Below the pieces are notes generated by a model. That model ran no database searches, was not told the DNA's origin, and saw only the letters and a program-made list of their open reading frames with translations. A program made the position numbers and the translations under genes. Positions 1 to 64,000 of a DNA stretch of 64,000 nt are shown here, in pieces (positions within the stretch are counted from its first letter, which is position 1; each line of letters begins with the position of its first letter). This DNA comes from Arthrobacter sp. C2. GTDB taxonomy: Bacteria; Actinomycetota; Actinomycetes; Actinomycetales; Micrococcaceae. The stretch covers positions 2,728,001 to 2,792,000 of the forward strand of contig CP042428.1 in assembly GCA_024207135.1 (NCBI GenBank), written 5' to 3'.

Positions 1-486
1 GGAATGCAGCTTGGCCAGGGTGGAAACCAGCTGGTCCGCGATGGCGCGGGTGCGCTTTTCGCCCAGCGGCTTCAACTCGTCCGCGTACCGGTAGGGCACG
101 CCTTCGACTAGTTCCATGACGTAGAAGTCGGCGCCCAGCACGTCCTTGTCACCGCAGTAGGCGATCATTTTCGCCACCGGGACGTCGGTGCCTTCCAGCG
201 CCGAGGCCATGGCGTATTCCCGGTTCATGTCATGCGCGGTGGCCATGATCTCGCCCAGGGGCGGGCGGCGCACGATCCACTGCCGGGTTCCGTCGCCCAT
301 GGCGTAGGTCAGGTTGGAACGGCCGCCCTGGATCAGGGTTGCCCTCAGGTCCCCGGCCACCAGGCCTGGCTTCTCCGTCTCCAGCCAGGCCTTCAGCCGG
401 CCAAGATCGAGTCCGGTGGGTGAGCCGGCCGGCGCCGCTGCGCCGGGTTCGTGTGCGGTTTTCATTATGTCTGCCGTTTCACTCAT
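1..486 (-). CDS. Phosphotransferase family protein, N-terminal part (runs off left edge)
   Basis: The visible 162 residues match the start of the aminoglycoside-phosphotransferase/ACAD10-like kinase fold: a glycine-containing strand (LIQGGRSNLTYAM, about 52-64), an invariant-type block WIVRRPPLG around 69-77 and a conserved VMELVEGVPY segment near 126. Family members in actinobacteria often accompany acyl-CoA enzymes, and the substrate is usually unknown. The ATG overlaps the stop of the upstream lipoprotein gene by 4 bp (ATGA at 483-486), so it is translationally coupled and belongs to the acyl-CoA synthetase/carboxylase operon. The C-terminal half with the catalytic Asp lies outside the window, so activity cannot be judged. 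Confidence 0.8.
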   Translation of the reverse strand, partial: MSETADIMKTAHEPGAAAPAGSPTGLDLGRLKAWLETEKPGLVAGDLRATLIQGGRSNLTYAMGDGTRQWIVRRPPLGEIMATAHDMNREYAMASALEGTDVPVAKMIAYCGDKDVLGADFYVMELVEGVPYRYADELKPLGEKRTRAIADQLVSTLAKLHS

Positions 487-1610
487 GCCCGTGCGAACTC
501 CGGAACGAGCGTCTCAAAGGTGATGTCGCCCTTCTTGACGCTGCCGAAGCGCAGTGCAAGCTCGGCCATGTTATCGACCGTTGCCTCGTCGGCCTTGAAC
601 ATCGGCTTGATCTTTGGCTGGACCGCAGTGATGTAGTGCTCCACATAGGCCGCCGCGATTTCCGGGGCCTTGCCGCCCAGCCCATTGTCGTTGAGCAACT
701 TCGCCGCCGCCTCCTTGTTCGCGTGGATCCAGTTGCTGGCATCTTCCTGGGCGGCCAGCCAGTTCTGGACGACTTCGGGCTGCTTTTGTGCCAGTTCCTC
801 GCGGACGCCGATCGCCACCACCGCCTGGTTGCGCAGCAATTCCGGGACATTGGCCGCGGAGAAGTCGAGCAGAATGTTTCCGCCGGCTTCCTTCGCGATC
901 AGGCGCGTGGAGGTCCATTGGACCGAGACGTAGGCGTCGATGCGCTTGGCCTTGATGTTGGGGATCGCCTGGACGGTGGGCCCGACGGCAAGGACGGTGA
1001 CGTCGCCGGCCTTCATGCCCGCCAGTTCCAGGGCCAGCCGCAGTTGCAGGTCGCCGCCGGCGCCAACGGCCGTGACGCCGATCTTCTTGCCCTTCAGGGA
1101 GCGCATCTTCTCCTCGAAGCCGGCATCGGCCGCGGGCCACGAGACATCCGGGCTGCCAACGATTCCGTAGGTGGTCTCCAGGGTCCGGAAGCCCACCAGC
1201 ACCGGGCGCTTGCCCTTGGAGCTGTTCGCGTGGGTGGCCATCAGCAGCCCGGTGTCGGCGGCGTAGCCGTCAACTGCACCGGCGACCAGGAGCTGGAACG
1301 CCTGGACGCCGCTCTGCGGGGTTAGGAGCTTGGGCACCTCCAGCGAGTGCTTGGCGTAGTCCTTGTTGGCCAGGTTCACGGTGTCCAGGAAGTACGCGTC
1401 GCCGGGGAAGGACGCCACCCCGAACTTCTGGGCGGCACCGGAGGCGCCCGCCGCGCCCCCGGCCTGCCCACCGCAGGCCGCCAGCAGCGAGGCCGAGCCA
1501 AGGGCGGCCGTGCCAAGGCCGAGATACTTCAACAGCGAACGTCGAGATACGCCGCTGTCCAACATCCGCCGGGCCCCGAGGGGCGAGCGGCCGTTCTGTG
1601 ACTCAAACAT
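483..1610 (-). CDS. ABC transporter substrate-binding lipoprotein (NMT1/SsuA type, Tat signal)
   Basis: 375 residues. The N terminus carries a twin-arginine motif (SRRSLLKYLGLG, about 20-31), a short hydrophobic core and a lipobox ending in LLAAC, so it should be exported folded by Tat and lipid-anchored. The mature part resembles the NMT1/THI5-SsuA class of binding proteins for sulfonates, nitrate, thiamine precursors or small organics. Start 1610 was chosen because a GGAG box lies just upstream and the Tat signal begins soon after. No permease or ATPase is adjacent. The only matching partners in the window are the permease at 12529-13371 and the ATPase at 14601-15485, so I infer one transporter split over three sites. 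Confidence 0.85.
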   Translation of the reverse strand: MFESQNGRSPLGARRMLDSGVSRRSLLKYLGLGTAALGSASLLAACGGQAGGAAGASGAAQKFGVASFPGDAYFLDTVNLANKDYAKHSLEVPKLLTPQSGVQAFQLLVAGAVDGYAADTGLLMATHANSSKGKRPVLVGFRTLETTYGIVGSPDVSWPAADAGFEEKMRSLKGKKIGVTAVGAGGDLQLRLALELAGMKAGDVTVLAVGPTVQAIPNIKAKRIDAYVSVQWTSTRLIAKEAGGNILLDFSAANVPELLRNQAVVAIGVREELAQKQPEVVQNWLAAQEDASNWIHANKEAAAKLLNDNGLGGKAPEIAAAYVEHYITAVQPKIKPMFKADEATVDNMAELALRFGSVKKGDITFETLVPEFARA

Positions 1611-1681
1611 CTTCACTCCATTGTGGTTGATTCGTACCTGCCGGCCCCGGCCGTCCGTGGCCCGGTGCGACGGTGAGCTGA

Positions 1682-2698
1682 CTAGTGTTGGTTCTCGGCG
1701 TGTTCCATGACCACGCGGCCCACGGTCTTTCCATCTGCCAGCCGCTGGAGTGCGGCGGGCACGCCGTCCAGGGTGAACCTTTCGCTGACGAAGGGGTCGA
1801 TGGCCCCGGAGTCCGCCAACCTGGTCAATTCCTGGTGGCACCGGTCCACGAGTGCCGGGTTCTTGGTGTTGTAAAGGCCCCAGTGGATGCCCATGATCGA
1901 GTAGTTCTTCACCAGCGCGTGGTTCAGCTTCGCGCTCTGGATTTCTCCCCCGGCAAAGCCGACGACAATGATCCGGCCCTCGAACGCGATGCACTTGGTC
2001 GAGCGCTGGTAGGTCTCCCCGCCCACCGGGTCGTAGATGACATCGGCTCCCTGGCCGCCGGTGAACACCTTGACCTGCTCGACAAAGTCGTCCTTGCGCC
2101 GGTCGATGACCAGGTCGGCGCCGAGCTTGCGGGCGTATTCGGCCTTCGCCTCGCCACCGACCACGCCGATGACCCTCGCTCCGGCAGCCTTGCCGAGCTG
2201 GATCGCGGCGCTGCCCACGCCGCCGGCGGCGGCGTGGACCAGCAGCGTCTCCCCCGGCTGGATCCGGGCCAGGCGGTGCAGTGCGAACCAGCCGGTCTGG
2301 TAGCCGATGAACAGGCAGGAGGCCTGGGCGTCATCCAGCGAGGCCGGTGCCTGGTGCACCTTGTCCTGGTCCATCAGCGCGTATTCGGCGAACCCGCCGT
2401 ACGGCAGGGTGGTCAGGCCCAGGACCCGGTCGCCGACCGCCGCCCGGGTGGTTCCCGGGCCCACGGCGATCACCTCGGCGCAGACTTCGCGTCCGGGAGT
2501 GAACGGCAGTTCCGGCTTGACCTGGTAGATGCCGCGGCACATCAGGACGTCCGGGAAGTTGGCCGCGGAAGCCAGGACGCGCACAAGCACCTGCCCCGCC
2601 CCGGGTTCGGGAACCTCGATGTCGGCCAGTTGCAGTGCATCGACGGGTTCGCCCAGCCGGGTGACCGTCCACGCCTTCAGGGTGCTGGGGATCGACAT
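1682..2698 (-). CDS. Zinc-independent MDR oxidoreductase, NADPH:quinone reductase-like
   Basis: 338 residues of the medium-chain dehydrogenase/reductase superfamily, quinone oxidoreductase branch. The GroES-like half includes FTPGREVCAEVIAVGPG near 68-84. The nucleotide-binding half has the loop HAAAGGVGSAAIQLGKAAGA (about 151-170), typical of NADPH-using enoyl or quinone reductases. The cysteine cluster of the structural-zinc lobe is absent. It starts 2 bp beyond the stop of the biotin-carrier gene and is the fifth gene of the operon read from 8039. Such enzymes reduce alpha,beta-unsaturated carbonyls or acyl-CoAs. I infer an enoyl-reducing role in this pathway, but the substrate is unknown. 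Confidence 0.85.
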   Translation of the reverse strand: MSIPSTLKAWTVTRLGEPVDALQLADIEVPEPGAGQVLVRVLASAANFPDVLMCRGIYQVKPELPFTPGREVCAEVIAVGPGTTRAAVGDRVLGLTTLPYGGFAEYALMDQDKVHQAPASLDDAQASCLFIGYQTGWFALHRLARIQPGETLLVHAAAGGVGSAAIQLGKAAGARVIGVVGGEAKAEYARKLGADLVIDRRKDDFVEQVKVFTGGQGADVIYDPVGGETYQRSTKCIAFEGRIIVVGFAGGEIQSAKLNHALVKNYSIMGIHWGLYNTKNPALVDRCHQELTRLADSGAIDPFVSERFTLDGVPAALQRLADGKTVGRVVMEHAENQH

Positions 2699-2700
2699 GG

Positions 2701-2928
2701 CTACTCCGACTCGAACTGGATCAGGGCCTGGCCGGAGGCGACCACGTCGCCCTCGGCCACGTCGACGGACAGCACCGTGCCGGCTTCCTCGGCCGTGACG
2801 GGAATTTCCATCTTCATGGCTTCGAGGATCATGAAAACATCGTCTTCCTCCACGTGGTCACCCGGTGCAACGAGGATCTTCCACACGTTTGCGCCCATGT
2901 CCGCCGCAATTGTCTCTGCCATTTTCAT
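2701..2928 (-). CDS. Stand-alone biotin carboxyl carrier protein (75 aa)
   Basis: A free-standing biotinyl domain. The biotin-acceptor motif EAMKME places the modified lysine at about residue 39, flanked by the two half-barrel segments usual for the fold. In most actinobacterial acyl-CoA carboxylases this domain is fused to the C terminus of the biotin carboxylase; here the neighbouring carboxylase (2925-4310) lacks it, so this gene supplies it in trans. The ATG at 2928 overlaps the carboxylase stop by 4 bp. A second ATG at 2922 sits at a more usual distance from the AAAGGAG box and could be the true start. Confidence 0.9.
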   Translation of the reverse strand: MKMAETIAADMGANVWKILVAPGDHVEEDDVFMILEAMKMEIPVTAEEAGTVLSVDVAEGDVVASGQALIQFESE

Positions 2929-4310
2929 GCACTCCTTTTGGCCAGCTTGGCCTCTTCTTTAAGTCGTAGTTGGATGCGTTCCACCAGTCCGGTGTCGTAG
3001 CGTCCCTCGGTGAATTCCCCGGAGGCGAGGATCTCCTCTAGGAATTGCTGGTTGGTGACCAATCCCTGGATATCGAATTCCTCGCACGCCTTGATGGCGC
3101 GGGCGTGGGCTTCGGCGCGGGTGGCACCGAATGCACACACCTTGGCGATCAGCGAGTCGAAGTGCGGGGTGACTTCGGTGTGCGCCTGGTAGCCGGAGTC
3201 GACGCGGATGCCCTCGCCGGTGGGTTCGATCCAGCCGTCGATCGGGCCGGGGCGCGGGAAGAACTTCTTCGGGTCCTCGGCGCAGATGCGCAACTCGATC
3301 GCGTGGCCGCGGGCCACTGGTGCGAAATCCTCCGTGGTGGTGCCGGTGGCCGCGATGGAAAGCTGCTGCTCGACCAGGTCGACGCCGTGGGTCATCTCGG
3401 TGATCGGGTGCTCCACCTGGATGCGGGTGTTCATCTCCAGGAAGACGAAGTCGCCGGTCACGGTGTCCAGCAGGAACTCGACGGTGCCGGCATTGCGGTA
3501 GCCGACCGCTGCGGCGGAGGCGATGGCGCATTCGATGAGGCGTTCGCGCACCGCCGGGTCCAGGTGCGGCGCCGGGGATTCCTCGATCAGCTTCTGGTGA
3601 CGGCGCTGGGTGGAACAGTCGCGCTCGCCCAGGGCCACCACGGTGCCGTCGTCCAGGCCCAAGACCTGGACTTCGATGTGCCGCGCGGATTGGACAAAGC
3701 GCTCGACGAAGACGCGGTCGGAGCCGAAGCTGCGCTCGGACATCGACTTGGTGTTCTCGAAGGCCTTGCGAAGCTCCTCGGCGTTGTGCGCAACGGCCAT
3801 GCCGATGCCTCCGCCGCCGGCGGAGGCCTTGACCATCACCGGGTATCCGATGCGGTCGGCTTCCTCGACGGCCTCATCGCCGGTCTTCAGTGCGGCACCG
3901 GCGTCGCCGCTGATCGGCACGCCCGCTGCCGCCACGGCGCGGCGGGACTCGACCTTGTCCCCCATGACCTCGATGACCTCGGCCGAGGGACCCACCCAGA
4001 TCAATCCGGCCTCGGCGACCTCGCGGGCGAATCCGGCATTTTCGGCCAGGAACCCGTAGCCGGGGTGGATGGCGGTGGCCCCTGCTTCCTTGGCGATCGC
4101 AATGATCTGTGCGCGGTCGAGGTAGGACTGCACCGGCATGTCGCCGGTGAGCTCGATGGCCACTGAAGCCTCTGCCACGTAGGGCAGGGCGGCGTCGACC
4201 TTGTGGTAGACGGCGACGGTGCGCACACCGAGGCGGTTGGCCGTCTTGATGATGCGCCGGGCGATTTCGCCGCGGTTGGCGACCAGCAGGCATTCGGGAA
4301 ATGAATTCAT
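2925..4310 (-). CDS. Biotin carboxylase subunit of acyl-CoA carboxylase
   Basis: 461 residues covering only the biotin carboxylase part: an N-terminal LLVANRGEIARRI start motif, an ATP-grasp with the glycine-rich loop KASAGGGGIGMAVA (about 158-171), the EMNTRIQVEHPITE motif near 286 and the C-terminal carboxylase domain. It carboxylates biotin with ATP and bicarbonate. It ends without a biotinyl domain, which follows as a separate gene. Start 4310 has an AAGGAG box; the longer reading to 4379 adds sequence unlike the family. It lies 10 bp after the carboxyltransferase gene, with which it should form one complex. Confidence 0.92.
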   Translation of the reverse strand: MNSFPECLLVANRGEIARRIIKTANRLGVRTVAVYHKVDAALPYVAEASVAIELTGDMPVQSYLDRAQIIAIAKEAGATAIHPGYGFLAENAGFAREVAEAGLIWVGPSAEVIEVMGDKVESRRAVAAAGVPISGDAGAALKTGDEAVEEADRIGYPVMVKASAGGGGIGMAVAHNAEELRKAFENTKSMSERSFGSDRVFVERFVQSARHIEVQVLGLDDGTVVALGERDCSTQRRHQKLIEESPAPHLDPAVRERLIECAIASAAAVGYRNAGTVEFLLDTVTGDFVFLEMNTRIQVEHPITEMTHGVDLVEQQLSIAATGTTTEDFAPVARGHAIELRICAEDPKKFFPRPGPIDGWIEPTGEGIRVDSGYQAHTEVTPHFDSLIAKVCAFGATRAEAHARAIKACEEFDIQGLVTNQQFLEEILASGEFTEGRYDTGLVERIQLRLKEEAKLAKRSA

Positions 4311-4320
4311 TATGGGCTCC

Positions 4321-5895
4321 TTAGAAGCTCGTGGGCCAGGTGCGCAACAGGTGTTCGCCGACACCGTTGGTCCGGGCACGGTAGTGGTCCTTGAGGGCGC
4401 CGAGGATGAACTCGCGGGTTTCGGCCGGATCGATGACCTGCTCGAATCCGAAGACCTGGGCCACGTCGTAGGCGGTGGTGCCCTTGTTCATCTCCGCGAG
4501 ACGCAGTTCGTACATTTCCGGGTCGGTTTCCTTGTCGATGCCGTGCACCACCGATACAGCCGAGGTCGGATCCATGAAGCTCACCTCGGAGGACCACCAG
4601 CCGGCGGTGGCGTCGGCGGTGCCGCCGCCACCCATGTTGATCAGGGCCTGGCCGTAGTTCTTGCGCATGGTGACGGCGATCTTCGGCACGGTGACCAGTG
4701 AAAGAGCGTTCATCCAGTTGATTATCTTGCCGGCCACCTTGCTCCGCTCGGCCTCGAGGCCGATCAGGAAGCCGGGCTGGTCAACGAGCATCACCACGGG
4801 GATGTTGTACGAATCGCACAGGACCAGGAAGCTGGTCGCCTTGTCGCAGGCGGCGCCGTCCAGGGCGCCTCCCTTGAACATCGGGTTGTTGGCGACGATG
4901 CCGACCGACTGGCCGCCGATGCGGGCGAGCGAGGTCACCAGGGACTTGCCGTAGCGGGCCTTGATCGGGAACACCGAGCCGGTGTCCACGACGATGTCGA
5001 TGACCTTGCGCACGTCGTAGGTCTTGGTGCGTTCGGCGGGAACGATGTTCTTGATTTCCTCGGCGCGGTCCCCGGATCCGCTGGGGACCGGGGCCAGCGG
5101 CGGGGTCTGGCCGTTGTGCGAGGGCAGGTAGGAAAGGAAGCGGCGGATCAGTTCGATCGCTTCCTCGTCGGAGTCGGCCACCGCGTCGGCGAAGCCGGTG
5201 ACCTCGGAGTGCATCTTCCAGCCGCCGAGCTCCTGGGCGTCGACCTGCTGGCCGGTGGCGCGGGAGACCAAGTTGGGGCTGGAGACCGCAAGCACGGCGC
5301 CCTTGCGGAACACCGCGAAGTCAGAGGCCATGGTGTGCCAGGCCGCCGATCCGAAGCAGTAGCCGAAGGCGGCCGAAACCCAGGGGCTTTCCCGCTGGCG
5401 CAGGAACCGGGTCTTGCCGTTGGCCGATCCCATGCCGGTGCCGCCCATGGCGTCGGGCATGCGCACGCCAGTGGATTCGCAAAGGTAGACCAGTGGCTGG
5501 CCGGTCTTGACCACCAATTCCTTGAAGTGGGACATCTTCTTGTTGCTGATCGGGGACGAAGAGGATCCCTTGACGGTGAAGTCGTAGGCCACGACGCTCG
5601 CGCGCCGGCCGTCAACCTCGCCGGTACCGGTAATCTTGCCGTCGGCGGGGGTCTTGTCGCGGTCCGCCGGCACGGCCGAGGTCACGAACAGCCCGGACTC
5701 GCGGAAGGTTCCAGGGTCCAGCAGCAGCGCGATGCGCTCGCGGGCGTTCAGCTCGCCCTTGGCCCGGCGGGCCTCAAGCTTCCGGACCCCGCCCATGGCC
5801 AATGCAGCAGCGCGCTTCTTTTCGTGCTCCTGCTCGCGGGTGCACGTGGCTTCTGCGAGGCCGGCCACGTCTTTCTTGACTGCTTCGGTTGTCAT
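4321..5895 (-). CDS. Acyl-CoA carboxylase carboxyltransferase (beta) subunit
   Basis: 524 residues with both crotonase-fold halves of a PccB/AccD-type carboxyltransferase. The N half contains the CESTGVRMPDAMGGTG segment near 138 and the C half MLVDQPGFLIGLEAERSK near 368. It transfers carboxyl from biotin to an acyl-CoA. The N-half oxyanion region reads YCFGSAAWHTM rather than the CAGGAAYSPA-like form of propionyl-CoA carboxylases, so acetyl- or propionyl-CoA should not be assumed as substrate. Its ATG overlaps the synthetase stop by 4 bp (ATGA, 5892-5895). The partners are the biotin carboxylase and carrier immediately downstream. Confidence 0.9.
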   Translation of the reverse strand: MTTEAVKKDVAGLAEATCTREQEHEKKRAAALAMGGVRKLEARRAKGELNARERIALLLDPGTFRESGLFVTSAVPADRDKTPADGKITGTGEVDGRRASVVAYDFTVKGSSSSPISNKKMSHFKELVVKTGQPLVYLCESTGVRMPDAMGGTGMGSANGKTRFLRQRESPWVSAAFGYCFGSAAWHTMASDFAVFRKGAVLAVSSPNLVSRATGQQVDAQELGGWKMHSEVTGFADAVADSDEEAIELIRRFLSYLPSHNGQTPPLAPVPSGSGDRAEEIKNIVPAERTKTYDVRKVIDIVVDTGSVFPIKARYGKSLVTSLARIGGQSVGIVANNPMFKGGALDGAACDKATSFLVLCDSYNIPVVMLVDQPGFLIGLEAERSKVAGKIINWMNALSLVTVPKIAVTMRKNYGQALINMGGGGTADATAGWWSSEVSFMDPTSAVSVVHGIDKETDPEMYELRLAEMNKGTTAYDVAQVFGFEQVIDPAETREFILGALKDHYRARTNGVGEHLLRTWPTSF

Positions 5896-8039
5896 CTTTC
5901 TTGCCTTCCGTTTGCGCCAAGCGATGCCTGGTGGATTTGCTGGCCCTGTTCGAGCACTGCCCGCGCGGCAAGTGCCGCGTCTTCAAAGGTCGGGAATACC
6001 GGGATGCCGATCCGGCGGGCACGTTGTGCGTACGCCTTGATCATTTCCTCGGTTTCGGCGCTGCCATCGGTTTTCAGGACCAGCAGCTGGTGGGTGCCGG
6101 GCTTCGATTCGTCGCGGGCCTTGCCGATCGAGTCGATGATGTTGCCCGTCACGTCGCCGTGCGTTTCCCCGAGGTTGCGCTGGATGATCCCGACATTCAG
6201 GTGGGAGATCAGCAAGGCCGGGTGGCTGCCGGCGAGAACAGTCTTGAGGATGTCCTGCGCGACAGCGCCGTTCTTGACCGCCAGCGTCCCGGCCGGCACG
6301 TCGATCGGGTTGTGGAAGCCGTTGCCCGGTGGCAGCTCCAGGGATTCAAGCTGGTTGACCACCGAGTCGGGCAGGTGCGGGGATCCCACGCCCTGGCGGT
6401 CAAGTGCGTCGGCGCCCAGCACGCTGGCGCCGCCGCCGTTGCCGAACAGGACGGCCTCGCGGCCGCGTGTCTGCACGCCGAGGTCCAGCGTCGAGAGTGC
6501 GTGCAGGGCCGTGGCGAAGTCCTCGAGCGAGTCGACCAGCGTCATCCCTGCCTGCCGGGCAATGGCCGGCCACAGCCGGTGGTTCCCGGACAGGGCGCCG
6601 GTGTGGCTGGTTGCTGCACGCGAGCCTTCGGCCGTCCGGCCGCCGGCCAGCAGCACCACCGGCTTGCGGGTCGCTGCGGCCCCGAGCACGTCCATGACCT
6701 CGCGGGCCACCCCGAGGGATTCAACGTACAGGCCGATGACCTGCACGTCGTCGTTTGCCAGGTGGGACTTCACCAGTTCGGCCGCGTTCACGTCGGCGCT
6801 GTTGCCGATGCTGACCACGGAATGGAAGTCGATGCCGCGCATGGCTCCCACACGCAGGATGTCCACGCTCAGTCCGCCGCTCTGGGATACCACTGCCGTC
6901 GACCCCGGGGTCAGCGGCGCCTCGGGCAGGAAGGACAGGCGTGAGGCCGAGGCGTGGGTGCCCAGGCAGTTCGGGCCGATCAAGCGGATGCCGGCTTCGC
7001 GCACGGTGCGCACCAGTTCTGCTTCCAGCTCCTTGCCGTCCTCGACTTCTCCGAAGCCGCTGGAGATGACCTGCGCGAAGCGCACCTTGCCGGCGCCGGC
7101 GGCCAGCGCCTGGGCAACGCGTGCACCGGGCATGGCCACGAATGCGTAGTCGACCGGCTCGTCCAGCTCGGCCAGCGAAGCGATGGCCGGAAGGCCTTCG
7201 ATGGTGTCGGCGGTCGGGTTCACCGGGATGATGGTTCCGGTGAAGCCGTTGGCGAGCATGTTGAGGATGAAGCGGTTGGCCATGTTCGGGCGCTTGCCGC
7301 TGGCACCGACGACGGCGACGCGGCGGGGTTCGAACAGTGCGGAGAAATCGGTTGCCGCAACCTCGGAACGTTGAATGGCGGCGGTATCGGCCGGGTCGGC
7401 TTCCCCGACGACGAAGCGGGCATCCACGGCCACCGCGCGGGTGTCGGAGACGATGACCGGGTTCAGGTCGATTTCCGTGACGTCCGCGGGCAGCGAGGCC
7501 AGCAGTCCGTCCGGGCCGGCGAGCCGGGAAATCAGGGTGACCAGCGATGAAACGTCGGCCTTCAGGCCGCCGCGTGCGCCGTTGAGGATCTTCAGGCCGC
7601 GCAGTTCCTGCAGCATGCCGTTGATCCGGGTCTCGGACAGCGGGGCCAGGCCGAAGGCGACGTCTTCGAAGACCTCGACCATGACTCCGCCCAGGCCGAC
7701 CATGACGGTCCAGCCCAGTCCGGGGGCGCGCACGGCGCCGACGATGATTTCGTGGCCGGCCGGAATCATTTCCTCGACCAGCAGGCCCTCGAGCCGGTGC
7801 CCGAAGTCGGCGAGGGAGTCACGCATCTGCGTTGCGACCTCATGGAGTTCGGCGCGGGTCACCCCGACGCGGACTCCGCCGGCATCCGACTTGTGTACAA
7901 GCGTCGTGGAAATCGCCTTGACGACCAGGGGCTCGCGAAGGTGTCCGGGAAGTTCCCCTCCCACGGGGATTTCCACGCCCTGGGGGGTGTCGATGCCGAA
8001 GGCCGAGAGCAGGGATTTTCCTTCTGCTTCGGTGAACAT
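5892..8039 (-). CDS. Acyl-CoA synthetase, NDP-forming (fused ATP-grasp and CoA-ligase)
   Basis: 715 residues. An ATP-grasp module comes first, with VVKAISTTLVHKSDAGGVRV near 40-59. It is followed by a CoA-binding Rossmann domain (VAVVGASGKRPNMANRF, about 243-259; IGPNCLGTHAS near 338) and a succinyl-CoA ligase-like region with the SHTGAL motif that carries the phosphohistidine. The family makes acyl-CoA from an acid, ATP and CoA with ADP release. The ATP-grasp-first order is the reverse of the commoner CoA-binding-first arrangement. Start 8039 has an AGGGA box; the upstream extension to 8162 is not family-like. It is the first gene of the operon, so it probably activates the acid that the carboxylase then handles. 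Confidence 0.88.
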   Translation of the reverse strand: MFTEAEGKSLLSAFGIDTPQGVEIPVGGELPGHLREPLVVKAISTTLVHKSDAGGVRVGVTRAELHEVATQMRDSLADFGHRLEGLLVEEMIPAGHEIIVGAVRAPGLGWTVMVGLGGVMVEVFEDVAFGLAPLSETRINGMLQELRGLKILNGARGGLKADVSSLVTLISRLAGPDGLLASLPADVTEIDLNPVIVSDTRAVAVDARFVVGEADPADTAAIQRSEVAATDFSALFEPRRVAVVGASGKRPNMANRFILNMLANGFTGTIIPVNPTADTIEGLPAIASLAELDEPVDYAFVAMPGARVAQALAAGAGKVRFAQVISSGFGEVEDGKELEAELVRTVREAGIRLIGPNCLGTHASASRLSFLPEAPLTPGSTAVVSQSGGLSVDILRVGAMRGIDFHSVVSIGNSADVNAAELVKSHLANDDVQVIGLYVESLGVAREVMDVLGAAATRKPVVLLAGGRTAEGSRAATSHTGALSGNHRLWPAIARQAGMTLVDSLEDFATALHALSTLDLGVQTRGREAVLFGNGGGASVLGADALDRQGVGSPHLPDSVVNQLESLELPPGNGFHNPIDVPAGTLAVKNGAVAQDILKTVLAGSHPALLISHLNVGIIQRNLGETHGDVTGNIIDSIGKARDESKPGTHQLLVLKTDGSAETEEMIKAYAQRARRIGIPVFPTFEDAALAARAVLEQGQQIHQASLGANGRQER

Positions 8040-8194
8040 GGCCGATTCCCTGTTTTTCGCCTGGGCAATGAACCCAACGATGGTGTCGGAGTTACTAGGC
8101 TTGGCTGTTTCGACTAACAACTGGGGGCACCTCACTGAACGTTGGATCGGACGGCATGGCATGCGTCCGGCGTGAGATCAGTCTCGTTAGCCAA

Positions 8195-8208
8195 TTCACA
8201 TCTGTGAA
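8195..8208. promoter_or_regulatory. 14-bp palindrome, possible operator of the synthetase operon
   Basis: Perfect inverted repeat TTCACA-TC-TGTGAA about 155 bp upstream of the synthetase start. The half-sites are arranged TCACA then TGTGA, so it is not a CRP-type TGTGA-N6-TCACA box. The regulator is unknown. Confidence 0.4.
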
Positions 8209-8231
8209 GCATTTCCGCGCTGGCACGGTGA

Positions 8232-8244
8232 TACCGGTGCGCTA
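8232..8244. promoter_or_regulatory. Candidate LysR box (T-N11-A), copy 2
   Basis: TACCGGTGCGCTA agrees at 10 of 13 positions with the perfect palindrome core TATCGATGCGATA at 14376-14388, and both have the T-N11-A form usual for LysR regulators. It lies about 190 bp upstream of the synthetase operon. The LysR gene at 10584-11486 is the candidate regulator; that link is inference. Confidence 0.4.
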
Positions 8245-8877
8245 TCGGAAATCCTTATCACCCGCACTTCCAAACTCCTCCGGTCACGGAAAACCCGGCC
8301 GGGTGGGGAGTCCGGGGCGCTTGCCCGGGGAAGGAAAGCAGGTGGGCTCGATCGGGCGACACCGACCGACGGCGCGGCTCCGGCACGGTGGGCTCCACCC
8401 CGAGGGTCGTCCGGAAACACGGACTCCCGAAGGCAAACGCCGCGGTTTTCCGATGCCGCCGGGGATGCCATGCCGTCGGCCGGCCGGGCGGGGCAGATCG
8501 ATGGCCCGCAATCCCCCTTCAGGCATCCGGCGGCTCGCCACGCGATGGACAGGCAAGATCCCGCGATGGTCGCCTTCCGGTCCCGGTGCGGGAACCCACG
8601 GGAGATCCCCGGCACGATCCGGGATGCGGAAATTCGCAACCGGACCGCCGAGCCGCCATGGCTGCCAAGCGGACTCCCTCACGGCCTGGGCGCCGTGGCC
8701 GTCCAAGGGCCGGGAGATCGGCCCGGTTGTCCAGCATGATTCCCGATCAGCGCGATAGCCAAAGCGCCGTTGAACGGCAGCAGTGCCCCGGCTCTACTTG
8801 TAGAATGAGGATCACGGTGTGCGGCATGTCACACTCGGCCTCCCGTCCATCGACACCCAATACGCCAGGAGACCAGC

Positions 8878-10227
8878 GTGTCCCTTTCCACGAGCCCGCG
8901 GGGCAGCGTCATGCAGCCAAGCACGCCCACGAGTCGGCGCAACTGGGGCATTGTCCTCATGCTTCTGATTTTCTCCATGCTCAATTTTGCCGACAAGGCA
9001 GCAATCGGGCTGGCGAGCAAGCCGATCCGCGAAACCATGGACTTGGGCGCCAGCCAATATGGCCTGCTGTCCAGTGCCTTCTTCTGGCTCTTTGCCGTGG
9101 GTGCCGTGGTTTTGACCGCGGTGTTCAGGAGGATTTCATACAACTGGGCCGTCGGCATCCTGATGTTCACCTGGGTTTTGACGATGCTTCCGTTGACCAC
9201 GCAAACCACCTTCGGTGTCCTGCTGGCCAGCCGCATTGCCCTGGGATTCTTTGAGGGACCGGCTCATGCCTTGTGCCAGTCAATCGTCCACGGGCTTTTC
9301 CCGGCCCAAAAGCGCGCCACCGCCGGTGCCATTGTCACCGCCGGAACCTCGATCGGCCCGTTGCTCGCAGCTCCGACGCTGACGTGGATCATCATGAGGT
9401 GGGACTGGCATGCATCGTTTATCTTCCTGGTTGGCGTCAGCGTGGTTTGGACGGTCGTGTGGTTCTTTTTCGCGGACCGCCTGCCGTTCAAGAAGCGTCC
9501 CCAAACCACCGAGGAAAGGGAAGCGATCGTCGATCCCAACGGCGACATCGTTGTTCCGTTCTACCGGCTGCTGATGCTTCCCAGCTTCTGGGGCTTGGCC
9601 CTGCTGACCTTTGCCGGTTACCTGATCACCTCGCTCAAGGTCACGTGGCTGCCTGCCTTCATGAATGAGGGCCTGGGCTATTCCATGCAAACCGTGGGCA
9701 CGTTGGTGGCGGTCCCCTATGTCTGTGCCATGTTCTTGCTCCTCGGCACGGGCGCACTTTCCGGCTGGCTGCTCAAGCGGGGCTTCTCCTCACGTGTGGC
9801 ACGGTCGTTCCTGACCACGGCCTGCCTGGTGTTCGCGGGACTGAGCATGATCGCCTTCACCCAGCTCCCCGCCGGCCCGATTCAATTGGTGTTCGTGGTT
9901 GCCGCGTTTTCCGTCAACTCGATCGCCTTCGCGATCGGTTTCGCCGGGGCCTCGGACTTCTTGCCCGCCCACCAACGCGCAGCGTTCTTTGGCTGCATCG
10001 TCGCCGCCTACTCGGTGGCCGGAATGGTGGCACCCTATGCACTGGGGATCATTGTTGAGCGTGCGGCAACACCTGCGGAGGGCTATGCCAACGGGTTCCT
10101 GATCGTCGGCATCATCATTTGCGTCCTTGCCGTGGCCGGCGGCCTGATGCTGAATCCGGCCCGCGCCCGGGCCAGGCTTCTTGACTACACGGTGATCCAT
10201 GCCATCCGCCAGAACGCCGCCCGCTGA
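8878..10227 (+). CDS. MFS transporter (anion:cation symporter-like)
   Basis: 449 residues with about 12 hydrophobic segments. The N-terminal half contains LNFADKAAIGLASKPIRE (about 34-51) in place of the RxN-D-R loop of the ACS family (hexuronate, aromatic-acid and phthalate carriers), and the central loop (about 200-225) is charged. GTG at 8878 is the start because an AGGAGA box lies 5 bp upstream. A role in uptake of an acidic or aromatic substrate for the flanking catabolic genes is inferred. It stands alone between a long gene-free leader and a terminator region. Confidence 0.85.
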   Translation: MSLSTSPRGSVMQPSTPTSRRNWGIVLMLLIFSMLNFADKAAIGLASKPIRETMDLGASQYGLLSSAFFWLFAVGAVVLTAVFRRISYNWAVGILMFTWVLTMLPLTTQTTFGVLLASRIALGFFEGPAHALCQSIVHGLFPAQKRATAGAIVTAGTSIGPLLAAPTLTWIIMRWDWHASFIFLVGVSVVWTVVWFFFADRLPFKKRPQTTEEREAIVDPNGDIVVPFYRLLMLPSFWGLALLTFAGYLITSLKVTWLPAFMNEGLGYSMQTVGTLVAVPYVCAMFLLLGTGALSGWLLKRGFSSRVARSFLTTACLVFAGLSMIAFTQLPAGPIQLVFVVAAFSVNSIAFAIGFAGASDFLPAHQRAAFFGCIVAAYSVAGMVAPYALGIIVERAATPAEGYANGFLIVGIIICVLAVAGGLMLNPARARARLLDYTVIHAIRQNAAR

Positions 10228-10583
10228 TCCCCCAGGACGACATGGCGTGGTCGCATGGCCGGAGCCAAGCGTTGCCGGGACGGCGGTGGGATTCGGCTCG
10301 CGGAGCGCCCTTTGGGTGGCACCGTGCGGATGTGCCGAGTCGTTTCAGGCCCCACGCAGGCCAGGTCCCGGTTGGATTCCTGGCCCGGCCCGCGTTTGCC
10401 ACCAACAGGAACCCCGGGCCATCCGATGCCGGAAGGTGAAGAGCGGATGCCGCCAGGGGTGCCTGCCTCGGGGACACCACCTCGCCGGTGACCCCGGCGG
10501 GGCTTGGGCACCGGCACGCCAAACGCCCCGCCGGCAGACGTTCTCAGGTACTGCCGGCGGGGCGCGTTGGAACCAAACAACCC
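10228..10583. other. 356-bp gene-free spacer between MFS and LysR genes
   Basis: A convergent spacer, G+C-rich to about 10520, with no protein-like frame on either strand. Its only clear structure is the hairpin at 10524-10564. Confidence 0.6.
10524..10564 (-). terminator. Hairpin terminator downstream of the LysR gene
   Basis: Perfect 14-bp stem (CGCCCCGCCGGCAG at 10524-10537, its complement at 10551-10564) with a 13-nt loop. Read on the minus strand it follows the LysR stop by about 20 bp and is trailed by TTT. It may also stop readthrough from the convergent MFS gene. Confidence 0.75.
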
Positions 10584-11486
10584 CTAGAGTGTCTTGGCGG
10601 TTTCCTTCAGGAGGCGCAGGAACGCTTGCACCGCCGAGGACCTGGCCTCGTCCTTCCTGACGATTGCCGAGGTGCTGACATGTGCCCACTCGTAGGGCAG
10701 GGGCACCAGGGAGACGCCGTTGCCGCTGACCGTGGAGTCCAGCAGCGTGTTCGCCATGCAAATTCCGACACCGGCCCGCACCATTGACTGCGAGGCCTCG
10801 GCATTGGGCGTGGTGAAAACGACCTTGGCCTCAACACCGTCGAGCAACCGTTCCCAGGCCTGCCCCAGGATGCTTGATTCCGCCGGAAAGATCAGCGCTT
10901 CGCCCTCCAGGTCGGCGGGATTGAACTCGTCCTGTTCGGCCAGCCGGTGCCCCTCGGGCACCGCCAGGACCAGGCGGCCGGCAAGCAGGTCGATGTGGTG
11001 CAGCAAGGCGTCAGCGCCAGGTGCCATCTCGATTCCCGGCAGCCGGGTCACCAAGCCAACATCGAGGTTCCCTGCAATGACACCCCGAGCCACCATCTTC
11101 GAGGGACCCTCGTCAACCTCGAAACGGACATTGGGGAATTCCGTCAGCAGTCGCTTGACCACCCCGGGAAGAATCGTCTGGGATCCGGCGGGCACCGTGC
11201 CCAGCCGGACCGTTCCAAGCTTCAGGCCTCCGATGGCGCTGGCTTCCTCACGCAGCATGCGCTCGGCCTGGACCGCCGCGACGACGTGGGGCAGGATCCG
11301 CTCGGCCGCATAGGTCGGGCGCACGCCCTTGGCGCCGCGGGTCACCAGGATGACACCGAGGTCTTCTTCGAGACGCTGCACCTGGTTGGTGATCGTGGGC
11401 TGGGAAATGCCCAGTTCCTTGGCTGCCTGGCGGAAGGAACCCGTCCGCAAAGCAGCCTCCAGGTAACGCAATTGCGCAAATCTCAT
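10584..11486 (-). CDS. LysR-type transcriptional regulator
   Basis: 300 residues: an N-terminal winged helix with the helix-turn-helix around 15-42 (QAAKELGISQPTITNQV), then a two-lobed effector domain. LysR proteins usually bind T-N11-A boxes and activate a divergent or nearby operon with a pathway intermediate as co-inducer. It sits centrally in the ketone-type module, between the MFS gene and the SDR/permease genes. Its likely targets are the boxes at 14374-14390 and 8232-8244. No convincing copy of that box was found in its own 134-bp upstream gap. Effector unknown. Confidence 0.9.
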   Translation of the reverse strand: MRFAQLRYLEAALRTGSFRQAAKELGISQPTITNQVQRLEEDLGVILVTRGAKGVRPTYAAERILPHVVAAVQAERMLREEASAIGGLKLGTVRLGTVPAGSQTILPGVVKRLLTEFPNVRFEVDEGPSKMVARGVIAGNLDVGLVTRLPGIEMAPGADALLHHIDLLAGRLVLAVPEGHRLAEQDEFNPADLEGEALIFPAESSILGQAWERLLDGVEAKVVFTTPNAEASQSMVRAGVGICMANTLLDSTVSGNGVSLVPLPYEWAHVSTSAIVRKDEARSSAVQAFLRLLKETAKTL

Positions 11487-11620
11487 GGCGTGCTCTCCTT
11501 ATGTTTTGTTGCGGCTCCAGACCACCGGTGGCCAACGTTACCGCGATCACATGCCCGGTGGGGAAACGCCCGTTAATGGCGGCGTAGCATTGGACCTGGG
11601 GGGCCGGGCCGGTGTTGGCG

Positions 11621-12430
11621 CTAGGGTCCATCGATTCCCGTTGCATCCCTTGACAGGGCCCCGCCTTCGACGGGGATCGTGGTCCCGGTGATGTATCCGG
11701 CCGCCGGTGTCAGCAGGAAGACGATCGCGGCGGCAATCTCATGGGGCTGCCCAAGCCGGCCGAGCAGGGGCCTTGAGGCATGCGCCCGTGAATCGGCGGT
11801 GCTTCGGCCCGCAGCGACATAACGTGGCGAGAGGAAGAGCCCGGGCGCCACCGCGTTGACACGCACGCCGCGGGACCCGTGTTCGGCGGCCAACTGCTTG
11901 ACCCACACCTGCAGTGCCGCCTTGGCCGGACCGTAGCCCGGCGCCGTCAGGCCCCCGCGCGAGGCCACCACGCTGGAGACATGGACTATCGATCCATGCT
12001 CCACCAAGGGTGCAAGGACAAGGGCAGAGAAGAAGGCATGGCCAAGGTTGGTCCTGAAATCAAGATCCCAATCGGCCAGTGAGTACTCGGCGATTCCCCG
12101 TCTGTGCATCTGTCCGATGACGTCGATGTATCCGTTGATCGTCCCGAATTCGGCGCGCGCAGCCTCGGCAACCAGCTTCATGCCGCTCTCGGTGGTGGCG
12201 TCCGCGACCACCGAGGGCATCCCCACCGAGCCGGCAACACCGGCGAGGGCCTCCGCATCGATGTCCGCGCCCAGGACCCGTCCGCCGAGGCCAACGATCG
12301 TCCGGGTGACATGTTCCCCGATGCCGCCTCCCGCGCCCAGCACCACGTACTTATTGCCGTCGAGCCTGAATAGCCTTGCGTGGTCAACCTCCGTGGCGGG
12401 AAGTGGGCGGGTGAGTTGTTCCCTGGGCAT
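11621..12430 (-). CDS. Short-chain dehydrogenase/reductase
   Basis: 269 residues of the classical SDR fold. The cofactor loop is GAGGGIGEH (about 31-39) and the active site has the S in VHVSSVVAS and the YGPAK (Y-x3-K) motif near 167. The acidic GADIDAEAL after the second strand favours NAD over NADP. The usual NNAG is replaced by DVIGQ. Start 12430 has an AAGGAAA box; longer readings add non-SDR sequence. It lies in the minus-strand run with the ABC permease and a second SDR. An alcohol/ketone oxidation in the BVMO pathway is likely. Confidence 0.85.
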   Translation of the reverse strand: MPREQLTRPLPATEVDHARLFRLDGNKYVVLGAGGGIGEHVTRTIVGLGGRVLGADIDAEALAGVAGSVGMPSVVADATTESGMKLVAEAARAEFGTINGYIDVIGQMHRRGIAEYSLADWDLDFRTNLGHAFFSALVLAPLVEHGSIVHVSSVVASRGGLTAPGYGPAKAALQVWVKQLAAEHGSRGVRVNAVAPGLFLSPRYVAAGRSTADSRAHASRPLLGRLGQPHEIAAAIVFLLTPAAGYITGTTIPVEGGALSRDATGIDGP

Positions 12431-12528
12431 GGCGTTTCCTTCCAGCATGCACATGAACGGCCAGGGACAAGTTTTCTCGTCCCTGACCGCCATATGTCTA
12501 TTCCTTGGTTTGCCGAGTCAGTGTTGTT

Positions 12529-13371
12529 CTAGCGGGTCCATTTGGTCACGAGTTTTTGTAGGCCCGAAATGGAAAGATCCAGAACCATCGACAGCAAGCC
12601 CATGGCCAGCAGGATCGCGAAGGTCTCGGCGACCTGGAAGTTGTTGGTCACCACCACCAGTCGCTGTCCCAGACCGGTGTAGGCGCCGACCATTTCCGAC
12701 ACCACCGCCCCGAGCACCGAGTAGACAGCACCGAGCCGCAAACCACCGACGATGGCCGGAAGTGCCGAGGGCAGCTCGATCTTGAAGAATCGCTGCGCCT
12801 TGGACATGCCCAGGGACTGGGTCAACTGCTTGATGTCGTGGTCCAGGGCCTGCAGGGCCCCCATGGTGCTGGTCATCAGGACGAAGAACACGACGCTGAA
12901 GGCGACCAGGGCCTTTGGCCCGAAGCCGAGCCCGAACCAGAGGATGAAAATCGGTGCCAGCGCCGGGCGGGGAAGGCTGTTCATCAGGGTCAGGAACGGC
13001 CTGGCCGCAACGTGCAGGACAGGGACCCGCACAAAGGTGACGCCCGCCAGGATGCCGAGGACCGCGCCGGAAACCAGGCCGGCCATGGCACCGCTGAACG
13101 TCGCGGACACGTCCGTCCAGAACGTGGCATCCGACAACTGCTTGATGAAGGATGTCCCGACATCGATCGGGGTGGAAACCAGGGTCGAATCCATGATCCC
13201 TTGGCGGGTGACAAACGACCACGCCAGGACGAAGGCCGCGAGCGCGCCCAGCCGAAGTGCCCAGACGGTTGCTTTTTCCTTGCGGCGTGTGCGGGTGCGT
13301 TCAGCAAGAATCGTGCTGTCCGTGTAGGCGACGGGTCCGGCCTCAGTGGCGGCTTGAGCGATGGTTTCCAT
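12529..13371 (-). CDS. ABC transporter permease (SsuC/TauC type)
   Basis: 280 residues with about six membrane segments and the permease-ATPase coupling loop QSLGMSKAQRFFKIELPSAL (about 180-199), the EAA-like motif of the BPD_transp_1 family. It belongs to the nitrate/sulfonate/taurine-type importers, which work with NMT1-type binding proteins. The binding protein at 483-1610 and the ATPase at 14601-15485 fit that type. It follows the SDR at 13429-14247 by 57 bp and precedes the SDR at 11621-12430. Confidence 0.88.
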   Translation of the reverse strand: METIAQAATEAGPVAYTDSTILAERTRTRRKEKATVWALRLGALAAFVLAWSFVTRQGIMDSTLVSTPIDVGTSFIKQLSDATFWTDVSATFSGAMAGLVSGAVLGILAGVTFVRVPVLHVAARPFLTLMNSLPRPALAPIFILWFGLGFGPKALVAFSVVFFVLMTSTMGALQALDHDIKQLTQSLGMSKAQRFFKIELPSALPAIVGGLRLGAVYSVLGAVVSEMVGAYTGLGQRLVVVTNNFQVAETFAILLAMGLLSMVLDLSISGLQKLVTKWTR

Positions 13372-13428
13372 GGTGGGCCCTTTCCTTCCAGGAAGGTTTG
13401 GTGCTTGATGAATGATTCGGTGCGATGC

Positions 13429-14247
13429 TCAACGAATGAGCTTGATGTCCGAGGGTGACGAGGTGTGTGGTCCGCCGGTGGCCTGGACGATGGTTCCGGT
13501 GATGAAGCTTGCACCGCCGGAGCACAGGAACATGATGGCGTCCGCGACCTCTTCGGGCCGGCCCACGCGCCCGAGGGCAATGTTCTCGCCGAAGGTCCTC
13601 TCGGCCTCGGGGGAATTGAAGCGGGAAGCGGGAGTCAGGGTGGCACCGGGCTCCACGCAGTTGACGCGGATGCCACGGTCTGCCCATTCCCACGACATGG
13701 TCTTGGTCAGCGAGGCGATGCCGGCCTTGGCGGCGGCGTAGGCGCCACGCATCGGGTGGGCGTGGTTGGCCGAGCTGGAACCGACGTTGATGATGTTTCC
13801 GCCGCCCTGCTCGGTGAAGACGGGCAGGCAGGCCACGGCGGTCTGGAATGAGCCAGTGAGGTTGGTGCCGATCACGGCGTTCCAGGCGTTGGTCGACAGG
13901 TCTTCGAGGCGTGCTGCGAAGTTGCCGCCGGCGTTGTTGATCAGGATGTCGATGCGGCCGAACTTTTCCACGGCGGTGGCCACCAGCAGTGCGGCGGTTT
14001 CGGGCTCCTTGATGTTGCCGGTAACGACCTCGGCCCTTCGGCCGAGTGCGCGGATCTCTTGGGCCTTGGCCTCGAGCGTCTCGGCCTTGCGACCGTGCAG
14101 GATCAGGTCCGCGCCCGCCGCGGCAAACTTGTCGGCAAGTGCCGAACCGATACCGCCCGAAGCGCCCGTCACGATGACGACCTGGCCCGTGAAATCGAAC
14201 GTGGCCTGTCCCACTTTTTTGCTGTTGGCGGTGTCTGTTTTCGTCAT
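13429..14247 (-). CDS. Short-chain dehydrogenase/reductase (glucose/cyclohexanol dehydrogenase-like)
   Basis: 272 residues, classical SDR. The cofactor loop is TGASGGIGSAL (about 30-40), followed by NNAGG near 110, the serine in NVGSSSAN and YAAAK near 179. It has a 23-residue N-terminal extension before the first strand. Arg after the second strand (HGRKAE) suggests NADP. Start 14247 has an AAGGATT box. It is the first gene leftward from the divergent promoter that holds the 14374-14390 palindrome, so it is probably co-regulated with the BVMO operon and may oxidise the alcohol that feeds the monooxygenase. Confidence 0.87.
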   Translation of the reverse strand: MTKTDTANSKKVGQATFDFTGQVVIVTGASGGIGSALADKFAAAGADLILHGRKAETLEAKAQEIRALGRRAEVVTGNIKEPETAALLVATAVEKFGRIDILINNAGGNFAARLEDLSTNAWNAVIGTNLTGSFQTAVACLPVFTEQGGGNIINVGSSSANHAHPMRGAYAAAKAGIASLTKTMSWEWADRGIRVNCVEPGATLTPASRFNSPEAERTFGENIALGRVGRPEEVADAIMFLCSGGASFITGTIVQATGGPHTSSPSDIKLIR

Positions 14248-14600
14248 CCTGGAATCCTTCTGAATTGATGCCTGCCCGGTGTGCTGGGGTGGATCGCACA
14301 CGGCGGGCCCACATGGAAATGGTGCGTTTGAGAAAGCTTCCATCCATTCGTTCCCGGTAGCAATGAACTAATCGCTATCGATGCGATAGCCCCGGATCGC
14401 CCGTCTTTTCCTTGACTCTGCCGCCGGGGTGTTCAACGATTCATGGACCAGCTGGTGACGTGCACCACAAGCACAAGCCGTCCGGTTCCCTCGTGTTCAT
14501 AGCTGTTCCAGCGTGACCATCGCTGGCGCCGGCTCAGCAATCCTTGACCAACGCAAACTGCCAAACGGGTCGGCCCCGCAAACCAGTGACTGGAGCGAAA
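14248..14600. other. 353-bp divergent promoter region
   Basis: It separates the SDR/permease genes (leftward) from the ATPase-BVMO genes (rightward). Apart from the palindrome at 14374-14390 I see no RNA gene or open frame with family resemblance. Confidence 0.65.
14374..14390. promoter_or_regulatory. Perfect LysR-type operator, GCTATCG-ATG-CGATAGC
   Basis: A 17-bp perfect inverted repeat with 7-bp arms and a 3-bp spacer. Its core TATCGATGCGATA is exactly T-N11-A. It lies 127 bp upstream of the SDR start and 211 bp upstream of the ATPase start, between the two divergent transcripts. The LysR at 10584-11486 is the nearest candidate. Confidence 0.65.
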
Positions 14601-15485
14601 ATGCCCAATACAACCCTCCGCGCAACTTCCGACAGCGAGACTTCCATGACCGAAAAGGCGGCCCCGTCCTCCACGGCCCGAGGGGTCTCTGTCGAGTTCC
14701 AACAGGTGAACCACAGCTTCCTCCACGGCAACCGGCCGGTGCGGGTGTTGAACGATTTCAACCTGCGCATCGAACCCTCGGAGTTCGTCAGCATTGTCGG
14801 CCCGTCGGGTTGCGGCAAGACCACTGCCCTGGGCATGGTCGGCAACCTCCTGAAGCCGCGCGCAGGACAGGTCCTCATCGACGGCCACAAGGTGCGCCCC
14901 GACAGCAACGAGGCCGCCTTCCTCTTCGCCCGCGATGCCCTGTTGCCCTGGCGCCGGGTCCGCAGCAACGTGGAACTCGGCATGGAGACCCGCGGGGTTC
15001 CCAAGGAAGAGCGCCGCGTGCGCGCCGAGGAGTGGTTGCGCAAGGTCCGCCTGCACGAATTCGCCGACTCCGACGTCCTACACCTGTCCCAGGGCATGCG
15101 CCAGCGCGTGGCAATTGCCCGGACACTGGTGCAGAACCCCAAGGTCCTGTTGATGGACGAACCTTTTGCGGCCCTTGACGCACAGACCCGCGCCATCCAG
15201 CAGGAGGAGTTCACGCGCCTCTGGGAAGCCGAGCGTCCCACCGTCATCTTCGTGACCCACGACCTCGAAGAGGCCATCCTGCTGTCCGACCGCGTTATCC
15301 TGATGGCCAGCCGTCCGGGCCGCATGGTGGTCGACATGAAGATCGAGCTCGAACGCCCGCGCCGCCAGGAAATGCGCCGGGAATCGGACTTGTTCAAGTC
15401 CTATTTCCATGACATGTCCGATCGGCTTCGTTCCGAGGTCGAACTCGCCGAACAGCGCATCCGGGAGGAAAACCAGAATGGCTGA
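14601..15485 (+). CDS. ABC transporter ATP-binding protein (SsuB/TauB type)
   Basis: 294 residues: Walker A GPSGCGKTT (67-75), signature LSQGMRQRVAIAR near 160, Walker B VLLMDEPFAALD and the H-loop FVTHDLEEAI. This is the nitrate/sulfonate/taurine subfamily, matching the permease at 12529-13371. Start 14601 has a GGAG box at 14592; in-frame ATG 14646 is a possible later start. Its end overlaps the hydrolase gene by 8 bp, so transport and ester hydrolysis are translated together. The C-terminal tail of about 40 residues is charged. Confidence 0.9.
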   Translation: MPNTTLRATSDSETSMTEKAAPSSTARGVSVEFQQVNHSFLHGNRPVRVLNDFNLRIEPSEFVSIVGPSGCGKTTALGMVGNLLKPRAGQVLIDGHKVRPDSNEAAFLFARDALLPWRRVRSNVELGMETRGVPKEERRVRAEEWLRKVRLHEFADSDVLHLSQGMRQRVAIARTLVQNPKVLLMDEPFAALDAQTRAIQQEEFTRLWEAERPTVIFVTHDLEEAILLSDRVILMASRPGRMVVDMKIELERPRRQEMRRESDLFKSYFHDMSDRLRSEVELAEQRIREENQNG

Positions 15486-16290
15486 CACCTTGCAGAAGGT
15501 TCCCGCCGCCGACGGCACCACCGTCGCCTATCGCCAGTACGGGCACGGACCGCGCCTGGTGACCGTCCTGCACTCCCTTGCCTTGGACGGATCCTGGTAC
15601 GCACCCCTGGCCGAGGCCCTCGGCGAGGAGTATCGCCTGCTGGCGCCCGACTTCCGCGGGCACGGCCACAGCGCCCGCGGGGACTCGGCACCCACCCTGG
15701 CCCTCGTGGCCCGGGACATTGCCGCCATGTGGGACGCCGAGAACGTGCGCAGCTCGGTCATCCTGGGCATTTCGCTTGGCGGCATGGTTGCCCAGGCGCT
15801 CACCGGCAGCTTCCCCGACCGCGTGGACGCGCAGATCCTGATGGCCACCCGCGGTGCCTACGACGACGCGGCAACCACCGGGACCCTGGCGCGTGCGGCG
15901 GAGGTCCGGGCCCCGAACGGACTGCAGGACGCCGCAGAGGCGACCATGCACCGCTGGTTCGGCGAGAATTCCACCGACGCCTCCAACCCCCTGGTGGCCC
16001 AGGCCCGTGCCCAGTTCCTCGGGGCAGGCGGCGAGGAAATCGCCGGGTACTTCGAGGCCATGACGAAGGTCGGCGACTTCCAGCTGGATTCGCCACCCCC
16101 AACCCTCGTGGTCGGTGGAGACGATGACCGAAGCACCCCGCGTGCTGCCATCGAGCAGCTGGCCGCCTCGATCCCCGGTGCCGAGTTGCGCTTTGCCGCG
16201 GGCGGGCACCTGGTGGCCTTCGAGAATCCGGAAGAGGTCGCCCGAACCGTGCGCCCCTTCCTTGACAGCTTGGACTGCTGGACCAAATAA
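15478..16290 (+). CDS. Alpha/beta hydrolase (enol-lactonase/esterase-like)
   Basis: 270 residues. Nucleophile elbow GISLGG puts Ser at 99. The oxyanion strand carries LHSLALDGSW, and APDFRGHGHS is the usual conserved turn. The C-terminal GGHLVAFE supplies the catalytic His, with VGGDDDRSTP as the Asp region. It resembles 3-oxoadipate enol-lactonases and lactone esterases. The ATG at 15478 is set by GGGAGGAA and overlaps the ATPase gene. It lies 47 bp before the BVMO, so the natural guess is hydrolysis of the ester or lactone that the BVMO makes. Confidence 0.87.
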   Translation: MADTLQKVPAADGTTVAYRQYGHGPRLVTVLHSLALDGSWYAPLAEALGEEYRLLAPDFRGHGHSARGDSAPTLALVARDIAAMWDAENVRSSVILGISLGGMVAQALTGSFPDRVDAQILMATRGAYDDAATTGTLARAAEVRAPNGLQDAAEATMHRWFGENSTDASNPLVAQARAQFLGAGGEEIAGYFEAMTKVGDFQLDSPPPTLVVGGDDDRSTPRAAIEQLAASIPGAELRFAAGGHLVAFENPEEVARTVRPFLDSLDCWTK

Positions 16291-16337
16291 CGGCCTTTCG
16301 GGTCCGCCGTACACTTAAACTGCCTTACGGAGAAGAA

Positions 16338-18251
16338 ATGAATAAGACACTGGATCGCGCCACGGCGCACGTCAGCGAAGAAGAACTTGCCGCCCACCTG
16401 GAGTCCGCCCAGGTTCCGGCGCTGATCATGCTGACCGCCCACGTCACCGGCGACACCAGCGTGCTGCGCGACGACTGGCGCCCGAACCTGCGCGCCTTGC
16501 CGAACAGCGGCCTGGATGCCGAGACCGAGGCTACGGCCCGCAAGTGCTGCTTCGAGCTGCTGGCACCGTACTTGGCGACCCAGGGCACCTGGGACCAGGA
16601 GCCCGGCGAGGACCTCCGCCTGGCCATGAGCACTTGGCTGATGGGTGCCCCGGTGGAGGACGCGCTGGCGATGTCCGAGGTCTCCTTCGTCCCCAACAAC
16701 ACCGATCCGCGCCGGCCCGGGTGGACGCTCGAGCAGATCGCCCCGGACACCGCATTGAACGCCGTGGTCATCGGCGCCGGCTTCTCCGGGCTGCTCGCCG
16801 GCCTGCGCCTGAAACAGGCGGGCGTCCCGTTCAAGATCATCGAAAAGAGCCACGACGTCGGCGGCACCTGGTGGGAAAACACCTACCCCGATTGCCGCAC
16901 CGACGTGCGCAGCCACATCTACACCTATTCCTTCACCCAGCACGACTGGGAGACGCACTTCGGGCGCCAGGACAAGATCCACGGCTACCTGCACCAGTTC
17001 GCGAAGGACAACGGCCTGCTTGAGCACATGGTCTACGGCACCGAGGTCACCGCGACCCGCTGGAACGAGGAGACCAGCACCTGGACGTTGGAGACCAAGA
17101 CCGCGCAGGGCGTCGGGGAAAGCTTCGAGTCCAGCATCGTCATCAGCGCCGTGGGCCAGCTCAACCGCCCCTCGGTCCCGAACCTGGAAGGCCTTGACAC
17201 CTTCAAGGGCCCCGTCGTGCACTCCGCCCGGTGGGACCACGAGCTGGACTTCGCCGGCAAGAAGGTCGTCGTCGTCGGCACCGGCGCCAGCGCCCTGCAG
17301 TTCGCCCCGGCCGTCGCCAAGGTCGCCGAACAGGTCACCATCTTCCAGCGCAGCGCCCCGTGGCTGCGCTCCACCCCGGTGCTCCGCCAGGAGATCGAGA
17401 GCGGCGAGCGCTGGCTGCTGAACAACCTGAACCAGTACCGCGCCTACTACCGCTTCTCGATCTTCCTGCCCCGCGTGGTGGGCAACCTGGCCGCAGCCAC
17501 CGTCGATGAGGACTTCGGGCCGACCGAGGTCTCCGTCTCCGCCGCCAACGAGGCATTGCGCGTCGACCTCACCGCGTACCTCACCGAGCAGGCCGGGGAT
17601 GACAAGGAGCTGCTCGCCCAGATCATCCCGAACTACCCGCCGGCCGCCAAGCGCATCATTTGCGACGACGGCACCTGGGTCAGGACGCTCAAGCGCGAGA
17701 ACGTCCGGCTGGTGTCCCGGGGCGTGAGCCGCGTCGACGAGACCGGCGTATGGCTGGGCGACGAGCACATCGAGGCAGACATCATCCTGCTGGGCACCGG
17801 CTTCAAGGCCGCCGACTTCCTGCTTCCGATGTCGGTGGCGGGCATCGGCGGCAAGGACCTGCACGAGACCTGGGGCATCGACGCCAGCGCCTACCTGGGC
17901 TCCACGCTGCCGGGCTTCCCGAACTTCTTCTGCATGTACGGGCCGAACACCAACACCGTCATCCACGGCAACCTGGTCTTCTTCCTCGAATGCCAGGCCA
18001 ACTACGTCCTGGACGCGATCAAGACCCTGGCATCGGGCGGCTACAAGTCGATGAACCTGCGCGACGAGGTGTTTGCCGCGTACGACAAGGAAATCGTGGC
18101 CGAGAGCGCCAAGCGCACCTGGGGCTGGTCCAAGACCCACTCCTGGTACATGAACGCCGAGGGCCGCTCGACCATCATGTGGCCGCTGCCGGCACGGAAC
18201 TACTTCGAGCGCACCACCCACGTGCGCCCCGAGGAATACCAGCTGGGCTGA
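16338..18251 (+). CDS. Baeyer-Villiger flavin monooxygenase (4-hydroxyacetophenone monooxygenase-like)
   Basis: 637 residues. The FAD Rossmann motif GAGFSG starts near 146, the BVMO fingerprint FKGPVVHSARWD begins near 289 (F-x-G-x3-H-x3-W-D form) and the NADPH motif GTGASA lies near 313. About 140 residues precede the FAD domain, an extension and total length like 4-hydroxyacetophenone monooxygenase (about 640 aa) rather than cyclohexanone monooxygenases (about 540 aa). It inserts oxygen next to a ketone using NADPH, O2 and FAD to give an ester or lactone. Hydrolases flank it on both sides. The actual ketone is unknown. Confidence 0.92.
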   Translation: MNKTLDRATAHVSEEELAAHLESAQVPALIMLTAHVTGDTSVLRDDWRPNLRALPNSGLDAETEATARKCCFELLAPYLATQGTWDQEPGEDLRLAMSTWLMGAPVEDALAMSEVSFVPNNTDPRRPGWTLEQIAPDTALNAVVIGAGFSGLLAGLRLKQAGVPFKIIEKSHDVGGTWWENTYPDCRTDVRSHIYTYSFTQHDWETHFGRQDKIHGYLHQFAKDNGLLEHMVYGTEVTATRWNEETSTWTLETKTAQGVGESFESSIVISAVGQLNRPSVPNLEGLDTFKGPVVHSARWDHELDFAGKKVVVVGTGASALQFAPAVAKVAEQVTIFQRSAPWLRSTPVLRQEIESGERWLLNNLNQYRAYYRFSIFLPRVVGNLAAATVDEDFGPTEVSVSAANEALRVDLTAYLTEQAGDDKELLAQIIPNYPPAAKRIICDDGTWVRTLKRENVRLVSRGVSRVDETGVWLGDEHIEADIILLGTGFKAADFLLPMSVAGIGGKDLHETWGIDASAYLGSTLPGFPNFFCMYGPNTNTVIHGNLVFFLECQANYVLDAIKTLASGGYKSMNLRDEVFAAYDKEIVAESAKRTWGWSKTHSWYMNAEGRSTIMWPLPARNYFERTTHVRPEEYQLG

Positions 18252-18300
18252 TCCGCCGCCGTAAACATCCAACATCCGTTCAACAACACCGGAGGCTGAA

Positions 18301-19167
18301 TTGCTCACCGAGACATCAATGATCACCGAGACGACGGTTGTCGTCGCCAACCTTGAAACCCGCTACCTCTCCGGCGGCCCGACCGATGGCGCCCCCGTCG
18401 TCGTCTTCCTGCACGACGGCGCCTGGGGCGGCGCCTCGGACGTGACCTGGGGCGGCATCCTGCCGCTGGCCGCCGAGAAGTTCCGCGTCATCGCACCGGA
18501 CCTGCTGGGCTACGGCGGCTCGGCCAAGTCGATCCGGTTGGACGTCTCGCCCTTCGCGTTCCGCCTGACCCACCTGTTCTCGCTGCTGGACCACCTGGGA
18601 ATCACCGAACCGGTGCACCTGGTCGGCAACTCCTTCGGCGGTTCGCTGACGCTGCGTGCCCTGACCAACCCGGCATTGCGCGAGCGCATCGCCTCGGTGA
18701 CCACCATCGCCGGCACCGGCGGCGCCTGGCGCGGAGCCGACCTGGCCAAGATCGGCGACTTCGACGGCACGCCCGAGCGCCTCGAGGAAATCGTCGGCTA
18801 CCTGTGCGAACCGTTCGAGAACAAAGATGCCCAGCTTGAGGCCCGCATGCGCTGGGCCATCGCGCCGGGGCACTTCGCCTCGATGAAGGCCCCGCACACC
18901 GCTGTCCCCGAGGCCATGAAGGTCGAGCGTCCGGCGGACCCGTACCCGGGCAACCTGACGGGTGTCACGACCCCGGCCCTGCTGATCGAGGGCAAGGACG
19001 ACACCCTGTTCGAAGGCGGCTGGAGCACCAAGCTGCGGGAGTTCCTGCCACAGGCCAAGGCCGTGGTCATGGATTCCAGGCACAGCCCGAACATCAGCCA
19101 GCCGCAGCCGACCTGGGCCGTCCTCAACGAGTTCCTGACCGAGATCACCCAGGACGGCAACGCATGA
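18301..19167 (+). CDS. Alpha/beta hydrolase, C-C/ester hydrolase type
   Basis: 288 residues. Nucleophile elbow VGNSFGGS places Ser at 111. FLHDGAWGG forms the oxyanion region and DSRHSPN near 260 the catalytic His. It resembles meta-cleavage-product hydrolases and related esterases. TTG at 18301 is chosen because GGAGG ends 5 bp upstream; the ATG at 18319 would be too far from it. It follows the BVMO by 49 bp and overlaps the next SDR by 4 bp. Together with the hydrolase at 15478 it gives the operon two esterases, perhaps for successive steps. Confidence 0.85.
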   Translation: MLTETSMITETTVVVANLETRYLSGGPTDGAPVVVFLHDGAWGGASDVTWGGILPLAAEKFRVIAPDLLGYGGSAKSIRLDVSPFAFRLTHLFSLLDHLGITEPVHLVGNSFGGSLTLRALTNPALRERIASVTTIAGTGGAWRGADLAKIGDFDGTPERLEEIVGYLCEPFENKDAQLEARMRWAIAPGHFASMKAPHTAVPEAMKVERPADPYPGNLTGVTTPALLIEGKDDTLFEGGWSTKLREFLPQAKAVVMDSRHSPNISQPQPTWAVLNEFLTEITQDGNA

Positions 19168-19862
19168 GCGCGCCGGCACTGGTGATCTCCGGCGGTTCCT
19201 CCGGAATCGGCGAGGGCCTGGTCAACGACCTGCGCAAGGACTGGGACGTCACCTCGGTGTCCCGTTCCCTACCCAAGAACCCGCTGGACGGGGTCAACTA
19301 CGTGGCAGGCGATGTCGCGGGGGATGCCGCGGAGAATGTCCGTGCAGCGTTGAAGGAACAAGGACGCGGGTCCATCCACTCGCTGATCCACTGTGCAGGC
19401 GTCGGCCTCTTCGGCAAGTTCCTGGACACCCCCAAGGCCGACTGGGAACGCGCACTGATGCTGAACCTGCATGGCACGCTGAACTTCCTCCAGGGAACCG
19501 CGGACCTGGTTCAGGACGGCGGACGCATCTTGCTGTATTCCTCGGGCACCGTGTTCAAGGCCCCGGGCGGCGCCGCCGCCTACGCCGCGTCCAAGGCCGG
19601 CATCATCGGCTTTGCCCGCAGCTTCGCCATGGAAATGGGAGAACGCAACATCACGGTCAACGTGATCGCACCGGGCCTGGTCATGACGCCGCTGGCCGCC
19701 AAGCTCGCCGGCGGCGAGGAAGCGAATATTGCCACCCGCGCCATCAAGCGCGCCTCGGTGGTCGAGGACTACGTGGGGCCAACCCGCTTCTTCCTCTCCG
19801 AGGGAGCGGGCTTTGTCACCGGCCAGACACTGGTAGTTGACGGCGGCTCGATCCGCCGCTGA
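19164..19862 (+). CDS. Short-chain dehydrogenase/reductase
   Basis: 232 residues, compact SDR. The cofactor loop is SGGSSGIGEG (about 9-18), HCAG stands in for NNAG near 75, and the active-site serine precedes YAASK near 134. The C terminus VDGGSIRR is typical. ATG at 19164 overlaps the hydrolase stop (ATGA). It is the last gene of the ATPase-hydrolase-BVMO-hydrolase-SDR operon and is followed directly by a strong hairpin. It may oxidise the alcohol released from the ester, but direction and substrate are not shown. Confidence 0.86.
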   Translation: MSAPALVISGGSSGIGEGLVNDLRKDWDVTSVSRSLPKNPLDGVNYVAGDVAGDAAENVRAALKEQGRGSIHSLIHCAGVGLFGKFLDTPKADWERALMLNLHGTLNFLQGTADLVQDGGRILLYSSGTVFKAPGGAAAYAASKAGIIGFARSFAMEMGERNITVNVIAPGLVMTPLAAKLAGGEEANIATRAIKRASVVEDYVGPTRFFLSEGAGFVTGQTLVVDGGSIRR

Positions 19863-19884
19863 TCCCCAAACACCGGGCAACTCA

Positions 19885-19927
19885 ACGTGAGGGGCCGTCG
19901 CATCATTGATGCGACGGCCCCTCACGT
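19885..19927. terminator. Strong bidirectional hairpin terminator
   Basis: Perfect 21-bp arms (19885-19905 and 19907-19927, beginning ACGTGAGGGGCCGTC) with a minimal turn. It lies 22 bp after the SDR stop and 43 bp before the convergent Old Yellow Enzyme stop, so it can end both transcripts. Confidence 0.85.
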
Positions 19928-19970
19928 CGTTAACGCGCCTTGCTCACCCGGGCCCACAAATCAATAAGAG

Positions 19971-21044
19971 TCAGTTCTGCCAGAACGGGTAGTCGGTGTA
20001 GCCGGCGGCGCCCTCCGTGTAGAAGGTCGAGGAATCGGGCTCGTTCAACGGCAGGCCCTCCTGCCAACGGCGAACCAGGTCGGGGTTGGCGATCGCCGGG
20101 CGGCCCACCACCACGGCATCTCCCCAGCCGTTGGCGGCAACCGCCGCCGCGTCGTCGAACGTGGTGACGGTCCGGAACCCGGTGTTCAACAGGACCGGCC
20201 CATCAAACCGTTCCCGCAGGTCCTGGACCAGTGCCCCGGATGGATCGGCGTGCAGGATGCTCAGCGCCGCCAAGCCCAGGGGTGCAATCCCGTCAATCAG
20301 CGCTTCATAGGTGGCGGCGACATCCGCCGGATCGGTTTCCACCGCACCCTGGACGTTGTGCTCGGGGGAAATACGCAGGCCCGTCCGGCCCGCGCCGATG
20401 GCGTTGGCCACGGCGGCGACCACCTCGATGACAAAGCGCGCCCGGTTTTCCGGGGACCCGCCATAGGCGTCGGTGCGGGTGTTGGCGCTGGGTGCCAGGA
20501 ACTCGTGCAGCAGGTAGCCGTTGGCCCCGTGCAGTTCCACGCCGTCGAACCCCGCGGCGATCGCATTTCGGGATCCGGCCACGAACTCCTCGATGATTCC
20601 CGGCAGCTCGCCGGTCTCCAAGGCGTGCGGAACGGGGTAGGCGTGCTTGCCGGTGTAGGTCCGGGAGACGCCGTCAACCGCGATGGCGCTCGGGGCCACG
20701 ACGTGGGCTTGCCCGGTGGTTTCGGTGTGGGTGACACGGCCGGCATGCATCACCTGCGCGACAATCAGCCCGCCCTCGGCGTGCACCGCGTCGGTGACGC
20801 GCTTCCACCCGGCGATCTGCTCCTGCGTGACAAGCCCGGGCTGGCGGACGAACCCCTGGCCGGTGAAGCTGGGGTAAACGCCCTCGGAGACGATCAATCC
20901 CATCGAGGCACGCTGGCGGTAGTACTCGACAACGTCGTCGTTCGGCACCCCGTCCACGCGGGAGCGCGAGCGGGTCAGCGGCGCCATGACCAGGCGGTTG
21001 GGCAGTTCGAGGTCACCGAGGGTGAGCGGGGAAAACAGGTCCAT
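19971..21044 (-). CDS. Old Yellow Enzyme family NADH:flavin oxidoreductase (NemA/OYE-like)
   Basis: 357 residues, FMN TIM barrel. It has MAPLTRSRS near 18, the HAGR motif near 97, GFDGVELHGANGYL near 171 and a VGRPAIANPDLV phosphate-binding end. OYEs reduce activated C=C bonds of enones or nitro compounds with NAD(P)H. Start 21044 has a GGAG box about 12 bp upstream; longer readings are G+C-rich noncoding. It converges on the BVMO operon, and reducing an enone before Baeyer-Villiger oxidation would be coherent. It could equally be a general detoxifying enzyme. Confidence 0.9.
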   Translation of the reverse strand: MDLFSPLTLGDLELPNRLVMAPLTRSRSRVDGVPNDDVVEYYRQRASMGLIVSEGVYPSFTGQGFVRQPGLVTQEQIAGWKRVTDAVHAEGGLIVAQVMHAGRVTHTETTGQAHVVAPSAIAVDGVSRTYTGKHAYPVPHALETGELPGIIEEFVAGSRNAIAAGFDGVELHGANGYLLHEFLAPSANTRTDAYGGSPENRARFVIEVVAAVANAIGAGRTGLRISPEHNVQGAVETDPADVAATYEALIDGIAPLGLAALSILHADPSGALVQDLRERFDGPVLLNTGFRTVTTFDDAAAVAANGWGDAVVVGRPAIANPDLVRRWQEGLPLNEPDSSTFYTEGAAGYTDYPFWQN

Positions 21045-21722
21045 GGGGGTGGGGCTCCAGAGGTCGGGGGTGGTTGCCTGGTGCAACCAGCCCCGCGGCA
21101 ACGCTATTCCTTCCGGGCCCCGGCGGTGAGGCGGAACACAGCCCCCGCATTCCGTTCGCGATGGCGTCGCTTTCCCGGCACGACACTCCCGACCATGCAC
21201 CGCCGGCACTTTTTTCGGCCCGAACTCCCGGCGGCGCTCCTTCGAAACCCCGCGTCGCCGACGGCCAGTCCGGGGGGCTTGGCATCCGCGACGCCACCGC
21301 CGGCCTTCGCTCCCCCGGCCCCTCGATGCACGGATTCGGGGCGGTGAGGGCCGGCCCCGGGGCCGGTGGCCGGGCACGTCCGTAGGCTCCGGCGTCGATT
21401 GCCGACAACGTCCGCTCAGCCGCGCAGCCAAGCGATTTCCGCGGTTGCTGCCTCTGTCTCGGGGTCCCTGGGCCGTGCCGCCCGAAAGTCCCGGACTTCC
21501 CACACCCCCCGAGCCTCCCGCCCGTGTACATTGCACCCGGTTCCTGGAGCCGGGACGCCAAGGCCAAGACTCCGGGCCGGGCGTCGGCCCGCACCCCGAC
21601 ATACGGCTCATGAATACCTTGGCGATTGCGACGCAAAACACGTCCCACAGCGGTCCTCCGGCGGCCCGGAAACCGCGCGGAGCCCGAGGGGCGATTGGCC
21701 CGCTGCGCTAGTGTCGAATGCT
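21045..21722. other. 678-bp gene-free divergent region
   Basis: It lies between the OYE (leftward) and the BCCT carrier (rightward), mostly very G+C-rich. Open frames cross it on both strands, but none looks like a protein family or has a ribosome-binding site. I see no operator or RNA structure that I can support. Confidence 0.6.
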
Positions 21723-23663
21723 ATGGATTCCCCCGATTCACATCCAAAACAAGCCACCTTGAGCACCCCCGGGCCAGCGCCTGCCGGAACCCGGGAGCAC
21801 GGGCCGACCCCCGTCCGGCCCGCCGGCCGCGTGCGAAACGCCCTGCGCCATGCAGCCAAGGAGCCGGCGTTCGGCATCCACCCCGGACTGGTTCCGGGCA
21901 TCAGCGTCGAGGACACCGGTGCGAAGTTCCCGACCCGGCGCAGCGTGTTTGTCGTCGCCCTGGCCCTCACGCTCGCAGTGCTCGGTTGGGCCATCCTCGC
22001 CCCGGGCAACCTCAACGAGGTCGGCACGACCATGCAGGGCTGGGTGGTCACGCACTTCGGCTGGCTGTTCAACGCCACCGTGGTCGCCATCGTGGCGTTC
22101 ATGCTGGTGGTCGGCTTCGGCCCCACCGGCAAGATCCGCCTCGGCGCCGACGACAGCAGCCCGGAGTACTCCACCCTGTCGTGGATCTCCATGCTGTTCG
22201 CCGCGGGACTGGGCATCGGGCTGGTCTTCTACGGACCGCTCGAGCCGCTGAGCCACTTCCTGTCCCCGCCTCCATCGACGGATGCCGCGGCCGGAACCAC
22301 CGACGCGGTCCTGCCGGCCATGACAGATGCCTTCCTGCACCAGGCCACCTTCGCCTGGTGCATCTACGCACTGGTCGGCGGGGCCCTGGCCTACGCCTCC
22401 TACCGGCGCGGCCGGCTGCCGCTGATCTCCTCTTTGTTCGAGCCGGTCTTCCCCGACGGCAACAACCGGATCCTGGGCAAGATCATCGACATCTTCGCCG
22501 TCCTGGTCACGCTGTTCGGCACCGCGACCTCGCTGGGCATCGGAGCGCTCCAGATCCGCACCGGAACCTCGATCGTCACCGGCCAGGAACTGGGCAACGG
22601 ATTCGTCGTGGTGGCCATCAGCGTGCTGACCATCATCTTCACCATCTCGGCCGTGGCCGGCATCAAGACCGGCATCCGGCTGCTGTCCAACGCCAACATG
22701 GCCCTGGTCATCCTGCTCGCCGTCTTCGCCCTGCTGGCCGGGCCGACGTTCTTCCTGCTCGACCTGCTGCCGGCCTCGCTCATCGCCTTCGTCGGCAACC
22801 TGCCGGAGATGCTCACCGTCTTCGCCAGCCAGGGCTCCTCCGAGCAGGAATACCTGACCAGCTGGACGACCCTGTACTGGGCCTGGTGGATCTCCTGGTC
22901 CCCATTTGTCGGGATGTTCATCGCCAAGATCTCCAAGGGCCGCACCCTGCGCGAATTCGTCACGGTCGTGGTCTTTGTCCCCTCGGCGATCTCCATCGGC
23001 TGGTTCACGGTCTTCGGCGGCAACGCGATCTGGATGAACATGAACGGGCAGGACATGGCCGTGGAGGGAGCCGGCGAGAACGTCATGTTCGACTTGCTGG
23101 GAAACCTTCCCTTCAGCAACGTCACGTGGATCATTTGCCTGCTGGCCATCCTGGTCTTCTTTGTCACCGCCGCCGATTCGGCCAGCAACGTCATGGGCTC
23201 GATGTCCCAGTCGGGCCGGCCCGTGCCTTCCAAGTCGGTGACCATCACCTGGGCCGCGGCCCTCGGGCTGATCGCCATGTTCCTGTTGCTGGCCGGCGGC
23301 CGCAACGCCCTGTCGGGGCTGCAGTCGATCATGGTGACCTGTGCCTTGCCGTTCACCATCATCCTGATCGGCGTCATGGTCTCCTGGGCCCGGGACCTGC
23401 GCAACGATCCGTTGATGATCCGACGCAGGTACGCGCATGAGGCCATCCGGCGCGGCGTCCGCATGGGCATCGGCGAACACGGTGACGACTTCGTGTTCGG
23501 CACCGCCCAGGTGGCCGAGGAAGAGGGTGCCGGCGCGGACTTCGAGAGCGATGACCCGGCCCTCACGGACTGGTACACGGACAACGCCATGCCGGAGCCC
23601 GAGGAAATTCCGTCGGAGTCCGAGGAGATTCCGTTGAAGACGGAGGCCCCCGAGCGGGTGTAG
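21723..23663 (+). CDS. BCCT family transporter (glycine betaine/choline/carnitine type)
   Basis: 646 residues with about 12 membrane segments between about 70 and 570. The family signature is seen in TTLYWAWWISWSPFVGMF (about 380-397) followed by IAKISKGRTLREF, with the aromatic box residues of betaine carriers. BCCT proteins are Na+- or H+-coupled importers of quaternary ammonium solutes. The long acidic C-terminal tail (rich in E and P after about 600) could be an osmosensory tail. ATG 21723 is preferred but no clear Shine-Dalgarno precedes it; GTG 21711 is an alternative. Confidence 0.88.
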   Translation: MDSPDSHPKQATLSTPGPAPAGTREHGPTPVRPAGRVRNALRHAAKEPAFGIHPGLVPGISVEDTGAKFPTRRSVFVVALALTLAVLGWAILAPGNLNEVGTTMQGWVVTHFGWLFNATVVAIVAFMLVVGFGPTGKIRLGADDSSPEYSTLSWISMLFAAGLGIGLVFYGPLEPLSHFLSPPPSTDAAAGTTDAVLPAMTDAFLHQATFAWCIYALVGGALAYASYRRGRLPLISSLFEPVFPDGNNRILGKIIDIFAVLVTLFGTATSLGIGALQIRTGTSIVTGQELGNGFVVVAISVLTIIFTISAVAGIKTGIRLLSNANMALVILLAVFALLAGPTFFLLDLLPASLIAFVGNLPEMLTVFASQGSSEQEYLTSWTTLYWAWWISWSPFVGMFIAKISKGRTLREFVTVVVFVPSAISIGWFTVFGGNAIWMNMNGQDMAVEGAGENVMFDLLGNLPFSNVTWIICLLAILVFFVTAADSASNVMGSMSQSGRPVPSKSVTITWAAALGLIAMFLLLAGGRNALSGLQSIMVTCALPFTIILIGVMVSWARDLRNDPLMIRRRYAHEAIRRGVRMGIGEHGDDFVFGTAQVAEEEGAGADFESDDPALTDWYTDNAMPEPEEIPSESEEIPLKTEAPERV

Positions 23664-23674
23664 CTTACGGGACC

Positions 23675-23705
23675 CCCCGGCGGCTGGCACGATGCCACGC
23701 CGGGG
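23675..23705. terminator. Hairpin between convergent BCCT and MFS genes
   Basis: CCCCGGCG and CGCCGGGG arms enclose a second TGGCA/TGCCA stem with a 2-nt bulge. It sits 11 bp after the BCCT stop and 45 bp from the MFS stop. There is no T tract, so its efficiency is uncertain. Confidence 0.55.
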
Positions 23706-23750
23706 CCGCTCCCGCGGTTGACTCCACGCGGGGGCATTCCGGCCCAGTCC

Positions 23751-25193
23751 TCAGGACTCCGCGGCGGCAGGGCTTTCCCCGCGGTCGTCACCTGGGTCGA
23801 CGGGTGCGCTCTCCGGTGCCGTGGCGTACGCGACCGAGAGCCTCCGGTAGGACCGCGTGGCCAGGGCGGCGAGCCCCAGGAAGATCGAGGCGATCCCGGA
23901 GACCAGGAACACCAACGCGATGCCGCGGGCGTCCCCCTCCCCCAGCAGCCAGCCCCATCTCTGCTTCCCGGGATCGGAGTTCATGTACGGGATGATCCAG
24001 AACTCGGCCAAAGGCGCGATCAGGAACGCGGTGATCGGCGCGGCAGCGGCCTCGAAGGTCATCGCGAAGCCGAAGACCCGGCCCTGGACCTTGTAGGGCA
24101 CCACCTTCTGGATCACCGTCTGCTCGGCCGCCTCGACCGCGGGGATGAGCATCATGTAGATCCAGATGCCCAGGGCATAGAGCCACCACCACTCGCGGAT
24201 CGTGAAGGTCGCGCCGAGCACGCCGCTGAAGGCAACCAGGACCAACATGGTGCGGATCGGGTTCTTGCCCAGGCCGAACTTGGCCACCAGCCCGCCGCCG
24301 ATCAGGAATCCGGTTGCGGTCACCCCGAGCACCACGCCCCAGATCTCAACCGGAAAGATCGTCAGGCCGTAGGGATCCATCAGCGCCATGAACACCCCAC
24401 CGGTGAGGTTGTTGAAGGTGGTGAACAGGATCAACGCGAACAGGCCCTGCGTGGCACGCACCGCCGCGATCCCGGCCCGCAGCTCGGCGAAGCTTTCGCG
24501 GTCCTGCGCGCGCACGATCTTGGGCTCCGGGATCCGCAGGAAAAGCAGGTGCCCGAGCACCGCGCCGCAGGCCACCAGCGAGATGACGATCGTTCCGCCC
24601 ATGCCCAGGAACCCGATCGCCAGGCCGCTGAAGACACTGGTGATCATGAAGGCCAGCCCCTGCACAGTGCCCACCAGTCCGTTGGCGTTGGCCCGGCGCT
24701 CGGCCGGCACCAGCAGGGTCACGGTGGTGGACAGGGCAATGTTGCGCAGCTGTTCGACCACCGCACCGATGAGCACCACCAGGGCAAAGAGCCAGAACCA
24801 GATCCCGGACAGGCTCAGCAGCTCGGCCTCGGGAACCAGCAGGAACATCGTTCCGGCCAGCGCGAAGCACGCCACGGTGAACAGCGTGGAGCCGACCATC
24901 ACCGCATGCTTGCGGTACCTGTCCACCAGCACCCCGAAGAACAGGCCGAAGAACGCGACCAGCAGCATGTAGGTCCCGCCAATGAGCCCTGTGGCCAGGA
25001 CCGAGCGCGTCTCCAGGTACACCCAGAAGGTCAGCGCGAACCAAAGGAAACTGGTGACCACGTTGGCCAAAGCAGTATTGACCAGCACATGCATGAACGT
25101 GCGGTGCCCCGATTTCGGAGGCGCCTCTGTGGCGGCGGTTTGTTGCCTGTCGGTCGTTTCGATGTCCGCGGAGGACGGCTCTTCCTGCGACAT
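23751..25193 (-). CDS. MFS transporter (MFS_3/drug-efflux-like)
   Basis: 480 residues with about 12 membrane segments. The motif-A-like loop GVLVDRYRKHAVMVGS lies near 89-104, and LVPAERRANANGLVGTVQGL near 160-179 is typical of the TetV/enterobactin-exporter branch. A roughly 32-residue hydrophilic N terminus precedes the first helix. The C-terminal half contains a long periplasmic loop. No regulator is adjacent and the substrate is unknown. It is convergent with the BCCT gene. Confidence 0.85.
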   Translation of the reverse strand: MSQEEPSSADIETTDRQQTAATEAPPKSGHRTFMHVLVNTALANVVTSFLWFALTFWVYLETRSVLATGLIGGTYMLLVAFFGLFFGVLVDRYRKHAVMVGSTLFTVACFALAGTMFLLVPEAELLSLSGIWFWLFALVVLIGAVVEQLRNIALSTTVTLLVPAERRANANGLVGTVQGLAFMITSVFSGLAIGFLGMGGTIVISLVACGAVLGHLLFLRIPEPKIVRAQDRESFAELRAGIAAVRATQGLFALILFTTFNNLTGGVFMALMDPYGLTIFPVEIWGVVLGVTATGFLIGGGLVAKFGLGKNPIRTMLVLVAFSGVLGATFTIREWWWLYALGIWIYMMLIPAVEAAEQTVIQKVVPYKVQGRVFGFAMTFEAAAAPITAFLIAPLAEFWIIPYMNSDPGKQRWGWLLGEGDARGIALVFLVSGIASIFLGLAALATRSYRRLSVAYATAPESAPVDPGDDRGESPAAAES

Positions 25194-25293
25194 GTTCCAA
25201 GCCTAAAACTTGGCATCGCCCTTCGATAGACGGGCGAACCGGAGATTTTGTTCCACCCGAGGAAGCAGCGCCATTCATGCGCCATGAGGAAGA

Positions 25294-25755
25294 CTATGTG
25301 CTAACCAATGCGTTCCGGCTTGCGGCGGCTTCCTCGTTGTATTTCTTGTTCGAGTTGTTCACCGCGAGGTACCAGGATGCACCGACGACCAGATGCATGA
25401 CTGCAAGCCCTATACCGCTGGGCAGGTCTGCTGCGTACAGGATCGCGTTGGCGATCGAAAGTACGGCGACAGCCACGCCGATCCACTGCGCGATCTTGCA
25501 GAACCCCGGCTTCGACCTGCCAATCAGGAAGGTGAGGAACCCAAGAACGGCGAACGGCAAGACAATGTAGCCAACGATCTCACCAAAAGTCAGATGCGTG
25601 AATAGGCCGCCGTTGAAATACATGGAAGCCCCAGCTGCCTCGCTGACGAAATAGACAAAAATGCTCGTGATCACGGCCCCAAAAGTCGCAATGACAACCT
25701 GAACATAGTTGAACGGCATCTTGAACTTTTTGTACGGCTGCACCTGAGCAGTCAT
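25294..25755 (-). CDS. Small four-helix membrane protein (DUF6069-like)
   Basis: 153 residues with four hydrophobic segments (about 14-36, 52-72, 84-103 and 112-130). The last contains LAVMHLVVGASWYLAV, a pattern I associate with DUF6069 proteins; that assignment is tentative. A short cytosolic lysine-rich start (QVQPYKKFKM) and a charged tail bound the membrane part. Start 25755 follows a GAGGAG box by 10 bp; a second ATG just after that box is out of frame. It is monocistronic. Function unknown. Confidence 0.65.
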   Translation of the reverse strand: MTAQVQPYKKFKMPFNYVQVVIATFGAVITSIFVYFVSEAAGASMYFNGGLFTHLTFGEIVGYIVLPFAVLGFLTFLIGRSKPGFCKIAQWIGVAVAVLSIANAILYAADLPSGIGLAVMHLVVGASWYLAVNNSNKKYNEEAAASRNALVST

Positions 25756-26318
25756 GGCTGACCATCTCCTCGACGTTAAGTCTGTATGCCCTTGTATTTT
25801 CACTGTACGCCCGTTTGCGCACGTTGGATTCGGAAAGCCCTGAAGGGAAATTCCACTGCCGGTTTTGGGATCCTTCGGGTTGCCGCAGGTGGGTTGACCG
25901 ATTTCTCGCAGCAGACATGGGCCCAGGTATCCAGTGGTTTAAAGAGTCCCTGAAACCACTCCGCCGGTTCCGCAGGGTCTGGATGAACACGTTGACTGCG
26001 GCGCAGCTGGCCTTGCCCGCATTCCTCAATGATGATGAGAACGTCTTCGCCATTGCGGCCAGGAATTCCCCGTCGAAGGAAGCTTCCAGTGCGTACCACG
26101 CCGATCACGTCGGTTGGGTGAAATGCCTACGGCAACCTGGCAGCAGGAGATCTATCCGTATTGCATACGCAAAATGCGTTACTTGTTTGATCGAGGTTCG
26201 CCGATTTCCGTGCGGATGTGATGCTCCTAGGCCGGATGGCGGTGTTTTAGCCACGCACTCGCTGGACCGTACTCGGGCATACCTTTCCCGAGGTATTTAG
26301 CATTTTGAGTGATCGAGT
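25756..26318. other. 563-bp lower-G+C gap without a recognised gene
   Basis: Open frames of about 100-160 codons exist on both strands (for example plus 25815-26300), but none resembles a known protein and their ribosome-binding sites are poor. Composition is lower in G+C than the first 25 kb. It could hold degraded genes at the edge of the 26-34 kb segment. Confidence 0.5.
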
Positions 26319-27416
26319 TTACTTCACGATTTGGGTCAAAAATTCATAACCAATAGAATAGACGACATTCATTCGAAGCCGATGCTTTACCATTTTTCCA
26401 TCCCGCACCGATTCAAGAAGTTCTGCTTCTCTGAGTTTCCGGAGATGCCGCGATACCTGTGGAGCTCCAATGCCCAGCCGTCTGGATAGATCACTGGTGG
26501 TGCAATATTCGTTGACGAGGTGCCGACACAGCTCCAAACGTGCACCATCGGCTAGCACGGCCATTTGATTTTGGATTTCGTGGATGTTCCTGTTGACGGC
26601 TCCCATGTCGGAAATCGGAAATTGCACAACAATGGGCACAACGTAACCCGCATATTCATCGTCGTATTTCACAACTATGTGAGGCTTCGTCAGGATACTC
26701 GGGACAAGGACGAATTTGCGGCCGTAACCGCTAACGAAGGCATTTTGCAGCTTGTCATAGGCCACCTGAGCGGTCTGTGGAAAGAAATGTGCGCCGGGCG
26801 TCAAAGAGGTCAGCACCATAGAAACGGACCCGCCAGCGAGTCTTCGTTGCACTTCAACTTCACTGGCTTTGAGCCGAGCAGATCCCGATTCCCAGCGCGC
26901 ACGAAAGCAAGTGTCATGGAACGTCTTGAGAAACGCAGTCAGGACCTGCCGGAAGTGCTCGGGATCGCGAGCTAACCGGGCACCAAGTTCTTCACGCTCT
27001 TCGCTCCGTGCCCGGCACATCTCTAGAAAATCAGCGCGGTCGCTACTGTTGTTCATGATGTCCATGGGACGCTCGGAGCGACCACCAATGACCGCCTGAA
27101 CGCTCATTTGCACAAACGCTTCTAGGGGCAGGGCTTCGAAGGTTGCCAGCTCCGATTCGAAACTTTGGTAGTCGATGGTGTTCAGAGGCATCAGTGCGCG
27201 GAATCTGAATCGCGCCCACAATGGTGAGAACGAACGCATGGTCCGTCTCAACTGGGCAGACATTTGGGCGTCAATCGCTTTGAGTTCTCGCGACAGTTCA
27301 AGATGATGGCCAGGCTCCGCAATGCAGTGGAGCATGGCCATCATCTCGGCCATCTCTGAAACCCTGACAGTGACATTCGCAGGTTCGACGTCGGTCAGGT
27401 CAAAGATGATCGGCAT
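26319..27416 (-). CDS. DUF5937/ArsR-type winged-helix regulator
   Basis: 365 residues. A long N-terminal region (about 1-265) of the DUF5937 type is followed by a C-terminal ArsR-like winged helix: SDLSRRLGIGAPQVSRHL near 317-334 is the recognition helix region, then a wing. These proteins are actinobacterial one-component regulators of unknown ligand. It is the last gene of the peptide-transporter/hydrolase operon, 65 bp after the hydrolase, and may act on the palindrome at 34158-34183. That link rests only on position. Confidence 0.75.
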   Translation of the reverse strand: MPIIFDLTDVEPANVTVRVSEMAEMMAMLHCIAEPGHHLELSRELKAIDAQMSAQLRRTMRSFSPLWARFRFRALMPLNTIDYQSFESELATFEALPLEAFVQMSVQAVIGGRSERPMDIMNNSSDRADFLEMCRARSEEREELGARLARDPEHFRQVLTAFLKTFHDTCFRARWESGSARLKASEVEVQRRLAGGSVSMVLTSLTPGAHFFPQTAQVAYDKLQNAFVSGYGRKFVLVPSILTKPHIVVKYDDEYAGYVVPIVVQFPISDMGAVNRNIHEIQNQMAVLADGARLELCRHLVNEYCTTSDLSRRLGIGAPQVSRHLRKLREAELLESVRDGKMVKHRLRMNVVYSIGYEFLTQIVK

Positions 27417-27481
27417 GAGACGAGCTTAGCTGACCTCGGGTGTCGACGAATAGCATCTCAAACCCGAGGAATCAACGGCGT

Positions 27482-28846
27482 TTAGAAGCGCAGTCCCTCG
27501 GCAGAAATTCGCAGTTCCTCGGCATCAACAGGGAGCAAAAATCGCTGCAAGATCAGCTGGTCGACGATTCGAGCAAAGACACGGCGGTAGCTATCAGCAT
27601 CGCCGTAAATCTCTTGCAACTGCTGCCCCTCGAACGGTGTCTCATTACCGTGATACCACGAGGGGCGTCCCATGGGCGTCGCTGCCACCAAGGTCGACGT
27701 CGGAGCATCGGTGTAAGTGCTTCGTACACCTCCACGCGCGTTGCCCCACTGATCACGCAAAATGGTATCGGTGTGTCCCTCGGTTTCAAGCAATTGGGAA
27801 GGTGGCGGCACAAGCTTTCCTTCTGCCCAGTCTGCAAGCAGTCCCAGAAGCGCTCCGTAAATATGAGAATTCGGGAAGGTCGACCAGTGTGCTCCGGGAG
27901 GCAGTGGGCAATCCTTAAGCCGAAGTACATCCTTCTGACTCATGTGGCGCGTTTCCCGATGTGCCATCCCTGCGACCTCGTAAAGGCGGAATGTTTCGGA
28001 ATCAGCTCGGCGGTGTTTCAGTCCACGAACTTGACCAGATACTCCGCAATCCCAACGAACAGACTGAAATTCTGCTTCACCCAATACTTCAATCACCGGA
28101 ACATCGATGTCCGGCAGTGCTTCACCTCCTGAGGCTCCAGGCAGGTATCCGTCAAAAAGTGGCCCGCCATCGGCCCGACGCATGGCATCGTGGTGCTGCT
28201 CAACAAAGCGACGAACCACACCACCGGTCTGGGATATCCCGGCGAAGAGAAGCGTCTTGGCTTCTGAATTCTTGATTCCCGGCAGTCCCCCACGAAGTGC
28301 GTGCGCAACTTGTGCAATTATTTCAAATGACTGGGGTGTCGCTCGCCACCATCGTTCCTTGAACGCATCGTATTGTTCAGCAAGGATCTCAGGAGTCGGG
28401 TTCGCTGTGAAGGGAATCGAACCTGCGAAGTCGCTTGCCAGCTCCCCCGCCGTAAACTTCATGTCTCGATATCGTTCGGGGTTGCCCCCCTGGATCATAT
28501 CCAGCGCCGAAGGAGCCTGTGAGTCAATTTCTATCCACATATACCCATCACGCATCAGCGCACGGTTGTAGGCGCGCCAGACCGAGGTTCCACCCCAGAT
28601 ATGGCTTACCTCCGTGAGTGTTCGACCATTGAACTTTTCCATGTTTTCAGGCCGTCGAACCAAAATACGTGTGAGAAATGGTGCCTCGGCTGCGATACCC
28701 GAAACAAAATATTCTTCTTGAATGTACCCATATGTGGGCATCCGTTCCGTTCCGTAGGATTCGAGCACGACGGCTCGATTACCCTCGGTTTCCGGGATTG
28801 GACCCGAAATTTGGGCGCAGGGAGCTAGGGTCTGTGAGGTGGTCAT
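27482..28846 (-). CDS. Alpha/beta hydrolase domain protein (PF20091-like)
   Basis: 454 residues. The N-terminal part has YFVSGIAAEAPFLTRILVRR near 46-65. The nucleophile motif AGISQTGG puts Ser at about 205, and VAGMAHRETRHM supplies a likely catalytic His near 293. This is the large hydrolase family once called Abhydrolase_10, with mostly uncharacterised members. No signal peptide is seen, so it is probably cytosolic. It follows the transporter ATPase genes by 46 bp, so it likely hydrolyses whatever the ABC system imports, perhaps an ester or amide rather than a peptide. Confidence 0.75.
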   Translation of the reverse strand: MTTSQTLAPCAQISGPIPETEGNRAVVLESYGTERMPTYGYIQEEYFVSGIAAEAPFLTRILVRRPENMEKFNGRTLTEVSHIWGGTSVWRAYNRALMRDGYMWIEIDSQAPSALDMIQGGNPERYRDMKFTAGELASDFAGSIPFTANPTPEILAEQYDAFKERWWRATPQSFEIIAQVAHALRGGLPGIKNSEAKTLLFAGISQTGGVVRRFVEQHHDAMRRADGGPLFDGYLPGASGGEALPDIDVPVIEVLGEAEFQSVRWDCGVSGQVRGLKHRRADSETFRLYEVAGMAHRETRHMSQKDVLRLKDCPLPPGAHWSTFPNSHIYGALLGLLADWAEGKLVPPPSQLLETEGHTDTILRDQWGNARGGVRSTYTDAPTSTLVAATPMGRPSWYHGNETPFEGQQLQEIYGDADSYRRVFARIVDQLILQRFLLPVDAEELRISAEGLRF

Positions 28847-28892
28847 ATTTTAATTCTCCTGTTCTGAAGCCAAGTGCCAGCGAGTGGCGGCG

Positions 28893-29696
28893 CTAGAGAC
28901 TGGGCGAAGAGTCCAGCAATGTACGCGTATATGCGCTTTTGGGGTTGGCGAAAACTTCTTCCGCTGGCCCGTTTTCCATAATTTTTCCGTCGCAAAGCAC
29001 AGCTACCTGATCACTCATGAATTCCACGACGGCCATATCATGGCTCACGAAAATCATCGAGAGACTCCGCGACTCTTGGATGTCCTTGAGCAGATTCAAG
29101 ACGCGAGCCTGAACTGAAACATCCAGCGCTGAAACTGGTTCGTCAGCAACGATAAGTTCAGGTTCAAGCGCCAAACCGCGTGCTATGGAAATGCGTTGCC
29201 GCTGACCACCCGAGAACTCATGCGCGTACCGTCCCAACCAGCCCTCGGCCAACTGCACTTCATCTGCAAGGGCTCGAGCCCGCATGCGACGTTCCCCGGC
29301 TGAATACAGATTCTGTACGCGCATCGGTTCTTCAATGAGCTCTTGCAAGCTCATCCGCGGATTGAGTGAATTTGATGAATCCTGAAAAATCATCTGCATC
29401 TTGCGACGGTACAAACGCAGTTCGTCCTTGCCCAAGGCAAAGATGTCCTGGCCCAAGACGCGTACCGATCCGGAGGTGGGTCTGATGAGACCAATTGAGA
29501 TCCTGCCCAGGGTGGATTTGCCGGATCCTGATTCCCCTACTAGCCCCACAACTTGATTTCGTTTGACCGAAAGCGATGCGTTGTCTACTGCGACGTGTTT
29601 AGACCGCTTGAACACGCCGCCGAGCGTGAACTCTTTGCTTACGTTAGTAAGCTCCAAGACGAGGTCGTTATGTGCTCCGAGCTGATCGTTTTTCAT
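28893..29696 (-). CDS. Oligopeptide-type ABC transporter ATP-binding protein (DppF/OppF)
   Basis: 267 residues: Walker A GESGSGKS near 54, signature FSGGQRQRISIARGLA near 160, Walker B LIVADEPVSALDVS and the H-loop FVSHDMAVVEF. This is the second of the two ATPases typical of Dpp/Opp importers. Its ATG overlaps the stop of the first ATPase by 4 bp. It is shorter than many OppF proteins (about 320 aa) and lacks their usual C-terminal oligopeptide-transporter extension. Confidence 0.9.
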   Translation of the reverse strand: MKNDQLGAHNDLVLELTNVSKEFTLGGVFKRSKHVAVDNASLSVKRNQVVGLVGESGSGKSTLGRISIGLIRPTSGSVRVLGQDIFALGKDELRLYRRKMQMIFQDSSNSLNPRMSLQELIEEPMRVQNLYSAGERRMRARALADEVQLAEGWLGRYAHEFSGGQRQRISIARGLALEPELIVADEPVSALDVSVQARVLNLLKDIQESRSLSMIFVSHDMAVVEFMSDQVAVLCDGKIMENGPAEEVFANPKSAYTRTLLDSSPSL

Positions 29697-30547
29697 AGCG
29701 TCACCTTTGAATAGATGGACTTATCGATCACTGGGAGTCGGTGCGGTTGATGACCCAGCCGAGGTGCCGCTTCCAAAAGACCTTGTGTGTATCCAGATTT
29801 CGGGTTGGCAATGACTTCTTGGGTCGCGCCCTGCTCCATTTCATAGCCATCCAGCATGACGACTACGTCGTCGGTATATTGCGAAACCAAACCAAGGTCG
29901 TGGCTGATCAGGACCAAGGCCAGATCGAGGTCATCGCGCAGTTTCAGCAACAAGTCCAGGATCTGTTTTTGAATTGTGGCGTCCAAGGCGGTCGTCGGTT
30001 CATCCGCAAGCAGTAAGGCCGGATTGCAAGAAATACTCATGGCGATCATGACGCGTTGTCGCATACCGCCGGAGAGCTGGTGGACATAGGATCCCAGTAC
30101 ACCTCGCGTTGGAGGAATGCCCACGAGATCCAGCAGATCGCTGGCACGATCACGTGCCTGTTTTTTGCTGAAGCCCAGGTGCATACGCATAGGGCGAATC
30201 ATTTGCTCGCCAATAGTCATCGTCGGGTGCAGAGCGCTCATTGGCTCTTGAAAAATGAAGCCGATCTCGGAGCCGCTCAGTTTGCGCCGCTCGGCGTGAG
30301 TTGCGGTGAGCAGATCCTGACCTTTGTAAAGGATTTGGCCCGAAGCAACAGCCACATCCGGCAATATCCCCATGATGGCGGTAGCAGTCATGGATTTTCC
30401 GGAACCAGATTCGCCGACAACGCCCAATGTCTTCCCTGCTTTAAGCGAGAAGTTCAGCGAATGCACGACTCTGCTTGGACCTTCTGGCTTAAGGATGTCG
30501 ATGTTCAGATCGCAAACTTCGAGTAACACTTTTTCACCTACGCTCAT
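29693..30547 (-). CDS. Oligopeptide-type ABC transporter ATP-binding protein (DppD/OppD)
   Basis: 284 residues: Walker A GESGSGKSMTATAIMG near 41, signature LSGGMRQRVMIAMSIS near 156, Walker B LLADEPTTALDATI and the H-loop LISHDLGLVSQY. It pairs with the DppF-like ATPase to power the two permeases just upstream. It starts 4 bp after the DppB-like permease. The C-terminal cysteine-containing extension usual in OppD (Fe-S-like motif) is missing, as in its partner. Confidence 0.9.
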   Translation of the reverse strand: MSVGEKVLLEVCDLNIDILKPEGPSRVVHSLNFSLKAGKTLGVVGESGSGKSMTATAIMGILPDVAVASGQILYKGQDLLTATHAERRKLSGSEIGFIFQEPMSALHPTMTIGEQMIRPMRMHLGFSKKQARDRASDLLDLVGIPPTRGVLGSYVHQLSGGMRQRVMIAMSISCNPALLLADEPTTALDATIQKQILDLLLKLRDDLDLALVLISHDLGLVSQYTDDVVVMLDGYEMEQGATQEVIANPKSGYTQGLLEAAPRLGHQPHRLPVIDKSIYSKVTL

Positions 30548-30551
30548 GGCG

Positions 30552-31505
30552 CTAGTCCTTGCTGTCTAAACGAATACGCGGATCGATCAGTGCACAGACC
30601 ACATCCACCAAGAGATTCACCACCACAAAGATGATGGCAATGAGAAAAATGCATCCTTCAATGAGCGGGTAGTCACGGCGATCTACAGCAGTCAGCAGGA
30701 GCTTGCCCAATCCTGGAAGCGAGAAGACGTTTTCGGTAACCACCGCGCCTCCGAGCAATGAAGCCATGGACAGCCCCACCACAGTAACGACCGGCACCAA
30801 GGCCGCGCGGAACACATACTTTCCAGTGATCGTCCGCTCACCAATGCCCTGGGCACGTGCGGTAGTGACGAAGGGCTGGAATTTGGCATCCAAGACGCCA
30901 TTGCGTGAATACCTGAAGAGCGTGGCTGCCTCCAAGACGCCCAGCGCCAGGGCCGGCATCGCCATGAAGGAGAGAAACTGACCGAAGTTTTCCGTTGGGG
31001 CCACATAGCCGGCGACAGGGAACCAACGCAACATCACACCGAACACCAGGACCATCAAGATGGCCAGCCAGAAAGTCGGCATGGCAATGCCGACCGCCGA
31101 ACCAACAACCATGGCCTTATCCACAATTCTTGATTTGGTTGATGCAGCAATCGCGCCCAGAAGCGGGCCAAGCAAGACGGCAACAATCAATGCCAGAACG
31201 GCAAGTTGGGCGGTTACTGTGGCTGCAGCAAGGACCAGCTCGCTCACTGGGGCCCGGAGAAATATCGATTCGCCAAAATCGAATCGGACCATACGCCCTA
31301 GCCAGACAATGAATTGAAGGATGATGGGTTGGTTGAGTCCCATCTCTTCACGAAGATTTTCAATGTCGGTCGCAGTGGCCTCTTCGCCTAGGATGACCGC
31401 GGCGGGGTCTCCGGGAGTCAGCCGCAGCAATACGAAGAGCAAAACCATGGGTACGGCAATGGTTGGCAGCAACGCCAACAAGCGTTTGAAGATGTAATTG
31501 AGCAT
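30552..31505 (-). CDS. Oligopeptide-type ABC transporter permease (DppB/OppB)
   Basis: 317 residues with about six membrane helices. The N terminus reads MLNYIFKRLLALLPTIAVPM, as in GsiC/DppB proteins, followed by LRLTPGDPAAVILGEEAT and an ATPase-contact loop RAQGIGERTITGKYVFRAAL near 205. Its ATG shares one base with the DppC-like stop (TAATG at 31503-31507). It forms the membrane channel with the DppC-like subunit. Confidence 0.9.
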   Translation of the reverse strand: MLNYIFKRLLALLPTIAVPMVLLFVLLRLTPGDPAAVILGEEATATDIENLREEMGLNQPIILQFIVWLGRMVRFDFGESIFLRAPVSELVLAAATVTAQLAVLALIVAVLLGPLLGAIAASTKSRIVDKAMVVGSAVGIAMPTFWLAILMVLVFGVMLRWFPVAGYVAPTENFGQFLSFMAMPALALGVLEAATLFRYSRNGVLDAKFQPFVTTARAQGIGERTITGKYVFRAALVPVVTVVGLSMASLLGGAVVTENVFSLPGLGKLLLTAVDRRDYPLIEGCIFLIAIIFVVVNLLVDVVCALIDPRIRLDSKD

Positions 31506-32389
31506 TAGTGCTGTCCCTCCTTTGCAGCGACCTTGACAAGTGTCTTGAGTTTTGCGAGGCCCGCGATGCGGCGGGCTCGAGGATCCATCGAGTCTCGAAG
31601 CCCATCACCTAGGAGAATGAGGCCCAATACCGTAACCAGAATGGCCACACCGGGGAATACACCAATCCACCAGGCGACAGCGATATATTTTTGTGCGGCC
31701 GAGAGACTGGCACCCCAGCTCGGCACTTCGGGCGGGATTCCGATGCCTAGGAAGCTCAACGCGGCAATGGAGAGCACGGTTGCAGCGAAGCCCATTGTTG
31801 CCTGAACGATCAGGACAGAGACAGCTTCGGGAGCAACATATTTGGAAAGGATCCATGAATCCTTGGCACCCATTGCCCGGGCGGACTCGACCATGGCAGT
31901 GGATTTCACGCTGAGTGATGCCGAACGAACCACGCGCGCAATCGGCGGAATCAAAACCACGGTTAGTCCGAAGACTACTGGTCCGACGCCCCGGCCTAGA
32001 ACGCCAACCAGGCTCATAACCAAAATGATGTTTGGGAACGACATCATTCCATCGATGATGCGCATGACCACTGCGTCAACCTTTGGGAAGTACCCGCAGA
32101 TGATTCCGATCAGGTAACCGATGACTATGGCCAAGACCGTACAAAGCGCGGAGATCCCGAGTGCAGTTTGCGCCCCAAAGAGCAGCATTGTCCACATGTC
32201 GCGTCCTTGGTCATCAGTACCCAGCGGGAATGCCGCTTGAGGCGCTTTCAGCCGGTTTACCGGATCGACAAAATTTGGGTCGCCGCCAAGAACTGGCGCT
32301 AATAGGGCTAGGCAAACTACCACCAAAATGATGGCTGCACCCGTCATAGCGGAGGGGTCCCTCAGCAAGGCCTTGAATGTTGTTTTCAT
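31505..32389 (-). CDS. Oligopeptide-type ABC transporter permease (DppC/OppC)
   Basis: 294 residues with about six helices. The region near 55-75 carries the usual PLGTDDQGRDMWTMLLFGAQ block, and the coupling loop ARAMGAKDSWILSKYVAPEA lies near 180. Start 32389 is preferred over GTG 32407 because AAGAAGAGA stands upstream of it and nothing suitable precedes the GTG. A 117-bp gap separates it from the binding-protein gene, which is frameshifted. Confidence 0.88.
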   Translation of the reverse strand: MKTTFKALLRDPSAMTGAAIILVVVCLALLAPVLGGDPNFVDPVNRLKAPQAAFPLGTDDQGRDMWTMLLFGAQTALGISALCTVLAIVIGYLIGIICGYFPKVDAVVMRIIDGMMSFPNIILVMSLVGVLGRGVGPVVFGLTVVLIPPIARVVRSASLSVKSTAMVESARAMGAKDSWILSKYVAPEAVSVLIVQATMGFAATVLSIAALSFLGIGIPPEVPSWGASLSAAQKYIAVAWWIGVFPGVAILVTVLGLILLGDGLRDSMDPRARRIAGLAKLKTLVKVAAKEGQH

Positions 32390-32506
32390 GTTTCTCTTCT
32401 TGTCCACGGACGATCAACAGCGAGATTTCTTGCACCGGAGGTGGGTTGCCCCGACTTCATGAATTGCTCGGAGACGGAACCACCCACTCCCACCCTCGTG
32501 TGGTGT

Positions 32507-34073
32507 TTAGTTGCCGATCCATACGTTGTAGAAGCCGCGCACAGTTCCTTGCGTCGGTTCAAATCCACCGACATTGGCTCCGATTACACTCAACCGCGGT
32601 TCGTGCCCGAGCTTTACAAATGGCAATTCATCCCAGATGAGCTGTTGCATTTTGTTCCAGGCAGGCAGACGGGCTTCGATGTTTTTACCCTCAGTGACAT
32701 CAGCCATCAGTGACTTCTTTTCATCCGTGGTCCACCATCCCGGGAAATCATCGTTGAGGAAGACTACGGTCAGCGGGTCCGAATAGGCGGTACCGCCAGC
32801 AAGGAAGATATCCCACTTGGAGGGATCGGTACGGGTGGAGCCGAATGTGGCTGCGTCCATGGCCTGCAGTTCGACGGCAAAGCCAATGCCTTCCAGTTGC
32901 TGCTTGAGCAGGGGACCGTAGCCATCGGAGTCGGGGCGGTAGAGCACACGGACCGGAGTGCCGTCGTATCCTGCCTCTTTCAGCAGAGCCTTACCGGCAT
33001 CAACGTTCTTGTTTTTGTAAATATCTGAACCGGCCTCCGAATACCATGGCGAGCTCTTGGGGAACAGGCTTGAGTCATCAGCAAAGTACTCGGTCCCGCC
33101 AAGTTGCTGGGTAGCAATCGCTACCGGGTCTACGGAGTTCAAAACAGCTTGACGCATTTTCAGGTCTGCCATGAGTCCGGATTTGTTGTTCAGCTGCAGT
33201 ATCGAGAATCCAGCATCCTCACTCACCACCGGTTTCAGTGATGGGTCAGCCTGATAGACAGAAAGCTGATCCATGCTCATGAACTGTGGCACGATGTGTG
33301 CCTGACCGGTACGAACTTGGTTCAGGGCATTGGCGTCGTTAAAGGGGATGAACTTAATAGTGTCAGCATAGGCTGTCTTGGCCCCGGTTGCACCGTCTGC
33401 TTTTTCGCTGCGTGCGGTGTAGTCAGCAAAACGTGAGATCACGGCTTGCTGGTCGGTGGCGAAGCTGTCGAGCTTGTAGGGACCGGTGCAATCCAGTGAG
33501 GTCAGGTCATCTGAACCGGCCTCTTCCAACGATGCGGCCGACATGATGTAGGCACCGGTGTCCGGCGTTGCGAGCAGCGCTGGGATCGCACCCGTCGGTT
33601 GCTTCGTGGAGATGGAAACGGTCAACGGGTCAACCGCGGAAATTTCCTTGGTCAATGAGCTGAAAAGCTCGCCGGCATCCGCGCTGCCATAGCGCTCTAG
33701 CGAAGCGACCACATCGGCAGCCGTCAGTTCACCGCCGCTATGAAGTTTGACGCCTTCGCGAATCTTGATGGTGTAGACACCGGTTTTTTCGTCATACCTC
33801 ATAGCTTTCGGCAAGCCCGCCTTCTACCGAGGTGTTCGCGGCGTTGGCGAAGAGGCCCTCACACGTTGAGGCTGCAACCATCCAGTTCGACCGCGAGGTC
33901 GTGACATATGGGTCGATCATCGATGGGAGCGACGCAACGACAAGCTCACCACCGGTGACCGGTTCGCTGGATCCAGCAGCAGCATCCGGCGTTGGTGCAC
34001 CGCCGCAGGCAGAGAGTGCCATAGCAGCACAGAGCAGTGCACCGATCTTCACGGCACTACGTTTCGAAATCAT
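32507..34073 (-). pseudogene. Peptide/solute-binding lipoprotein (SBP_bac_5), broken by a 1-base frameshift
   Basis: Two adjoining frames together give a full SBP_bac_5 binding protein. The first (34073 down to about 33799) has a lipoprotein signal with LSACGG and ends GGLAESYEV-stop. The second continues with YDEKTGVYTIKIREGVKLHS to the natural end at 32507. Removing one base of the CC at 33797-33798 would read LAESYEYDEKTGVY, a smooth family match, so a single inserted G on the coding strand is the likely cause. Start 34073 has an AAAGG box. The rest of the operon is intact. Either the gene is freshly inactivated or this is a sequencing error in the assembly. Confidence 0.85.
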
Positions 34074-34565
34074 GGCGCAGCCTTTCAATAAAATCCGGGT
34101 GGGGAGCCCGCGTGTGGGGTTCAATTAGAGTAGGGGGTTTCGAATGTGACGCCCATTTCAGTTACCGCGATCGCGGTAACTGATAAATCTGCCGATCCGA
34201 CGACGGTTTCCATCAAAAACGGATGGTCCACCGGGACATCAAAAGTACACGACGAAACCTCACCATGATCCAGTACAGTGAACCGTCCTGCGGTCCCTCA
34301 AATCGGGCGTCGCAGTCGGCACCCGCAATAGCGGCGGTGAGGTCAGAGATATCCGTCTCGAACGCCGAATTGGCGGAGTCAACGATGGGCTGCCGTTGCG
34401 CACTCCCTCACACTGGAACGTATCGGACCGGGGTTCCCGAAAATCCTGTCAGCGCCCTGGACGCGCTTCCTGCCTGCCCGGGAACTGCTGGCAGCAGGGC
34501 TTGAGAGGTCTTCAGGCCACCACTTCTGACCGGTGCCCACCGGTGCGGATCGTCGGGGCCCGGGC
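34074..34565. other. 492-bp region upstream of the peptide-transporter operon
   Basis: It holds the 26-bp palindrome at 34158-34183. Between about 34190 and 34565 I see no gene: the short plus-strand frames have no family resemblance. The convergent end of the IclR gene closes the region. Confidence 0.55.
34158..34183. promoter_or_regulatory. Perfect 26-bp palindrome, likely operator of the peptide-transporter operon
   Basis: Each 13-nt arm reads TCAGTTACCGCGA with no spacer. It is centred about 97 bp upstream of the binding-protein ATG and downstream of any likely promoter further right, so a repressor there would block the operon. The DUF5937 regulator encoded at the operon end is a candidate binder. 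Confidence 0.7.
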
Positions 34566-35360
34566 TCACCGAGTAGCCACAACCTGCTCGCCGCGCAGCT
34601 TCTTGGACAGCTCGTGGGCGTGGTGCAGCAGCAGCCGACCCAGTTCGGGTTGGCGTTCCTCGGTGAACCTGGACTCGATGCCGGTCAGGCTCAACGCCCA
34701 TGCAGGTTGGCCTGCCGTATCGAAGACGGCCGCTCCCATCCCCCAGCTCCCCTCCACTATCAATCCGGGGTTCACCGCCCAGCCCCGTTCCCGGGTCTGG
34801 GCAATGCGGTGCCTCAGCAACTCCTGACCGTGCTCGCTGCCGTGGCCTTCCGCCAGGTCGTGGCCTTCCACGTAGCGTTCGATGGCTTTTTCGGGCAGGA
34901 AGGAAAGTATCGCCAGCCCAGCCGAGGCCACCCCCAGCGGGAACCTCTTGCCCTCGTAGAGCACAAACGAACGGATCGGAAACGACCCGTCCTGGCGCAG
35001 CAGGCAGACCGTTTCCTCACCCCGGCGCACCGACAGGAATGCGCTCTCGCCGGTGGCATCCGCCAGCGCGGCAACATGGGGGCGGGCAATGTCGGTGATG
35101 TCGTAGCGTTCGGCGGCCACGGTTCCCATCAGGTACATTTCCGGGCCCAGCATCCACAACCCCGCTTTGTTGTCGTGGTCGCAAAAGCCTTCGGCGGTCA
35201 GCGCCGCGAGCAGCCGGTGGACGGTGGGCCGCGCCAGCCCGGTCCCTCGTGCGACCTCCGCGGTGGAGATTCCCCTGGGCATCGCGGTGCTTACGGCGCG
35301 CAGCACCGCGGCCATCCTGCCCACGACTTGGGCACCGGGAAACGAAGTATTCATGTCCAT
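34566..35360 (-). CDS. IclR family transcriptional regulator
   Basis: 264 residues: an N-terminal winged helix (ISTAEVARGTGLARPTVHRL near 30-49) and a C-terminal effector domain with GESAFLSVRRGEE and GMGAAVFDTAGQPAWALSL. IclR proteins often control the adjacent divergent catabolic operon in response to an aromatic or organic acid. The start is uncertain: ATG 35360 and ATG 35354 are both possible and neither has a clear Shine-Dalgarno. A 15-bp inverted repeat overlaps the start codon, suggesting autorepression. The divergent target is the CoA-transferase/thiolase operon at 35506. Confidence 0.88.
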   Translation of the reverse strand: MDMNTSFPGAQVVGRMAAVLRAVSTAMPRGISTAEVARGTGLARPTVHRLLAALTAEGFCDHDNKAGLWMLGPEMYLMGTVAAERYDITDIARPHVAALADATGESAFLSVRRGEETVCLLRQDGSFPIRSFVLYEGKRFPLGVASAGLAILSFLPEKAIERYVEGHDLAEGHGSEHGQELLRHRIAQTRERGWAVNPGLIVEGSWGMGAAVFDTAGQPAWALSLTGIESRFTEERQPELGRLLLHHAHELSKKLRGEQVVATR

Positions 35361-35369
35361 ATTATGGAC
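35355..35369. promoter_or_regulatory. IclR operator candidate 1, overlapping the iclR start
   Basis: GTCCATA-T-TATGGAC, a 15-bp inverted repeat covering the ATG at 35358-35360. It matches the site at 35476-35490 at 11 of 15 positions, including both TCCA/TGGA half-sites. Confidence 0.55.
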
Positions 35370-35475
35370 GAGAAGATGCATTCCAGCCACCACTCGAACG
35401 GTCTGAGAGGATTCTCCGTCATTCGTTGACCCATAACCAGCGGGATATGTACCGTCGAAGCAGGACGGTGACCTA

Positions 35476-35490
35476 ATCCACATCGTGGAC
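35476..35490. promoter_or_regulatory. IclR operator candidate 2, before the CoA-transferase genes
   Basis: ATCCACATCGTGGAC, with half-sites TCCA-N5-TGGA as in candidate 1. It ends 5 bp before the AAGGAG ribosome-binding site of the CoA-transferase gene, so a bound repressor would act as a roadblock. Confidence 0.55.
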
Positions 35491-35505
35491 TACTCAAGGA
35501 GAATC

Positions 35506-36210
35506 ATGGCAACGAAAGTATTGGCCGACGCCGCGCAGGCCTTGGCCTCACAGGTGCGCGACGGTATGACCATCGCGGTGGGCGGATTCGGCCTCAGCGG
35601 GATCCCCAGTCGGCTGATCACCGCCCTGCGCGACTCGGGCGCCACCGGGCTGACCATCGTCTCGAACAACATGGGCGTGGACGGCAAGGGCTTGGGCCTG
35701 CTGCTGGAAAACAAGCAGGTCTCCAAGGTCCTGGCCTCGTACGTGGGCGAGAACAAGCTCTTCGCCCGGCAGTTCCTGGACAACGAGCTCGAGGTCGAGT
35801 TCGTCCCGCAGGGCACGCTGGCCGAACGCCTGCGTGCCGGTGGCGCCGGGATCCGCGCCTTCTACACCCCCACCGGCGTGGGCACCCCGGTCGCCGAGGG
35901 CAAGGAAACCATGGAATTCGACGGGCGCGCTGCGATCCTGGAACGCGGCATCGTCGCCGACATCTCCCTGGTTCGCGCCCACGAGGCAGACCGCGAGGGG
36001 AACCTGCGCTACCGGATGACCGCACGGAATTTCAACCCGCTCGTCGCCGCGGCCGGGCGGGTGACCTTCGCCGAGGTCGAGGTCATCCACGAGGACTACC
36101 TGGACCCGTCGCTCGTGGACACCCCCGGCATCTTCGTGCAGCACGTCGTCGAAACCGACGGCACCAAGGACATCGAACAGCGGACCGTGCGCGTCCGCCA
36201 GGAGGCATAA
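35506..36210 (+). CDS. scoA: 3-oxoacid CoA-transferase subunit A
   Basis: 234 residues of the CoA-transferase family I alpha subunit, with the family start [20 protein letters not shown] (about 17-36). Together with subunit B it moves CoA from succinyl-CoA to a 3-oxoacid such as acetoacetate or 3-oxoadipate. ATG 35506 follows AAGGAG by 4 bp. It is first in an operon with subunit B and a thiolase, a combination used both for ketone bodies and for 3-oxoadipate. The substrate cannot be settled from sequence alone; acetoacetate from leucine fits the neighbouring cluster. Confidence 0.88.
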
Positions 36211-36215
36211 GAACC

Positions 36216-36866
36216 ATGTGGACACGCGATGAAATGGCAGCAATTGCCGCCAGCGAACTGACCGACGGCCAATACGTGAACCTGGGCATCGGCATCCCGA
36301 CCCTGGTGGCCAACAACCTGCCCGAGGGCGTGAACGTCACCCTGCAGTCCGAGAACGGCCTGCTGGGCATGGGCCCCTTCCCCTACGAGGGCGAGGAAGA
36401 TGCCGACCTGATCAACGCCGGCAAGCAGACCGTCACCCTGCTGCCCGGCGGCAGCTACTTCGACTCGGCCACCTCCTTCGGCATGATCCGCGGTGGCCAC
36501 GTTGCAACCGCGATCCTCGGCGCCCTGCAGGTTGCCGCCAACGGCGACCTGGCCAACTGGACCATCCCCGGCAAGCTCGTCAAGGGCATGGGCGGCGCGA
36601 TGGACCTGGTCGCCGGCACCCCGCGCGTCATCGTCATCACCGACCACGTGGCCAAGGACGGGTCCCCCAAGATCGTCGAGGCCTGCGACCTGCCGCTGAC
36701 CGGTGTCGGGGTGGTGGATCGGATCATCACCGACCGCGCGGTGTTCGACGTTCTCGATTCCGCCCTGGTGCTGCGCGCCATGGCGCCCGGCACCACCATC
36801 GAGTCCCTCACCGAGGCCACCGGGGCCGCATTCACCGTAGACCTCCAGGAAGAAGAAGCAGCATGA
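36216..36866 (+). CDS. scoB: 3-oxoacid CoA-transferase subunit B
   Basis: 216 residues, beta subunit of family I CoA-transferase. The catalytic glutamate is in the SENG motif (Glu at about 46), after [12 protein letters not shown]. It begins 5 bp after subunit A and ends in a 4-bp overlap with the thiolase gene, so the three proteins are made together. The beta glycine-rich segment [10 protein letters not shown] near 127-136 is intact. Confidence 0.9.
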
Positions 36867-38032
36867 GCGCATTGATTGCCGGGTACGCCCGCACCCCGTT
36901 CGCCCGATTCAACGGGGCTTTTGCCACCGTCCCCGGCACGGCGCTGGGGGCGCACGCGGCAGCCGCCGCCCTCGAGCGCGCCGGGATCTCCGCCGAGGAC
37001 GTCCAGCGGGTCTTCGCCGGACAGGTCCTGCAGGCAGGCGCCGGGCAGAACCCGGCACGGCAGTCCGCCGTGGGGGCCGGCATCGGCTTCAATGTCCCGG
37101 CCCTGACGCTGAACGCCGTGTGCCTCTCGGGCACCGAGGCCGTCGTCGCGGGCACCCGCATGATCGACGCCGGCGAGGCCGACATCGTGGTGGCCATCGG
37201 GCAGGAGTCCATGTCCCTGGCACCCCACGTGCAGCGGGCCCGCGCCGGGACCAGGTACGGTGCCATCGAAATGATCGACACCCTGGAATTCGACGGGCTC
37301 ACCGATGCCTTCGAGGCCCGCTCCATGGGTTCCTCCACCGAGGACGGCAACACCGCCATGGGCATCAAGCGTGCCGAGCAGGACGAGTTCTCCGCCCGCT
37401 CGCACCAGCTGGCAGCAGCTGCCGCCGAGTTCCATGCCGGTGAGATCGCGCCGTTCACCATTACTTCCCGGCGCGGGGACACCGTCGTGTCGGCCGACGA
37501 CGGGATCCGTGCCGACACCACGGCGGAGTCCCTGGGCAAGCTGCGCCCGGCCTTCGCCAAGGACGGCACCATCACCGCCGGAAACGCCTCGCAGATCACC
37601 GACGGCGCCGCCGCCCTGGTGCTGGTCAGCCGGGCCGCCGCCGAGCGCCTAGGCCTGACGCCGATGGCCGAGATCGTCTCCCACGCACTGGTGGCGGGAC
37701 CGGACGTGCTGCTGCACGAGCAGCCCGCCAACGCCATCCTGGCCGCGCTCGAGGGCACTGGGCTTTCCACCGCTGACCTGAAGGCCGTCGAGATCAACGA
37801 GGCGTTCGCCGCCGTCGGCGTGCGCTCCACCGCGAAGCTGGGCATCGACGGGAAAATCGTCAACACCAAGGGCGGCGCCATAGCCCTGGGACACCCGATC
37901 GGGGCCTCGGGTGCGCGCATCGTTGGCACGCTGGCACGCCAGCTGGCCGAGCTTGGCGCCGGGGCCGTGGGCGCCACCGGCATCTGCGGAGGCGGCGGGC
38001 AGGGCAGTGCCGTAATCCTGCGGGCGCTGTAG
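36863..38032 (+). CDS. Thiolase (acetyl-CoA C-acetyltransferase/3-oxoadipyl-CoA thiolase type)
   Basis: 389 residues, the usual length for degradative thiolases. The nucleophilic Cys is in [10 protein letters not shown] (Cys at about 87), the [14 protein letters not shown] motif with its His lies near 350 and the second Cys is in [10 protein letters not shown] near 378. It splits a 3-ketoacyl-CoA with CoA. It is translationally coupled to scoB and followed by a strong terminator. The natural product flow is 3-oxoacid to 3-oxoacyl-CoA to acetyl-CoA units. Confidence 0.92.
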
Positions 38033-38068
38033 GTCCAACAACCTCGGGTATCGCTGCGACCTGCCTCG

Positions 38069-38118
38069 AACACGGGTACTCTCCACACCTCTCAAGAGGT
38101 TTGGAGAGTACCCGTGTT
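38069..38118 (+). terminator. Rho-independent terminator after the thiolase gene
   Basis: 17-bp perfect outer stem (38069-38085 with 38102-38118) containing an inner 6-bp ACCTCT/AGAGGT stem, followed by TTTT. It lies 36 bp after the thiolase stop. Confidence 0.9.
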
Positions 38119-38227
38119 TTCATGCAATTCAGGCCGCACCAAGCGGCTTCACATGGTACGCCTTGCCGTCCATCTCCCGGGCAAGTTCGAAGCTCACCTG
38201 CATGGCGAGCCCGCCCCGGGCGGTTCC

Positions 38228-38241
38228 CAATCGAATGATTG
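38228..38241. promoter_or_regulatory. TetR operator candidate, upstream copy
   Basis: CAATCGAATGATTG. Its reverse complement matches the site at 38281-38294 at 13 of 14 positions. It touches a TTGACA -35 element at 38239-38244. Confidence 0.6.
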
Positions 38242-38268
38242 ACAGTGACCCGCATCACGGTGTTTGCT
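38239..38268 (+). promoter_or_regulatory. Possible promoter of tetR and the carboxylase genes
   Basis: A consensus TTGACA (38239-38244) and a weak TTTGCT (38263-38268) with an 18-bp spacer. The two repeats at 38228 and 38281 bracket it. The -10 element is poor, so the assignment is tentative. Confidence 0.35.
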
Positions 38269-38280
38269 GGACGTAGGAGC

Positions 38281-38294
38281 CAATCATTCGATCG
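38281..38294. promoter_or_regulatory. TetR operator candidate, downstream copy
   Basis: CAATCATTCGATCG, the inverted partner of the 38228 site. The two centres are 53 bp apart, close to five helical turns, which suits cooperative binding on one DNA face. Confidence 0.6.
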
Positions 38295-38326
38295 GCTCTC
38301 GTGCGACCCCGGCAACGGAGCAAATG

Positions 38327-38977
38327 ATGAACATCGACAAGGTCCAGCAGGCGGCCGTGCTGCTCTTTGCCCGGCAAGGATTCGCAGCGACGGGGATCCG
38401 CGAGCTGGGCGCGGCCGCCGGCATCAACTCCGCCACGATCTACCACTACACCGGCAGCAAGGAAGAACTCCTGGTGCAGGTGATGCGCACTTGCCTTGGT
38501 GAGATGATCAACTCCGGCTCGACGGCCCTTCGCCTCAGCGCCGAGCCAACCATCCAATTGGCGGCCCTGGTATCGGCCCACGTCGGTTTCACCGCCACCA
38601 ATCCGCTAACAGCCCGGGTGGCCGAATACGAAATGCGTGTGCTGTCACCGCTGAACCGCGAGGCGATGCAGAAGCTGCGCGACGACTACGAGTCGCTCTT
38701 CGCCCAGGTCGTCGAACGCGGCATCCGTGTCGGAGACTTCAGCACGGAGGACCCGACCATGGCACGCCTGGCCTTGATGGAAATGGGGACCGGCGTCGCC
38801 CACTGGTACCGCCCCGACGGTCGGCTGACGCTGTCCGAGGTCCAACACAACTTCGTGATGATGGCCTGCAAGATTCTCTCCGCCGACCGCTCCATGTTGG
38901 CGGGCACTAATTTCATCCACCCACCCGTGCAACTGGCCAGTGAACCGCCGGGAGTCCCCGTTGCCTCCGCCCACTGA
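38327..38977 (+). CDS. TetR family regulator of the carboxylase cluster
   Basis: 216 residues. The N-terminal helix-turn-helix is GIRELGAAAGINSATIYHYT (about 23-42), followed by a helical ligand-binding domain. Two ATGs are adjacent (38324 and 38327); the second is placed better after the ACGGAG box. It stands 39 bp before the methylcrotonyl-CoA carboxylase-like genes in the same direction and has a pair of inverted sites upstream. I infer an acyl-CoA-responsive repressor, like the TetR proteins of liu/acd clusters. Confidence 0.85.
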   Translation: MNIDKVQQAAVLLFARQGFAATGIRELGAAAGINSATIYHYTGSKEELLVQVMRTCLGEMINSGSTALRLSAEPTIQLAALVSAHVGFTATNPLTARVAEYEMRVLSPLNREAMQKLRDDYESLFAQVVERGIRVGDFSTEDPTMARLALMEMGTGVAHWYRPDGRLTLSEVQHNFVMMACKILSADRSMLAGTNFIHPPVQLASEPPGVPVASAH

Positions 38978-39016
38978 CACACCATCCCCGACGTTTTCAG
39001 CTTCGAAAGAGGATCC

Positions 39017-40627
39017 ATGGAAGCCCTGCCCAGCACGATTGACACGACCGGCCCCGGATTCCTGAAGAATGCCGCCGAACAAACCCGGCTGGTTGCCGAA
39101 CTGCGCAGCCGCCTGGCGCGCGCAGCCCTGGGCGGCTCCGGAAAATCCCGCCAGCGCCACCTGGACCGCGGCAAGCTCCTGCCGCGCGACCGCGTCAACA
39201 CCCTGCTCGACGAAGGCTCCCCCTTCCTGGAAATCGCACCGCTCGCCGCCGAAGACATGTACGGAGGGGATTGCCCCGGCGCCGGCATGATCGCCGGAAT
39301 CGGGCTGGTGCACGGACGCCACGTCCTGGTGATCTCCAACGACGCCACCGTCAAGGGCGGCACCTACTTCCCGATGACCGTCAAGAAGCACCTCCGGGCC
39401 CAGGAAATCGCCATGGAAAACGGGCTGCCCTGTGTCTACCTGGTGGACTCCGGCGGAGCCTTCCTGCCCATGCAGGACGAGGTCTTCCCCGACCGCGACC
39501 ACTTCGGGCGCATCTTCTACAACCAGGCCAATCTCTCCGCGGCCAAGATCCCGCAGATCGCCGCGGTCCTGGGTTCCTGCACCGCCGGTGGCGCCTACGT
39601 CCCGGCCATGAGCGACGAGACCGTCATCGTCCGCAACCAGGGCACCATCTTCCTGGGCGGACCACCCCTGGTGAAGGCCGCCATCGGCGAAATCGTCACC
39701 GCAGAGGAACTCGGAGGCGGCGACCTGCACGCCAAGACCTCCGGAGTGGTCGACCACCTGGCCGAAAACGATGCGCACGCCCTGCAGATCGTCCGGAACA
39801 TCATCGAGACCCTGCCGCCCACCCCGGCACCGGCCTGGGACATCGCCGAACAGGTTGCCGAACCGCTCGAAGACCCGGCAGAGCTCTACGGCGCGGTGCC
39901 CTCCGACGTGAACGCCCCCTACGACGTCCGCGAGGTCATCGCCCGGGTCGTGGACGGCAGCGAATTCCATGAATTCAAGGCCAACTACGGAACCACCCTG
40001 GTCACCGGCTTCGCCCGCATCCACGGGCACAAGGTCGGCATCATTGCCAACAACGGCGTGCTCTTCTCTGAGTCCGCGCTCAAGGGAGCCCACTTCATCG
40101 AGCTCTGCGACCAGCGCGGCATTCCGCTGGTGTTCCTGCAGAACCTCGCCGGGTTCATGGTGGGCCGGGACTACGAGGCCGACGGCATCGCCAAGCACGG
40201 CGCCAAGATGGTCACCGCCGTGGCCACCGCCCGGGTCCCCAAGTTCACCGTCGTCATCGGCGGGTCCTTCGGCGCCGGAAACTACTCCATGTGCGGACGC
40301 GCCTACTCGCCGCGCTTCCTGTGGATGTGGCCGGCGGCCCGGATCTCGGTCATGGGCGGCAACCAGGCCTCCTCCGTGCTGGCAACCGTGAAGCGCGATG
40401 CGATCGAAGGTGCGGGAGGCACCTGGAGCTCCGAGGACGAAGAATCCTTCAAGACGCCGATCAAGGAACAGTACGAATCCCAGGGCAACCCCTACTACTC
40501 CACCGCCCGGCTATGGGACGACGGGGTCATCGATCCGCAAGACACCCGCCGCGTGCTCGGCATGGCCCTTGATGTCGCCTCCCGCCAGCCGCTGCCCGAG
40601 ACCGGGTTCGGCGTCTTCCGCATGTAA
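39017..40627 (+). CDS. accD1: Acyl-CoA carboxylase beta subunit, 3-methylcrotonyl-CoA carboxylase type
   Basis: 536 residues with the length and motifs of the MCC beta subunit: [19 protein letters not shown] near 83, [20 protein letters not shown] near 137, [16 protein letters not shown] near 190 and [20 protein letters not shown] near 418. It carboxylates 3-methylcrotonyl-CoA to 3-methylglutaconyl-CoA in leucine breakdown, with the alpha subunit that follows after 59 bp. The gene order accD1-accA1-maoC-citE matches the mycobacterial locus known for leucine catabolism and itaconate dissimilation. The symbol follows that locus. Confidence 0.9.
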
Positions 40628-40686
40628 GTGGTCCCACACTGCCTTCTTTCCTCCCAAGATCACTTGACTCCAGATAAGGACCAATC

Positions 40687-42759
40687 GTGACGAACAAACT
40701 TTTTGACACGGTGCTCGTGGCCAACCGCGGGGAAATCGCCGTCCGCGTCATCCGCTCCCTCAAGGCCCTGGGCATCCGCTCGGTGGGCGTGTACTCGGAC
40801 GCCGATGCCGGCGCCCTCCATGTGGCCGAGGCCGACGTTGCCGTGCGCATCGGGCCCGGGGCCGCGACCGAAAGCTACCTCAGCATCCCCGCCCTCTTGG
40901 AGGCCTGCGAACGCTCCGGCGCGCAGGCCGTGCACCCGGGCTACGGGTTCCTGGCCGAGAACGTCGACTTCGCCCGCGCCCTGGACGATGCGGGCCTCAC
41001 CTTCATTGGCCCGGACACCTTCTCCATCAACCTGATGGGTGACAAGATCCGCTCCAAGAACCACGTCTCCTCCCACGGCGTTCCGGTGGTCCCGGGCATT
41101 GCCAAGGCCGGGCTGACCAACGAGGAACTCATGGTCGCCGCCGGCGAAGTGGGCTTCCCGCTGCTGATCAAGCCCTCGGCCGGAGGCGGCGGCAAGGGGA
41201 TGTTCGTGGTTGAATCCGCCACCGAGCTTCCCGAGGCCCTGGCCAGTGCCCGCCGCACCGCGGCCAGCGCCTTCGGGGATGACACGCTCTTCCTCGAGCG
41301 ACTGGTGCGCAACCCCCGGCACATCGAGGTCCAGGTCCTGGCCGATAGGCACGGCAACACCGTGCACCTGGGCGAGCGCGAATGCTCCCTGCAGCGCCGG
41401 CACCAGAAGGTCATCGAGGAGGCGCCCTCGCCGCTGCTGGAAAACCACGCCGAGGGTGAACGCATCCGCGCCGAGATCGGTGCCGCGGCCGTCGCCGCAG
41501 CCGAATCGGTCAACTACGTAGGCGCCGGGACCGTGGAGTTCCTGGTCAGCGACGAGAACCCCGGCGAGTTCTTCTTCATGGAAATGAACACCCGCCTGCA
41601 GGTCGAGCACCCGGTCACCGAGGAAGTCGTCCGCATCCAGGGGCAGCGCATCGACCTGGTTCAATGGCAGGTGCGCATCGCCGCCGGCGAGGCCCTGGAC
41701 TTCACCCAGGACCAGGTTCAACTGCATGGGCATGCGACCGAGGCCCGCGTCTATGCCGAGGACCCCGCGCACGACTTCATGCCATCGATCGGCACCATTC
41801 TTTCTGTCACCGAGGCGGCCGGCGAGCACCTCCGCGTCGACTCCTCGCTGCGCGAGGGGCTCGAGGTTTCCTCCTTCTACGATCCGATGGTCTCCAAGGT
41901 CATCGCCTGGGGCGCGGACCGCGCCCAGTCCCTCGCCCGCCTGGATGCGGCCCTGGCCTCCACCGTGATCCTGGGGATGCTGACCAACATCGAGTACCTG
42001 CGCCTGCTCATCACCGATGCGGATGTGGCCGCGGGGCACCTGGACACGAACCTCATCGGACGCAAGATGCCGGACATGGACTTCCGTGCCCTCTCCGATG
42101 CCGAGCTGGCCCTGGCCGCACACCTGTCCCGCCCCGCGCGCGGCTCGTCCAACAACCCCTGGCAGCGCGGGGACGGCTGGCGCTTGGGCACCCGTGTCGG
42201 CACCGCCCTGGAATTCGAGGTCGACCAGCAGATCCGCTCCCTGTCCTTCCGCAGCACCGGTTCCGGCTCCGCCATTGACATCGATGGCCAGGAATTCCTG
42301 GTGGAGGGAGCAGGCCCGGGCCGCTTCTCCGTGAACGGGCTGGTGCACCGCATGTCCACCGCCAGGTCCGCGGACGGCACCATCTGGCTGAGCCACGACG
42401 GGTGGACCGCCGGCGTGCGGCCGCTTGGCCGCGCCGAGGTGCTCGCCCGCGAGCTCGCCGCCATGGACCGCGGCGCCGGGGCACTGTCCCCCGAGGTCCG
42501 CTCCCCCATGCCCGGAACCGTCATCGCCGTACAGGTCGTCGACGGGGAACAGGTGGCGGCCGGGCAAATCCTGGCCACCATCGAGGCCATGAAGATGGAG
42601 CACCAGATGCTCTCGCCGTCCGACGGGGTCGTGACCATGAGCCACCTGAAGGCCGGGGACCTGGTCAAGGCCAACCAGCTCATTGCCATGGTCGAGGTCC
42701 TGGAAACCCCGGCCGCCGACACCGACATCACCCTCACCGATCTGGAGCACAGCGCATGA
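40687..42759 (+). CDS. accA1: Acyl-CoA carboxylase alpha subunit (biotin carboxylase plus biotin carrier)
   Basis: 690 residues: a biotin carboxylase domain (LVANRGEIAVRVIRSL at the start, ATP-grasp glycine loop KPSAGGGGKGMFVVE near 162, EMNTRLQVEHPVTEE near 299), a linker, and a C-terminal biotinyl domain with EAMKMEH (Lys at 636). It charges biotin with CO2 for the adjacent beta subunit. In contrast to the carboxylase at 2925-4310, all parts are fused here. Its stop overlaps the next ATG by 4 bp. Confidence 0.93.
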   Translation: MTNKLFDTVLVANRGEIAVRVIRSLKALGIRSVGVYSDADAGALHVAEADVAVRIGPGAATESYLSIPALLEACERSGAQAVHPGYGFLAENVDFARALDDAGLTFIGPDTFSINLMGDKIRSKNHVSSHGVPVVPGIAKAGLTNEELMVAAGEVGFPLLIKPSAGGGGKGMFVVESATELPEALASARRTAASAFGDDTLFLERLVRNPRHIEVQVLADRHGNTVHLGERECSLQRRHQKVIEEAPSPLLENHAEGERIRAEIGAAAVAAAESVNYVGAGTVEFLVSDENPGEFFFMEMNTRLQVEHPVTEEVVRIQGQRIDLVQWQVRIAAGEALDFTQDQVQLHGHATEARVYAEDPAHDFMPSIGTILSVTEAAGEHLRVDSSLREGLEVSSFYDPMVSKVIAWGADRAQSLARLDAALASTVILGMLTNIEYLRLLITDADVAAGHLDTNLIGRKMPDMDFRALSDAELALAAHLSRPARGSSNNPWQRGDGWRLGTRVGTALEFEVDQQIRSLSFRSTGSGSAIDIDGQEFLVEGAGPGRFSVNGLVHRMSTARSADGTIWLSHDGWTAGVRPLGRAEVLARELAAMDRGAGALSPEVRSPMPGTVIAVQVVDGEQVAAGQILATIEAMKMEHQMLSPSDGVVTMSHLKAGDLVKANQLIAMVEVLETPAADTDITLTDLEHSA

Positions 42760-43271
42760 GCACCCGCACCCCCGAACGCGTCGAGCAGCGCGGCTTCTAC
42801 CTCGACGAGCTGCGCGAGGGAGTCGTCTACGCGCACCGCCCCGGACGCACGCTGACCGAGACCGACAACGTCCTGTTCACCTCGCTGACCATGAACAACC
42901 AGGGCCTGCACCTGGATGCGGCCTGGAGCGCGACCCAGCCCTTCGGGCAGCGGTTGATGAACTCGCTGTTCACGCTGGGAACCATGATCGGCCAGTCGGT
43001 GCCGCAGATGACCGAGGGAACCATCATCGGCCAGCTCGGCATCGACGGCGTGAAGTTCCCGCACCCGATGTTCCACGGCGACACCCTCTACACCGAAACC
43101 GAGGTCACCGGCATCCGGCTTTCGAAGTCCCGGCCCGGCCAGGGCATCGTCACCATGAAGCACACCGGCAAGAACCAGGACGGCGTCATCGTGGCCACCG
43201 CCACGCGCACCTGCATGATGTGGACCAAGGACGCCCACGCGGCATCCATGAACCCCAAGGAAGAGGACTAG
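42756..43271 (+). CDS. MaoC-like acyl-CoA hydratase
   Basis: 171 residues of the hot-dog MaoC family. After GFYLDELREGVVYAHRPGRTLTE-type start sequence come DNVLFTSLTMNNQ, HPMFHGDTLY and a closing region typical of mesaconyl-CoA or 3-methylglutaconyl-CoA hydratases. It corresponds by position to mycobacterial Rv2499c, the MaoC partner of the CitE-like lyase, and would hydrate 3-methylglutaconyl-CoA with (R) stereochemistry. It is coupled to accA1 (ATGA) and lies 2 bp before the CitE-like gene. Confidence 0.82.
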   Translation: MSTRTPERVEQRGFYLDELREGVVYAHRPGRTLTETDNVLFTSLTMNNQGLHLDAAWSATQPFGQRLMNSLFTLGTMIGQSVPQMTEGTIIGQLGIDGVKFPHPMFHGDTLYTETEVTGIRLSKSRPGQGIVTMKHTGKNQDGVIVATATRTCMMWTKDAHAASMNPKEED

Positions 43272-43273
43272 TC

Positions 43274-44101
43274 ATGGAAAGCTTCAGCATGGGCCCGGCC
43301 ATCCTGTTCTGCCCGGCGGACCGCCCCGACCGCTACGCCAAGGCCGTCGAACGCGCCGACGCGGTGATCCTGGACCTCGAGGACGCGGTGGCCGCGGGCA
43401 ACAAGCAGGCGGCACGCCGGGCCCTGGTCGAAAACCCGCTGGATCCGCACCGCACCATCGTGCGGGTCAACCCGGTCAACACCCCGGACTTCGCGCAGGA
43501 CCTGGCCGCCATCGAGCAGACCGCGTACCGCACCCTCATGCTGGCCAAGACCGAGACCCTTGATGATCTGGCCGCCGTCGCCGGGTTCCACGTGGTGGCG
43601 TTGTGCGAGACCGCGCTGGGGGTCCTCAACGCGCCGCAGATCGCCGCCGCGGAGAACGTCGTGGCGCTGATGTGGGGCGCCGAGGACCTCGTCGCCTCCC
43701 TGGGTGGCTCCTCCTCACGCAAGGCGTCGGGCACCTACCGGGACGTGTCACGGCATGCCCGGTCCCAGGTGCTGCTGGCCGCCGGCGCGCACGGCAAGAC
43801 GGCCATCGACTCGGTCTACATCGACATCCCGGATCTTGCCGGGTTGCTCGGCGAAACCGTTGACGCGGCCGCCTCCGGATTCGGGGCCAAGGCCTCGATC
43901 CACCCGAGCCAGATGTCCGTCATCCGCCAGGCGTTCGCGCCGTCCGCCGAGGAGGTCGAACGGGCCACGCGCATCCTCGCGGCGGCGGAGGATGCCACGG
44001 GCGTCTTCACCTTCGAGGGGCAGATGGTGGACGAGCCGCTGCTGCGCCACGCCAGGACAACATTGTCGCGGCATGAGGCCATAGGGAAAAGCACAAGGTA
44101 A
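43274..44101 (+). CDS. HpcH/HpaI (CitE-like) beta-hydroxyacyl-CoA lyase
   Basis: 275 residues, TIM-barrel CitE-like lyase. It has AILFCPADRPDRYAKAVE near 10, DAVILDLEDAV near 30, the Mg-binding Glu in ALCETALGVLNA near 118, MWGAEDLVASLGG near 138 and KASIHPSQMSVIRQ near 210. The orthologous position in mycobacteria (Rv2498c) holds an (R)-HMG-CoA and (S)-citramalyl-CoA lyase, so this enzyme probably replaces a classical HMG-CoA lyase, giving acetyl-CoA and acetoacetate. Acetoacetate could then enter the scoAB-thiolase operon upstream. Confidence 0.85.
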   Translation: MESFSMGPAILFCPADRPDRYAKAVERADAVILDLEDAVAAGNKQAARRALVENPLDPHRTIVRVNPVNTPDFAQDLAAIEQTAYRTLMLAKTETLDDLAAVAGFHVVALCETALGVLNAPQIAAAENVVALMWGAEDLVASLGGSSSRKASGTYRDVSRHARSQVLLAAGAHGKTAIDSVYIDIPDLAGLLGETVDAAASGFGAKASIHPSQMSVIRQAFAPSAEEVERATRILAAAEDATGVFTFEGQMVDEPLLRHARTTLSRHEAIGKSTR

Positions 44102-44234
44102 CCGGATTCCTCCACGTACCAAGGAAGAAGAACCCAGCCCGGCGCATGCCAAGACCCTCGATCCGCGCGACAGCATTGAAAGAGCACACAACGGATATAG
44201 CCGCCCATTGGGTGGTTGATACCCTTCATCCTTC

Positions 44235-45290
44235 TCAGGCGTTGAGCATGACCTTCAGTGCCTTGGTCTCCGCGGCCCGGGAGAAGGTGTCGTAGGCGGC
44301 CTCGATGTCGTCCAGCTTGAAGGTGTGGCTCACGAACTTGTCGACCGCCAGCTTCTTTTGCGCGACGAGCTTGAGCAACGTGGCCGTCGTGTTGGTGTTC
44401 ACCAGGCCCATGGTGAGCGTGATGTTGGAGATCCAGAGCCTGTCGATCGGCAGGTCCACGCCCTTTCCGTGCACACCCACATTGGCCACGTGCCCGCCCG
44501 GCCTGACCATGTCAAGAACCATGGCGAAGGTCTGCGGGATTCCCACGGCCTCGATCGCCACATCCACCCCCAGCCCGTCGGTCAGGGCAAGCACCTGCTC
44601 CTTCCAATCCGCGTCCGTTGACAGCACCCCGTCGGTGGCGCCAAAGGCCTTGGCCTGTTCCAACCGGTTCGCATCAACATCGATCGCGATGACGCGCGAG
44701 GGACCGTAAAGCTGCGCTGTGGTCACGGCGGCAAGTCCCACGGGACCCACCCCGACGATGGCGACCACGTCCCCGGCCTTGACCGCCCCGTATTGGACGC
44801 CGATTTCGTGGCCCGTGGGCAGGATGTCGGACAGCAGCGTACCCTCCTGGGCGCTGACACCCTCGGGCATCTTGTGGACGGAGGTTTCGGCGTAGGGAAC
44901 ACGCACGAACTCGGCCTGCGTGCCATCGATCAGGTGGCCGAAGATCCAGCCGATCCCCGCGGCGCCTTCCTCCCCCATGCAGTGGGAGAACAACCCCTTC
45001 TTGCAGTAGTCGCAACGTCCGCACGAGGAGACGCACGACAGGATGACCCTGTCCCCCACGTCAAGGTTGGTCACGGCGGCGCCGACCTCGGTGATGGTTC
45101 CCACGCCCTCATGGCCAAGGATCCGCCCGGGGGTCACTGCCGGCACATCCCCCTTGAGGATGTGGAGGTCGGTGCCGCAGATGGTGGTGGTTTCGATCTT
45201 GACGATCACGTCGGTGGGCTGCTGGATCGTCGGGTTCGGCACGTCTGTCCAAGATTTTTGGTTCGGGCCGTTGTAAACCAGGGCTTTCAT
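44235..45290 (-). CDS. Zinc-dependent alcohol dehydrogenase
   Basis: 351 residues, zinc MDR. The catalytic site ICGTDLHILKGD gives Cys-Asp-His near 36-42 and GHEGVG the next ligand region. The structural zinc lobe SCGRCDYCKKGLFSHC (about 92-107) has its four cysteines. The NAD loop is GVGPVGLAA near 172. It resembles isopropanol or broad alcohol dehydrogenases of soil actinobacteria. Start 45290 has an AAAGGA box; the longer reading to 45392 is not family-like. It is divergent from dsdA. Substrate unknown. Confidence 0.88.
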   Translation of the reverse strand: MKALVYNGPNQKSWTDVPNPTIQQPTDVIVKIETTTICGTDLHILKGDVPAVTPGRILGHEGVGTITEVGAAVTNLDVGDRVILSCVSSCGRCDYCKKGLFSHCMGEEGAAGIGWIFGHLIDGTQAEFVRVPYAETSVHKMPEGVSAQEGTLLSDILPTGHEIGVQYGAVKAGDVVAIVGVGPVGLAAVTTAQLYGPSRVIAIDVDANRLEQAKAFGATDGVLSTDADWKEQVLALTDGLGVDVAIEAVGIPQTFAMVLDMVRPGGHVANVGVHGKGVDLPIDRLWISNITLTMGLVNTNTTATLLKLVAQKKLAVDKFVSHTFKLDDIEAAYDTFSRAAETKALKVMLNA

Positions 45291-45607
45291 GTTTTTTGTC
45301 CTTTGTTTTCCGTCGATGCCAAGGGGCCGGGCGAAGCCATCCCCTTGGACGGCCGGTACCCCCGCAGATGCCAGCAGTCTATGGCGCTTCAAGGTGGATT
45401 GCTGGGGCAGGATTCCAACGGGTTTCCACGCGCAACGGGCACCAAGGTGTTTGCGGCTCTATCCTCGGGCGAAATGCGCCGGCACCGCATGGCACGGGCC
45501 CGTTCCGGAAACCGGCACCGTGGCGATTTCACCGACTCGCCGGTAGCACGTCGGTGCCCTACATTGGGATGCTGAACACACTCCCAACCTTGAAGAGAGC
45601 CGCCGCG
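45291..45607. other. 317-bp divergent region between adh and dsdA
   Basis: It holds both promoters. I see no convincing operator: short matches such as CGGCACCG occur but are not symmetric in a useful way. No RNA gene or open frame of merit. Confidence 0.5.
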
Positions 45608-46963
45608 ATGATCCAGCTTCCCGACCTCGAGCAGTTGCTCGCCGATCCCGTGGTGGCAGCCCTGGCCCGGGCCGAGGAAACCGCATGGTTCAGCGAGCAC
45701 CCCACGCCAAGCACCGCGGGGATCGAACAGTCGGGCATTGACCCGGCCATTGTGGCAGATGCCCGGGCGCGCTTCCGCCGCTTCGCCCCGTGGTTCGCCG
45801 AGCGCTTCGAAGACACCCGACCCACCCACGGCATCCTGGAATCCCCGCTGGTCGGCATCCCGGGGATGCAGGCCGAACTTTCCGCCCGCTTCGGCACCGA
45901 GCTGCCGGGCAAGCTCTGGCTCAAGCGCGACGACTCCCTTCCGGTCAGCGGCTCCATCAAGGCCCGCGGCGGGATCCACGAGGTCCTGGAGGTCGCCGAA
46001 CGGATTGCCACCGAGGCCGGGCTGATGGCCGAGACCGACGACGCCCGGGTGCTGATGACCCCCGAGGCCCGGGACGTGCTCTCGGCCCACGGCATCGCCG
46101 TGGGCTCCACCGGCAACCTGGGCCTGTCGATCGGCATCGTCGCCTCCGAGCTGGGCTTCAAGACCACCGTGCACATGTCGATGGACGCCCGCACCTGGAA
46201 GAAGGACATGCTGCGCTCGCGCGGGGTCACCGTCGTGGAGCACGAGGGCAACTTTTCCGACGCGGTTACCGCAGGCCGCCGCACCGCCGAGGAGGACCCC
46301 AGCGTCTGGTTCGTCGACGACGAGGCCTCGCTGAGCCTGTTCGCCGGATACTCCGCGGCGGGCGCGCGCCTGGCCGGGCAGCTGGCCTCACTGGAGGTCA
46401 CCGTGGACCAGCACCACCCGTTGATCGTGCACCTGCCCTGCGGGGTCGGCGGCGGACCTGGCGGCGTGACCTTCGGGTTGAAGCAGGCATTCGGGGACGC
46501 GGTGCACTGCATCTTCGTCGAACCCACCCATGCTCCGTGCATGTCCCTGGGGGTGCGCACCGGGCTGCACGATGCCATCTCCGTGGCGGACATCGGCTTG
46601 GACGGGCTCACCGCCGCGGACGGGCTGGCGGTGGGCCGCCCCTCGCGCCTGGTGGGCGAGCACCTGCAGCAGATGATCGACGGCTACGTGACGGTCACCG
46701 ATGAGCGTATGAAGGCCTTCCAGGGATTGCTGCACGACACCGAGGGCATCGACGTGGAGCCCAGCGCCGCGGCGGGCTTTGCCGGCCCGTGGACGATGCT
46801 CGCCAACCAGGACTACCGCTCCGCGTTCGGGCTCGACGAGGAGTCCATGGCCAACGCGACCCACATCGTCTGGGCCACCGGCGGCTCCATGGTGCCGGCC
46901 GCCGAGATGGCCGGCTACGTGGCCGAGGGCCAGCGCCTGGCCAACGAGGTCAGTTGGAGCTAA
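45608..46963 (+). CDS. dsdA: D-serine ammonia-lyase (D-serine dehydratase)
   Basis: 451 residues, as in E. coli DsdA. The PLP lysine is in SGSIKARGG at Lys118, the same number as in E. coli. The phosphate-binding loop GSTGNLGLSIG lies near 165 and CGVGGGPGG near 278 is the usual glycine-rich motif. It converts D-serine to pyruvate and ammonia. Start 45608 follows GAAGAGAG by about 9 bp. No dsdC or dsdX neighbours are present. The last 26 codons have a diverged second copy at 54368-54448. Confidence 0.93.
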   Translation: MIQLPDLEQLLADPVVAALARAEETAWFSEHPTPSTAGIEQSGIDPAIVADARARFRRFAPWFAERFEDTRPTHGILESPLVGIPGMQAELSARFGTELPGKLWLKRDDSLPVSGSIKARGGIHEVLEVAERIATEAGLMAETDDARVLMTPEARDVLSAHGIAVGSTGNLGLSIGIVASELGFKTTVHMSMDARTWKKDMLRSRGVTVVEHEGNFSDAVTAGRRTAEEDPSVWFVDDEASLSLFAGYSAAGARLAGQLASLEVTVDQHHPLIVHLPCGVGGGPGGVTFGLKQAFGDAVHCIFVEPTHAPCMSLGVRTGLHDAISVADIGLDGLTAADGLAVGRPSRLVGEHLQQMIDGYVTVTDERMKAFQGLLHDTEGIDVEPSAAAGFAGPWTMLANQDYRSAFGLDEESMANATHIVWATGGSMVPAAEMAGYVAEGQRLANEVSWS

Positions 46964-47230
46964 GAAAACCGGAAGCATGAGCTCGATGACGGTGCACCAA
47001 CGCAGACCGGTAGGCAATTTCCATACCAGCCTAATTCACCCGATACGACTGATTGATGGCTACATGCATGACCCCCGTCTTGGCCTCCAGGCCCGTAGAC
47101 GACGCTCATGCATGAGGGACAGGAATACCCTTCACGACAACTTAAATGACGACATGTTCCACCCAAAATTCGGAAAAGTCACGGACCATGCCCGCCCGCA
47201 CCACCGGGGTAAGTCGCAAACGTAACTTCT

Positions 47231-47830
47231 CTATGTCCGAACTGGTGCAGCCATTTGTTGCAAGACGGCCTCGACGAGGAATTCGAACAGGCGCCGATGC
47301 GAACCCGCATCGGGTTGGGTGATGTATTGCAGGCTGCAGCCATCAATAATGGCGATGAATATTCGAGCGAGCTCCTCCGGCGACAAAATCTGGTCCTGGC
47401 TGTCAACTTCCATCGCCTTGCTGAAAAGAGCGCCCAACCCGGATTCGTAGCCTGGGTAGATGCTGGCAGCAAGCTCTTGGCCGCCTTCTTGCCGCGCCGC
47501 CCAAATGACTAATTCAATTTGAGCCAGGACGTCGCTGGGAGTCATCTCCAACTCGTCCCAGTAGCGCCGGGCGACTTCGACCACCGTAGAGCGGAGGCCG
47601 AGGGAAGGATCAACATCCTCGGCGTAGGTCATCATGTTCTTAAGCCACCGCTCTACGGCGGCCGTGAATAACTCGTTCTTGTCGGCAAAGCAGTAGTGCA
47701 CTGCTGCCAGCGATGCGCCTGCATGCTTGGCTATGTCACGAAGTGTCAGTGACACCACGCCGTGCGTCTGCATCAGTGCAATCGTGGCGTCGATGAGTTG
47801 CTCCTTGCGCTCGGTCGCCGGAATACGCAT
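47231..47830 (-). CDS. TetR family regulator of the TorT-like transport module
   Basis: 199 residues. The helix-turn-helix is TLRDIAKHAGASLAAVHYCF (about 28-47), then ADKNELF and a helical C-terminal domain. The best ribosome site in the region (AAGGAGGA) fixes the start at 47830. It is divergent from the bicupin-transporter-dehydrogenase genes, which it presumably represses through the 183-bp gap between them. I found no clean palindrome in that gap. Confidence 0.85.
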   Translation of the reverse strand: MRIPATERKEQLIDATIALMQTHGVVSLTLRDIAKHAGASLAAVHYCFADKNELFTAAVERWLKNMMTYAEDVDPSLGLRSTVVEVARRYWDELEMTPSDVLAQIELVIWAARQEGGQELAASIYPGYESGLGALFSKAMEVDSQDQILSPEELARIFIAIIDGCSLQYITQPDAGSHRRLFEFLVEAVLQQMAAPVRT

Positions 47831-47886
47831 TTCTCCTCCTTGAAACTTGAAACCGCTAAGACTCGGCACGTCCTTTTGTCCGTAAC

Positions 47887-47916
47887 TTGATGTAATAGCT
47901 ACGACAAATTTAACAT
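47887..47916 (+). promoter_or_regulatory. Possible promoter of the bicupin/TorT-like operon
   Basis: TTGATG (47887-47892) and TAACAT (47911-47916) with an 18-bp spacer, in an A+T-rich patch about 100 bp before the GTG at 48014. Each hexamer matches consensus at four of six positions. Confidence 0.35.
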
Positions 47917-48013
47917 GGACCCTTGACTAAGACAACCGTCCATGAAACTCTCTCCATACGATTTGTTACTCAGCTCACACTAGCCGAGCTCATCCGATGG
48001 AGAGTGGTCTTCC

Positions 48014-48868
48014 GTGCACCCCCAAGTTCAAGTCAGCGACGTCCAAACCCCGTGGCGGTCCAACGCAATGGCGTTTTGGCCCAACAGTGTTCCACAGCCT
48101 TTGAAGCCCGAATGGAACCGAATGGGAACCCGACAAATTGTTCCGATCTGCAAGGACGGCTGGGGCAATTACTCGATCTCGGAATGGGATCTCAAGGCAG
48201 CATCCTGGCAGGACTTCCACCCACACAGCGAATACAACATGGTTCTCGAAGGCGAGCTTTTCGTTGCAGCCGGGGGCGACGTCAAAGTTCTTCAACCAGG
48301 TGATGTGGCGCGTGTCCCGGCAGGCCGGATGGGACGTTACTGGGCGCCGGAGTACGCCCGGATGGTCGGCGTCTATGGGCCAAACCCTGAAGGCGATGCG
48401 TCCGCTGGTTTTGAATACTGGGCATTGGACAATGACGCAGAGATCCACCCGGCGGATCCAACTGCAGAAGACCCTTTGGAGCACTTACCAGGTTTCACCG
48501 GTGTTGAGATCTGGCGGGCTAGTCCAAATATGCCCGAGCGTCCGGAATGGGACCGAAACCGGGGTCGTTTCATCACGCATTCCCCGCAGAGCGGACCGTG
48601 GAATGACCCGGTTCTCTCGACGTGGGAACTCGAGAGTGCTGCCTGGACCGACAGGCATCCACATACGGAATTCAACTTTGTGGTTGCGGGCGAGCTGATC
48701 GTTGAAGTCGCCGGTGAACGTGTGGTTCTGCACGCCGGGGACTCCGTCGAAATCGCCCCCGGGCAGCTAGCCCGCTACAGCGCACCAGAATTTGCACACA
48801 TGGTCGGCGTATATGGACCAAACCCGCACGGGCTGGTCAGCACCGACTTCCACTACGAATCCATTTGA
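48014..48868 (+). CDS. Duplicated cupin (bicupin) protein of unknown function
   Basis: 284 residues made of two similar halves. Each has W-x-L-x2-A-x-W-x-D/R-x-HPH (first HPHSEYNMVLEGEL near 74, second HPHTEFNFVVAGEL near 215), then G-D and a closing APE-x-A-x-MVGVYGPNP. The metal motif is HxHxE-x6-G, with the Glu closer to the histidines than in the standard cupin motif, and the second-motif His is replaced by Tyr (GRY, ARY). No signal peptide is seen. GTG 48014 has GGAGAG upstream. It leads the transporter genes. An isomerase, lyase or ligand-binding role is possible; none is shown. Confidence 0.75.
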   Translation: MHPQVQVSDVQTPWRSNAMAFWPNSVPQPLKPEWNRMGTRQIVPICKDGWGNYSISEWDLKAASWQDFHPHSEYNMVLEGELFVAAGGDVKVLQPGDVARVPAGRMGRYWAPEYARMVGVYGPNPEGDASAGFEYWALDNDAEIHPADPTAEDPLEHLPGFTGVEIWRASPNMPERPEWDRNRGRFITHSPQSGPWNDPVLSTWELESAAWTDRHPHTEFNFVVAGELIVEVAGERVVLHAGDSVEIAPGQLARYSAPEFAHMVGVYGPNPHGLVSTDFHYESI

Positions 48869-48896
48869 ATCCCAGCACCCAAAGGATCGAAGCGAC

Positions 48897-50120
48897 ATGA
48901 CCACGAGATCGCGTACCTTCATAGCACCAATTGCCATCGCCCTAGCTCTCACACTGGGTGGATGCACCCAAGTCGGCGACACCACCGCAGCTGAACGACC
49001 GGATCCAAGCCCGGTAGTAGCCGAGGCCGCGGGGATCTTCGCCGACCCGGCCAAAAATACGCCAGACACGCTGGCCTCGGCGGCCTCTGCCCAGGACTGG
49101 GCCGTGCCCATCGAGGTGATTGACTGCCAAACACCCGGCTGCGAAGGCACACGAACAGCAAGTGTCTACACCCCGTTGGCCCCGTCCGACCTGACACAGG
49201 AATGGAACCTTTGCGCCGTGTTGCCGCACGTGAAGGACCCCTACTGGGTGGGACAGAACGCGGCTATGGTCGCCGAGGCACAGCGCATGGGCATCGCCCT
49301 CCAGACCTATGAGGCAGGCGGCTACACGGAGATCTCCAATCAGCTGGATCAGCTCTCCAATTGCGCAGCAGGTGGTGCCGATGCGATCATCGCCAGCGCC
49401 GTCAGCAATGAGGCTCTCAATACACGCATTGAGGAAATAGCGGCACAGGGAATACCCGTGATCGACGCAGTCAACGGCGTCACCAGCGAGTCGGTCGCCG
49501 GCCGCGCACTCTTTGACTATTGCACCCTGGGCGGAAACCTCGGACGGCACTTGAAAGAAACCGGCAAAAAGGTCCGCGCGGTTTGGTTCCCCGGCCCGGC
49601 GGGTGTCGGCTCCCTTGAGCAGCTCATGTCCTGCTTCGAAAAAGAGTCCGCAGGAGGGGACGTGGAGGTCCTCGGCGTCCAGTATGGCGACACCGGCAAG
49701 GATGCACAGCTGAACCTCGTCGAAAACGCCTTGAGCGCCTACCCCGAGATGAACTATGTCATTGGGAGCGCCACCACGGTCGATGCCGCGGTCGGGCCGC
49801 TGGCCGAACGCGGCTTGGAAGACAAGATCGACACTGCCTCCTATTACTTCACTCCCGAGGTATATTCGCTTCTCGATTCCGGCAAAGCCACCTGTTCCAG
49901 TGCGGGCAACGATCTCGTGCTCTCGCGCATCGCGGTGGATATGGCCCTTCGGGCCCTTGAGAACAAGCCATTCGTCGGCGGAGACTATGTCGGCACGGCT
50001 GCAAGTGTCATTTGCGGACCTGCGGCCGGCAAACAGCACAATAATCTGGACACCCTGGTCAAGGAATTAAATCTGGCACCTGACGGCTACCGGCCCGTTT
50101 TCACGGTCGAAGCGAAGTAG
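48897..50120 (+). CDS. TorT-like periplasmic-binding lipoprotein of an ABC transporter
   Basis: 407 residues. A lipoprotein signal ends LTLGGC (Cys at about 22). The mature part from about 100 on follows TorT, the periplasmic TMAO-sensing protein: NLCAVLPHVKDPYWVGQNAA, then EAGGYTEISNQLDQLSNCAA and YVIGSATTVDAAV near 295. TorT itself partners a histidine kinase; here the next two genes are an ABC ATPase and permease, so this copy acts as a transport receptor. Start 48897 follows AAAGGA. The ligand is unknown; a small amine or N-oxide is a guess based only on family. Confidence 0.8.
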   Translation: MTTRSRTFIAPIAIALALTLGGCTQVGDTTAAERPDPSPVVAEAAGIFADPAKNTPDTLASAASAQDWAVPIEVIDCQTPGCEGTRTASVYTPLAPSDLTQEWNLCAVLPHVKDPYWVGQNAAMVAEAQRMGIALQTYEAGGYTEISNQLDQLSNCAAGGADAIIASAVSNEALNTRIEEIAAQGIPVIDAVNGVTSESVAGRALFDYCTLGGNLGRHLKETGKKVRAVWFPGPAGVGSLEQLMSCFEKESAGGDVEVLGVQYGDTGKDAQLNLVENALSAYPEMNYVIGSATTVDAAVGPLAERGLEDKIDTASYYFTPEVYSLLDSGKATCSSAGNDLVLSRIAVDMALRALENKPFVGGDYVGTAASVICGPAAGKQHNNLDTLVKELNLAPDGYRPVFTVEAK

Positions 50121-50126
50121 GCCCCC

Positions 50127-51638
50127 GTGACCGTCACGACACAGAACCCCACGGTACGGGTCCGCGGACTAACTAAGAAGTTTCAGGGCTTCACCGCTTT
50201 AGACGCGGTGGACATCGACTTTCTGCCCGGCCGCGTGCACATGCTCTTCGGTGAAAACGGTGCCGGAAAGTCTACACTCATCAATCTGCTGGCCGGCGTG
50301 CACCGGGCCGACGCCGGGACCATTGAGGTCGATGGGGTGCCTTGTTCGATCGGCTCCCCCCATGCTGCACGCCAGGTGGGCATTTCGACGGTATTCCAGG
50401 AACCCGCATTGGTTCCGCAACTGACCATCGAAGAGAATCTGAACATTGGCCGCGAGGAAACCCTCGGCTGGTTCCTGCGCCGCCGCGCCATGCGCGCCAA
50501 GGCAGCAGTTGCGCTCGAACGCGTTGCGTCGTTGATGGACCCCGGCACCCACGCCGGCGATCTCAGCCGGGCAGAGCAGCAAATCGTCGAGATTGCGAAA
50601 TCGGTACAGGATAAGGCCCGACTCGTGATCTTCGACGAGCCGACCGCATCACTTACCGAAGAGGAAACGGCCAGACTGTTCGAAACCATTCAGCGGCTGA
50701 AATCCGAGGGCCTAGCCATCATCTACATCACGCACCGCATGTCCGAGCTGCGCGTAATAGGCGATGACATCAGCGTCCTGCGAGACGGAAAGCTCGTGCG
50801 GACTTCCCGTCTCGACGAAGTGGACGACGATCAACTCGTCACCTTGATGACGGGACGAAAGGTCGAGGCGCTGTTCCCGACGATCGCCCACAATCCGGGT
50901 GTCGGCGGCCTCCTACTCGAGGACGTCCACGGACCCGGTTTGCACGGGGTATCGATGAGCGTGAAGCCCGGCGAGATTGTTGGTCTCACCGGATTGGTAG
51001 GTTCCGGCAAGGCCGCCGTCGGAGAAACGATCTATGGGCTCACCCGGCATCATCGCGGCCGCATCATGGTCAACGGCCGCGAACTCACCTCCCGCGGGCC
51101 GCGGGGTCGGGTCGGGGACAGGATCATCCACTATCCCTCGGACCGCAAGAAGGCCGGTTTGGTGCCGACCCGGTCCGCGCGCGAAAATGCATCGCTGTCG
51201 GCCTTGGATACGTATGCCCGCGGCCCAGTGCTCAAACGCGGCATGGAAGCCCGGGCGGCAGACAGGATTCTTGAGCGTCTGGCCTTACGGCCCATGCGGA
51301 CCACGGCACTGCCCGGCACCTTTTCTGGAGGAAACCAGCAAAAGATCGTGCTGGCCCGCGGATTCAGCCGGGTCTACGACCTACACATCTTCGATGAGCC
51401 GACTACCGGTGTGGATGTTGGAGCGAGGTGCGAGATCTATCAGGCGATTGCGGATCTCGTGCATGCAGGGGCGGCCGTACTGGTCATCTCGAGCGACCTG
51501 CCTGAGATCGTCAACCTAGTCCATCGGGCATATGTAATCACCGAGGGACGCATCGTCGGTGAGTTCACCGAGACAGACCTGACCGAAGAGAACCTGCTTC
51601 CATGGTTCTTCCACCACCCAGCAGAGGCCACGGCATGA
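50127..51638 (+). CDS. Sugar-type ABC transporter ATPase with two nucleotide-binding domains (RbsA/MglA type)
   Basis: 503 residues. Domain 1 has Walker A FGENGAGKST near 39-48 and LSRAEQQIVEIAK near 149. Domain 2 has a degenerate Walker A (GLVGSGKAAVGE near 291) and the signature FSGGNQQKIVLARG near 395 with FDEPTTGVDVGA. This fused arrangement is typical of ribose, galactose, xylose and autoinducer-2 importers. GTG 50127 begins 6 bp after the binding protein. Its end overlaps the permease start by 4 bp. Confidence 0.9.
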   Translation: MTVTTQNPTVRVRGLTKKFQGFTALDAVDIDFLPGRVHMLFGENGAGKSTLINLLAGVHRADAGTIEVDGVPCSIGSPHAARQVGISTVFQEPALVPQLTIEENLNIGREETLGWFLRRRAMRAKAAVALERVASLMDPGTHAGDLSRAEQQIVEIAKSVQDKARLVIFDEPTASLTEEETARLFETIQRLKSEGLAIIYITHRMSELRVIGDDISVLRDGKLVRTSRLDEVDDDQLVTLMTGRKVEALFPTIAHNPGVGGLLLEDVHGPGLHGVSMSVKPGEIVGLTGLVGSGKAAVGETIYGLTRHHRGRIMVNGRELTSRGPRGRVGDRIIHYPSDRKKAGLVPTRSARENASLSALDTYARGPVLKRGMEARAADRILERLALRPMRTTALPGTFSGGNQQKIVLARGFSRVYDLHIFDEPTTGVDVGARCEIYQAIADLVHAGAAVLVISSDLPEIVNLVHRAYVITEGRIVGEFTETDLTEENLLPWFFHHPAEATA

Positions 51639-52699
51639 GCATGCTCAAAGAGAAACCCGTCATCAAACAATCACCACTTTCCGACCCCCTGGCATTCAAA
51701 ACTTCGGGCTTTTCGTTCTATTCACTGGCCAGGAAGACATTCGTGGCCTACGGAATCCTGCCGATCCTTCTGGTTCTCCTCCTGGTGGGGTTCACCCTCG
51801 TCGAACCCCGTTTTCTCTCCTCCGGAAACATCGTCAACGTGATGCGGCAAGTTAGTTTCCTGGGGATCATCGCGATTGGCCAGATGATGTATCTGGTGAC
51901 TAGGAATTATGACCTGTCCAATGGCGGAACGGTTGCACTTTCCTCAGTCATCTGTGCCATGGTGCTTTCACACGGCGGTGCCTCACCGCTGATAGGTGCG
52001 CTGGCCGGACTAGCGGTCGGACTAGTCGTCGGGACCATCAACGGGGTGCTGATCGCGGTATTCAAGATCTCCTCGTTTATGGTGACGCTGGGCACGGGTT
52101 CCGCAGCAGTCGGCGTGGCATTGCTTCTGACCGGTGGTGTCCCCATCACGGGCCTTCCTCAGGCCTTTACCAGGGCCTACGGAAGCTCTCTGGTCATGGG
52201 GCTCCCGTTCTCCACATTTGTTATGTTGCTGGTGCTGACCGGTGCCTATGTTTTGTTCAACTGGACGAGGCTGGGCCGCAGGGCCTTCGCCGTCGGCGGT
52301 AACGAACACGCTGCGCACCATGCGGGGGTCAACGTCAAGTCGACACTGCTGAAACTCATGATCACCGGCAGCCTGCTTGCCGCGCTGGTCGGAGTCCTGA
52401 TGACCGCACGTATTTCCAGCGGCGAAGCAAACATCGGCTTGCAGTTCCCCATGGAGTCCATCATCGCCGCTGTCATTGGTGGCATTGCACTCAACGGTGG
52501 CGAGGGAAGGGTGTCCGGTGCCTTCATGGGGGCGCTTTTCATCATCCTTCTCAGCAACGGCATGGACCTGATCCGCGTTCAAAGCTACGTGCAGGACATC
52601 CTGCTCGGCGCCTTGCTGGTACTCGCCCTCATGGTTGACCGGCTGCGAACCCGAGTGCGTCTGACCGCCGATACCAAGCCCCGTCGACTACCGGTCTAG
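51635..52699 (+). CDS. Sugar-type ABC transporter permease (RbsC-like)
   Basis: 354 residues with about ten membrane segments of the BPD_transp_2 family. Motifs include RQVSFLGIIAIGQMMYLVTRN near 72-92, ALAGLAVGLVVGTINGVLIA near 118-137 and GGIALNGGEGRVSGAFMGAL near 284-303. It should pair with the double ATPase and the TorT-like receptor. A hydrophilic N terminus of about 35 residues precedes the first helix. ATG 51635 overlaps the ATPase stop. Confidence 0.9.
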   Translation: MSMLKEKPVIKQSPLSDPLAFKTSGFSFYSLARKTFVAYGILPILLVLLLVGFTLVEPRFLSSGNIVNVMRQVSFLGIIAIGQMMYLVTRNYDLSNGGTVALSSVICAMVLSHGGASPLIGALAGLAVGLVVGTINGVLIAVFKISSFMVTLGTGSAAVGVALLLTGGVPITGLPQAFTRAYGSSLVMGLPFSTFVMLLVLTGAYVLFNWTRLGRRAFAVGGNEHAAHHAGVNVKSTLLKLMITGSLLAALVGVLMTARISSGEANIGLQFPMESIIAAVIGGIALNGGEGRVSGAFMGALFIILLSNGMDLIRVQSYVQDILLGALLVLALMVDRLRTRVRLTADTKPRRLPV

Positions 52700-52758
52700 C
52701 CGGCCTTCCCTTCCCAATTCCATCAATCTACTCACCAACAAACTCAAAGGAACCGATT

Positions 52759-54204
52759 GTGAGCGAAAAACTCGTCCTCAAGAACTTCATCAACGGAAAC
52801 TACGTCGAGCCCCAGGAAAAATCGACCCTGGATCTAGTCGATCCCTTCACCGGCGAGGTCTACGGCACGTCGCCGCTCTCTGGCCCGGCAGACATCGATG
52901 CCGCATTCTCCGCAGCGCAGGACGCCTTCACCACTTGGCGCCGGACCACGCCCGCCGAACGCCAATTGGCCCTGCTTCGGCTGGCCGATGCGGTGGAGGC
53001 TCGGCAGGACGAATTCATAGCTGTGGAATCGCGCAGCTGCGGCAAGCCAACTGCCTTGGTGGCCAGCGAGGAGATTCCGGGCATGGTCGACCATTTGCGC
53101 TTCTTCGGCGGTGCTGCTCGCATTCTGGAAGGGAAATCCGCAGGCGAGTACATGGCCGATCACACCTCTTGGATCCGGCGTGAACCGGTGGGAGTCATCG
53201 GGCAGATCACTCCTTGGAACTACCCAATGATGATGGCAGTATGGAAAATCGCGCCGGCCTTGGCTGGCGGCAACACCATCGTGCTCAAGCCCAGTGACAC
53301 CACACCCGAATCCACCTTGCTGTTGGCCGAGATCGCCTCCGAGTTCCTCCCGGCTGGAGTGTTCAATGTGGTTTGCGGCGACCGCGATACCGGCAAGGGC
53401 ATCGTGGAACACCCCACCGCGGCCATGGTCGCGATCACCGGCTCGGTGGGCGCGGGAATCAACGTGGCTACCTCCGCAGCTGCCGACGTAAAGCGGGTAC
53501 ACCTTGAGCTGGGAGGCAAGGCACCCGTGGTCATCTTCGACGACGCCGACATCACCGCCGCGGCAGAGGCCATCGCCATCGCCGGGTACTTCAATGCCGG
53601 CCAGGATTGCACTGCTGCCACCCGGGTCTTGTGCCAGTCCGGAGTGCATGACAAGTTCGTTGCCGCCCTTGCGGAACAGGCCGACAATGTTGCAACCGCC
53701 TACGAAAAGGGTCTGGATAGCCAGGACGCCATGCTCCCGCCACTGAACAATGCGGCGCAATTTGAACGGGTGCAGCGCGCCATCGATTCGTTGCCTGCGC
53801 ATGCAGTGGTGAATGCCGGTGGCCAGCGCCTGGGCAACTCCGGTTTCCACTATGCAGCCACCGTCGTCAGCGGCTTGCGCCAAGACGATGACCTGGTGCA
53901 GAACGAGATCTTCGGCCCGGTGATCAGCGTCCAGAGCTTTGAGCTGGAGGACGAGGCCCTGGCTATGGCGAACGACGTCGATTATGGCCTCGCTTCGTCG
54001 GTCTGGACCACCGACTTCGGCCGGGCGATGCGCTTGAGCCGAGAGCTGGATTTCGGAACGGTGTGGATCAACACGCACATCCCTCTAGTTGCCGAGATGC
54101 CGCACGGCGGATTCAAGCAGTCTGGCTACGGGAAGGACCTGTCCATGTACGGGCTCGATGACTACACCCGGATCAAGCACGTGATGGCGAACATCGCCAG
54201 CTAA
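52759..54204 (+). CDS. Aldehyde dehydrogenase, gamma-aminobutyraldehyde dehydrogenase-like
   Basis: 481 residues of the ALDH superfamily. The catalytic Cys284 is in NAGQDCTAATRV and the general base Glu250 in LELGGKAPV; ITPWNYPMMMAVWKIAPAL near 154 is the cofactor-side motif. The NAGQDCTAA form is that of aminobutyraldehyde/betaine-aldehyde dehydrogenases (E. coli PatD/YdcW type). It oxidises an aldehyde to the acid with NAD+. GTG 52759 follows AAAGGA. As last gene of the TorT-like operon it suggests that the imported compound is an amine or yields an amino-aldehyde. Confidence 0.88.
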   Translation: MSEKLVLKNFINGNYVEPQEKSTLDLVDPFTGEVYGTSPLSGPADIDAAFSAAQDAFTTWRRTTPAERQLALLRLADAVEARQDEFIAVESRSCGKPTALVASEEIPGMVDHLRFFGGAARILEGKSAGEYMADHTSWIRREPVGVIGQITPWNYPMMMAVWKIAPALAGGNTIVLKPSDTTPESTLLLAEIASEFLPAGVFNVVCGDRDTGKGIVEHPTAAMVAITGSVGAGINVATSAAADVKRVHLELGGKAPVVIFDDADITAAAEAIAIAGYFNAGQDCTAATRVLCQSGVHDKFVAALAEQADNVATAYEKGLDSQDAMLPPLNNAAQFERVQRAIDSLPAHAVVNAGGQRLGNSGFHYAATVVSGLRQDDDLVQNEIFGPVISVQSFELEDEALAMANDVDYGLASSVWTTDFGRAMRLSRELDFGTVWINTHIPLVAEMPHGGFKQSGYGKDLSMYGLDDYTRIKHVMANIAS

Positions 54205-54224
54205 CGCCTCCCACGCTTGCGTAC

Positions 54225-54265
54225 CAGGGCGCCGGTTCCTCTTTTGCAGGGGAACCGGCGCCCTG
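54225..54265 (+). terminator. Hairpin terminator of the TorT-like operon
   Basis: Perfect 15-bp stem (CAGGGCGCCGGTTCC at 54225-54239 with 54251-54265) and an 11-nt loop, 20 bp after the dehydrogenase stop. Confidence 0.85.
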
Positions 54266-54287
54266 CTCTATGGGGCACTGCGTTACC

Positions 54288-54310
54288 CGGAAGAATTGAC
54301 CATTCTTCCG
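54288..54310. repeat. Small inverted repeat beside the dsdA remnant
   Basis: CGGAAGAAT and ATTCTTCCG, 9-bp perfect arms around TGACC. It lies between the terminator and the dsdA fossil. It could be a second terminator or the scar of a mobile sequence; nothing decides. Confidence 0.45.
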
Positions 54311-54367
54311 TGGGTTCCCGCACCGACTTCCAAGATGCCAGCTCCGTAGCCGATACCGGGCTGAAAC

Positions 54368-54448
54368 GGTTCCATGGTCCCCGCCGATGAGATGGCAGGA
54401 TACGTGGCCGAGGGCCAAAACATGGCCGGCAAGGTTTCCTGGCGCTAG
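54368..54448 (+). pseudogene. Fossil 3' end of a second dsdA gene
   Basis: About 26 codons read GSMVPADEMAGYVAEGQNMA, then a seven-codon GKVSWR-stop end. The last 26 codons of the intact dsdA read GSMVPAAEMAGYVAEGQRLA and then NEVSWS-stop. Alignment is gapless to both stops, but many third positions and several residues differ, so it is not a recent duplicate. A TGA stands two codons upstream of the matching part and no dsdA-like sequence precedes it. It lies 29 bp before the VOC gene. Confidence 0.85.
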
Positions 54449-54476
54449 GCAAGACTCCCGCCGGTAGATTGGGTCC

Positions 54477-54869
54477 ATGGAGATCCTCTCAAGCCGGGTG
54501 CTGCTGCGCCCCGTGGACCTGCCCGAGACGCAGGCGTTTTACCGCGACGTGATGGGGTTGGCCATCGCCCGCGAGTTCGGCACCGTGGAGCACCGCGGCC
54601 TGGTGTTCTTCCTGGGCAACGGCCTGCTGGAGGTGGCGGGCAATCGCGGGGCAGGCGAGCCGTCCTCGCTCGTGCTCTGGCTGCAGGTCCGGGACGTGCA
54701 GGCCGAGCTCCTGCGACTTGCCGGGCGCGGAGTCACGATCGATCGGGAGGCGAGGACCGAGCCATGGGGACCGGTCGAGGGATGGGTCAGTGACCCGGAC
54801 GGAACCAGGATCGTGCTGGTGCAGGTTCCCGAAGACCACCCGATCCGCCGCGACCAGCGCGAGCTTTAA
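54477..54869 (+). CDS. VOC family (glyoxalase/bleomycin-resistance fold) protein
   Basis: 130 residues with two beta-alpha-beta-beta-beta units: VLLRPVDLPETQAFYRDVMGL (metal-side start, about 8-28) and LVLWLQVRDVQAELLRLAGRG near 65-85, ending VSDPDGTRIVLVQVP. VOC proteins bind a divalent metal and act as lyases, isomerases, dioxygenases or resistance proteins. No partner gene suggests the reaction. It is followed by a bidirectional hairpin. Confidence 0.8.
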   Translation: MEILSSRVLLRPVDLPETQAFYRDVMGLAIAREFGTVEHRGLVFFLGNGLLEVAGNRGAGEPSSLVLWLQVRDVQAELLRLAGRGVTIDREARTEPWGPVEGWVSDPDGTRIVLVQVPEDHPIRRDQREL

Positions 54870-54876
54870 CGCCAAA

Positions 54877-54916
54877 GGCAGTGCCCACCCGTAGAGCGAT
54901 GGGGGTGGGCACTGCC
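54877..54916. terminator. Bidirectional hairpin terminator
   Basis: GGCAGTGCCCACCC (54877-54890) pairs perfectly with 54903-54916 across a 12-nt loop. It lies between the convergent stops of the VOC gene and the glycerophosphodiesterase gene. Confidence 0.85.
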
Positions 54917-54944
54917 GCTTGGTGGCTTGCGGGGCAAACCGGTT

Positions 54945-56153
54945 CTAGTTGGCGAAGGTGTCCAGGAGACGGCCCTTGGCGTCCCAGAGGCCCAGCGAGT
55001 CGCCGCCGTTGTTCAGGACGGCGACGTCCCCGCCCAGGTAGTACGCCTCGGCGCTGTTGGTTCCCGGTCCCGAGAACACCCGCAGCTCGGCACCCGGCGT
55101 GAGCTTGAATCCCTCGCCGATGCGCAGGATGTTGTTGGCGGCGTCGCGCAGCACGTAGCCGCTGACGTCGATGGTGCGGTTGCCCGTGTTGGCCAGCACG
55201 ACGTGCTCGCCGGTTTCCGGCTGCAGGTCGTTGCCCGGCACGTCGTTTACCGAGTCGGCAATGACGATCCCGTTGTTGGACGGGAACACCTTTCTGCCGT
55301 CCAGGTGGCGGTCGATCTGCTGCGGGAAGTCGCCGGTGATGCGCTCGACGCCCAATTCCAGGGAAGCGTCGGCTGCCTCGTCGGAGTTCACGGTGTAGAC
55401 GCCGAGGCCCAGCCCGGCTTCCTTGACCCGCGCGGCGCCGGCGGCATCCAGGGTCCGGTAGCTGGTGCCGAAGGAATCGGCGTAGGTCGCGTAGTCGGCC
55501 AGGACCGCGGCTCCCGGCACTGTGCCGGTCAGCTGTTGCAAGGGAACCTCCGGGGCCAGGTCGGCGAAGATCTTGTTGGATGCCGCGTCGAAGCCCAGGA
55601 CCTCGATCTTCCCGGTCTGCTCCAGCTCGCTCCACTCTGGATCGTTCGCCAGCGCCTCGGCGACAACCTGCTCGACGCCCGGGGACTTGGCCGGGGACTT
55701 GATCTCGATGAACACCCCGGCCTCCCCGGTGAGCACGTCGGCCACCGCGTCGAAGTGCGGGATCTTTTCGCCGGCGAACTTTGCCGAGAAGTAGGAGCCG
55801 GCGTCGAGGCGCTGCAGCTCGTTCCAGGTGAAGGACGTGATCGGGTCGTTGACCCGGTCGGGGAAGACGTCTGCGACGTTGGTGGTGCGGGCCGCGGTGT
55901 CGTCGTGGAAGATGAACGGGACGCCGTCGCTGGAGAGCTGGACGTCGATCTCGACGAAGTCGGCACCGGACTGGCTTCCGGCCTTGATGGCGGCCAGGGT
56001 GTTCTCCGGCGCGACGCCGGCGGCGCCGCGGTGGCCGATCAGGATGGGAGCCTGGCCGGAATCGGTGGTGGTCGGTGCGGCGACGGCCGGGGTGGCCAGC
56101 CCGGCGAGCATGCAGGCGGCCAGGGTTCCAAGCGTGAGGGTGCGAAACTTCAT
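54945..56153 (-). CDS. Secreted glycerophosphodiester phosphodiesterase with C-terminal lamin-tail domain
   Basis: 402 residues. A Sec signal peptide ends near AVAA (about 26). The catalytic GDPD domain follows: IGHRGAAGVAPENTLAAIK near 38, EIDVQLSSDGVPFIFHDD near 68 (metal and base residues) and FIEIKSP near 147. After about 280 a beta-rich domain begins (NNGIVIADSVNDVPGNDLQP; LANTGNRTIDVSGYVLRD), which fits a lamin-tail domain often found in secreted enzymes. It should hydrolyse glycerophosphodiesters outside the cell. Start 56153 has a GAAGGA box. No Pho-type box was recognised upstream. Confidence 0.88.
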   Translation of the reverse strand: MKFRTLTLGTLAACMLAGLATPAVAAPTTTDSGQAPILIGHRGAAGVAPENTLAAIKAGSQSGADFVEIDVQLSSDGVPFIFHDDTAARTTNVADVFPDRVNDPITSFTWNELQRLDAGSYFSAKFAGEKIPHFDAVADVLTGEAGVFIEIKSPAKSPGVEQVVAEALANDPEWSELEQTGKIEVLGFDAASNKIFADLAPEVPLQQLTGTVPGAAVLADYATYADSFGTSYRTLDAAGAARVKEAGLGLGVYTVNSDEAADASLELGVERITGDFPQQIDRHLDGRKVFPSNNGIVIADSVNDVPGNDLQPETGEHVVLANTGNRTIDVSGYVLRDAANNILRIGEGFKLTPGAELRVFSGPGTNSAEAYYLGGDVAVLNNGGDSLGLWDAKGRLLDTFAN

Positions 56154-56287
56154 GATGGGGATCCTTCGGTGTCGGGAACGGACACCCACCACGCTGCCCT
56201 CCCCGGACAACGCTGCGGCCACGATGAGGTGAACCGCGCGTTAAGATCGCCCATACGCTCGCGCCGGCGGTGGCCGGCTTCGCCGCC

Positions 56288-56767
56288 CTAGTCCGGTGCG
56301 CAGGTGCTGCCCGGTCCGCGGCGCGGCCGATCCCGCCAGGCCCCGGTGGACCACAGCACCACTGCGACCAGCACGGGCTGGAAGAAGAGCCGCATGAAGC
56401 GCTTGGCATCCGTGTCGAGCCCAAACGCGTCACGCGCGTGCAGCCACTGGGCGATGTTTCCGGGGAACACCGCGACGAGGAACAGTGCCACGGCCCAGCC
56501 AACGGGGACGCGTCGGCGCGCCAGCAGCATCAGCGCCGCACCAAGGGTGATCTCCGCGATGCCGGAGGCAAGAACCACCAGGTCGGCGTCGAGGGGAACG
56601 ATCTCCGGCACCTGCGCCCGGAACTCGCGGCGGGCCACGGTCAGGTGGCTGGCACCCGCGAAGGCCAGAGCGGCACCCAGGGCGATGCGCACCAAGGTGC
56701 GTCCCCGGGCGGTTGGGTCGGCCGGCCGGGTAAGTGCGGCGGGCAGCGCCCTGCCGTTGCTAGTCAT
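56288..56767 (-). CDS. DoxX family membrane protein
   Basis: 159 residues with four membrane segments. TLVRIALGAALAFAGASHLT near 26-45 is the typical DoxX start, followed by FRAQVPEIVP and FPGNIAQWLHARDAFGLDTD, both conserved in the family. DoxX proteins are small membrane partners in thiol-redox or peroxide stress. Its ATG overlaps the ohr stop by 8 bp, which ties it to ohrR-ohr and suggests a role in peroxide defence. Confidence 0.82.
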   Translation of the reverse strand: MTSNGRALPAALTRPADPTARGRTLVRIALGAALAFAGASHLTVARREFRAQVPEIVPLDADLVVLASGIAEITLGAALMLLARRRVPVGWAVALFLVAVFPGNIAQWLHARDAFGLDTDAKRFMRLFFQPVLVAVVLWSTGAWRDRPRRGPGSTCAPD

Positions 56768-57182
56768 CGGAGACGTGCACGGTGACGTCGATGTTGCCGC
56801 GGGTGGCGTTGGAGTAGGGGCACACCAGGTGTGCTGCGTCCGCAAGTTCGCGGGCCTGCTCGTGCGGCAGGCCTGGAATGACGACTTCCAGCTCCACGGC
56901 CAGCGCGAATCCGCCGTCCCCGGTGCTCCCCAGCTTCACCCGGCCGCCAACCGTCGAGTCCTGAACCGAGATCTTCCTGTTGCGGGCCACCAGGTGCAGC
57001 GCCGAGTGGAAGCACGCGGCGAAGCCCGCGGCAAAAAGCTGCTCGGGGTTGGTGCCTTCCCCGGAACCGCCCAGTTCCCGGGGCGGCGTCATCGCGATAT
57101 CTAGGGTTCCGTCCGAGGTGGAGACCCTGCCCTCCCGCCCGTGTCCGGTGGAGAGTGCTTCGGCGGTGTAGAGGGCATTCAT
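56760..57182 (-). CDS. ohr: Organic hydroperoxide resistance protein
   Basis: 140 residues, the normal Ohr length. The two redox cysteines are Cys57 in FAACFHSAL and Cys121 in HLVCPYSNATRGN. Ohr reduces organic and fatty-acid hydroperoxides using lipoylated proteins. Start 57182 has an AAAGG box. The gene lies 83 bp after the OhrR-like regulator in the same direction, the common ohrR-ohr arrangement, and is coupled to doxX. Confidence 0.93.
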   Translation of the reverse strand: MNALYTAEALSTGHGREGRVSTSDGTLDIAMTPPRELGGSGEGTNPEQLFAAGFAACFHSALHLVARNRKISVQDSTVGGRVKLGSTGDGGFALAVELEVVIPGLPHEQARELADAAHLVCPYSNATRGNIDVTVHVSDD

Positions 57183-57265
57183 GGGTGGTGCCTTTCGAGG
57201 GGTTTCGGTCCCCGGCGGTGTCGCTGCCGGGGCTTTGGCGGATGCGCCGGTTCTTCCGGGGCTGC

Positions 57266-57706
57266 TCAGGCGTCCTTCGGGTTGAGCTCGCCCATGGCGG
57301 TGGTGAGGCGCTGCAGGGTGGCGATCAGTTCCCGGGCGGACTCGAGGTCGGGCAGCCCCGTGGCGTGCGCAATGGCGCTCGGGATATGTCCGAGCTCCCG
57401 GCGAAGTTCGGCTGCCCGCGGGGTGGGCGCGATGGTGACGATGCGTTGATCGGAATGCACCCGCTTGCGCTCGATCAGGAGCTTGCTTTCCATCCGCCGC
57501 AGCAGCGGGGACAGCGTGCCGGAATCGAGCTGCAGCAAATCCCCCAGTTCGTTGACCGATTGCTCGCCGTCGCTCCACAGCACGACCAGCACCAGGTACT
57601 GGGGGTAGGTCAGTCCCCATGGGGCCAACAGCTCCGCATAGGCACGCGTGGTGGCGCGCGTGGCGGAGTAGAGGGAGAAGCACACCATTTCATCGACGAT
57701 AGCCAT
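57266..57706 (-). CDS. ohrR: MarR family organic-hydroperoxide sensor
   Basis: 146 residues. The N-terminal Cys9 in MVCFSLYSA occupies the place of the peroxide-sensing cysteine of OhrR. The winged helix includes VNELGDLLQLDSGTLSPLL and RRMESKLLIERKRVHSDQR. Oxidation of the Cys releases OhrR from the operator and induces ohr. Start 57706 was chosen from the OhrR alignment. A near-perfect inverted repeat immediately upstream (57718-57742) is the likely operator. Confidence 0.9.
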   Translation of the reverse strand: MAIVDEMVCFSLYSATRATTRAYAELLAPWGLTYPQYLVLVVLWSDGEQSVNELGDLLQLDSGTLSPLLRRMESKLLIERKRVHSDQRIVTIAPTPRAAELRRELGHIPSAIAHATGLPDLESARELIATLQRLTTAMGELNPKDA

Positions 57707-57717
57707 GCATTGAATAA

Positions 57718-57742
57718 TTGCACACAACTTAGTTGTGCACAA
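57718..57742. promoter_or_regulatory. OhrR operator candidate
   Basis: TGCACACAAC-TTA-GTTGTGCACA core, 8 of 10 arm positions symmetric, ending 12 bp upstream of the ohrR ATG. The sequence is A+T-rich against its surroundings. Position fits autoregulation of ohrR-ohr-doxX. Confidence 0.65.
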
Positions 57743-57792
57743 CCCATCGACTGGCAACACCGGCTCCGGACACCGTCCGGGGGCCGGTGTCT

Positions 57793-58779
57793 TCAGGACC
57801 GCGGGTGGACCAGCACGAGCTTGCCGGTGGTCCGGCGGGACTCGAGCGCGGTGAAGGCCTGGACGACCTCCGTGATGTCGTAGTGCGTCACGGGCGGGAC
57901 GCTGATGGCCCCCGAAGCGATCCAGCCGAAGACCTCCGAGGCACGTCGGGAGATCTCCTCCGCCGTGCGCACATGGTGGATTACCGTCGGCCGGGTCACG
58001 GCGAGGGAGCCCAAGCCGGCCAGCGAATTCACGTCCAGGGGCGGAATCGGGCCACTGGCGGCGCCGATCGCGACCAGCATGCCTCTTATTCGCAGGGCGC
58101 GCAGGCTTTCGGCGAAGGTCGATTTCCCGACCCCGTCGTAGACGACGGATGCGCCTTCACCGCCGGTGAGTTCGCGGACCTTGTCCGCGAATCCCTCGTA
58201 GCCGATAACGTGGGCGGCCCCGTTGGCCAGTGCCACGTCCTCCTTGGCCTTCGTGGAAACAGTTCCGATGACCCGGGCACCCTTCAGCCTGGCCATTTGT
58301 GTCAGCCATTGGCCCACCCCGCCGGCGGCCGCATGGATCAGCACGGTGTCGTCCGGGCCCAGGGCATAGGTGTCGTGGGACAGGTAGTGGGCCGTGAAAC
58401 CCTGCATCAGGGCCGCCACGGCGGTGAAATCGTCGATGCCCTCGGGGATCGCCACCACCTGCGGGGCTTCGACCACCGTGAACTCCGAGAAACTTCCCTG
58501 TCCCCCGGCAAGCCAGCCCACGCGCTGGCCTTCGGCGAAGCCGGTCACCTCCGTGCCCAGGGCAGCGATGACGCCGACGCCCTCGACACCCGCGCAGAAC
58601 GGGGCCTGCAGCGCGGTTGCCCCGTTGCGTTGGGCGACATCGAGGTAGTTCACCCCGGCGACGGACAGTTTCACCAGGACCTGGCCCGCCTCGGGTGCCG
58701 GGCGCGCAACGCGCCGGAATTCAAGGTTTTCCGGGCCTCCGTGTGCGGAAACCACTACCGCGTTCATTGTCTCGGGCAT
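57793..58779 (-). CDS. NADPH:quinone oxidoreductase-like MDR protein
   Basis: 328 residues of the zinc-independent MDR family. It has ALQAPFCAGVEGVGVIAALG near 56-75, the cofactor loop HAAAGGVGQWLTQMARLKGA near 139-158 and VYDGVGKSTFAESL near 212. It resembles E. coli QorA. It follows mmsA by 123 bp in the same direction and may be transcribed with the valine genes. A role in enoyl or quinone reduction is only general. Confidence 0.87.
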   Translation of the reverse strand: MPETMNAVVVSAHGGPENLEFRRVARPAPEAGQVLVKLSVAGVNYLDVAQRNGATALQAPFCAGVEGVGVIAALGTEVTGFAEGQRVGWLAGGQGSFSEFTVVEAPQVVAIPEGIDDFTAVAALMQGFTAHYLSHDTYALGPDDTVLIHAAAGGVGQWLTQMARLKGARVIGTVSTKAKEDVALANGAAHVIGYEGFADKVRELTGGEGASVVYDGVGKSTFAESLRALRIRGMLVAIGAASGPIPPLDVNSLAGLGSLAVTRPTVIHHVRTAEEISRRASEVFGWIASGAISVPPVTHYDITEVVQAFTALESRRTTGKLVLVHPRS

Positions 58780-58902
58780 GGCACTTCATCCTGTCCTGGC
58801 ATTGCTGAAATGTGGTTCAGTGTATGGTTCCGCTCCGCATCCCCGGGCCGGGGCCGTCGGCAAGCACGCAGGCCGCCGACGACTCCGGGGAGGGATCCCT
58901 GC

Positions 58903-60411
58903 TCAGTGCGTGGGGAAGCCCAGCTCGATCTGCGATTCGCTGGGGTCGGGCCAGCGGCTGGTGACGACCTTGCGCCGCGTGTAGAAGTTGAAGGACTCCG
59001 GGCCGTACATGTGGGTGTCGCCGAAGAGCGAGTCCTTCCATCCGCCGAAGCTGAAGGCGCCGATGGGCACCGGGATCGGCACGTTGATGCCCACCATGCC
59101 GACCTCGATGTCGAACTCGTATTCGCGGGCGGTCTTGCCGTCGCGGGTGAAGACCGCCGTGCCGTTGGCGAAGCGGTTGGAGTTGATCAGTTCGACGGCC
59201 TCCGCGTAGTCCTGAACGCGCACCACGGCCAGGACGGGTCCGAAGATCTCCTCGTCATAGACCCGCATGCCGGGCTTGACGTGGTCGATGAGCGAGACCC
59301 CGATGAAGAAGCCGTTGGAGTCAAAGCGCTGCTCGCGGCCATCGACCAGCACCGCGGCGCCCTCTTCCTGGGCCGAGGCGATGAATCCTGCCACGCGGTC
59401 CCGCGAGGCGGCGGTGATCAGCGGCCCCATCTCCGAGTCAGGGTCCGTGCCGTCGCCGACCACCAGGCCGGGGATGCGCTCGGAGATCTTGGAGACGAGC
59501 TCGTCGGCGATCGAGCCGACCGCCACCACCACCGAGACTGCCATGCAGCGTTCCCCGGCCGAGCCGTAGGCCCCGGAGATGGCCGCATCCGCGGCGGCAT
59601 CGAGGTCCGCATCGGGCATCACAACCATGTGGTTCTTGGCGCCACCGAGCGCCTGGACCCGCTTGCCGTTGGCAGCGGCAGTGGAATACACGTACTTGGC
59701 GATCGGCGTGGAGCCGACGAAGGAGACGCCGGTGACCCCGGGGTTTTCCAGGATTTCGTCGACGGCTTCCTTGTCCCCGTGCACGACGTTCAGGATCCCG
59801 GCCGGCAGGCCCGCCTCCTCGAAGACCGAGGCGATCCAGTTGGCCGCCGAGGGGTTGCGCTCGCTGGGCTTGAGGATCACCGCGTTGCCGGCGGCGATGG
59901 CGGTGGTGATCATCCACAGCGGGACCATGGCGGGGAAGTTGAACGGGGTGATGCAGGCGACCACGCCCAGGGGCTGCCGGGTCTGGTGCACGTCGACGCC
60001 GGTGGCAACCTGTTCGGCGTACTCGCCCTTGAGGTGGTGCATCAGCCCGGTGCAGAAGTCCACGTTCTCCAGGCCGCGGACGATTTCCCCGTCCGCGTCG
60101 GAGAGGACCTTGCCGTGCTCGGCGGTGATGATGGCGCCGAGTTCGCCGCGGCGCTCGTCGATGAGCTGGCGCACCTTGAAGAGGATCTGGCTGCGCTTGG
60201 CCAGGCCGAGCCGGCGCCAGCCACGCTGGGCGGCCGCAGCGGTCTGCACCGCATCGCGCACGGTCTGCGCGCTTGCCAGGGCGACCTGGCCGGTCTGCTC
60301 ACCGGTTGCCGGGTTGTAGACCGGACCGAAGCGTTCGGAGTCGGTGACGGACGTGCCGCCGATGCGGTGGCCGATGGTGGACACGGTCAGGTGTTCAAGG
60401 GTCTGCGACAT
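58903..60411 (-). CDS. mmsA: CoA-acylating methylmalonate-semialdehyde dehydrogenase
   Basis: 502 residues. The catalytic Cys289 is in SAGERCMAVS, and the position of the usual ALDH general-base Glu is taken by QALGGAKNHMVV, as in CoA-dependent MmsA enzymes. CITPFNFPAMVPLWM near 151 is also MmsA-like. It converts methylmalonate semialdehyde to propionyl-CoA in valine breakdown. It begins 3 bp after mmsB. The LysR at 61468 probably controls both. Confidence 0.93.
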   Translation of the reverse strand: MSQTLEHLTVSTIGHRIGGTSVTDSERFGPVYNPATGEQTGQVALASAQTVRDAVQTAAAAQRGWRRLGLAKRSQILFKVRQLIDERRGELGAIITAEHGKVLSDADGEIVRGLENVDFCTGLMHHLKGEYAEQVATGVDVHQTRQPLGVVACITPFNFPAMVPLWMITTAIAAGNAVILKPSERNPSAANWIASVFEEAGLPAGILNVVHGDKEAVDEILENPGVTGVSFVGSTPIAKYVYSTAAANGKRVQALGGAKNHMVVMPDADLDAAADAAISGAYGSAGERCMAVSVVVAVGSIADELVSKISERIPGLVVGDGTDPDSEMGPLITAASRDRVAGFIASAQEEGAAVLVDGREQRFDSNGFFIGVSLIDHVKPGMRVYDEEIFGPVLAVVRVQDYAEAVELINSNRFANGTAVFTRDGKTAREYEFDIEVGMVGINVPIPVPIGAFSFGGWKDSLFGDTHMYGPESFNFYTRRKVVTSRWPDPSESQIELGFPTH

Positions 60412-60414
60412 GGG

Positions 60415-61335
60415 TTAGTTCTTCTCCTGGGTGTAGCCGGCAACGGTGCCGTCGGGCGAAACGTTCTTGACGATCAGCGAGCAGTCCTTCTCCCCGAGCC
60501 CCTCGGCAATCAGCGCATCAAAGTGCTCGCGCGCGAGGGTCGCGGCGGGGAGCTTGACCCCGGTCATCTCCCCGGCGTCCAGGGCCAGGCCCACGTCCTT
60601 GCGGGCCAGATCCACCCTGAAGGTGGCGTCGAAGTTGTTGTTGGCCGCCGCACTGTCGATGACCCCCGGCACCGGGTACCAGGTCTGCTGCGCCCACGAG
60701 CGTCCGGAGGAGACCGAGGCGATCTCCCAGAAGACCTTCGGATCCAGCCCGAGCTTTTCGGCCAGCTGGGAACCCTCGGCCGAGGCCATCAGGTCGATGA
60801 AGAGCATCATGTTGTTGCAGATCTTCGCGGCGATGCCCGCCGTCGCTGCGCCTGCGACGATGGTCTTTCCTGCCATGGGCTCGATGTGCCCGACGGCCTC
60901 GGCGGTGTGCTCGGCCAGTCCCCCGACCATGAAGGCGAGGGTTGCCGCGGCGGCTCCGGAGATCCCGCCGGAGACCGGGGCGTCGACGAACTTCAGGCCG
61001 CGGGCACTGGAGCCCTCGTGGCAGAAGCGCGAGGTTTCGATGTCGACCGTCGAGCTGTCCAGCAGCAGGGTGTCGGCGCTGGCGTGGGCCCAGATCCCGT
61101 TCTCGCCCTCGTACACGGCGCGGACGTGTTCGCCCTTGGGCAGCATGGTGAAGACCGCGTCGGATCCCTGCACCGCCTCGGCGATACTGCCGGCGATCTC
61201 GACGCCGCGCTCCTTCGCCGCGATGCAGGCGTCCGGGTTCAGGTCGTAGCCCTTGACCTGGTGCCCGGCCGCCACGAGATTCGCGGTCATCGGACCGCCC
61301 ATGTTCCCGAGTCCGATCCAGCCGTAAACTGCCAT
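60415..61335 (-). CDS. mmsB: 3-hydroxyisobutyrate dehydrogenase
   Basis: 306 residues. N-terminal WIGLGNMGGPMTANLVAAGH is the NAD-binding motif, FVDAPVSGGISGAAAATLAF near 120 the substrate motif, and AAKICNNMML near 169 carries the catalytic Lys. It oxidises 3-hydroxyisobutyrate to methylmalonate semialdehyde, the MmsA substrate. Start 61335 has an excellent AGGAGG box; the longer frame to 61386 is rejected for that reason. It is the first gene of the operon. Confidence 0.93.
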   Translation of the reverse strand: MAVYGWIGLGNMGGPMTANLVAAGHQVKGYDLNPDACIAAKERGVEIAGSIAEAVQGSDAVFTMLPKGEHVRAVYEGENGIWAHASADTLLLDSSTVDIETSRFCHEGSSARGLKFVDAPVSGGISGAAAATLAFMVGGLAEHTAEAVGHIEPMAGKTIVAGAATAGIAAKICNNMMLFIDLMASAEGSQLAEKLGLDPKVFWEIASVSSGRSWAQQTWYPVPGVIDSAAANNNFDATFRVDLARKDVGLALDAGEMTGVKLPAATLAREHFDALIAEGLGEKDCSLIVKNVSPDGTVAGYTQEKN

Positions 61336-61407
61336 GATTCCTCCTGTGCCGTTCCCTGCCCGCTCGGGCCGTGATAGGCACCACACTAGGTGCGAATATC
61401 CTCGCGT

Positions 61408-61459
61408 TCAACGCACATCACGGACCCACGTTTGCACCATTCATGTGCATCAACGCACA
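61408..61459. promoter_or_regulatory. Paired TCAACGCACA repeats in the mmsB/lysR intergenic region
   Basis: Identical 10-mers at 61408-61417 and 61450-61459, spaced exactly 42 bp (four helical turns). The first is part of GCGTT-C-AACGC and the second of GTGC-ATCAAC-GCAC, both partly symmetric. This looks like a LysR binding array serving mmsB (leftward) and the regulator (rightward). Confidence 0.55.
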
Positions 61460-61467
61460 ATGAGTGC

Positions 61468-62346
61468 ATGGAACGCAGCATCGACCACCACCACCTGGAA
61501 TCCCTAATCACCTTTCTCTCGGTGGCGCGGCTCGGGCGCTACACCGCGGCCGCCGACGTGCTGGGAGTCAACCACTCGACCGTCTCGCGCCGCATTGCAG
61601 CTCTGGAGAAGGCCATGGGAGGCCGGGTGCTCACGCGCACGCCTTCCGGCTGGGAGGTCACGGACCTGGGCCGGCGGGCCCTGGGCGCGGCCGAGGAGAT
61701 CGAACGGGCGGTCGCGGGACTCACCGAGACGCGGACCAGCGGTGAGCTCGCCGGGACCGTCCGCATCGGCGTGCCCGACGCCTTCGCCGCGCATTTTGCG
61801 ACCCCGGCCATGGCTGCACTGCAGCGCCGGCACCCGCGGCTGGCCGTCGAACTCATGAGCGCCACCCAGCGCGCCCGGCAGACCCGTTCGGGTGTCGACC
61901 TGGAAGTGGTCGTGGGCAAGCCCCATGTGCACAAGGCGGTGGCCACCGAGCTGCTCACCTACCACCTGGGGCTCTACGCCTCCCGCGAGTACCTTGCACT
62001 GCACGGGGAACCGCATGCCATTGCCGAGCTCGTGACGCACCGGCTGAACTACTACGTGGAGTCGGCGCTGACCATCGACGAGCTGGACAGCGCGACCGAG
62101 TCGCTGCCGCCGATGCCCCGGGGCATCACCTCCACCAGCGTGTTCTCGCACATCGCGGCGACCAAGGCCGCGGCCGGGATCGGGATCCTGCCGGATTTCC
62201 TGGCCGACCTCGAGGACGACCTGGTACGCCTGCTGCCCGGCGACTACGCGCACGCCGCCACCTACTGGGTGGTGGGACGCGAGGAGGCAATTCGCAACCC
62301 CGCGGTTCAGGCGGCCGTTGCCGCAATGGCGGAGGCCGCAGCGTAG
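61468..62346 (+). CDS. LysR-type regulator of the valine-catabolic operon
   Basis: 292 residues. Helix-turn-helix RYTAAADVLGVNHSTVSRRI (about 20-39) and an effector domain beginning near 90 (LAGTVRIGVPDAFAAHFATP). It is divergent from mmsB with a 132-bp gap that holds the direct repeats. I infer activation of mmsBA by a valine or isobutyrate metabolite. The ATG at 61468 lacks a strong Shine-Dalgarno. Confidence 0.88.
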   Translation: MERSIDHHHLESLITFLSVARLGRYTAAADVLGVNHSTVSRRIAALEKAMGGRVLTRTPSGWEVTDLGRRALGAAEEIERAVAGLTETRTSGELAGTVRIGVPDAFAAHFATPAMAALQRRHPRLAVELMSATQRARQTRSGVDLEVVVGKPHVHKAVATELLTYHLGLYASREYLALHGEPHAIAELVTHRLNYYVESALTIDELDSATESLPPMPRGITSTSVFSHIAATKAAAGIGILPDFLADLEDDLVRLLPGDYAHAATYWVVGREEAIRNPAVQAAVAAMAEAAA

Positions 62347-62361
62347 GACACCGGGCACGCA

Positions 62362-62401
62362 CATGCCCGGGGGGCCGGCGACCGCCGCTCCCCCGGGCAT
62401 G
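62362..62401. terminator. Bidirectional hairpin between lysR and the MHS carrier
   Basis: CATGCCCGGGGG (62362-62373) pairs perfectly with 62390-62401 across a 16-nt loop. A competing smaller hairpin CCGGGCA/TGCCCGG starts at 62351. It lies between the two convergent stops. Confidence 0.75.
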
Positions 62402-62413
62402 GTTGCCACGCGG

Positions 62414-63811
62414 CTACTTCACGCTGTCGCGTGCGGCGGCCTCCGTTGCCTCGGTGTTGATGACGATCGTCCGGGCCCGGTCGGCCTCGTCGATGTCGTG
62501 CAGGGAAATGCCATTGGTTTCACGCATCGAGTACACGACGGCCAGGGTGATGATGGCCGCGATGCCGATGTAGATGGCCACCGGCACCCACGACCCGTAG
62601 ATGCTCAGCAGGAAGGTGGCGATGATCGGCGCCATCGAGCCGGCCACGATCGAGGTGACCTGGTAGCCCAGGGAGACCCCGGAATAGCGCATGCGGGTCG
62701 GGAACATCTCGGCCATGATGGCCGGCTGCCCGGCGTACATCAGGCCGTGGACCAGCAGGCCGGCCACGACCACCAGCAGGATCACGAAGTCGTTCTGCGT
62801 GTTGAACAGCGGGAAGGCCACGAATCCCCAGACCAGCATCAGCGAGGCGCCCAGCGCGTACACCGGCCGGCGGCCCAGCTTGTCCGTGTAGCGGCCGATC
62901 ACCGGGACCACGGCAAAGTGGATCGCGTGTGCCACCAGCATCAGCATCAGGATGGTCGAGGTGTCCATCTTCAGCTGGGTCTTCAGGTAGGTGATCGAGA
63001 ACGTCACCACCATGTAGTAGAGGATGTTCTCGCCCAGCCGCAGGCCCATGGCGGTGAACACGCCGCGCGGGTAGCGGCGGAAGACCTCGGCGACGCCGTA
63101 TCCGGCCTCCGCGTTCTGCTCCAGCTCGGCCTTGGCCTCCTGGAAGATCGGGGCGTCGGAAATCCGGGTGCGCACGTAGTAGCCCACCGCGACGATGACC
63201 ACCGAGAGCCAGAAGCCGATGCGCCAGCCCCAGGCCAGGAAGGCCTCCTCGGACAGCGTCGAGGAAAGCACCAACAGCACAATGGTGGCGAGCAGGTTGC
63301 CTGCCGGCACCGCTGCCTGCGGCCAGGATGCCCAGAACCCGCGTTCCTTGTCGGGCGCGTGTTCGGCAACGAGGAGGACAGCTCCACCCCATTCGCCGCC
63401 GACCGCGAACCCTTGGAAGAAGCGCAGGATAACCAGTAGCACCGGTGCCGCATAGCCGATGGAATCGAAGGTCGGCAGGCAGCCCATGAGGAAAGTGGTG
63501 ACACCCACCAGGACTATGGCGACCTGCAGCAGGTGCTTGCGGCCGTACTTGTCGCCGAAGTGCCCAAAGACGATGCCACCGATGGGCCGGGCAATGAAGC
63601 CGACGGCGTAGGTCAGGAACGCCTTGATGATGTTGTCCAGCTCGTTCGCCGCTTCGGGGAAGAAGATCTTGTTGAAGACCAGCGTTGCCGCGGTCGCATA
63701 CAAGAAGAACTCGTACCATTCGACGACCGTACCGGCCATCGAGGCGACAACGACGCGCTTGAGTCCCTTGCGTTCCTGAATGCTGGTGCTGCTGGAGTTG
63801 GATGAAGCCAC
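62414..63811 (-). CDS. MHS family MFS transporter (metabolite:H+ symporter)
   Basis: 465 residues with 12 membrane segments. The N-terminal VVASMAGTVVEWYEFFLYAT and the following HFGDKYGRKHLL loop are diagnostic for the ShiA/KgtP/ProP-like MHS family, which imports organic acids or compatible solutes with protons. The Shine-Dalgarno GGAGG abuts a TTG at 63817 with no spacing, whereas GTG at 63811 sits 6 bp away, so 63811 is the better start. Next to valine catabolism it might import a branched-chain acid, but that is inference. Confidence 0.88.
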   Translation of the reverse strand: MASSNSSSTSIQERKGLKRVVVASMAGTVVEWYEFFLYATAATLVFNKIFFPEAANELDNIIKAFLTYAVGFIARPIGGIVFGHFGDKYGRKHLLQVAIVLVGVTTFLMGCLPTFDSIGYAAPVLLVILRFFQGFAVGGEWGGAVLLVAEHAPDKERGFWASWPQAAVPAGNLLATIVLLVLSSTLSEEAFLAWGWRIGFWLSVVIVAVGYYVRTRISDAPIFQEAKAELEQNAEAGYGVAEVFRRYPRGVFTAMGLRLGENILYYMVVTFSITYLKTQLKMDTSTILMLMLVAHAIHFAVVPVIGRYTDKLGRRPVYALGASLMLVWGFVAFPLFNTQNDFVILLVVVAGLLVHGLMYAGQPAIMAEMFPTRMRYSGVSLGYQVTSIVAGSMAPIIATFLLSIYGSWVPVAIYIGIAAIITLAVVYSMRETNGISLHDIDEADRARTIVINTEATEAAARDSVK

Positions 63812-64000
63812 TTTCAACCTCCGGGGTCCATGGATGGCACCTGGGGCAATTGCCGCCTGCCGATCACCCCATGAGTATGACCCGGATCACAGAAATCGTG
63901 AAGGGCTTCCATTGGCATCTCGGGCAGCCGTTTGTGCACATGGCTCGTGCGGCAACGCACGCCTCCGAGGAAGGTTGCCAAGCCGGCGGCATGCTTCCGG
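63812..64000. other. Upstream region of the MHS carrier, no gene seen
   Basis: 189 bp to the window edge. It holds the GGAGG box of the carrier and presumably its promoter. No open frame or symmetric site that I can support. Confidence 0.5.

Follow-up and report, generated by a model that had tools for sequence, protein, structure and literature searches.

A putatively acquired operon joining a TorT-type receptor and CUT2-type importer to a bicupin and an aminoaldehyde dehydrogenase in Arthrobacter sp. C2

Gene content and insertion at dsdA

Within a window of 64,000 nucleotides of the Arthrobacter sp. C2 contig CP042428.1 (the whole stretch that was analysed), positions 47231-54204 hold an operon for a TetR-family regulator, a bicupin, a TorT-type receptor, the ATPase and permease of a CUT2-type importer and an aminoaldehyde dehydrogenase. 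The first-pass annotation had listed the same genes at the same positions, and all were confirmed. The operon and its borders are made up as follows.

45608-46963, plus strand: dsdA (D-serine dehydratase-like, named by sequence reading), left border of the island
46882-46967, plus strand: left copy of an 86-bp direct repeat, at the 3' end of dsdA, 76% identical to 54367-54452
47231-47830, minus strand: divergent TetR-family regulator P0006 (PF00440, 40.7 bits)
48014-48868, plus strand: bicupin P0001, start at GTG 48014 or ATG 48068 (Cupin_2, 72.5 bits, two stretches)
48897-50120, plus strand: TorT-type receptor P0002
50127-51638, plus strand: RbsA-type double ATPase P0003, GTG start (ABC_tran, two stretches)
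51602-52699, plus strand: RbsC-type permease P0004, probable start ATG at about 51635 (BPD_transp_2, 127.8 bits)
52759-54204, plus strand: aminoaldehyde dehydrogenase P0005, GTG start
54367-54452, plus strand: right repeat copy, a remnant of the dsdA 3' end
54477-54869, plus strand: VOC (glyoxalase-like) gene, labelled by sequence reading, right border of the island

The receptor and ATPase genes are separated by 6 bp. Promoter and terminator scans returned nothing above chance level. In seven of the eight genus relatives that possess the VOC gene, dsdA lies immediately 5' of it, and neither the receptor nor the bicupin was found in the 14 genus relatives searched. The window operon is an insertion between dsdA and the VOC gene, flanked by the 86-bp repeat, and was probably acquired horizontally. 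Insertion of the locus at dsdA is a new observation.

Four orthologous loci, two from Arthrobacter and one each from Leucobacter and Rhizobium, were compared with the window. Homologues of P0006 (40-52% identical) adjoin all four orthologous importers, and P0006 is likely to be the repressor of the operon. Its match to the BetI model TIGR03384 covers only residues 7-68 and stays under the cut-off (53.9 versus 201.3 bits). When 20 intergenic stretches were scanned for palindromes in a simple way, no common TetR operator emerged, and the window's own stretch held none. The Arthrobacter and Leucobacter operons carry single-domain cupins, and the two Arthrobacter operons each encode two of these together with a class III aminotransferase. 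The composition, for which the first-pass annotation knew of no described system, is not unique, as both Arthrobacter genomes have it with single cupins and the added aminotransferase. The grouping of TetR, bicupin, receptor, importer and dehydrogenase is judged not to be due to chance, because the window and four other loci have it in part, and because plasmid relatives of the ATPase adjoin TorT-type receptors. Sequence comparison shows the family assignments, the gene order, the insertion at dsdA and the co-occurrence alike.

The receptor and its importer

P0002 passes the NCBIfam TorT model NF008185 (249.6 bits, cut-off 200) and falls under the stricter equivalog TIGR02955 (187 versus 310 bits), which marks it as a relative of TorT rather than TorT itself. 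The next-best models were far behind, with 40 bits for the rhizopine receptor (cut-off 420) and 27 bits for RbsB. A 21-row profile of the receptor family scored 487 bits against PDB 4yhs, 290 bits against TorT (3o1h) and 113 bits against the next sugar-type receptor. Fold comparison gave 39% identity to 4yhs (E 9.6e-70 by sequence) and 26% to TorT. These results uphold the assignment to the TorT family made in the first-pass annotation; a closer alignment with ribose or xylose receptors, which had been named there as the contrary outcome, was looked for and not found.

The pocket residues of P0002 also agree by alignment with those of TorT. The residues that line the TorT pocket in its TMAO complex are D42, Y44, W45, Y71 and Y254, together with W140. 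The first five align with D114, Y116, W117, Y143 and Y317 of P0002, which has Y208 at the place of W140. In an alignment to 2ioy, the polar ribose ligands of RbsB are lost. The receptor is TorT-like and not RbsB-like, and sequence reading indicates a probable lipoprotein (Cys23).

TorT partners the kinase TorS in TorSTR sensing of TMAO, and P0002 has both the family and the pocket residues in common with that system. In contrast to TorSTR, the window has an ABC importer in place of the kinase: no TorS-type kinase lies beside the receptor at 47231-54204, and membership of a TorSTR system was rejected on this ground. A receptor matching Peripla_BP_4, a fused double ATPase and an RbsC-type permease occur in one operon, the combination that marks a CUT2 importer. 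Transport is most likely the role of the receptor here, as had been proposed.

This wiring had been considered exceptional, a view that was not supported. Among 23 fetched relatives of the TorT type a CUT2 importer adjoins the receptor in 17, compared with a chemoreceptor in three and a kinase in two, and 4yhs had already been solved under a CUT2 label. The gene for a TorT-type receptor is also adjacent, at gaps of 21-201 bp, in all of the ten best-placed plasmid relatives of the ATPase listed, of at least 5000 records. A TorT-type receptor beside a CUT2 importer is a common arrangement. The genome label 'TMAO reductase system periplasmic protein TorT' may accordingly mislead, given the importer neighbours of those 17 relatives, and the window offers a testable candidate for the ligands of receptors so labelled that lie beside an ABC importer rather than a kinase.

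An ordinary CUT2 importer of sugars or polyols, with unrelated genes downstream, would account for the resemblance of the ATPase to AraG, RbsA and XylG and of the permease to AraH and RbsC, although the ATPase stays under the cut-offs of those equivalogs. CUT2 sugar receptors also have the same fold as P0002. The closest solved receptor, the Bradyrhizobium CUT2 solute-binding protein BBta_2440 (4yhs), was deposited under a monosaccharide name; it belongs to the TorT family, in a different clade from P0002, and its structure presumably contains bis-tris as the ligand. However, the receptor scores favour TorT, the ribose-binding residues are lost, and the relatives of the bicupin occur in amine islands. 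A plain sugar importer is highly improbable and was rejected on the scores and the lost residues.

The bicupin and its single-domain relatives

The duplication noted in P0001 was borne out, with two cupin domains whose halves are 42% identical. HPHxE motifs lie at about 48218-48232 and 48656-48670, and both halves keep the HPHxE, GEL, GD, RY, AP and YGPNP elements of the signature HPHxE...RY.AP...GPNP, drawn from 45 aligned rows. At two nearly invariant positions the C half deviates, with T in place of E45 and A in place of G95. By alignment the usual motif-2 histidine is missing from the cupins, and a cupin of this kind may serve in binding or regulation. Residues 52-108 pass the looser Pfam EutQ model PF06249 (29.3 versus 21 bits), with Cupin_2 scoring far better at 72.5 bits. 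The ethanolamine protein EutQ proper was nevertheless rejected, since the NCBIfam equivalog NF012001 requires 193 bits and P0001 reached 29.3.

Judged by identity, the closest relative of the N half is the first single cupin of the orthologous operon (56-57%), but the second is not the closest relative of the C half. Because both halves sit on long branches of the cupin tree, an origin of the bicupin by joining of these two single cupins is unproven. The structure model of the bicupin was weak (five sequences; best mean pLDDT 74, the other four 37-59), and its fold matches were generic two-domain cupins.

Outside the orthologous operons the cupin family occurs mostly in methylated-amine islands, often near trimethylamine monooxygenase. 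This gene lies within 3 kb in 18 of 40 single-cupin relatives and is missing there from the other 22; a transporter is that close in 29 and a P0006-like TetR in 16 of the 40. Uncorrected for relatedness, the monooxygenase was present in 17 of 19 genomes bearing the cupin versus 66 of 376 without it. Some single-cupin loci also contain primary-amine oxidase and sugar-phosphate genes, and three cupin types are found in them, of which cupC3 is EutQ-like as well. EutQ-like cupins were noted in Gram-positive methylotrophy islands in 2015 (PMC5023230). These islands resemble the single-cupin loci in their trimethylamine monooxygenase, amine oxidase and sugar-phosphate genes, and the bicupin differs from their cupins in its two fused domains and in its transporter operon devoid of those genes. 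We regard the link between this cupin family and methylated-amine islands as a new observation, which supplies a testable candidate for the function of their unexplained cupins. Neither a trimethylamine monooxygenase nor an amine oxidase gene lies beside the bicupin in the window operon.

Proposed function and alternatives

P0005 carries the NAGQDC motif, as the first-pass annotation had read. It exceeds the cut-off of the PRK13473 aminobutyraldehyde dehydrogenase subfamily (NF010000, 681 versus 615 bits) but falls short of the stricter equivalog TIGR03374 (535 versus 909). The best solved relatives are 1wnb, 6c43 and 4dal at 488-496 bits, of which 6c43 is named a gamma-aminobutyraldehyde dehydrogenase; a betaine aldehyde dehydrogenase follows at 335 bits.

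We favour, with modest confidence, an acquired, TetR-controlled operon for import through the TorT-type receptor and CUT2 transporter, action of the bicupin and breakdown of a small amine or N-oxide. The ligand of the lipoprotein would be a small nitrogen-containing molecule, most probably an aliphatic amine or its N-oxide, held in the aromatic pocket and then passed to the importer. Inside the cell the bicupin would act on the nitrogen group or on the first product, and the aminoaldehyde so formed would be oxidised by the dehydrogenase to an omega-amino acid, with an omega-aminotransferase added in the related Arthrobacter operons. Repression by the TetR protein, the substrate class, the cupin as an enzyme and the order of these steps are what we infer.

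The imported compound likely belongs to the amine class. The amine-like compound suggested at first is probable. Membership of the TorT and aminobutyraldehyde groups, the poor match of the receptor to sugar receptors, its TorT-like pocket residues, the aminotransferase in two orthologues, the co-occurrence of cupin and monooxygenase and an S/N-oxide reductase neighbour in Rhizobium all point this way. Against it stand the diverse neighbours of distant importers, the monosaccharide label of 4yhs and the genome's own trimethylamine monooxygenase gene, which lacks a neighbouring cupin and lies at a distance of about 1.09 Mb. The monooxygenase likewise occurs with no cupin match in 10 of 14 genus relatives. 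To name an amine N-oxide, a subset of the amine class, as the ligand is a bolder proposal. TMAO itself was rejected as sole substrate, for which the aminoaldehyde dehydrogenase and the aminotransferase would be needless.

The diverse neighbours suggest that the ligands of the family are diverse. Distant TorT-type importers lie beside genes for 5-oxoprolinase PxpA and biotin carboxylase in Ruegeria, Diaphorobacter and Rhizobium, and in Rhodococcus beside those for an FAD oxidoreductase, an amidohydrolase and a succinate-semialdehyde dehydrogenase. Such neighbours would suit a lactam, a cyclic amide or an N-heterocycle whose ring opening yields an omega-amino acid or an aminoaldehyde, with the bicupin serving as a hydrolase or isomerase helper, and 4-aminobutanal is in equilibrium with 1-pyrroline. 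However, no ring-opening gene occurs between the TetR gene and the operon end in the window or the two Arthrobacter orthologues, or among the identified part of the Leucobacter and Rhizobium neighbours, and we consider a ligand of this kind unlikely.

Import and breakdown of a primary amine similar to putrescine, or of an amino alcohol, could also proceed with no N-oxide step, the aldehyde being made elsewhere by transamination or oxidation and the cupin acting as a sensor or stabiliser. The pairing of aminotransferase and aminobutyraldehyde dehydrogenase in two orthologous operons, the subfamily of P0005 and the lack of the motif-2 histidine are consistent with this. In contrast, the window operon has neither an aminotransferase nor an oxidase, and the paired Arthrobacter cupins and the fused pair that keeps the signature point to a role that is catalytic or depends on dosage. 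The Rhizobium neighbour would also be left unexplained, and we hold this alternative to be doubtful.

That neighbour, 28 bp beyond the orthologous importer, is the only strong match to a BisC-type S/N-oxide reductase in its genome, though a single case, and one that scores 891 bits where the curated cut-off of the family is 1018. Returning to import of an amine or N-oxide, it is conceivable, if speculative, that the cupins are new amine N-oxide-processing enzymes that convert an amine oxide to a secondary amine and an aldehyde, with a larger oxide imported here and the Rhizobium importer feeding a molybdenum reductase. If so, they would take the place of the missing TMAO demethylase in Gram-positive bacteria that use trimethylamine.

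Among the listed titles and abstract openings of open-access papers, none described an ABC importer of the TorT type or a cupin that works on amine oxides. TmoXWV is a TMAO importer and the Methylocella TMAO permease is another; both have the ligand class proposed for the window importer but belong to transporter families other than CUT2. NF053774, the model of the Methylocella permease, gives a weak match (214 versus 690) to an APC carrier encoded next to single cupins.

The operon at the dsdA–VOC junction

We judge the window locus to be a real, acquired operon that encodes a CUT2 importer with a TorT-type receptor, linked to a cupin family of unexplained role. All six genes listed by the first-pass annotation were found as described, including the divergent orientation of the TetR gene and the 6 bp between receptor stop and ATPase start:

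45608–46963, forward strand: dsdA, left border of the island
47231–47830, reverse strand: P0006, TetR regulator
48014 or 48068–48868: P0001, bicupin
48897–50120: P0002, TorT-type receptor
50127–51638: P0003, RbsA-type ATPase
51635 (probable start)–52699: P0004, RbsC-type permease
52759–54204: P0005, aminoaldehyde dehydrogenase
54477–54869, forward strand: VOC gene, right border

The probable permease start, an ATG at 51635, overlaps the ATPase stop, and the dehydrogenase gene lies 59 bp downstream of the permease. P0005 passed the PRK13473 model (681, cut-off 615); its best solved relatives are 1wnb, 6c43 and 4dal (488–496 bits), followed by a betaine aldehyde dehydrogenase (335), and its substrate is expected to be an aminoaldehyde.

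An 86-bp piece of the dsdA 3′ end (46882–46967) is repeated at 54367–54452 with 76% identity, and G+C is 0.55–0.62 in the island versus 0.63–0.71 on the flanks. The VOC gene is present in 8 of 14 genus relatives, with intact dsdA directly upstream in seven of these. The eighth, G301 (locus L180), carries a different cassette of ∼4.8 kb at the same junction, and the border sequence is again repeated. Within one genus, this junction has repeatedly served as a landing site for different cassettes, and the window operon was most likely acquired. Read by eye, the three largest frames of the G301 cassette resemble a DUF1989 protein, a GntR regulator and an Nramp transporter.

Receptor family, pocket and wiring

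P0002 is nearer to TorT than to ribose or xylose binding proteins, in line with the first-pass annotation: it scored 249.6 bits against the TorT model NF008185 (cut-off 200, passed) and 20–27 bits against the ribose, AI-2, multiple-monosaccharide, xylose, rhamnose and allose receptor models. TIGR02955 was not reached (187 bits, cut-off 310), and the next model after the TorT ones was the rhizopine receptor (40 bits, cut-off 420). The nearest solved structures are 4yhs (E 9.6e-70), deposited under the name monosaccharide CUT2 protein, and TorT 3o1h (E 1.8e-28), with the third-ranked at E 1.8e-9; a 21-row receptor profile gave 487, 290 and 113 bits for 4yhs, 3o1h and the next structure. When the good AlphaFold model of P0002 (mean pLDDT 89.3) was used for a fold search, this predicted structure retrieved 4yhs and three TorT chains as the top four.

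In TorT, TMAO is held by D42, Y44, W45, Y71, W140 and Y254, which align in sequence with P0002 D114, Y116, W117, Y143, Y208 and Y317. In E. coli RbsB the polar residues that bind ribose are D89, R90, R141, N190 and D215; placed via the ribose receptor 2ioy, they correspond to V192, N193, E241, S291 and Y317 of P0002, and the sugar site is therefore not kept. D114, W117, Y143 and Y317 are invariant or nearly so among receptor relatives whose neighbours differ, which argues for a pocket that would accept a small polar nitrogen or N–O/C=O compound rather than TMAO as such.

The idea that the coupling of a TorT-type receptor to an ABC importer is exceptional was not borne out. Among 23 loci located by receptor alignment, ATPase and permease adjoin the receptor in 17, a histidine kinase in two (L093, L099) and a chemoreceptor with a TorS-type sensor domain in three; one locus is truncated. 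In a plasmid collection the receptor matched 62 records, and all five regions inspected had ATPase and permease genes in line. All ten ATPase matches listed, of at least 5,000 plasmid records, lay 21–201 bp from a receptor match. This adjacency indicates that receptor and ATPase belong together; the wiring is common and is not the new element of the window operon.

The chemoreceptor pairing is a third wiring of TorT-type receptors, besides kinase and importer:

L091, 11056–13209: chemoreceptor with TorS-type sensor domain beside the receptor
L092, 11057–13204: the same
L094, 8604–10760: the same

On Ruegeria, Diaphorobacter and Rhizobium plasmids (L035, L036, L037), genes for PxpA (5-oxoprolinase) and biotin carboxylase/carboxyltransferase stand directly upstream of TorT-type CUT2 importers, an order that suggests a carboxylation-driven lactam pathway having its own importer. 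Another TorT-type clade (L033, L034, L081–L083, L085–L087) is accompanied by genes for an FAD oxidoreductase and an amidohydrolase, identified by annotation in L033 and L034, by Pfam in L085 and, for the remaining loci, from similarity in gene size alone.

A cupin family associated with amine breakdown

Relatives of P0001 (E ≤ 1e-6) occur in 19 of the 395 genomes of the family, window genome counted; in the other 18 they are 40–55% identical, each covering about one domain. Neighbourhoods of 41 of 44 places were retrieved, comprising 40 single-cupin genes and one fused gene (L076). Of the 40 single cupins, 29 had a transporter (BCCT, APC, NCS1 or CUT2) within 3 kb, 23 a second cupin type, cupC3, 18 a trimethylamine monooxygenase, 16 a P0006-like TetR and 14 a third cupin type, cupC7. 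A representative monooxygenase passed its model (733, cut-off 675). Other neighbours whose representatives passed their models were, in L061, phosphofructokinase and fructose-bisphosphate aldolase, in L065, a primary-amine oxidase and, in L066, ribulose-phosphate epimerase and ribose-5-phosphate isomerase; a neighbour resembling an NADH oxidoreductase fell short of its cut-off (101 versus 383). By genome, a monooxygenase match was present in 17 of 19 cupin carriers (16 over the model cut-off) versus 66 of 376 others (Fisher p 9e-11, uncorrected for relatedness). A cupin is fused in G438 to an FAD protein, amine-oxidase-like by reading and below every model cut-off; in G452 the two genes are adjacent, not fused.

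These loci resemble the methylotrophy islands described in PMC5023230, where small EutQ-annotated cupins of unassigned function adjoin monooxygenase and amine oxidase genes and are proposed to act in methylated amine oxidation. According to the same paper, the alphaproteobacterial-type TMAO demethylase gene was not found near the monooxygenase, and a different candidate is named.

An alignment of 45 cupin domains, among them the two halves of the window bicupin, shows HPHxE, GEL, GD and AP in every row and YGPNP in nearly every row; read by eye, the usual second-motif histidine position is G or A. Taking neighbours, co-occurrence and kept motifs together, this family is a marker of amine breakdown, and each half of the window bicupin looks functional from its sequence. 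In the window genome the monooxygenase gene lies far from the operon without a cupin beside it, and in 10 of the 14 genus relatives a monooxygenase occurs with no cupin; the operon is thus not obviously part of trimethylamine use there.

On the Gordonia sp. KTR9 plasmid pGKT2, a single cupin (L032, 11947–12351; 52% to P0001 over the matched part) lies near two cytochrome P450 genes and one FAD oxidoreductase gene.

Orthologous loci and the proposed pathway

Four further loci have receptors 65–70% identical to P0002:

L077: Leucobacter soli
L078: Arthrobacter hankyongi
L079: Rhizobium sp. Root1212
L080: A. crystallopoietes BAB-32

Such close orthologues are rare. Among 394 genomes of its family the Rhizobium alone carries one, 29 further matches being 43–48% identical; among 378 genomes of its family the same holds for the Leucobacter (70%, with two more places at 39–41%); and the 14 other members of the window genome's genus have none (best E 1.4e-9).

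TetR (40–52% identity), receptor, ATPase and permease are kept in all four, the Leucobacter TetR running in the importer's direction rather than divergently. All three actinobacterial loci have a single-domain cupin upstream of the receptor. In both Arthrobacter, on contigs that also appear as L057 and L058 (equated by length), the locus further includes a second single cupin, a dehydrogenase (76%) and an aminotransferase of class III (PRK06541, 795 bits, cut-off 574); Leucobacter has a divergent PRK13473-like dehydrogenase just upstream (610 bits, cut-off 615). The Rhizobium locus matched neither cupin nor dehydrogenase. There, a BisC-group molybdopterin S/N-oxide reductase relative begins 28 bp after the permease (TIGR00509, 891 bits, cut-off 1018, not reached; TorA model, 644) and is that genome's sole strong match (next, 152 bits). 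No strong match was obtained in the window genome (best 42 bits), the two Arthrobacter (91 and 85) or Leucobacter (23).

Most likely, TetR would release the operon in the presence of the compound or a product, the receptor would capture a small amine or amine oxide and the importer would bring it into the cell, where the bicupin would convert it and the dehydrogenase would yield an omega-amino acid. The same importer is accompanied in actinobacteria by a cupin, with a dehydrogenase alongside or nearby, and in Rhizobium by the reductase relative. This swap and the association of the cupin with a monooxygenase that forms N-oxides are what recommends an N-oxide as a ligand to test. Because the case rests on one Rhizobium locus and on paralogous cupins, it is given a low probability.

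In A. crystallopoietes BAB-32 a second dehydrogenase of the P0005 kind (L057, 11484–13115; 46%) follows the second cupin.
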